The position numbers and the translations under genes are program-made. A DNA stretch of 32,048 bases, from positions 1 through 32,048 of the forward strand of contig DATHJB010000138.1 of the NCBI GenBank assembly GCA_035316325.1, given 5' to 3'. This DNA is from Acidimicrobiales bacterium (GTDB lineage: Bacteria > Actinomycetota > Acidimicrobiia > Acidimicrobiales > VFJN01). The notes under the pieces are model-generated. The model had not been told where the DNA came from. It did no database searches and worked only from the letters and a program-made list of their open reading frames with translations. Positions 1-32,048 of the stretch are shown here, one piece after another (the first letter of the stretch is position 1; every line of letters starts with the position of its first letter).

Positions 1-22
1 CGAGAAAGGCGAGCAACCCCCG

Positions 23-790
23 ATGACCCGCACCCCGACCCGTACCCCGACCCGTACCGCGACCGTCGCTGTCCTGACGGCGGTCACCGCCCTGCTGCTG
101 GGTGCCTGCAGCTCGGGCGACGACGACGAACAGGGCCTGACGATCGACTCCGGCACGACCGAGACCACCGTGGAGCAGTCCCAGGCGGAGGGCGGCGGTG
201 GGGACGGCTGCGTCGTCGACTCGGACGGCTCGATCTCCTTCGACGGCAGCGAGATCGACATCAGCGACGGCGACGGCGGCTCCATCTCGATCGACGGCTC
301 CGAGATCGACATCAGCGACGGTGACGACAGCATCCAGATCGACGGCAACGAGGTCCAGGTCGACGCCGACGGCAACGTGACGATCAACGGCCAGGCGTGC
401 ACGGTCGACGACAGCTCGGACGACAGCGGCGACGGCTCGGACGACGCCGGCGGCGACAGGACGGACGACGACGACGATGCCGCCACGGGCAGCGACGACC
501 TGACGATCAGCGAGAGCGGCGACGCCACCTGCAGCGGCGGTGAGAACGTGGTGATCAACGGGGGCGGCCTCAACGTCGACCTCGTCGGCTCGTGCGCCAG
601 CGTGGCCGTCAACGGCAACCAGAACAACGTCAACGTCGAGCAGGCAGGCGTCGTCACCGTCAACGGCGCCGGTCACAACGTCGACGTCGTCACCGTCGAC
701 CAGATCACCGTCAACGGCGCCGATCACAACGTCGACTACACCGGCACCCCCACGGTCAGCGACAACAGCGTCGACAGCGACGTCAACTGA
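23..790 (+). CDS. DUF3060-type acidic repeat lipoprotein
   Basis: This is a predicted exported lipoprotein of 255 residues with no known biochemical role. The N-terminus is a Thr/Arg-Pro rich stretch built from a 12-bp DNA repeat. A hydrophobic segment follows and ends in a lipobox (LLGAC, Cys29), so cleavage and lipidation at Cys29 are likely. Residues about 60-120 hold imperfect Asp/Ser/Ile repeats of the type DGSEIDISDGD, and residues 135-160 are almost all Asp, Gly and Ser. The C-terminal ~90 residues (VVINGGGLNVDL, VAVNGNQNNVNV, VTVNGAGHNVDV) are beta-solenoid-like repeats of the DUF3060 kind seen in mycobacterial and other actinobacterial surface proteins. The gene converges with the kinase gene, with 9 bp between the stops. 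The ATG at 23 is the only sensible start, although just 22 bp of upstream sequence are visible. Calcium binding by the acidic repeats is possible but is inference only. Confidence 0.8.
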   Translation: MTRTPTRTPTRTATVAVLTAVTALLLGACSSGDDDEQGLTIDSGTTETTVEQSQAEGGGGDGCVVDSDGSISFDGSEIDISDGDGGSISIDGSEIDISDGDDSIQIDGNEVQVDADGNVTINGQACTVDDSSDDSGDGSDDAGGDRTDDDDDAATGSDDLTISESGDATCSGGENVVINGGGLNVDLVGSCASVAVNGNQNNVNVEQAGVVTVNGAGHNVDVVTVDQITVNGADHNVDYTGTPTVSDNSVDSDVN

Positions 791-799
791 CCGCGTGTC

Positions 800-2164
800 C
801 TAACCGAAGCGCACGCTGGCGAGGAAGGCGTCGCGGTCGTCGGCCGCGACGCCCGGCGCCACCGTGATCAGCCAGAAGTCGTCGCCGGCGACGACTCCGA
901 CGGCCGTCGCCGGCTCGGCTCCCTGCGGGTTGTCGCAGCGGGCGGCGGCCGCCCCGCTGTCGAGCCCGTCGTAGGCCACTGGGGCGCGCTGGCAGACCGC
1001 CGGATCGGCGTCGGCCAGCGCCGCGACCGCGTCGGTGGTCCCGGCCGGGCGGTGGGTGAGGGTCACGACCTCGGTGTCGCCGTCCCGCACGAGCGTCGTG
1101 AGCGGGGGCTCGACCCGGCCGAGGTCCCAGCCGGGCCGCAGGTCGTAGGAGATGCCGGCGGTGTCGTCCACCCGCCGGGGCGCCGAGGAGCGCCGGTCGA
1201 GCAGCGCCACCGTCCCGGCTCCGACCGCGACGACCAGCACCACGGCACCGGGGACGAGCCGCCACCGACCCCGACGTGGTCCCGCCCGTCCCGCCGGCGG
1301 CGATGGCGACGGTGGCTCGGCGGGCGGTGGTGGTGGCAGCGGCGGTGGTGGCGGGGCCAGTGCTTGGCGGAGCTCGTGGGCCAGGGCACCACCGGAGGTC
1401 GGGCGCCCCGCGGGTGCCTTGGCGAGGGCCCGGTGCAGCACGGCGTCGACGGCCGGGTGCCCCATCGGTGGGACCGCTTCGGTGGCGTGGGCGTACAGCA
1501 GGGCGACGTAGTCGTCGCCGGGGAACAGGCGCCGGCCGGCCAGCATCTCGTAGGCCACACAGGCGAGCGAGTAGAGGTCGGCCGGCGGTCCGACCTCACT
1601 GGGGCGGGCCTGCTCCGGCGCCATGTAGGCCGCGGTGCCCAGGGCCCCGGCCGTGTAGCGGCCCACGGAGCGGGCGGTGGCGGCGATGCCGAAGTCGGCG
1701 AGGTGGGCCCGGTAGGGGTCGTCCCGCTCCAGCAGCAGGTTCGACGGCTTGACGTCCCGGTGGACGACGCCCCGCTCGTGGGCGTGGTCGAGGGCCGAGC
1801 CGATCCGCTCGACGACGGCGATCACCTCGTCGGGCGGGAGGCGCCGGCCGGCACCGAGCGCCTGGTCGAGCGTGCTGCCCTCCACGAGCCGCATCGCCAT
1901 CCACAGCACACCGTCGTGCTCGCCGGCGTCGTAGACCGGGACGATGGCCGGGTGGTCGAGGCTCGCCGCCGCCCGGCCCTCGAGGACGAACCGCCGGCCG
2001 ATGGTCGGGTCGCGGTGCGACGCGGGGTCGAGCACCTTCAGGGCGACGGTCCGTTCGAGCACGGTGTCGACCGCCCGGTAGACGACGGCGAACCCACCCG
2101 TGCCGATAACGGCCTGGATCAGGTAGCGACCCATCTCCCGGCCGACGAGGGCTTCTGCCGCCAC
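800..2164 (-). CDS. Membrane-anchored PknB-type serine/threonine protein kinase
   Basis: This 454-residue transmembrane Ser/Thr kinase phosphorylates cytosolic proteins in response to an unknown signal. The Gly-rich loop (GTGGFAVV, 21-28), the ATP-binding Lys43 in ALKV, the catalytic loop HRDVKPSN (135-142), DFG (157-159) and APEQ (182-185) are all intact, so the kinase should be active. A Pro-rich linker (271-290) leads to one membrane helix at about 302-322. The outer domain of about 130 residues carries two cysteines and matches no sensor I recognise; it is not a PASTA domain. The GTG start at 2164 is chosen because a TAGGCT -10 box lies exactly six bases upstream, suggesting leaderless transcription. 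An internal Met11 start would also keep the whole kinase domain. The gene is divergent from the ATPase/BTAD regulator, which could be a substrate or a co-regulated partner (inference). Confidence 0.93.
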   Translation of the reverse strand: MAAEALVGREMGRYLIQAVIGTGGFAVVYRAVDTVLERTVALKVLDPASHRDPTIGRRFVLEGRAAASLDHPAIVPVYDAGEHDGVLWMAMRLVEGSTLDQALGAGRRLPPDEVIAVVERIGSALDHAHERGVVHRDVKPSNLLLERDDPYRAHLADFGIAATARSVGRYTAGALGTAAYMAPEQARPSEVGPPADLYSLACVAYEMLAGRRLFPGDDYVALLYAHATEAVPPMGHPAVDAVLHRALAKAPAGRPTSGGALAHELRQALAPPPPPLPPPPPAEPPSPSPPAGRAGPRRGRWRLVPGAVVLVVAVGAGTVALLDRRSSAPRRVDDTAGISYDLRPGWDLGRVEPPLTTLVRDGDTEVVTLTHRPAGTTDAVAALADADPAVCQRAPVAYDGLDSGAAAARCDNPQGAEPATAVGVVAGDDFWLITVAPGVAADDRDAFLASVRFG

Positions 2165-2215
2165 GGACGGAGCCTACTGAGCCACCCACCAGCACTAGGT
2201 TCCAGCCCACATCGC
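2165..2215. promoter_or_regulatory. Divergent promoter region, kinase / ATPase-BTAD regulator
   Basis: The 51 bp between two divergent start codons hold one -10-like box for each side. On the minus strand TAGGCT (2176-2171) ends six bases before the kinase GTG. On the plus strand TAGGTT (2196-2201) lies 14 bases before the regulator ATG. Neither has a convincing -35. Initiation about seven bases after each box would give a leaderless kinase mRNA and a leader of about eight bases for the regulator. Confidence 0.5.
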
Positions 2216-4735
2216 ATGGCCCTGCTCGACGTACTCACCCGGCCTCCACAGCTGCCCCGAGCCGTCGAGCGCCCGCGCCTGCGCCCCCTTCTGGCGGGTG
2301 GCGACGAGCCGGCCTGCCTGCTGGTGGCGCCGCCGGGGTCGGGCAAGACGGTGGCGGCCGCGCAGCTGCTGGGCCACACCGACGGCGGGGTCCGCACGGG
2401 ATGGTGCCGCATCGCTCCCGGCGCCTCGGGGGCCGACGACCTGGTCCGCCTGGTGGCGGCGGCCCTTGGTGTCGAGGCGTCCGCCCCGGGGGCCACGCCC
2501 CTCGAGCGGGCCGCGGCGCTGCTCGACGTGCTCGGTGAGGGCCCGGCGCTCCTCGTCGTCGACGACTACGACCTGGCCCGGCCGGAGGAGTGCGACGCCG
2601 TGCTGGCCGAGGTGTTCGCCCTCGCCCCGCCGGGCTGCCGGGTGGTGGTCTGCAGCGCCGACCGGCCGGCGGGGCTGCTCGGGCGGGCCAGCGTCGGCCA
2701 GGTGCGGGTGGTCGGCCCCGACGAGCTGGCGTTCACCGCCGACGAGGTCGGCGCCCTGCTGGCCCTGCATGGCCGCGACACCGGCCTGGCGCCCGAGATC
2801 CACGCGGCGAGCTCGGGCTGGGCGACCGCAGTGGCGGTGCTGGCCGAGACCCAGGGGGGCGACCTGGCGGCCGCGGTCGACGCCCTGCTCGACCGGGCGG
2901 GCCTCGGCGAGGGTGCCGAGGACCTGCTGGCGGTGGTGTCGCTGGTCCCGGCGATCGTTCCGGCACAGCTGAGGGCGCTCGAACTCGACCCCCGGCGCCT
3001 GGTCGACCTCGCCGGATCGAGCGCCCTGCTGCGGCCGGTGGGCGACGGCTGGGCGTTGCTCGACCTCGTCCGGCGACCGCTGCAGGACCGGCTGGGAGCG
3101 GACCGGCTGCGCGAGGTCGCCCGGCGTGTCGCCCCGGTGCTGGCGGAGTCCGACCCGGTGGCCGCTGCCGACCTGTTGCTGGAGGTGGGCGACCCTGCGG
3201 GCGCGGCCGACCTGCTGGCGCACCGGGCGAGCGCGGTGTCGCCCGAGGCCGTGCTGCCGCTGCTCTACCGCCTGCCGGCCGACCTGCGTCACCGCCTCCC
3301 GCCGCTCCTCAGCTCGGCGCGGGCCACCGTCGAGATGGACACGGCCCTGGCGGGTGCCGAGCAGCGGCTGGCGGCGGCGCGGGACCCGCGGGAGCGGGCG
3401 GAGGCCCAGGTGGCGGTGGGCACGATCCTGCTGCACCGCGGCCAGCTCGCCTCGGCCGCCGCCGTCCTCGAGTCGGCCCTGCGGGGTGCGGGCGGAGCGA
3501 CCGCGGCGGGGTGGCTGGCGCTGGCGCGGTTCTGGGCCGGCGACGTCGACGGCGCCGCGGCCGTCGTGGCCGGGTACGACGGGTCCGACGGTGAGGCGCC
3601 CCTGGTGTGGTGGGTGGCGGGCGAGGTCGCCCTCCACCAGGACGTCCTCGCGGCCGTGCCGCCGGCCGTCGAACGGCTGCGGGCCGCGGGGTGGCACGCG
3701 GCCGCGGCGGCGCTGTCGGCACGGCGATCGCTGGCGCAGGGCGACGACGCGGCGGCCGCTCAGGCGGCGGCCGCGGGGTACCGCGCCGCCGCCACCCACG
3801 GGGGCTTCGACCTGCTGCTGGCCGCGCCGCCCCACGCCTGGTGCCTGGCCCGGGCGGGCCGCTGGGAGGAGGCCACGGCCGTCGCCGACGAGCTGCGGCG
3901 CCGGCTGGGGACCGTCGACACCTGCGCCCGCCTGCACGCCGACCTCGTCGCCGAGGTGGGCGCGGCCCTCGCCGGCGACGTCGTCGGCCGCACCCGGGCC
4001 GGCCGGGCCGTCGCCGCCACCCGGCGGTTGGGCTACGCCCCGGTGGAGGCGGCGGCCCGCCGGTGGCTCCCCGCCCCGGGACCGCCGGGGTTGGAGGTCG
4101 GTCTGCTGGGCCCGGTGACGGTCCACGTCGACGGTCAGGCGGTGCTCGACGGCGCCTGGCGCTCCCGCAAGGCCCGGGAGGTGCTCCTGGTGCTGGCGCT
4201 GGCTGGCGGCGGCGGGCTCGCCCGTGAGGAGGTGATCGAGGCCGTCTGGCCCGAGCGCGACCCGTTGAAGGGCCGCACGTCGCTCCGTACGGCGCTGAGC
4301 GAGGTGCGCCTGGTGCTGGAGCCGGACCGACCGCCGGGCGAGCCGTCGCGGTTCGTGACGACCCAGGGCGACCGTCTCGTGGTGCACGCCCGCACCGACC
4401 TGGCGGAGGCCGAGCGCCGGCACGCCCGCGCCGCCGCGCCGGCGACCTGGGCCCTCTTCCGCGGTCGCTTCGCCGCCGACGAGGCCTACACCGCATCGCT
4501 CGACGAGGCCCGCCGAGCGGCCGAGCGCCTGCAGCTCGACGTAGCCGAGTCCCTCGTCGCGGCCGGTACGGCCGCGGCCCCACCCGAGGTGCTCGTGGCG
4601 GCCGCCGCCCACGTCCTCACGACCGAGCCGTGGCGCACCGAGGTCGCCCGGCAGGTGGCGGCCGCCTGCCGTACCGCCGGCGACGAGGTGCAGGCCCGCC
4701 GCGCCGAGCGCCTCGCGCCGGCTTCCGATCCGTAG
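2216..4735 (+). CDS. MalT/LAL-like ATPase with C-terminal SARP-type winged helix and BTAD domain
   Basis: This is a predicted signal-integrating transcription factor of 839 residues. The N-terminus is a STAND/MalT-type ATPase with Walker A APPGSGKT (38-45) and Walker B LLVVDDYD (112-119). A long Ala/Leu-rich helical region (about 260-620) looks like the TPR-like sensor arm of LAL regulators. From about residue 625 (LEVGLLGPVTV) comes an OmpR-type winged helix as in SARP activators. It includes a plausible recognition segment (about 660-690, REEVIEAVWPERDPLKGRTS), followed by a short BTAD-like helical tail to the end. Classical SARPs carry the winged helix and BTAD at the N-terminus, so the order is reversed here. 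The frame stays open far upstream, but that part is antisense to the kinase gene. The ATG at 2216, just after TAGGTT, is the natural start. It converges with the next gene, 8 bp away. Confidence 0.85.
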   Translation: MALLDVLTRPPQLPRAVERPRLRPLLAGGDEPACLLVAPPGSGKTVAAAQLLGHTDGGVRTGWCRIAPGASGADDLVRLVAAALGVEASAPGATPLERAAALLDVLGEGPALLVVDDYDLARPEECDAVLAEVFALAPPGCRVVVCSADRPAGLLGRASVGQVRVVGPDELAFTADEVGALLALHGRDTGLAPEIHAASSGWATAVAVLAETQGGDLAAAVDALLDRAGLGEGAEDLLAVVSLVPAIVPAQLRALELDPRRLVDLAGSSALLRPVGDGWALLDLVRRPLQDRLGADRLREVARRVAPVLAESDPVAAADLLLEVGDPAGAADLLAHRASAVSPEAVLPLLYRLPADLRHRLPPLLSSARATVEMDTALAGAEQRLAAARDPRERAEAQVAVGTILLHRGQLASAAAVLESALRGAGGATAAGWLALARFWAGDVDGAAAVVAGYDGSDGEAPLVWWVAGEVALHQDVLAAVPPAVERLRAAGWHAAAAALSARRSLAQGDDAAAAQAAAAGYRAAATHGGFDLLLAAPPHAWCLARAGRWEEATAVADELRRRLGTVDTCARLHADLVAEVGAALAGDVVGRTRAGRAVAATRRLGYAPVEAAARRWLPAPGPPGLEVGLLGPVTVHVDGQAVLDGAWRSRKAREVLLVLALAGGGGLAREEVIEAVWPERDPLKGRTSLRTALSEVRLVLEPDRPPGEPSRFVTTQGDRLVVHARTDLAEAERRHARAAAPATWALFRGRFAADEAYTASLDEARRAAERLQLDVAESLVAAGTAAAPPEVLVAAAAHVLTTEPWRTEVARQVAAACRTAGDEVQARRAERLAPASDP

Positions 4736-4743
4736 TCAGATGC

Positions 4744-5343
4744 TCAGGCGTCGGCGGGCGTGGCGCAGTCGTCCATCTTGTTGGCCAGGGCGAACTCGTC
4801 GATCCAGCCCGTGATGTGCCGGCCGGTGCCGGGCTTCTCGGAGATGAGCAGCTGCGCCTCGGGGTCGTCGGACAGCGCCGTCGCGTAGGCCTCGCGGTCG
4901 GCCAGGAGCACCTGCCAGTCGTCCAGCCAGCGCTCGGTCCGGTCGCGCTGCTCGCCGGCCGGGGCCAGGGTCGTCAGGCCGTCGAGCTCCGACAGCATCC
5001 CCGTGAAGATCCCGTTGGCCTGCCGCAGCACCGCGGCCCGCTCCGTCGCCGAGTGCGCCTGGCTGGCGACGGGCAGGTCCTCGACGTCGGCTATTGCGGC
5101 ACTGCACACGTCCTCGGCGGCCACCGCGAACTCGGGGTCGTCCAAGCGGTCGACCGGCGGCTGCCGCCCCGGCCCGAACGCCAGGAAGAGCACGTACACC
5201 CACATGCTCACCAACCCGACCACGACGGCTGCCAAGAGGATCCGGACTCGGGACAAGGCACAAGGTTCGCCAGCCGGGTGCGTCGCCGTCCAGTCGGGAT
5301 CGGCGAGAATCGGTTGGACCTGGTACCGCCACGCGGGGAGCAT
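4744..5343 (-). CDS. Small single-pass membrane protein of unknown function
   Basis: I do not recognise this protein. From the ATG at 5343 it has 199 residues. One strong hydrophobic segment (VRILLAAVVVGLVSMWVYVLFLAFG) marks a membrane helix near the N-terminus, followed by an acidic soluble domain of about 140 residues. That domain begins around a cysteine-containing stretch (EDVCSAAIADVEDLP) and is mostly helical with Arg/Asp/Glu-rich segments. A TTG at 5256, just before the helix, gives a more typical short N-terminal anchor (171 residues). It would also leave room for a tyrS promoter, because the ATG lies only six bases from the tyrS GTG. The soluble domain would be outside the cell if the helix is a signal anchor. 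The start choice is open, but the body of the gene is well supported by coding bias and the membrane helix. Confidence 0.7.
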   Translation of the reverse strand: MLPAWRYQVQPILADPDWTATHPAGEPCALSRVRILLAAVVVGLVSMWVYVLFLAFGPGRQPPVDRLDDPEFAVAAEDVCSAAIADVEDLPVASQAHSATERAAVLRQANGIFTGMLSELDGLTTLAPAGEQRDRTERWLDDWQVLLADREAYATALSDDPEAQLLISEKPGTGRHITGWIDEFALANKMDDCATPADA

Positions 5344-5349
5344 CTTGCA

Positions 5350-6669
5350 GTGACCATCCTGGACGACCTCGAGGCTCGTGGGCTGATCCACGACACGACC
5401 GATCGCACGGCGCTGGCCGAGCGTCTCGCCTCGGGGCCGATCACCCTCTACTACGGCTGCGATCCCACCACCGACAGCCTGCACATCGGCAACCTGATCG
5501 GCCTGCTGGTGCTGCGCCGCTTCCAGGACGCGGGTCACCGGGTGGTGGCGCTGGCCGGCGGGGCCACCGGCATGGTGGGCGACCCGAGCGGTCGCTCCGA
5601 GGAGCGCAACCTGCTCGACGAGGCCACGCTGGCGGCCAACGTCGCCGCCCTCGAGGAGCAGATCGCCCGGGTCGTCCGCTTCGACGACGACCGTGCCGTG
5701 CTGGTGAACAACCGCGACTGGACGGCCGACGTCACCCTGCTGGATTTCCTCCGCGACGTCGGCAAGCACGTGACCGTCAACCAGATGATCGCCCGCGAGT
5801 CGGTGAAGAACCGGATGGCGAGCGAGCAGGGCATCAGCTTCACCGAGTTCAGCTACATGCTCCTGCAGGCGTTCGACTACCTGTGGCTGCACGACAACAT
5901 GGGCGTCGAGCTGCAGATCGGCGGGTCCGACCAGTGGGGCAACATCGTCCAGGGCGTCGACCTGATCCGCCGGGTGCGGGGCGAGCCGGCGCACGCCCTG
6001 TCGTGGCCGCTGCTGCTGGCGCCGGACGGGTCGAAGCTGGGCAAGTCCACCGGCGCCCGGATCCTGCTGCACCCGGAGCGCACCAGCCCCTACCGGTTCT
6101 TCCAGCACTGGATGAACACCGACGACCGCCAGGTCCGCGAGTTCCTCCTCACGTTCACGCTGCTGCCGATCCCCGACGTCGACGAGCTCGTGGCCGCGCA
6201 CGAGAAGGCGCCGGAGCAACGGTCGGCCCAGCGGGCGCTGGCCCGGGAGGTCACGAGCCTGGTGCACGGCGCTGCGGCTGCGGTGGCCGCGGAGCAGGCG
6301 TCGGCGGTGCTGTTCGGCGGTTCGGTCGACGCGGCCGGCCCCGAGGCGCTGGCCGCGGTGGCCCGGGAGGTGCCGACGGCGCCGATGCCGGCCGGTGGGA
6401 ATGGATCCGGCGTCGTCGACGTTCTGATCGCTGCAGGCCTGGCGTCGTCACGTAGTGACGCACGTCGGAGCCTCGAAGCCGGAGCGGTGTACGTGAACGG
6501 CGAGCGTGTCGGGCCCGATCGTGAGATCGGTCCGGATGACGTCCGACACGGCCGTTACGTGCTGATTCGCAAGGGCAAGAAGAGTTACGCGGTACTCCTG
6601 AGCAGCGGTTCCGAAGAAAGTTCGGGATTCACACCGTCTCGAGTTGACGACGCTCAGGGTGATCGTTAG
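5350..6669 (+). CDS. tyrS: Tyrosyl-tRNA synthetase
   Basis: TyrS charges tRNA-Tyr with tyrosine in the cytosol. The protein has 439 residues, close to the family norm. The class I signature HIGN follows YYGCDPTTDSL near residue 40. The second signature appears as KLGKST (KMSKS equivalent) near residue 232. The tyrosine-site motif QIGGSDQWGNI lies between them. A C-terminal S4 RNA-binding domain (VDVLIAAGLASSRSDARR onward, about 358-420) is present. The GTG at 5350 is chosen because it gives the normal N-terminus, starting just ahead of LDDLEARGLIHD. GAGCAT, a weak -10 box, ends exactly six bases before it. The open frame extends upstream to 4630 but has no TyrS similarity there. The stop codon TAG (6667-6669) is part of the -10 box of the rrn promoter. 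From memory, tyrS heads the same neighbourhood in M. tuberculosis (Rv1689). Confidence 0.96.
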   Translation: MTILDDLEARGLIHDTTDRTALAERLASGPITLYYGCDPTTDSLHIGNLIGLLVLRRFQDAGHRVVALAGGATGMVGDPSGRSEERNLLDEATLAANVAALEEQIARVVRFDDDRAVLVNNRDWTADVTLLDFLRDVGKHVTVNQMIARESVKNRMASEQGISFTEFSYMLLQAFDYLWLHDNMGVELQIGGSDQWGNIVQGVDLIRRVRGEPAHALSWPLLLAPDGSKLGKSTGARILLHPERTSPYRFFQHWMNTDDRQVREFLLTFTLLPIPDVDELVAAHEKAPEQRSAQRALAREVTSLVHGAAAAVAAEQASAVLFGGSVDAAGPEALAAVAREVPTAPMPAGGNGSGVVDVLIAAGLASSRSDARRSLEAGAVYVNGERVGPDREIGPDDVRHGRYVLIRKGKKSYAVLLSSGSEESSGFTPSRVDDAQGDR

Positions 6670-6672
6670 ATT
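6644..6672 (+). promoter_or_regulatory. rrn operon promoter overlapping the 3' end of tyrS
   Basis: TTGACG (6644-6649) and TAGATT (6667-6672) are separated by exactly 17 bp, a near-consensus housekeeping promoter. The -35 and spacer lie inside the last codons of tyrS, and the first three bases of the -10 box are the tyrS TAG stop. Transcription would begin near 6679, about 100 bp before the 5' processing arm of 16S, which must be transcribed. It is the best-matched promoter upstream of that arm. Additional promoters in the leader are not excluded. Confidence 0.7.
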
Positions 6673-7029
6673 AACTCCTCGCCCCCCACGGCCGCTGAGG
6701 TCGGGAGCGGGGGCAAGGAAGTCAGAGCCACCCGGCACCGAAGTTCCTTCTGGAACATGTGTCGCGGCCTTGAGGCGCTCCTTGAAAACAGAAGAGAGGA
6801 CGAGAGAGCGAGTGCGGGCGATCTCCTCCGAAGCGACTTCGGTCGCCGAAGACGAGATCGTGTCATTTTACGCACCGTCAATTTACCCAAGCAGTGCAAT
6901 CAGCACTGTATTGATTTCGGTGTCAGCAGTATCTCGAGCACCACGTCCGAGACTAATTCCCTCGGATTTGGATAGCTCTTCTGATCTAACGGCAGTCATC
7001 ACCACTTAGGTGATGGATGTCGGATGATC
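6673..7029 (+). other. rrn leader region (no gene)
   Basis: This 357-bp stretch between the rrn promoter and 16S holds no plausible coding gene. It contains a small hairpin (GTTCC/GGAAC, 6743-6756), the boxA-like element and 5' processing arm (from 6776), and an AT-richer tract (6860-6990) just ahead of 16S. AT-rich leaders next to mature 16S ends are usual for rRNA precursors. I see no tRNA in it. Confidence 0.7.
6776..6801 (+). promoter_or_regulatory. Leader boxA-like element and 5' arm of the 16S processing stem
   Basis: CGCTCCTTGAAAAC (6776-6789) resembles the boxA antitermination element of actinobacterial rrn leaders. The 24 bases 6778-6801 pair with 8684-8707 downstream of 16S. Seventeen consecutive pairs (6785-6801 with 8684-8700) are perfect, followed by one mismatch, one G-U pair and further pairs. 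This is the long-range stem expected to be cut by RNase III to release pre-16S. Confidence 0.8.
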
Positions 7030-8562
<1,533 letters not shown>

Positions 8563-8683
8563 AGTCATTGCTTCTACATCTGTAGGGGCGACTCCCGAAT
8601 GTTGAACACTCGCTTGGTCCGATCGAAGATGCTCGAGGGTTGAAGGTGTTTCCTCCTCACGAGTGCTCGCTGATCGGTTTACT

Positions 8684-8707
8684 GTCCTCTCTTCTGTTTT
8701 GAGGGAG
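8684..8707 (+). other. 3' arm of the 16S processing stem
   Basis: This segment (core TCCTCTCTTCTGTTTT) is the reverse complement of 6778-6801 with one mismatch and one wobble pair. It closes the stem around pre-16S rRNA. Confidence 0.8.
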
Positions 8708-8773
8708 TGATCTCTGATCCTCTCTTTACTGCCCGAGGCACCGCCTGTATCCATCGGCGTCCTCGGGCTTCTG

Positions 8774-8803
8774 CGCTCTTTGAGAACTACATAGCGAGCA
8801 CGA
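8774..8803 (+). promoter_or_regulatory. Spacer boxA and 5' arm of the 23S processing stem
   Basis: CGCTCTTTGAGAACTA (8774-8789) is a good match to the actinobacterial rrn boxA. The 29 bases 8775-8803 pair with 11891-11919 after 23S. Fourteen consecutive pairs (CATAGCGAGCACGA) are perfect, and the rest contains two mismatches and one G-U pair. The same bases thus serve both antitermination and pre-23S processing. Confidence 0.8.
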
Positions 8804-8815
8804 GCATCTTTGTTC

Positions 8816-11879
<3,064 letters not shown>

Positions 11880-11890
11880 TACAATGACGT

Positions 11891-11919
11891 TCGTGCTCGC
11901 TATGAAGTGCTCAAGGAGC
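11891..11919 (+). other. 3' arm of the 23S processing stem
   Basis: TCGTGCTCGCTATG (11891-11904) and the bases up to 11919 are complementary to 8775-8803, forming the stem expected to release pre-23S rRNA. The 79-bp 23S-5S spacer contains nothing else recognisable. Confidence 0.78.
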
Positions 11920-11958
11920 GGGCGCCTTAGGTGGCGCACCCCTTGATTGACAACAGAT

Positions 11959-12075
<117 letters not shown>

Positions 12076-12082
12076 TTCTCCT

Positions 12083-12124
12083 GAAAGGAGACCACTCAAT
12101 TGGGTGGTCTCCTTTCGTCGTTTT
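12083..12124 (+). terminator. Rho-independent terminator of the rrn operon
   Basis: A perfect 13-bp stem (GAAAGGAGACCAC, 12083-12095, with 12104-12116) encloses an 8-base loop and is followed by GTCGTTTT. It lies eight bases past 5S. Unlike the other hairpins in the window it has a short T-tract. Confidence 0.88.
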
Positions 12125-12152
12125 GGCGCCATTTCGGCCATGTCCTAGGCGG

Positions 12153-12158
12153 TAGCCT
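12153..12158 (+). promoter_or_regulatory. -10 box for a leaderless transcript of the TPR gene
   Basis: TAGCCT is followed by six bases and then the ATG at 12165, so initiation seven bases after the box would fall on the A of the ATG. No Shine-Dalgarno is visible before this ATG, in line with a leaderless mRNA. It is the same arrangement as in front of the kinase gene. Confidence 0.5.
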
Positions 12159-12164
12159 GGTCAG

Positions 12165-13799
12165 ATGCCCCCCGCCGACCGCCGCCCTTCCTCTGGCCGA
12201 TCCACCCCCGGCCGCGGCGCACCGCGTCGGACCACCGGCGGCAGTGGCCGTTCTGCCGACACGGGTCGATCGGGTGGCCCGCCTCGAGCGGGGCGTCGGG
12301 ACGACTCGTCGGGCCAGGGAACCGGCCGAGGTCGCCCGCCCGGTCGTGGTGGAGGAGCGCCGGGTGCCCGTCGCAGCGACGATGCCGGGCGCCCGGCCCG
12401 CTCGAGCTCGGCTCGGCCGACCTCCGGAAGTCGGAGCCGGCAGGAAGGCCGCTACGGCGACGACGCCGGGACGTCGGGCAAGCCGCGGCCCCCGGCAGGC
12501 CGGGGACGACGGTTCAGCCAGGATGCCGAGACGTCCGAGAGGCCGAAGCGCGCAACGGGTCAGGGACGACGGTACGGCAGTGACTCGGAGACATCCGGCA
12601 GGTCGAAGCCGGGAGCAGGTCAGGGACGACGATACGGGAGCGACTCGGAGACATCCGGCAGGTCGAAGCCGGGAGCAGGCCAGGGACGACGATATGGCAG
12701 TGACTCGGAGACGTCCGGGAAGCCGGCGCCGGGTCGAGGTCGGCGGTACGGCGACGACGATGCGTCGGGTGGCGATCGGCGTCGGGGCCCTGCCGGAGCA
12801 GACCGGGGCGGGTCGCGTGGGAACGCAGGGGGGCATCGGCGGGATCGACAGCCGGACGAGGTGGAGAACGCCCCGGCCAGCTGGGGTGGGGTGACTCGCC
12901 GGGGTGCGGCGCGACTGTCGGAGGAGACGGCGTCGGCGGCCTGGCGTTTGGCCAACGAGGCGGCCCGGGAGAACCAGCGGGAAGATGCCGCCGCGCCGAA
13001 GCCCGACTGGAAGCCCGAGGAGTGGATCGACGAGGGCGTCGTCCGCGACGAGGCCCAGGGTGCGGTCAAGCGGGGTCGCACGCCGCGCGGCGTCGCTCCG
13101 GCACCGCCGGCGGCACTGACCGGCATCGCCGACGAGGAGGTCACGGCGGCCGAGCTGGAGGCAGCCGCAGCCAAGCGCGACACCGCGCTCGATGACGAGC
13201 TGCGCGCCGCTCTCGGCGCCACCAAGGCCGCCCGCGCCCAGCAACGGATGCGCGATGCCGGCGAGGCCTTCCGCCGCGGCCGCTTCGAGGACGCCCGCCG
13301 CATCCTCCGCCCCCTGGCCGAGAGCGCCCCCCGGGCGTCGGCGCTGCGGGAGCTCTACGGCCTCACCCTCTACCGCCTGGGCCGCTGGAAGCTGGCGATC
13401 GCCGAGCTCGAGGCCTTCCGCAACCTCACCGGCAGCGTCGACCAGCACCCGGTCCTCGCCGACTGCTACCGCGCCATGCGCCGCTACAAGGACGTGGAGC
13501 AGCTCTGGGAGGAGCTGAGCACCGTCAGCCCCAGCAGCGAGCTCGTGGCCGAGGGTCGCATCGTCGCCGCCGGCGCCTTGGCCGACCAGGGCCGCCTGCC
13601 CGAGGCGCTGCAGCTGCTCGAGCCCGGCGTGCGCCCGGCCCGCAAGGCCAAGCCCCACCACCTGCGGGTGGCCTACGTCCTGGCCGACCTCTACGAGCGG
13701 GCGGGCGACGCCCCCCGGGCCCGCGAGCTGTTCCAGCGGGTGGCGACCAGCGACCCCGACTTCGTCGACGTCCAGACCCGCATCCACAGCCTCCGCTAG
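12165..13799 (+). CDS. TPR protein with long Arg/Gly/Ser-rich disordered N-terminal repeat region
   Basis: A 544-residue protein in two parts. Residues 1 to about 235 are low-complexity, rich in Arg, Gly, Ser and Pro, and contain about five units of a 20-residue repeat (consensus RSKPGAGQGRRYGSDSETSG). Residues about 355-544 are alpha-helical TPR-like repeats (EAFRRGRFEDARRILRPL, LYRLGRWKLAIAELEAF, ALADQGRLPEALQLLEPG, ADLYERAGDAPRARELFQRV), a protein-binding scaffold. A charged linker (WKPEEWIDEGVVRDEAQG) joins them. There is no signal peptide or membrane helix, so it is likely cytosolic. The basic RGG-like tail could contact RNA, and its position 40 bp after the rrn terminator makes a ribosome-related role attractive, but that is inference. 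The ATG at 12165 is supported by the upstream TAGCCT box. Other frames here are also open because of base composition. Confidence 0.85.
   Translation: MPPADRRPSSGRSTPGRGAPRRTTGGSGRSADTGRSGGPPRAGRRDDSSGQGTGRGRPPGRGGGAPGARRSDDAGRPARSSSARPTSGSRSRQEGRYGDDAGTSGKPRPPAGRGRRFSQDAETSERPKRATGQGRRYGSDSETSGRSKPGAGQGRRYGSDSETSGRSKPGAGQGRRYGSDSETSGKPAPGRGRRYGDDDASGGDRRRGPAGADRGGSRGNAGGHRRDRQPDEVENAPASWGGVTRRGAARLSEETASAAWRLANEAARENQREDAAAPKPDWKPEEWIDEGVVRDEAQGAVKRGRTPRGVAPAPPAALTGIADEEVTAAELEAAAAKRDTALDDELRAALGATKAARAQQRMRDAGEAFRRGRFEDARRILRPLAESAPRASALRELYGLTLYRLGRWKLAIAELEAFRNLTGSVDQHPVLADCYRAMRRYKDVEQLWEELSTVSPSSELVAEGRIVAAGALADQGRLPEALQLLEPGVRPARKAKPHHLRVAYVLADLYERAGDAPRARELFQRVATSDPDFVDVQTRIHSLR
12481..12720 (+). 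repeat. 60-bp in-frame tandem repeat (four clear units)
   Basis: Four units of exactly 60 bp run head to tail at 12481, 12541, 12601 and 12661. The last two are nearly identical and the first is the most diverged. Partial units flank the array (12421-12480 and 12721-12760). Each unit encodes 20 residues of the disordered region around GQGRRYGSDSETSG. The period is a multiple of three, so copy-number change keeps the frame. Confidence 0.92.
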
Positions 13800-13820
13800 A
13801 GAGGTCGAGCCGACGAACCT

Positions 13821-14681
13821 TCAGGTGAAGCGGCGGAGGATGTCGAGCGCCCGGGCGCCGTAGCTGCCGCCGAACAGGTTGGCGTGCACGAGCAGGGGCT
13901 CGAGCTGCCAGAGGCCGAGTCGATCGCTCCACCCGTCGGCGAGCGGGTGGACCTCCTCGTAGGAGGCGAAGAAGGCGGGCGTCGGCGAGCCGAACAGGGA
14001 GTACATCGCCAGGTCGACCTCGCGGTGGCCGCCGTACGCCGCCGGGTCGACGATCCACGGCCAGCCGCCCAGGTCGACCATCACGTTGCCGGACCACAGG
14101 TCGCCGTGCACCCGGGCGGGCGGCTCGGGCGGACCGGCCAGCGCCTCGAGCCGGTCGCCGAGGCGGTCGACCAGCGCCGGCGCCGACGACGACAGCGCAC
14201 CCTGATCGCACGCGCCCCGCGCCAGCGGCAGGATCCGGCGGGAGAACCAGAACGACGGCCAGTCGTCGGCCGGCGGCGTGTTGCGCTGGGGGAGCGAACC
14301 GATGAACCCGTCGCGATGCCAGCCGAAGCCGGGAGCGCCGGCGGCGTGCAGCCCGGCCAGCGACCTCCCGAAGCGCTCGGCGGTGCCGGGACGCGACGGG
14401 CCGGCGTCGATCCACGACAGCGCCAGCAGCTGCGGGTCCGACGACACGGCCAGCACCGTCGGCACGGCGATCGCCTCCGCCGACTCGAGCCACTGGAGCC
14501 CCTCCGCCTCGACCTCCAGCAACCCCGCCGGCAGCCGGTCGCCCGACTTCGTGAACACCACCTGCCCGTCGGCGAGCTCGACCCGGCGGGCGTCGGCGAT
14601 GCAGCCACCGCCCACCGAGCTGTGCCGCACGACCTCCGACTCCAGCAGCCGGCCCAACACCTCGACGGCGGCAGCGTCCAC
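13821..14681 (-). CDS. Fructosamine kinase family protein (probable ribulosamine/erythrulosamine 3-kinase)
   Basis: This enzyme of 286 residues belongs to the fructosamine-3-kinase family, which phosphorylates sugars bound to protein lysines so that the adduct breaks down. The family pattern is complete: FGRSLAGLHAAGAPGFGWHRDGFIG (104-128), PSFWFSRRI (142-150), the catalytic HGDLWSGN (192-199), and the metal-binding DPAAYGGHREVDLAM (212-226). Length matches the family norm (about 290). The GTG at 14681 is chosen because it lies two bases after the stop of the upstream phosphatase gene, suggesting coupled translation. Upstream reading would enter the phosphatase gene. Known bacterial homologues mostly act on ribulosamines and erythrulosamines. 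The neighbouring LMW phosphatase fits that pathway, since it could strip the 5-phosphate first. The substrate is inferred. Confidence 0.88.
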   Translation of the reverse strand: MDAAAVEVLGRLLESEVVRHSSVGGGCIADARRVELADGQVVFTKSGDRLPAGLLEVEAEGLQWLESAEAIAVPTVLAVSSDPQLLALSWIDAGPSRPGTAERFGRSLAGLHAAGAPGFGWHRDGFIGSLPQRNTPPADDWPSFWFSRRILPLARGACDQGALSSSAPALVDRLGDRLEALAGPPEPPARVHGDLWSGNVMVDLGGWPWIVDPAAYGGHREVDLAMYSLFGSPTPAFFASYEEVHPLADGWSDRLGLWQLEPLLVHANLFGGSYGARALDILRRFT

Positions 14682-14683
14682 GG

Positions 14684-15175
14684 TCAGGAGCGAACCGCGA
14701 CCGCGTGGGTGAGGATGGCGGTGGAGGCTTCCTCGAGCAGGTCGAAGACGTGGCGGAAGCCGTCGGCGCCGCCGTAGTACGGGTCGGGGACCTCGGTGAG
14801 ATCGTCGGTGGGGAGGAAGTCGGTGATCCGGGCCACCTTCGAGAGGTCGGCCCGGCGGGGCGCCTGCCGTCGGAGCGACCGTTCGACCGCGTCGTCGGTG
14901 ACCAGCAGCAGGTCGAAGCGGTCCCAGTCGTCGGGCGACACCCGGCGGGCCCGCAGGTCGCTCATGTCGAGCCCCCGGCTCCGCGCCTCGGCCTGCGACC
15001 GGCGGTCGGGTGGGTTGCCGGAATGCTCGGCGCTGACGCCGGCGCTGTCGACCTCCACCAGGTCGGACAGCTCGGCGGCGCGCACCTCGCGCCGCAGCAG
15101 CGCCTCGGCGGTGGGGGAGCGGCAGATGTTGCCCCAGCAGACGAAGAGGACCCTGTACGGGGGCAGATCCGGCAT
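14684..15175 (-). CDS. Low-molecular-weight protein tyrosine phosphatase family protein
   Basis: A 163-residue phosphatase of the LMW-PTP family. The P-loop CX5R(S) is CWGNICRS (13-20), and the general-acid loop DPYYGG (131-136) carries Asp131, so catalysis should be intact. These enzymes remove phosphate from phosphotyrosine. A subfamily found beside fructosamine-kinase homologues acts instead on ribulosamine 5-phosphate or erythrulosamine 4-phosphate on proteins. Here the next gene is such a kinase, two bases away, which favours the deglycation role over signalling (inference). The Tyr-specific group often has other residues at the Trp14 position. The ATG at 15175 is preceded by TAGCCT nine bases upstream on the minus strand and has no ribosome site, so the mRNA may have a very short leader. 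Confidence 0.9.
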   Translation of the reverse strand: MPDLPPYRVLFVCWGNICRSPTAEALLRREVRAAELSDLVEVDSAGVSAEHSGNPPDRRSQAEARSRGLDMSDLRARRVSPDDWDRFDLLLVTDDAVERSLRRQAPRRADLSKVARITDFLPTDDLTEVPDPYYGGADGFRHVFDLLEEASTAILTHAVAVRS

Positions 15176-15293
15176 GCGACGAGCAGGCTAATTGCCTCGG
15201 CGCAGCCGAGACCGCTCGGGGCGGCGGCGGGGTGGTAGGTATGGGGTCGATGCCAACTACCGTTGGTGGTCCGGCGCCCGCGATCTGATACCC

Positions 15294-15299
15294 AGGAGA
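15294..15299 (+). promoter_or_regulatory. Ribosome binding site that sets the aldolase start
   Basis: AGGAGA lies six bases before the GTG at 15306. It is one of the few strong Shine-Dalgarno sites in the window and decides the start in favour of 15306 over the longer open frame that begins at 15192. Confidence 0.7.
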
Positions 15300-15305
15300 C
15301 GCTCC

Positions 15306-16355
15306 GTGGACATCCAAAGCTTGCTCGGCGACGAGGCGGACGGCCTCCTCACCCACGAGTCGAAGGGGGTCCCGAAGGAGGACCTGATCCTCCCCGGCCC
15401 CGACTACATCGACCGCGTCCTGGCCCAGTCCGACCGCAGCCCGCAGGTGCTGCGCAACCTCCAGTCGCTGTTCGACCACGGTCGCCTCGGCGGCACCGGC
15501 TACGTGTCGATCCTGCCGGTCGACCAGGGCATCGAGCACTCGGCCGCGGCCAGCTTCGCCCCGAACCCGAAGTACTTCGACCCGCAGAACATCGTTGAGC
15601 TCGCCATCGAGGGCGGCTGCAACGGCGTGGCCAGCACCTTCGGCGTGCTCGCCGTGGTGTCGCGCCGCTACGCCCACCGCATCCCCTTCATCGTCAAGAT
15701 CAACCACAACGAGCTGCTCACCTACCCGAACAAGTTCGACCAGGTGATGTACGGCTCGGTCGACCAGGCGTTCGACCTGGGCGCGGCCGGGGTGGGCGCC
15801 ACCATCTACTTCGGCTCCGAGGAGGCCACCCGGCAGATCCAGGAGGTCTCCGAGGCCTTCGCCCGGGCGCACGAGCTGGGCATGTTCACCGTGTTGTGGT
15901 GCTACCTGCGCAACAACGGCTTCAAGAAGGACGGCGTCGACTACCACGGGGCCGCCGACCTCACGGGGCAGGCCAACCACATCGGCGTCACCATCGAGGC
16001 CGACATCATCAAGCAGAAGCTGCCGAACAACAACGGCGGCTACACGGCCATCGGCTTCGGCAAGACCAGCCCGCTGGTGTACGACACGCTGACGTCCGAC
16101 AACCCGATCGACCTGTGCCGCTGGCAGGTGGTGAACAACTACATGGGCCGCATCGGGCTGATCAACAGCGGCGGCGAGTCGAAGGGCGCCTCCGACCTGG
16201 CCGAGGCCGTGCGCACCGCGGTGATCAACAAGCGGGCCGGTGGCATCGGGCTCATCTCCGGCCGCAAGGCGTTCCAGCGTCCGATGACGGAGGGTGCCGA
16301 GCTCCTCAACGCCATCCAGGACGTCTACCTCGACGAGGCGATCACCGTCGCCTGA
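15306..16355 (+). CDS. fbaB: Class I fructose-bisphosphate aldolase, FbaB/DhnA type
   Basis: This enzyme cleaves fructose 1,6-bisphosphate to dihydroxyacetone phosphate and glyceraldehyde 3-phosphate through a Schiff-base lysine, in glycolysis and gluconeogenesis. The protein has 349 residues, equal to E. coli FbaB. Family segments include [19 protein letters not shown] (about 64-82), [35 protein letters not shown], and the C-terminal phosphate-binding run [18 protein letters not shown] followed by [15 protein letters not shown]. The GTG start is set by the AGGAGA site. The N-terminal extension in the open frame is Arg-rich and unlike aldolases. It is divergent from the phosphatase/kinase operon and upstream of korAB, separated from the latter by a hairpin. 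No regulatory site beyond the ribosome site is evident. Confidence 0.94.
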
Positions 16356-16385
16356 CCGCTCTGCGGCGTCATCCGGGTGTCCGAC

Positions 16386-16424
16386 CTGCCCCGAAGTCCG
16401 GTTATGTACCGGATTTCGGGGCAG
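16386..16424. terminator. Palindrome A: 17-bp hairpin after fbaB
   Basis: Two 17-base arms (16386-16402, 16408-16424; one G-T position) enclose the loop TATGT. It begins 30 bp after the aldolase stop, so it may end that transcript, but there is no T-tract. It shares the loop with palindrome E and, on the opposite strand, with palindrome C. Its span is 39 nt, shorter than the others. Confidence 0.6.
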
Positions 16425-16557
16425 ATGTCGATAGAACGAAGTCGAATGACAGAAACGTCACACCATGCCGTCACCCGCGCGTACGGCGAGGCTAAGGTCC
16501 ACGACCACATACCGTGCCACCAATGGGGTTGGCATGGGGTGCGCCAAAGGGGGCGCC

Positions 16558-18440
16558 TTGTCTGATCAAGACCAACGGGCCAAGTCCGTGCGGGATGTCG
16601 ACCGGGTGGTGATCCGATTCGCTGGGGATTCGGGTGACGGCATGCAGCTCACGGGGGACCGTTTCACCACGTCGAGTGCCTTGTACGGCAACGACCTCGC
16701 CACGCTGCCCGACTTCCCGGCCGAGATCCGGGCTCCGGCGGGAACGCTCGCCGGCGTGTCGGCCTTCCAGGTCCACATATCCGACCACGACATCACCACG
16801 CCCGGTGACGCGCCCACCGTGCTGGTGGCGATGAACCCGGCGGCGCTCAAGAGCCAGATCGACCGGGTCGACGCCGGGGCGACCCTCATCGTCAACGCCG
16901 ACGCCTTCGACGACCGCAGCCTCGCCAAGGCCGGCTACGCCGAGAACCCGCTGCGCGACAGCAGCCTCGACGCCTTCACGGTGTACGAGGTGCCGATGAC
17001 CAGCCTCACCAAGGGGGCCGTCGAGCCCCTGGGCGTGAAGCCGCGCGACGCCGAGCGGTCGAAGAACTTCTTCGCGCTGGGCCTGGTGTCGTGGATGTAC
17101 ACGCGCCCGGTCGACCGCACACTCGAGTGGATCGAGAAGCGCTTCGCCAGCAAGCCGCTGGTGGCCGGGGCCAACGTCGCCGCGTTCAAGGCCGGCCATG
17201 CCTTCGGCGAGACGGCCGAGCTCTTCGACCACTCCTACGACGTGAAGCCGGCACCGCTGCCGGCGGGCACCTACACCAACGTCAGCGGCAACACGGCGCT
17301 GTCCTGGGGGCTGATCGCCGCCAGCCAGCTCTCGAAGCTGCCGATCTTCCTCGGGTCGTACCCGATCACGCCGGCCAGCGACATCCTCCACGAGCTGTCG
17401 AAGCACAAGAACTTCGGCGTGCGCACGTTCCAGGCCGAGGACGAGATCGCCGGCATCGGCGCCGCCCTGGGCGCGGCCTACGGCGGTCACCTCGGCATCA
17501 CCACCACCAGCGGACCGGGCATGGCCCTGAAGGCCGAGACCCTCGGCCTGGCCGTGAGCCTGGAGCTGCCGTTGCTGGTGATCGACATCCAGCGCGGCGG
17601 TCCGTCCACCGGCCTGCCGACGAAGACCGAGCAGGCCGACCTGCTGATGGCCATGCACGGCCGTCACGGTGAGGCACCGCTGCCGATCGTCGCCGCCAAG
17701 AGCCCGAGCCACTGCTTCGAGGTGGCCATCGAGGCGGCCCGGCTGGCGCTGAAGTGGCGCACGCCGGTGATCCTCCTGTCCGACGGCTACCTGGCCAACG
17801 GCTCCGAGCCGTGGAAGCTGCCGTCGATCGAGAGCCTGCCCGACCTGACCGTCGAGTTCGCCACGGCGCCGAACCATGTCGATGCCGAGGGCGTCGAGAC
17901 GTTCCAGCCGTACCTGCGGGATCCCGAGACGCTGGCCCGCCCTTGGGCGCTGCCCGGCACCCCCGACCTGATGCACCGCGTCGGCGGCCTCGAGAAGCAC
18001 GACGGGACCGGCAACATCGACTACGACCCCGCCAACCACGAGCGGATGGTCCAGCTGCGGGCGGCCAAGATCGCCGGCATCGCCGGGTCCATCCCCGACG
18101 TGGAGGTGTTCGGCGACGTCGACTCCGCCGACATCCTCGTCGTCGGTTGGGGATCGACGTGGGGCGCCATCGACGGTGGGGTCGCCCGGGTGCGGGCCGC
18201 CGGCCACAAGGTGGCGATGACGCACCTGGTGCACCTCAACCCGTTCCCGACGAACCTGGGCGAGGTGCTCAAGCGCTACCCGAAGGTGCTGGTGCCGGAG
18301 CTCAACCTGGGTCAGCTCGCCGCCATGCTGCGGGCCGAGTACCTGGTCGACGCCAAGACGGTGAGCAAGGTGCGTGGCCTGCCCTTCACCGCCTCCGAGC
18401 TGGAACAGGCCATCCTCGACCACCTGCAGGGGATCGCATC

Positions 18441-18444
<4 letters not shown>
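16558..18444 (+). CDS. korA: 2-oxoglutarate:ferredoxin oxidoreductase, alpha subunit
   Basis: Fused gamma-alpha subunit of the ferredoxin-dependent 2-oxoacid oxidoreductase (628 residues). With KorB it converts 2-oxoglutarate and CoA to succinyl-CoA, reducing ferredoxin, and replaces the NAD-linked dehydrogenase in many actinobacteria. The gamma domain starts at VIRFAGDSGDGMQLTGDRF and includes FPAEIRAPAGTLAGVSAFQ. The alpha domain includes SYPITPASDILHELSKHKNF, FQAEDEIAGIGAALGAAYGG and DIQRGGPSTGLPTKTEQADL, closely like streptomycete KorA as remembered. The TTG at 16558 is preferred because AAAGGGGG lies four bases upstream. The ATG codons at 16534 and 16465 are alternatives with weaker sites. 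A possible -10 (TAAGGT, 16493) lies upstream. The stop overlaps the korB start by 4 nt. Confidence 0.95.
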
Positions 18445-19475
<1,031 letters not shown>

Positions 19476-19487
19476 CCGAGACCCGAC

Positions 19488-19536
19488 GAAATTGCGACAG
19501 AACCGGCCCGTTCCGGGCTCGTTCTGTCGCAATTTC
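19488..19536. terminator. Palindrome B: 49-nt hairpin between korB and the propeller gene
   Basis: Perfect 16-base arms (GAAATTGCGACAGAAC, 19488-19503, with 19521-19536) and an inner GCCCG/CGGGC stem. It lies between two convergent genes, 12 bp from each stop, so it could end transcription from both sides. No T-tract follows. The GAAATTGCG end is shared with palindrome E. Confidence 0.65.
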
Positions 19537-19548
19537 CGCGTCCGGCGG

Positions 19549-20796
19549 TCAGTCGAGTTGGCGGAAGGCGGTGAGCTGGCCGTCGGCCGAGCCGACGTAC
19601 AGGTGGCCGCCGGACACGGCGGGGGCCCCGGTGATCTCGCTGCCGGTGGTGGCCGACCAGAGCGGGTCGCACGTGGCGGTGCCGCAGCCCGCCGCGTCGT
19701 AGCCGGCGACGGTGCCGTCGGCCGCACCGGTGAACACGACGCCGCCGGCGACTGCGGGCTGCACGGTCAGCGGGCTTCCCGCATCGGTCGACCAGAGGGG
19801 GGCGCACGTGGCGGCGCCGCACCCGGCGGCCGGTAGCGCCACCAGCGCACCGCTGCCGGTCGGGACGAACAGGGTGGTGCCGTCGAGCGCGGGCGGGTCG
19901 GCCACGGGTGCGCCGACCGAGGCCGTCCACAGCACGGCGCCGTCGCCGGCGTCCAGGGCGTAGACCGTCCCGGCATCGGTGGCGACGAACATGGTCGCCT
20001 CGTCGTCGCTGAGGACGGGTGCCGTGGCCGTGGTGCCGTCGACGGGTGTCACCCACGTCGGGCAGGCATTGGTACCGGTCGGCCCGCAGGCGACGTTCGC
20101 TCCGGTCACCGGGATCGCCCTGACGCCCATCCCGTAGCCGCCGCTGGGTTGGTCCGACAGGACGCCGTACCCGGCGTGCAGCACGGCCAGGGTCCCCAGC
20201 GTCACACCTGGCTGGTCTTCGTGGTCCTGGAGGAAGTCGGTCAGGAGAACGGTTCCGTCGGTGATGTCGACGACGCGCACGGTCTGGTTCCAGGTATCGC
20301 CGGTGTCGCTGGGGGAGAAGACCGCGGCGCGGCCGTCGCGCACACCCTCGACCTTGCCCCCGCTGTAGTTGATCCCGGGCCGCTGCTGCCCGGTGTCCTG
20401 GTCGAGGAAGTTCGTCGCCCACAGGATCGAGTCCGCACCCAGGCCCAGCGCCAGCCGGCCGTCACCGACCACGACGATCTGCGGGTCGTGGTGGGGGATG
20501 TTGCCGGTCGGGCCGTTGACCCACGCCGGTGCGCCGCTGAGCCGGTCGACGCCGTGCACCGTGCGATCCGTTCCCACGACCACCAGGCCGTTGGGCGGCA
20601 CGACCGGAGCGCCCAGAGGCTCGTCCGAGAGGTCCGTGCTCCAAGCCTGCTCGAGGTCGGCCACCGCCTCGACGGTGATCACGTCCTCGTAGCGGTTGTA
20701 GGCCTGGCGGCTCGGTCCCTGTCCTGGTGCCCACCAGCAGCCCGACAGCAGCAGCGCCACACCCGCGGCCCCGATGCGCGACAGCGTCGATCGCAT
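19549..20796 (-). CDS. PQQ-like beta-propeller lipoprotein
   Basis: A 415-residue exported protein. The signal peptide ends in the lipobox LLSGC with Cys20 as the lipidated residue. The rest consists of repeated propeller blades of the PQQ-enzyme-repeat type (YALDAGDGAVLWTASVG, VALPAAGCGAATCAPLWST, AGYDAAGCGTATCDPLWSA, LYVGSADGQLTAF). Two blades carry paired cysteines in the form AGCG..TC, suggesting disulfides and hence an extracellular location. Such repeats bind quinone cofactors in dehydrogenases, but the catalytic part of those enzymes is absent, so it is more likely a binding or scaffold protein. The ATG is set by a strong ribosome site, GGGGAGG, four bases upstream. It follows the DUF1015 gene on the same strand after 44 bp and may share its transcript. 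Confidence 0.88.
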   Translation of the reverse strand: MRSTLSRIGAAGVALLLSGCWWAPGQGPSRQAYNRYEDVITVEAVADLEQAWSTDLSDEPLGAPVVPPNGLVVVGTDRTVHGVDRLSGAPAWVNGPTGNIPHHDPQIVVVGDGRLALGLGADSILWATNFLDQDTGQQRPGINYSGGKVEGVRDGRAAVFSPSDTGDTWNQTVRVVDITDGTVLLTDFLQDHEDQPGVTLGTLAVLHAGYGVLSDQPSGGYGMGVRAIPVTGANVACGPTGTNACPTWVTPVDGTTATAPVLSDDEATMFVATDAGTVYALDAGDGAVLWTASVGAPVADPPALDGTTLFVPTGSGALVALPAAGCGAATCAPLWSTDAGSPLTVQPAVAGGVVFTGAADGTVAGYDAAGCGTATCDPLWSATTGSEITGAPAVSGGHLYVGSADGQLTAFRQLD

Positions 20797-20800
20797 TCCG

Positions 20801-20807
20801 CCTCCCC
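20801..20807 (-). promoter_or_regulatory. Strong ribosome binding site of the propeller lipoprotein gene
   Basis: GGGGAGG on the minus strand sits four bases before the ATG at 20796. It is the best Shine-Dalgarno match in the window and settles this start against the much longer open frame that runs on upstream. Confidence 0.75.
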
Positions 20808-20840
20808 CTGTCGGAGCCCCCCCGGCTCCATCGCCGGAGG

Positions 20841-22040
20841 TTAGTCGAGGGAGCGGAAGACCAGGCCGGTCTTGAGCTTGGGGTGGAAGAAGGTGGTCTT
20901 CGGAGGCATGCGTTCGCCGCCGTGGGCGGTCGCGTCGATCTGGGCGATCGAGGCGGGGCGGAGGAGCACGCCGGCCTGGGCCTGGCCGGAGGCGACGGCG
21001 GCGCGGACGTTGTCGACGCCGTGCTGGAAGCTCAGGGTGTGGGTGGGGAGCGCGGCGAGGGCGACGTCGAGGCGGGCGGAGTCGAGGTCGCGGGCGTCGG
21101 CCAGGGCCTCGGGACGGGGGCGCAGCAGCACCTCCTGGTCGGGGAGCACCAGGCACAGCGCGCCGGCTGCGTCCATCGCGGTGACCGCCGGGACGTCGGC
21201 CGGGGGAGCGCCGATCGGCTCGAACCACGGCGACAGGGCCTCGACCAGGTCGAACCCGTCGGGCAGCCCCGTGAGCAAGCGATGGATCGCCCGGACGGTC
21301 AGCTCGTCCTCCACCAGCTCCACCACGTAGGCCAGGGTCAGCGCCGCCGCGCCGGGATCGCCGTCCGCGGCCTCGCGCTCGCCCCGGTAGGCCAGTGAGG
21401 TCTCGAAGCGGTGGTGGCCGTCGGCGATCACCACCGGCTGGTTGGCGACCGCGGCCGAGATCGCGGCGCAGGCGGCCGGGTCGTCGACCGTCCACACCGT
21501 GTGACGGACACCGGCCTCGTCGGTGAAGTCGGCGAGCGGCGGCTGGTCGACCGGCAGCAGGTCGGTCAGTCCCTTGGCCAGCGACAGCCCCCAGATGGCC
21601 GACAGGTTGGCCCGGCAGGAGCGCAGCATGTCGAGCCGGTCGCTCTTGGCCTTCGGGGTGGTGTGCTCGTGGGGGAGGATGTCGGTGCCGGGTGGCGTCA
21701 GCTCGAGGGCGCCGATCACGCCGGTGGTGTGGCGCTGGCGGCCGGCGTCGTCGACGTAGCCCATGCGGTAGACGGTGAAGGCCGGCCGCTCGTCGGTGAC
21801 CAGGATGCCCTCGGCGATCCAGCGGCCCAGCAGGCGGCGGGCCACCTCGTAGCGGTCGCGGCCACCCTCGTCGACGGGGAGGTCGATGCGGACCGCGTTG
21901 TGCGGGTCGCGCCCCGCCAGGTCGGCGCGCAGCGCGTCGTCGATGACGTCGTACGGAGGGCTCACCACCTGGGGGAGATCGACCCGGCTGAGGTCGTAGC
22001 GGAGGGCGTGGAAGGGCTCGAATCTGGCCACGCTCCCCAT
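20841..22040 (-). CDS. DUF1015 family protein
   Basis: A 399-residue cytosolic protein of the DUF1015 family, widespread in bacteria and of unsettled function. Family landmarks are the N-terminal SPPYDVIDD (27-35), ILPHEHTTPKAKSDRL (121-136), DGHHRFETSLAY (207-218) and a C-terminal TFFHPKLKTGLVFRSLD with the usual Pro-Lys-x-Thr-x-Phe ending (MPPKTTFFHPK). The conserved His and Asp residues suggest an enzyme, but no reaction should be assumed. The ATG at 22040 is chosen because it gives the family N-terminus (RFEPFHALRYD) and lies six bases after GAGTCT, a possible -10. It is divergent from the HAD phosphatase with only 18 bp between starts. Upstream of this ATG the open frame is antisense to that gene. 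Confidence 0.9.
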   Translation of the reverse strand: MGSVARFEPFHALRYDLSRVDLPQVVSPPYDVIDDALRADLAGRDPHNAVRIDLPVDEGGRDRYEVARRLLGRWIAEGILVTDERPAFTVYRMGYVDDAGRQRHTTGVIGALELTPPGTDILPHEHTTPKAKSDRLDMLRSCRANLSAIWGLSLAKGLTDLLPVDQPPLADFTDEAGVRHTVWTVDDPAACAAISAAVANQPVVIADGHHRFETSLAYRGEREAADGDPGAAALTLAYVVELVEDELTVRAIHRLLTGLPDGFDLVEALSPWFEPIGAPPADVPAVTAMDAAGALCLVLPDQEVLLRPRPEALADARDLDSARLDVALAALPTHTLSFQHGVDNVRAAVASGQAQAGVLLRPASIAQIDATAHGGERMPPKTTFFHPKLKTGLVFRSLD

Positions 22041-22058
22041 CCTGGCAGACTCGGCCCG
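22041..22058. promoter_or_regulatory. 18-bp divergent start region, DUF1015 / HAD phosphatase
   Basis: Only 18 bp separate two divergent ATGs. The central CAGACTC (22046-22052) reads CAGACT seven bases before the HAD ATG on the plus strand and GAGTCT six bases before the DUF1015 ATG on the minus strand. Both resemble the NAGNNT box seen before other starts here, which would make both mRNAs leaderless. The boxes are weak. Confidence 0.35.
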
Positions 22059-22829
22059 ATGGCTTGGATACTCGATCTGGACGGCGTGGTGTGGCTGGGT
22101 GAACAGCCGTTGGCCGGTGCGGCCGACGCGGTGGCGCGGCTGCGCGCGGCCGGTGAGCAGGTGCTCTTCGCCACCAACAACTCGTCGCTGCAGGTGGGGC
22201 GGCAGGAGGAGAAGCTGGCGGGCTTCGGCGTGCCGGCGGAGGGCGGTGTCGTGACGTCGGCGATGGCCGCGGCCCGCCTGGTGGAGCCGGGGGAGCGGGC
22301 GCTGGTGTGCGGCGGGCCGGGCATCGCCGAGGCGCTGGCGGCCCGGGGCGCCGAGGTGGTCGACAGCCGCACCCACGAGCCCAGCGACGGCCCGGTCGAC
22401 GTGGTGGTCGTCGGGTTCCACCGCCACTTCGACTACGAGGGGCTGCGGCGCACGGCGATCCAGGTCGACCGGGGTGCCCGCTTCCTGGCCACCAACGACG
22501 ACGCCACCTACCCCACGCCGGAGGGCCCGATCCCGGGCGGCGGCTCGATCGTGGCCGCGGTGGCCTACGCCGCGAGCCGGCAGCCGATCGTGGCCGGGAA
22601 GCCCCACCCGCCGATGGCCGAGCTGATCCACGAGCTGGCCGGCGGCCCGGGCGAGACTGGCACCATGGTCGGCGACCGCCCCTCCACCGACGGCGCCTTC
22701 GCCAAGACGCTCGGCTACCGCTTCGCCCTCGTGCTCTCCGGCGTCACGCACGCCGACGACCTCCCGGTGTCGCCGACCCCCGACGTGGTCGCCGACGACC
22801 TCGCCGCCCTCGTGTCGTCGGCCCTCTGA
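22059..22829 (+). CDS. HAD superfamily (IIA, NagD-like) phosphatase
   Basis: A 256-residue cytosolic phosphatase of the NagD/4-nitrophenylphosphatase group of the HAD superfamily. Motif I is DLDGVVW (6-12; nucleophile Asp6, acid Asp8), motif II TNNSS (39-43), motif III Lys in GKPHPP (about 181-186), and motif IV GDRPSTDG (about 205-212). A C2 cap lies between II and III. Substrates in this group are sugar phosphates, glycerol phosphate or nucleotides and cannot be told from sequence. From memory, the M. tuberculosis homologue sits just upstream of tlyA in the same cluster (Rv1692). Here a convergent lipoprotein gene intervenes, so it is not co-transcribed with tlyA. It ends at palindrome C. 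Confidence 0.92.
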   Translation: MAWILDLDGVVWLGEQPLAGAADAVARLRAAGEQVLFATNNSSLQVGRQEEKLAGFGVPAEGGVVTSAMAAARLVEPGERALVCGGPGIAEALAARGAEVVDSRTHEPSDGPVDVVVVGFHRHFDYEGLRRTAIQVDRGARFLATNDDATYPTPEGPIPGGGSIVAAVAYAASRQPIVAGKPHPPMAELIHELAGGPGETGTMVGDRPSTDGAFAKTLGYRFALVLSGVTHADDLPVSPTPDVVADDLAALVSSAL

Positions 22830-22880
22830 CGAAATCTCGACAGGGATGGCGACATAGCGACCATCTCTGTCGAGATTTCG
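22830..22880. terminator. Palindrome C: 20-bp hairpin after the HAD gene
   Basis: Arms of 20 bases (22830-22849 and 22861-22880; one G-T position) flank an 11-base loop containing ACATA (TATGT on the other strand). The GAAAT-to-ATTTC core is 49 nt. It directly abuts the HAD stop codon and faces a convergent gene, so it may be a two-way terminator, though without a T-tract. Confidence 0.65.
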
Positions 22881-22902
22881 GTTGGGGGTGGCTGAGCCGC
22901 CG

Positions 22903-23535
22903 TCACCCCATCATGCCGGCCTGCTGCTGGCACTCCCTCTGGTCCTGGAGGAAGGTGGGGTCGTCCCAGTTGAATCCGGACTGGCGGGCTGCCATCGTCA
23001 GCGGCCCGGTCTCGACGCCCGGCTCCAGGAAGTCCCAGCCCCGGTCGTTGAGGCAGGCGACGGCGTCGTGCATCTTCGCGGCCAGCTCCTGGTCGACGGT
23101 GGTCGACGGCGACGAGCCCTCGGGGACCTCGGCGCCGGCGGCGATGGCGTCGGCGACGATCGGCCAGCACTCGGCGTGCGCCTGGAGCAGGGTGCCGTCG
23201 ACGCCCATCTCGGCCTGGGCCTCCGGTGAGGCGTCGGCCATCTCGGCCAGCGTCTCCAAGCTCATGCCCTGCGGGATGTCGGCCGGGTCGGCCCCGTTGT
23301 CCTCCATGCAGCTGGTGTACTCGGCTTGGGCGTCCTCGAAGCTGGGCGGGCCGGGCTCCTCCGGCTCCTCGGGCGTCTCCTCGTCGCTCTGCTCGGGTGC
23401 CTCCTCCTCGGGCGCCGTGTCGTCGGCGCCGTCGTCGTCACCGCAGGCCACGACGACCATGGCCAGGGTGGCTACCAGGCACCAGGCTGCTCGCCGGGTC
23501 GGGCCGGGGGCGCGAAGCAGTCGTCTGTCGTTCAT
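22903..23535 (-). CDS. Acidic lipoprotein with conserved-looking cysteines, unknown function
   Basis: I do not recognise a family. The 210-residue protein has a signal peptide with a basic start (MNDRRLLRAPGPTRRAAW), a hydrophobic core and the lipobox VVVAC, giving a lipidated Cys near residue 31. A Glu/Asp/Pro-rich tether (about 35-62) follows. The globular part has four cysteines (YTSCMEDNG, HAECWPIV, VACLNDRGWDF, RECQQQAGMMG). Such spacing with the pattern C-x-x-x-x-G is common in small actinobacterial lipoproteins and would suit two disulfides. The ATG has a moderately distant AGGAAGG 13 bases upstream and TAGATT as a possible -10. It faces tlyA and may be regulated from the same short intergenic region. 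Confidence 0.82.
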   Translation of the reverse strand: MNDRRLLRAPGPTRRAAWCLVATLAMVVVACGDDDGADDTAPEEEAPEQSDEETPEEPEEPGPPSFEDAQAEYTSCMEDNGADPADIPQGMSLETLAEMADASPEAQAEMGVDGTLLQAHAECWPIVADAIAAGAEVPEGSSPSTTVDQELAAKMHDAVACLNDRGWDFLEPGVETGPLTMAARQSGFNWDDPTFLQDQRECQQQAGMMG

Positions 23536-23606
23536 GTCGACGGGTCGACCTTCCTGTCCGGGGGTGGGGAGAACGGCGAATCTACTGTCGTCGACGGCTG
23601 AGTAGC
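23536..23606. promoter_or_regulatory. Divergent promoter region, lipoprotein / tlyA operon
   Basis: AATCTACTGT (23579-23588) reads as TAGATT on the minus strand, for the lipoprotein, and as TACTGT (23583-23588) on the plus strand, for the tlyA-nadK-recN operon. A further TAGCCT occurs at 23603-23608. Strong -35 boxes are not seen. Which plus-strand box is used bears on the tlyA start codon. Confidence 0.45.
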
Positions 23607-24428
23607 CTGCGGGGCACGCCTCCCGTCCGCCGTCGTCTCGATGCGGAGCTGGTCCGTCGAGGGCTCGCCACCACGCCCCAGCAGGCCCTCCAGCTGATCA
23701 CCGCCGGTCGGGTCACGGTCGCGGGCGCCCCGGCGCTGAAGGCGAACCGGCAGGTGAGAGGCGACGAGCCGCTGCTGGTCCTCGACGACGGGCCGCGGTT
23801 CGTGAGCCGGGCCGGGGAGAAGCTGGCCGCCGCGGTCGAGCGGTTCGACCTGGGCAAGACGATCGCCGGCGCCCGGGCGCTCGACGCCGGCGCCTCCACC
23901 GGTGGCTTCACCGACTGCCTGCTGCAGAACGGCGCCGCCCACGTCGTCGCCGTCGACGTCGGCTACGGGCAGCTGCACGAACGGGTGGCGCAGGACCCCC
24001 GGGTCGAGGTGCGCGACCGCACCAACGTCCGTGACCTGATCCTCGACGAACCCGTCGACCTCGTCACCGCCGACCTCTCGTTCATCTCGCTCACGACCGT
24101 GTTGCCGGCGCTGCTCCGAGCCGCGAGGCCCGGCGCCGACGTCGTCCTCCTCGTCAAGCCGCAGTTCGAGGCCGACCGTGAGGAGGCGGCGCGCGGGCGG
24201 GGCGTCATCCGCGATCCGGATGTCTGGCGGCGGGTGCTCGAAACCGTAAGAGACGCGCTCCGCGCCCACGGAGCAGCCATCATGGAGGGGATGGCCTCCC
24301 CGCTGCGCGGCGCTGACGGGAACGTGGAATTCATCGTCCACGCGCGTGCTCGACGCAGCGCCGATGCCGGCGACGGCGACGACGACCGGCTCGACGTCGA
24401 GGCGCTCGTCGCGGAGGCGACCGCCTGA
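23607..24428 (+). CDS. tlyA: TlyA-family rRNA (cytidine-2'-O)-methyltransferase
   Basis: TlyA methylates the 2'-O of cytidines in 16S and 23S rRNA. An N-terminal S4 domain (RRRLDAELVRRGLATTPQQA onward) is followed by a FtsJ-type methyltransferase fold. The SAM site is LDAGASTGGFTDCLL, then VVAVDVGYGQLHERV, DLVTADLSFISLTTVLPAL, and VVLLVKPQFEADREEA with the family Lys. The C-terminus GNVEFIVHARA is typical. The frame has no ATG, GTG or TTG near the expected N-terminus. Candidates are CTG at 23607 (used here, 273 residues), CTG at 23598, or ACG at 23616. The ACG would give the family-typical length and lies seven bases after a TAGCCT box. Nearby ATGs are out of frame. The stop overlaps the nadK ATG by one base, so the genes are coupled. 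Function is clear; the start is not. Confidence 0.9.
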   Translation: MRGTPPVRRRLDAELVRRGLATTPQQALQLITAGRVTVAGAPALKANRQVRGDEPLLVLDDGPRFVSRAGEKLAAAVERFDLGKTIAGARALDAGASTGGFTDCLLQNGAAHVVAVDVGYGQLHERVAQDPRVEVRDRTNVRDLILDEPVDLVTADLSFISLTTVLPALLRAARPGADVVLLVKPQFEADREEAARGRGVIRDPDVWRRVLETVRDALRAHGAAIMEGMASPLRGADGNVEFIVHARARRSADAGDGDDDRLDVEALVAEATA

Positions 24429-25285
24429 TGTCGTCCGTGGGGGTGGTGATCCACCCCGAGCGGGAGCAGGCCGGCGAGCTGGCCCGCGACGCGGCCGCCT
24501 GGCTCACCGAGCGGGGCCACGAGGTGCGCCTACCACTCAAGGACGCCGGCATCGCCAAGCTGCCCGAGCTGGGCGTCCCCGAGTCGACCTTCACCCGGGG
24601 CCTCGACGTGGCCATCTGCCTGGGCGGCGACGGCACGATGCTGCGCACGGTCGACCTGGTGGCGGCCGACGGGGTGCCGGTGATCGGCGTGAACGTCGGC
24701 CAGCTCGGCTACCTCACCGAGGTGGAGCCGCACGGCCTGCGCATGGCGCTGAAGCGCTTCCTGGCCGGGTCGTACGAGGTCGAGGAGCGCATGCTGATCG
24801 AGGCGGCGGTCGACTCGCCGCACGTCGACGAGCACACCAGCTACCTGGCGCTCAACGAGGTGGTGCTGGAGAAGACGCCGATGGGCCACACGGTGCGGCT
24901 GGGCGTGAGCGTCGACGGCGACTTCTTCACCCCGTACGCCGCCGACGGCCTCATCGTCGCCACGCCCACCGGGTCGACGGCCTACGCGTTCTCGGCGCGC
25001 GGCCCCATCGTCGCCCCGACCCACCGCTGCCTGCTGCTCACGCCGGTGTCGCCGCACATGCTGTTCGACCGCACGCTGGTGCTCGACCCCACCGCGACGG
25101 TGCGGCTCGAGGTGCTGGGCAACCGGCCGGCCACTCTGTCGGTGGACGGTCGTACCCTGGTCACGCTCGACGTGGGTGACGCCATCACGTGCACGGCCGC
25201 CCAGACCGCGGCCCGGCTGGTGATGTTCGGCCAGCGGGACTTCCTGCGGATCCTGAAGAGCAAGTTCGGCCTGTCGGATCGATGA
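24428..25285 (+). CDS. nadK: NAD kinase
   Basis: Phosphorylates NAD to NADP in the cytosol, using ATP or polyphosphate. The 285-residue protein carries the GGDG motif (CLGGDGTMLRTVDL, 64-77), the NVGQLGYLTE segment (89-98), LNEVVLEK, and the substrate-binding loop DGLIVATPTGSTAYAFSARGP (about 176-196). The beta-sandwich C-terminal region ends with VDGRTLVTLDVGD and a RxxFLRILKSKFGL tail. The ATG overlaps the tlyA stop (TGATG). It has no separate ribosome site and is presumably translated by coupling. The gene order tlyA-nadK-recN is conserved in actinobacteria. Confidence 0.97.
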   Translation: MSSVGVVIHPEREQAGELARDAAAWLTERGHEVRLPLKDAGIAKLPELGVPESTFTRGLDVAICLGGDGTMLRTVDLVAADGVPVIGVNVGQLGYLTEVEPHGLRMALKRFLAGSYEVEERMLIEAAVDSPHVDEHTSYLALNEVVLEKTPMGHTVRLGVSVDGDFFTPYAADGLIVATPTGSTAYAFSARGPIVAPTHRCLLLTPVSPHMLFDRTLVLDPTATVRLEVLGNRPATLSVDGRTLVTLDVGDAITCTAAQTAARLVMFGQRDFLRILKSKFGLSDR

Positions 25286-25312
25286 GATCTCACCGATGAG
25301 AAGGGCGTAGTC

Positions 25313-26962
25313 GTGCTACTTGAGCTGGCGGTGCGGGACCTGGGCGTCATCCCCGACCTTCGACTCCTGCTCTCGGAGGGCATGAGCGTGGTCACGGGCG
25401 AGACCGGTGCGGGCAAGACGATGGTGGTCGACGCCATCGAGCTGCTGGTGGGGGGTCGGGCCGATCCGCTGCTGGTGCGGACCGGCGCGGAGGAGGCCTG
25501 GGTGGAGGGGCGCTTCCTGCTGCGGGCCGCCGACCGGGAGGTGGTCGGTGAGTTCGGCGAGGACCTGGAGGACGTCGAGGTGGTGCTGGCCCGCGCCATC
25601 CCCCGCAACGGGCGCAGCCGGGCCTACGTCGACGGCCGGCTCGCGACGGTCTCCGCGCTGGTGGAGCTGGGGGAGCGCCTGGTCGACCTGCACGGGCAGC
25701 ACGCCCACCAGTCGCTGCTCAGCCCGGTCGCCCAGCGGGCCGCGCTCGACCGCTTCGGCGACGTCGACCTGGAGGCCGTGCACGTGGCCCGCCAGCGCGA
25801 GCGCGACATCGCGCAGGAGCTGGCAAAGCTCGGCGGCGACGAGCGGGCCCGGGCGCGGGAGATCGACCTGCTGCGCTACCAGGTGGAGGAGCTCGAGGCC
25901 GCCGGGGTCACCGGTCCCGACGAGGACGACGAGCTGGCCGCCGAGGAGGACGTGCTGGCCGACGCCACCGCCCACCACGCGGCCGCCGCCGAGGCGGCCG
26001 CGGCGCTGACCGACGAGGGGGGCGCGGGCGATCCGCTGGGCGCCGCCATCTCGGCGCTGGCCGGCCGGGCGCCGTTCGCCGCCCAGGAGGAGCGGCTGCG
26101 CGCCCTGGCGGCCGAGCTGGCCGACGTCGCGGTCGACGTGCGGGGTGTGGCCGAGGCCATCGACGAGGACCCGGCGCGCCTCGACCTGCTGCGCGAGCGC
26201 CGTCAGCTCCTGTCCGACCTGCGCCGCAAGTACGGCGAGACGTTGGTCGAGGTGCTCGCCGAGTACGAGCGCCTGGGCGCCCGGCTGGCCGAGCTGGAGG
26301 ACCACGACCGCCGGGCCGCCCAGCTCGACGGGGCCCAGGCCGAGGCCCGCAAGGCCTACGAGGAGGAGGCGGCGCGGGTGGCGGCCGCCCGTCGGGCTGC
26401 CGCGCCCGAGCTGGCGCAGGCCGTGGAGGCGAACCTGCGGGAGCTGGCCATGCCCAACGCCCGCCTCGAGGTGCGGGTGGAGGGCGACGACCCGGGCGAC
26501 GACGTCGTGTTCCTGCTGGCCGCCAACCCCGGCACCGAGCCGCAGCCACTGAGCAAGGTGGCGTCGGGCGGCGAGCTGGCCCGGGCCATGCTGGCGCTGC
26601 GCCTCGTGCTGACCAGCGCCCCGCCCACGCTGGTGTTCGACGAGGTCGACGCCGGCATCGGCGGCAGCGCGGCCACGGCCGTGGGGCGAGCCCTGGCGAA
26701 GATCGGCCGGGAGCACCAGGTGCTGGTCGTCACCCACCTGCCCCAGGTGGCGGCCCACGCCGATGCCCACGTGCAGGTGGCCAAGCAGAGCGACGGCGAC
26801 GTCACCGTGTCGCAGGCCACCGTGCTCGACCACGACGAGCGGGTGATCGAGCTGTCGCGCATGCTGTCGGGCCAGCCGGACAGCGACACCGCCCGCCGCC
26901 ACGCCGAGGAGCTCCTGGCGACTGCAACGGCGGTCGGCCAGGAAATAGTGTCAAACGGATGA
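25313..26962 (+). CDS. recN: DNA repair protein RecN
   Basis: RecN is an SMC-like ATPase that holds broken DNA ends in double-strand break repair. The 549 residues contain Walker A GETGAGKT (29-36), the family motif LVDLHGQHAHQSLL (about 124-137), a coiled-coil core rich in Arg/Glu/Ala (about 160-370), the ABC signature VASGGELARAM (about 414-424), Walker B LVFDEVDAGIGG (about 440-451), and the H-loop VTHLPQVAAHAD. The GTG at 25313 gives the usual LLELAVRDLGVI start and follows GAGAAGGG at 25297-25304. There are 27 bp after nadK, and the stop overlaps the steA ATG (ATGA). No LexA/SOS box was recognised upstream. Confidence 0.96.
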   Translation: MLLELAVRDLGVIPDLRLLLSEGMSVVTGETGAGKTMVVDAIELLVGGRADPLLVRTGAEEAWVEGRFLLRAADREVVGEFGEDLEDVEVVLARAIPRNGRSRAYVDGRLATVSALVELGERLVDLHGQHAHQSLLSPVAQRAALDRFGDVDLEAVHVARQRERDIAQELAKLGGDERARAREIDLLRYQVEELEAAGVTGPDEDDELAAEEDVLADATAHHAAAAEAAAALTDEGGAGDPLGAAISALAGRAPFAAQEERLRALAAELADVAVDVRGVAEAIDEDPARLDLLRERRQLLSDLRRKYGETLVEVLAEYERLGARLAELEDHDRRAAQLDGAQAEARKAYEEEAARVAAARRAAAPELAQAVEANLRELAMPNARLEVRVEGDDPGDDVVFLLAANPGTEPQPLSKVASGGELARAMLALRLVLTSAPPTLVFDEVDAGIGGSAATAVGRALAKIGREHQVLVVTHLPQVAAHADAHVQVAKQSDGDVTVSQATVLDHDERVIELSRMLSGQPDSDTARRHAEELLATATAVGQEIVSNG

Positions 26963-28122
26963 TCCGTCGCCTGCGTCGCTCCGACAACGGTTCCCAGGAG
27001 GGACCGATCGTCGGGGTGGCGCGGGTCGACCGGAAGACGAAGCGCCTGGTGGGACGGCTGCAGCCGGGCGACGTGGCGGTGATCCACCACGCCGACATCG
27101 ACCGTGTGGCCGCCGAGACGCTGGTCGACGCGGCGCCCGTCGCGGTGATCAACGCGGCGCCGTCGACCACCGGCCGCTACCCGAACCTGGGGCCGCTGCT
27201 GCTGTGCCAGGCCGGCATCACGCTGGTCGACGACGTGGGCAGCGACGTGATGGACCGCATCGTCGAGGGCACCAAGGTGACCGTCGACGGCGAGCGCGTG
27301 CTGGTCGACGGCGAGGTCGTCGGCACCGGGGTGAAGCAGGACCTCGACAAGGTCGACGCGGCCATCGAGTCGGCCCGGGCCAACATGGGCCCCGAGCTGG
27401 AGCGCTTCGCCATCAACACGGTGAGCTACATGCGCCAGGAGATGGACCTGCTCACCGGCGAGCTCGCCGTGCCCGCCCCCCGCGTGGCGCTCGGGGGCCG
27501 TCACGTGCTGATCGTGGTGCGGGGCATCGACTACAAGGAGGATCTGCGCCTCCTGCGCCAGTCGGGCTACGTGAACGACGTGAAGCCCGTGCTGATCGGG
27601 GTCGACGGTGGGGCCGACGCCCTGCTGGCGATCGGCGAGCGCCCGGACCTGATCATCGGCGACTTCGACTCGGTGTCGGAGACGGCGCTGCGCTGCGGGG
27701 CCGAGCTGATGGTGCACGGCTACACCGACGGCCGTGCGCCCGGCGCCAAGCGGCTCGACGACCTCGACCTGCCCTACTCCGTGTTCTCCGCGCCCGGCAC
27801 CAGCGAGGACATCGCCATGCTGCTGGCCTTCGAGCACGGCGCCGAGCTGATCGTGGCGGTGGGGACGCACAACAGCATGGTGGAGTTCCTCGACAAGGGC
27901 CGGGCGGGCATGGCGTCCACCTTCCTGGTGCGGATGCGTATAGGTTCTGCCCTCGTCGATGCCAAGGGAGTGAGCCGCCTCTACCAGCAGACCGTCCGTC
28001 GACGAGACCTGCTGATGCTGGTGGGAGCGGCGCTCGCGACGCTGGTCGTCGTCGTGCTCGTCTCGACACCGATGCGCCTCGTGCTCCGCTCGCTGTGGAT
28101 CACGTTGACCGCCGGCTTCTAG
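26959..28122 (+). CDS. steA: SteA-like cytokinetic-ring protein (thiamine pyrophosphokinase-like domain)
   Basis: Homologue of SteA, which in Corynebacterium works with SteB in cell division and cell-wall hydrolase control. The 387 residues begin with a small beta domain (IVGVARVDRKTKRLVGRL) and a regulatory-like segment (VINAAPSTTGRYPNLGPLLL). The pyrophosphokinase-like fold follows: IVVRGIDYKEDLRLL, VDGGADALLAIG, DLIIGDFDSVSE near 225-238. The C-terminus has one membrane helix (LLMLVGAALATLVVVVLVS) and a short tail. Its translation is coupled to recN by the 4-nt overlap, and steB follows after 21 bp. From memory this equals Rv1697 of M. tuberculosis. The catalytic residues of true thiamine pyrophosphokinases are only partly kept, so enzyme activity is uncertain. 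Confidence 0.92.
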   Translation: MIRRLRRSDNGSQEGPIVGVARVDRKTKRLVGRLQPGDVAVIHHADIDRVAAETLVDAAPVAVINAAPSTTGRYPNLGPLLLCQAGITLVDDVGSDVMDRIVEGTKVTVDGERVLVDGEVVGTGVKQDLDKVDAAIESARANMGPELERFAINTVSYMRQEMDLLTGELAVPAPRVALGGRHVLIVVRGIDYKEDLRLLRQSGYVNDVKPVLIGVDGGADALLAIGERPDLIIGDFDSVSETALRCGAELMVHGYTDGRAPGAKRLDDLDLPYSVFSAPGTSEDIAMLLAFEHGAELIVAVGTHNSMVEFLDKGRAGMASTFLVRMRIGSALVDAKGVSRLYQQTVRRRDLLMLVGAALATLVVVVLVSTPMRLVLRSLWITLTAGF

Positions 28123-28143
28123 CCGGCGGCCGTCCAGCCCTCC

Positions 28144-29154
28144 ATGATCAACTTCCGCTTCCACCTCATCTCGTTGACCGCGGTCTTCCTGTCGTTCGCG
28201 GTCGGCCTGCTGCTCGGCACCAACTTCCTGGCCGACGCCTCGAAGAACTACCTGGAGGACCGGCTCGACACCTTCGCCGACCGCCTCAACGACGAGGAGG
28301 CCACCAACGACGAGCTGTCGGCGCAGGTCGGCAGCCTGGAGTCGGAGGGCGAGCAGCTCGACGAGCAGGTGGGCGAGCGGCTCTTCACCGGACTGCTGAC
28401 CGCCGACCCGGTGCTGGTGGTGGCGCCGCGGGGCCTGCAGGGCGACACGGGGCCGGTGGAGCGGGTGCTCGACTCGTTGGCCAAGGCGGGCGCGGACGCC
28501 CGCGGGGTGTGGTGGCTGACCGACCGCCTGGTGCTCGACGACGAGGACGAGGCGACCGAGCTGGCGCAGATCCTCGGCCTGAACGACACCGACCCGGTGG
28601 CGCTGCGCAACGAGCTGGGGGCACGGCTGGCCTCGGTGCTGGCCGCGGCCACCGACGCCGGCGACGCCACGAGCCCGGACCTCACCGCCGCCCAGGCCGA
28701 ACCCGACCTGCTGGCCCAGCTGAACGACGCCGGGTTCGTCGACTACCAGCTCGCCGAGGGCGACGACTCCGAGGTGGTGACGCTGCCGACCAGCGGCCTG
28801 CGGGTGGTGACGGTGACCGGCGAGGGCGCGGTGCTCACCGGCGACCAGGTGGTGCTGCCGATGCTGTCGGGGCTCGCCGCCGAGGGGCCGGTGCCGGTGG
28901 TGCTGGCGGAGACGCCGGTCGTGCCCGACGACGACCCGGAGACCGACGACGAGGGCGACCCGCTGGTGGCGCAGATCCGCGCCGACGGGACGCTGGGCGA
29001 CCGCATCTCCACGGTCGACGACGTCGACCGGGTGTCGGGCCGGATCGCCACGATGCTGGCGCTCGACGACGCCGTGCCGTCGGCCCCGGTGGTGGGCCAC
29101 TACGGCCTACGCCCCGACGCCGACCGCCTGCTTCCCGCCCCGCCCGAAGAGTGA
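28144..29154 (+). CDS. steB: SteB/MctB family membrane-anchored protein (copper transporter family in annotation)
   Basis: A 336-residue protein of the MctB/SteB family. An N-terminal uncleaved anchor (FHLISLTAVFLSFAVGLLLGT, residues 5-25) is followed by a coiled-coil segment (about 33-78; LEDRLDTFADRLNDEE, ELSAQVGSLESEGEQLDEQV) and a globular outer domain with acidic loops near the end (PDDDPETDDEGDP). The M. tuberculosis homologue Rv1698 was described as an outer-membrane copper channel, and the corynebacterial one as the SteA partner in division. The adjacency to steA and murJ favours a cell-envelope role here (inference). The ATG is well placed 21 bp after steA but has no clear ribosome site. 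Its last codons overlap the likely murJ GTG. Confidence 0.9.
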   Translation: MINFRFHLISLTAVFLSFAVGLLLGTNFLADASKNYLEDRLDTFADRLNDEEATNDELSAQVGSLESEGEQLDEQVGERLFTGLLTADPVLVVAPRGLQGDTGPVERVLDSLAKAGADARGVWWLTDRLVLDDEDEATELAQILGLNDTDPVALRNELGARLASVLAAATDAGDATSPDLTAAQAEPDLLAQLNDAGFVDYQLAEGDDSEVVTLPTSGLRVVTVTGEGAVLTGDQVVLPMLSGLAAEGPVPVVLAETPVVPDDDPETDDEGDPLVAQIRADGTLGDRISTVDDVDRVSGRIATMLALDDAVPSAPVVGHYGLRPDADRLLPAPPEE

Positions 29155-30788
29155 GCGCGCCGGTGAGCGAGCCCGTCTTTGCAGGGAAACGACCCGTATG
29201 GGGTCGTTTCCCTGCAAAGACGCGGGGGACGGGGCGGGCCGCGGCCGGGATGGGCGCGGTCACGGCCCTGTCGCGGGCCGCCGGGTTCGTGCGGGTGCTG
29301 GTGATCATGGCGGTGCTCGGCACCAACGACCTGGGCGACGCCTTCCAGACCGCCAACCTGCTGTCGAACGTGCTGTTCGAGCTGCTGGCCGCCGGCGCCC
29401 TGTCGGCCGTGCTGGTGCCCACCTTCGTGCAGCTGCTCGACCAGGGCGACCAGGAGGCCGCCGAGGAGGTCGCCGGCCGCGTGCTGGGCGTCGCCCTGAT
29501 GGTGCTGGGGGCGGTGACGGTGGTGGGCATCCTCGCCTCGCCGCTGCTGGCCCGGGTGCTGACCTTGAACGCCCCGGCCGACGTGGCCGACGACCAGCGT
29601 GACCTCGTCGCCTTCCTGCTCCCGTTCTTCCTGCCCCAGGTGCTGCTGTACGCCGCCGGGACGATCGCCAGCGCGGTCCTCTTCGCCCGCCGCCGCTTCG
29701 CCATCACCGCGGCGGCGCCGATCGGCAACACGGTGGTGATGGTGGCCGGCCTCGTGTTGTTCCGGGTGGCCGTCGGCACCGATCCGGGCCTCGACCTGTC
29801 CACCGGTGAGCGGCTGCTGCTGGTGCTGGCCGCCACGGGCGGGGTGCTCGGGTTCGTCGGAGTGCTGCTGGTGGCCTGCGCCCGGTCGGGGTTCCGGCTG
29901 CGCCCGCGGCGACTCGCGGGTGACACCCGGGTGACCGCGGTGCTGCGCCACTCGGGTTGGGGGGTGACGCTGCACACCGCCGGCGGGCTGCTGCTGGGCG
30001 CCGCGATCCTGGCGTGCTCGGGCGTCGCCGGCGGCGTGGTGGCCTACAACGCCGCCTGGGTGTTCTTCCTGGCCCCGTACGCCGTACTGGCCCAGCCGGT
30101 GCACACCACGATCCTGCCGGAGCTGGTGATGGAGGCCCGCGACCACGGCCTGGCCCGGGTGGCGGCCTCGCTGCGCTGGGCGCTGGAGCGGATGGGCCTG
30201 CTGGTGCTGCCGGTGACCGCGGCGCTGGTCGCCCTGGCGCTGCCGGGCATGCGGCTGGTGGAGTTCGGGGAGACCGGTCGCTCGGGCGTGGAGCTGGTGG
30301 CGGCGGCGCTGGCCGGACTCGCGGCCGGCCTCTACCCCTACAGCGCCTTCCTGCTGTTCTCCCGGGGTTACTACGCGCTCGACGAGAGCCGCTTCCCGGG
30401 TCTGGTCGCCATCGGGAGCGCCGCCTGCGGTGTGGCGGTGATGGTGGGCGCCGGGGCCTGGCTCGACGGCTCGGCCCGCATCGCCGTGCTGGGCCTGGCC
30501 CACTCGTTCGCCTATTCGGTCGGGGCGCTGGTGCTGGCGGTCGGCCTGCGACGACGCACGGGGGCGCCGCTGCTGCCGGCGGGCCTCGGTCGGATGGTCG
30601 GGGTGAGCGCCGCGGTCGGCCTCGGCGCGTGGGCCGCCGGCGAGGCGCTGCTGGGCGACGACCCGGGCCGCCTCGCCGACCTGGCGTTCGTCGCCGGGGC
30701 GGGGGTCGTGGGGACGGCGCTGGTGGTCGGCGCCTACCGGCTGCTGGGCGTCACGTCGTCGCTCAGCACCCGTGGGGCCGCGGCATGA
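29151..30788 (+). CDS. murJ: MurJ/MviN lipid II flippase
   Basis: MurJ moves lipid II across the membrane for peptidoglycan synthesis. From the GTG at 29151 it has 545 residues. It shows the family pattern SRAAGFVRVLVIMAVLGTNDLGDAFQTANLLSNVLFELLAAGALSAVLVPTF near the N-terminus, then about 14 hydrophobic helices, with FARRRFAITAAAPIGNTVV and AVLAQPVHTTILPEL as family blocks. The GTG overlaps the steB stop (GTGA), which supports coupling. The N-terminal ~30 residues include a stretch encoded by palindrome D (EPVFAGKRPVWGRFPAKT) that is not part of the flippase fold. An ATG at 29250 would give a 512-residue protein starting just before the conserved region. The stop overlaps the next gene by ATGA. 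Unlike mycobacterial MurJ it has no kinase-like fusion. Confidence 0.92.
   Translation: MSAPVSEPVFAGKRPVWGRFPAKTRGTGRAAAGMGAVTALSRAAGFVRVLVIMAVLGTNDLGDAFQTANLLSNVLFELLAAGALSAVLVPTFVQLLDQGDQEAAEEVAGRVLGVALMVLGAVTVVGILASPLLARVLTLNAPADVADDQRDLVAFLLPFFLPQVLLYAAGTIASAVLFARRRFAITAAAPIGNTVVMVAGLVLFRVAVGTDPGLDLSTGERLLLVLAATGGVLGFVGVLLVACARSGFRLRPRRLAGDTRVTAVLRHSGWGVTLHTAGGLLLGAAILACSGVAGGVVAYNAAWVFFLAPYAVLAQPVHTTILPELVMEARDHGLARVAASLRWALERMGLLVLPVTAALVALALPGMRLVEFGETGRSGVELVAAALAGLAAGLYPYSAFLLFSRGYYALDESRFPGLVAIGSAACGVAVMVGAGAWLDGSARIAVLGLAHSFAYSVGALVLAVGLRRRTGAPLLPAGLGRMVGVSAAVGLGAWAAGEALLGDDPGRLADLAFVAGAGVVGTALVVGAYRLLGVTSSLSTRGAAA
29174..29222. repeat. Palindrome D: perfect 22-bp inverted repeat in the murJ 5' end
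   Basis: Arms 29174-29195 and 29201-29222 are perfectly complementary over 22 bases around loop GTATG; the total span is 49 nt. It lies 23 bases after the murJ GTG and is read through in frame. In RNA it would form a very stable hairpin within the coding start of murJ. If the ATG at 29250 is the real start, it is an intergenic hairpin instead. Confidence 0.9.
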
Positions 30789-32048
30789 GGCTCCTCGGGA
30801 AATTGCGTCGATCCGCCCGCCATGTGCGGGTTTTCCGACGCAATTTCGCCGGGGTGGGGCTCGCGGGGCTGCTCGGGCTGGTGGTGGTCGCCGGATGTGG
30901 CGGGGGCGACGAGCCGCGGGAGGTCGGCGACGCGCCGGTCGACCGGGTGCTGGTGGTGTCGCTGCCGGGGGTGTCGTGGGAGGACGTGCAGCGCTACGAC
31001 ATGCCCAACCTGGAGGCGTTCGTCGACGAGGCCGCCATCGGCGACGTGTCCACCCGCATCGGCCGGGTGGCGGCCGGCACCACCGACGCCTACCTGAGCA
31101 TGGGCGCCGGCACCCGGGCGCTGGCCCCCGAGATCGACGTGGCCGTCGCCCTCGAGCCCGACGAGCGCTACGGCGGCGTGCCCGCCTCGGAGATCCTGCA
31201 GCGCCGGCTGGGCGTGGTGCCCCCGGGCATCGGCTACCTGGCGATCGGCGCCGCCATCGACCGCAACGACGACAGCCCCTACGGCGCCGACGTGGGCCTG
31301 CTCGGCCAGGCGCTCGCCGACGCCGGCATCCCCCGGGCCGTGGTCGCCAACGCGGATGCCGGTGAGGGCTTCGTGAGCGAGGACCCGCCGCCCGACGGCG
31401 CCTACGCCCGCAGCGCGGCGACGATGCTGATGGGCGACGACGGCATCGTCCCCGACGGCATGGTCAGTCGCAACCTCCTCGTCGACGACCCCGCCGCCCC
31501 CTTCGGTCGCCGCCTCGACCACGACGCCGTGCTCAACGCGCTCGACCTGGAGTGGAACGACAGCGGCCGCACGGTGGTCCTGGTGGAGGCCTCGGACCTG
31601 AGCCGGGCCGCCGCCTACCGGCCCCGGGCGACGCCGGCCCAGGCCCGCCAGCTGCGGGAGCAGGCGATGGTCGACGCCGACGTGCTGCTGGGCGAGGTGC
31701 TGGAGCGGGCCGACTCGTCGCGCGACGCCGTGGTGGTGGTGTCGCCGGTCGCGCCCCGGGGTGCGCCGGCGCTGGCGATGGTGGCGCTCCGGGCGCCGGG
31801 CGTGGACCCGGGCCTGCTGCAGTCGGCGACGACGCGGCGCGACGGCTACGTCCACCTGGCCGACGTGGCGCCCACGGTCCTGTCGCTGCTGGGGGAGGAG
31901 CCGCCCGACGGCATCGAGGGCCGCAGCTTCCAGGTGGGCGACGACGAGGTGGCGGGCCGCGTCAGCCGGCTGGTCGACGAGACCGCCGCCGCCGACGTCC
32001 GCGACTCGCAGCAGGCGCTGGTCGTCACGCTGATCTCGGTGGGGACCG
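30785..32048 (+). CDS. Alkaline-phosphatase-like lipoprotein, 3' end outside the window
   Basis: The gene begins with ATG at 30785, overlapping the murJ stop (ATGA), and stays open to the window edge (421 codons seen). A basic N-terminus (MRLLGKLRRSARHVRVFRR) leads to a hydrophobic stretch and the lipobox VVVAGC, followed by a short Gly/Asp linker. The body resembles the alkaline phosphatase/sulfatase fold: DRVLVVSLPGVSWEDV, MPNLEAF, AAGTTDAYLSMGAGTRA, and LADVAPTVLSLLGEEPPDGIEGRS, which matches the usual DIAPTVLSLLG end motif. The metal-binding Asp expected in the first strand is missing (SLPG), so it may not be a phosphatase. Palindrome E is read in frame within codons 5-21. A GTG at 30854 after the palindrome is an alternative start but lacks a basic signal. 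Position in the steA-steB-murJ operon suggests an envelope role. Confidence 0.75.
   Translation, partial: MRLLGKLRRSARHVRVFRRNFAGVGLAGLLGLVVVAGCGGGDEPREVGDAPVDRVLVVSLPGVSWEDVQRYDMPNLEAFVDEAAIGDVSTRIGRVAAGTTDAYLSMGAGTRALAPEIDVAVALEPDERYGGVPASEILQRRLGVVPPGIGYLAIGAAIDRNDDSPYGADVGLLGQALADAGIPRAVVANADAGEGFVSEDPPPDGAYARSAATMLMGDDGIVPDGMVSRNLLVDDPAAPFGRRLDHDAVLNALDLEWNDSGRTVVLVEASDLSRAAAYRPRATPAQARQLREQAMVDADVLLGEVLERADSSRDAVVVVSPVAPRGAPALAMVALRAPGVDPGLLQSATTRRDGYVHLADVAPTVLSLLGEEPPDGIEGRSFQVGDDEVAGRVSRLVDETAAADVRDSQQALVVTLISVGT
30799..30847. repeat. Palindrome E: 49-nt inverted repeat at the start of the last gene
   Basis: Outer arms GAAATTGCGTCG (30799-30810) and its perfect complement (30836-30847) flank an internal loop and an inner CCCGC/GCGGG stem closing on CATGT. 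It begins 14 bases after the ATG at 30785 and is read in frame as part of the basic N-terminus. The outer arm matches the outer arm of palindrome B for nine bases. Confidence 0.8.

Follow-up and report, generated by a model that had tools for sequence, protein, structure and literature searches.

A family of short palindromic repeats, designated F1, is dispersed through the genome of an Acidimicrobiales bacterium, and one of its copies lies at the beginning of murJ, the gene for the lipid II flippase. In all likelihood F1 is a non-autonomous palindromic repeat of the REP/RPE kind that landed in the region of the MurJ N-terminal tail. This copy was recognized in a window of 32,048 nucleotides, the whole stretch of DNA analysed here (Table 1), in which steA, an MctB-type gene in the steB position and murJ follow one another; this gene order and a GC content of 70% point to Actinomycetota. 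The window also holds a complete 16S-23S-5S rRNA operon (7030-12075), and an Rfam search gave matches to rRNAs only. A second, distant MurJ-like protein with 28% identity is encoded elsewhere in the same genome (G000:C168:12068-13219).

Table 1. Features of the window and loci in other genomes that carry the outer arms of F1
Feature	Position or loci	Strand	Remarks
Family F1 palindromic element, 49 nt	29174..29222	.	arms 29174-29195 and 29201-29222, loop 29196-29200 (GTATG)
Element as coding stretch	29175..29222	+	16 codons, VFAGKRPVWGRFPAKT
murJ (lipid II flippase), most likely translated form	29151..30788	+	GTG 29151 (alternative GTG 29163); PF03023, 2.7e-52
MctB-like gene (steB position)	28144..29154	+	PF11382, 2.3e-46; stop overlaps murJ start
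steA, putative cytokinetic ring protein	26959..28122	+	NF040608, 3.5e-141
Family F5 palindrome, 49 nt	30799..30847	.	in frame, N-terminus of the gene following murJ; read as KLRRSARHVRVFRRNF
Family F2 palindrome	22830..22880	.	between convergent genes
Family F4 palindrome	19488..19536	.	between convergent genes
Pedococcus bigeumensis, F1 outer arms	L169-L170, L172, L174-L177, L180, L182-L184		
MAG Chersky.40_32, F1 outer arms	L168, L171, L178, L179		

The initial annotation of this DNA described a perfect 49-nt palindrome ahead of the conserved part of MurJ, encoding about 16 residues and preceded by a GTG overlapping the stop codon of steB. Each of these particulars was borne out: the two arms of 22 nt are 100% complementary and enclose a loop of 5 nt, the GTG at 29151-29153 overlaps the TGA at 29152-29154, and the 16 codons of the element are all sense. 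The 121 nt surrounding the palindrome fold with -79.3 kcal/mol (z = -6.05), a value equalled by none of 200 shuffled sequences, and among the 24 F1 copies that of the window has the most stable hairpin (-43.9 kcal/mol). Across a 150-kb contig, seven real hairpins reach a score of at least 14, as against none after composition shuffling.

Translation of murJ very probably runs through the palindrome, to judge from the sequence. The element is included whether translation begins at 29151 or at a second in-frame GTG, at 29163, whereas the murJ frame from 29166 to 29249 contains no ATG, GTG or TTG. The next candidate is the ATG at 29250, where the region delimited by the initial annotation ended; it lies within the conserved start of MurJ. 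If murJ began there, the palindrome would be a non-coding, intercistronic RNA element acting in mRNA stability or translation control. This reading, which has little probability, is consistent with the mostly intergenic location of REP-type repeats, N-terminal examples of which were often judged extragenic in other species (PMC3733652), and with the choice of 29250 by the simple codon-usage gene caller employed (the murJ copy was counted as in-gene by hand). However, the RAAAG-type residues upstream of 29250, part of a RAAAG-M-G motif, are conserved in relatives, with synonymous codon changes, and as no start codon separates the palindrome from 29250, translation of these residues implies a translated palindrome. 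The TIGR01695 profile likewise begins ahead of residue 34: its positions 9-499 correspond to MurJ residues 34-535 in a match below the model's cut-off, and about eight profile positions precede the ATG. Moreover, 11 further F1 copies lie in frame inside genes, and the frames of relatives mostly open at a start overlapping the stop codon of the preceding gene (NTGA in most of the loci inspected). An exception is G011 (L034), with a longer MurJ tail and no clear overlapping start. Comparison of MurJ N-termini, proposed earlier as a check, gave tails of 18-22 residues before the MG motif in the relatives counted, compared with 33 residues here and 17 without the element.

It had also been suggested that the hairpin bars fresh ribosome loading, so that translation may depend on ribosomes coming off steB; as a regulatory element of murJ it would then allow MurJ to be made by such ribosomes only. 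The very stable hairpin, 23 nt downstream of the start overlapping the stop codon of steB, fits such a role, yet the same start-stop overlap is found in relatives devoid of the hairpin; any coupling between steB and murJ is therefore not caused by the element. As members of F1 also reside in genes of other kinds, well away from start codons, regulation of this type is hardly credible.

With up to three mismatches allowed, 37 F1 arms are present in the genome of 6.37 Mb, and almost all of them form pairs that face inward. Complete copies number 24 in the 1.73 Mb of sequence examined, which was chosen to include the contigs with arm matches, and comprise all 20 exact-arm copies counted genome-wide. 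The consensus is TCTTTGAAGGGAAACGACCC-N5-GGGTCGTTTCCCTTCAAAGA, with a core of 45 nt whose mean pairwise identity among the 24 copies is 84%. This divergence and the in-frame position of half of the copies make an assembly artefact an unlikely origin of the repeats. At pair 9 the window copy and the copy at C61:19841 have C-G where the other 22 have A-T, both arms being changed; the paired change may reflect selection for structure, or one arm may have served as template for its partner. One further F1 copy, near the end of contig C183, is broken by other DNA: in this copy (G000:C183, L140, ~6139-6168) the right arm is cut after GGGTC and unrelated DNA starts TTGGTCTCAGGGGG. The interrupting DNA is possibly an insertion sequence; its identification as IS30 found no support in Pfam (0 families, 28 residues).

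According to the simple codon-usage caller, and with the murJ copy assigned by hand, 12 of the 24 copies are in frame in genes; of the remainder, 10 separate convergent genes, one tandem and one divergent genes. The in-gene share (12/24) far exceeds that of the other palindrome families of this genome (3/55; Fisher p = 1.4e-5). In-gene copies are read exclusively in phases 1 and 2 (seven and five copies), whereas phase 0, where the arm consensus gives CTT TGA, is never used; the chance of avoiding this phase in 12 copies is (2/3)^12 = 0.008. The phase of the murJ copy recurs in the in-gene copies on C126, C139, C146 and C224. An in-frame palindromic element like those of Rickettsia, as the initial annotation had envisaged, is thus well supported by some 24 dispersed copies, half of them in frame inside genes, in addition to the shorter MurJ tail of the relatives and a translation start very probably upstream of the palindrome.

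The genes that harbour F1 encode a tetrapyrrole methylase-MazG fusion, PriA, an acyltransferase, an MFS-ABC fusion, a DUF5691 protein and MurJ, among others. These hosts belong to conserved families, and in several of them the family match spans the element (TP_methylase, PriA, Acyl_transf_3, DUF5691). In five carrier genes compared with those of relatives, the element falls in stretches of variable length. The MazG fusion lacks 14-16 residues at the element site in three relatives. In several places the relatives differ by fewer residues than the element encodes, namely by 6-7 in PriA, 5-6 in a glycosyltransferase and five in the MazG of G001, which indicates that those loops vary by other routes too. 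One comparison (C139 versus L199, an ABC homologue) shows no net gap, and one acyltransferase homologue is longer at the element site than the copy of this genome. An exactly empty site was not seen among the relatives compared, the nearest of which is 68% identical in MurJ. From these comparisons insertion at tolerant sites appears likely, the net differences running from 16 residues (MazG fusion) down to about 5-7 (PriA, glycosyltransferase).

A de novo hairpin search revealed additional families, F2-F7, mostly of ~49 nt. Every listed genome-wide hairpin with intact GAAATTGCG arms (F3-F5) has a span of exactly 49 nt, in a search that also permitted different lengths; 60 relatives yielded no such hairpin. 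The F5 block of the window, which is absent from this N-terminus in the six relatives listed, would supply the charged portion of a signal peptide of lipoprotein type in the gene after murJ. Among the intergenic copies of F2-F7, 37 of 49 are situated between convergent genes, against an expectation of 17%. F2-F7 copies are commonly found within ~15 nt of both stop codons, for example on C212, C103 and C11.

Together with the 10 of 12 non-genic F1 copies in the same setting, this excess could mean that F1 is basically a bidirectional gene-end hairpin, which is propagated at convergent 3' ends through selection or gene conversion and leaves in-gene copies as by-products. The F1-like palindromes of Pedococcus and of a permafrost MAG, which are intergenic according to a similar gene caller, point in the same direction. 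Selection at gene ends, however, does not account for the half of the F1 copies that lie inside genes, and a consensus scan finds no terminator-like site at the window copy; this origin is consequently rated unlikely. No intrinsic terminator (a GC-rich hairpin followed by a T run) was detected between 28000 and 31200.

A search for RAYT/Y1_Tnp transposases (PF01797) gave no match in this genome, the assembly of which is 96.8% complete, and was positive in 5 of 14 control genomes. Direct repeats in the flanks are no longer than those of shuffled sequences at the boundary of the 45-nt core (p = 0.41); a weak excess at offsets of 4-5 nt (p 0.03-0.05, uncorrected) is not convincing as a target-site duplication. 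In the search for a parent insertion sequence, a single one of the unpaired TTTGAAGG seeds in the 1.73 Mb proved to be a true F1 arm, belonging to the interrupted copy, and no clear end of a parent element was encountered.

We infer the following course of events for a dispersed repeat of the REP/RPE kind. F1 would have spread through a high-GC genome by a mobility deduced from its distribution, and would have reached the stretch coding for the MurJ N-terminal tail. Since the length of the 45-nt core is divisible by three and the consensus is free of stops in two of its three frames, insertions at tolerant sites (protein ends, loops and linkers) would leave the gene open while adding ~15-16 residues. 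The murJ copy would then be translated from the upstream start as VFAGKRPVWGRFPAKT, probably with neutral effect. More speculatively, a single mechanism other than Y1 transposition might make and spread several sequence-unrelated families with an almost constant length of ~49 nt, F1 being tolerated in genes through its multiple-of-three length and two open frames; this extension is rather doubtful.

F1 was not found in 60 relatives when two mismatches were allowed, and a search for exact 9-nt arms gave no match in 395 genomes of the class. A search with MurJ among named genome contigs returned no relative. Exact 10-nt outer arms were detected at 11 loci of Pedococcus bigeumensis and four loci of the permafrost Actinomycetota MAG Chersky.40_32, in palindromes whose inner stems differ from that of F1; these may be related to F1 or convergent. 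Isolated exact-arm matches came from one Lachnospiraceae and one Pseudovibrio, and the exact-arm contig scan returned no Rickettsia record. Seven matches in viral contigs, with GC of 0.36-0.49 and poorly paired interiors, were judged to be due to chance, and plasmids gave no F1 match.

Palindromic repeats that are read as part of proteins are known chiefly from Rickettsia, intragenic REPs being found here and there in other organisms. The rickettsial palindromic elements, RPEs (Ogata 2000, 2002), measure ~150 bp and encode a conserved peptide (PMC10969869, PMC3733652). F1 resembles them in being a dispersed palindrome of which nearly half of the copies (12/24 as counted here) are in frame in unrelated genes, in the presence of several families per genome and in the use of both N-terminal and internal sites. 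It departs from them in its length of 45-49 nt (49 nt as against ~150 bp; PMC10969869), in being read in two different frames, in its high-GC host and in the lack of an unpaired tag. By this comparison of descriptions, F1 works like an RPE and is not a member of that group.

The GTAG and CGTC superfamilies of REPs (Di Nocera 2013) are 20-40 bp long with stems of 5-13 bp (PMC3733652). Like REPs, F1 elements are short palindromes, many of them within 20 bp of convergent gene ends and some intragenic (PMC3733652); like the CGTC type they have no dedicated transposase, and some copies carry a terminal CGTC. Unlike REPs, they reach 45-49 nt and have stems as long as 22 bp, and no Y1 transposase was found in the genome. 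GTAG is absent from the ends of the 24 copies and CGTC, where present, is often paired with GACG, as in the window copy, leaving no unpaired tag. With MITEs such as RUP, NEMIS and ERIC (PMC10969869, PMC3733652) F1 shares a non-autonomous, inverted-repeat and multi-copy nature, but it is without a convincing target-site duplication, has an interior of only ~5 nt and shows no parent insertion sequence with F1 ends.

The significance of F1 lies in the combination of a high-GC genome, in which no RAYT was found, and a family with half of its copies in frame in genes, murJ and priA among them. Genomes of sister strains would permit direct observation of the movement of these elements and of the extent to which proteins accommodate them.
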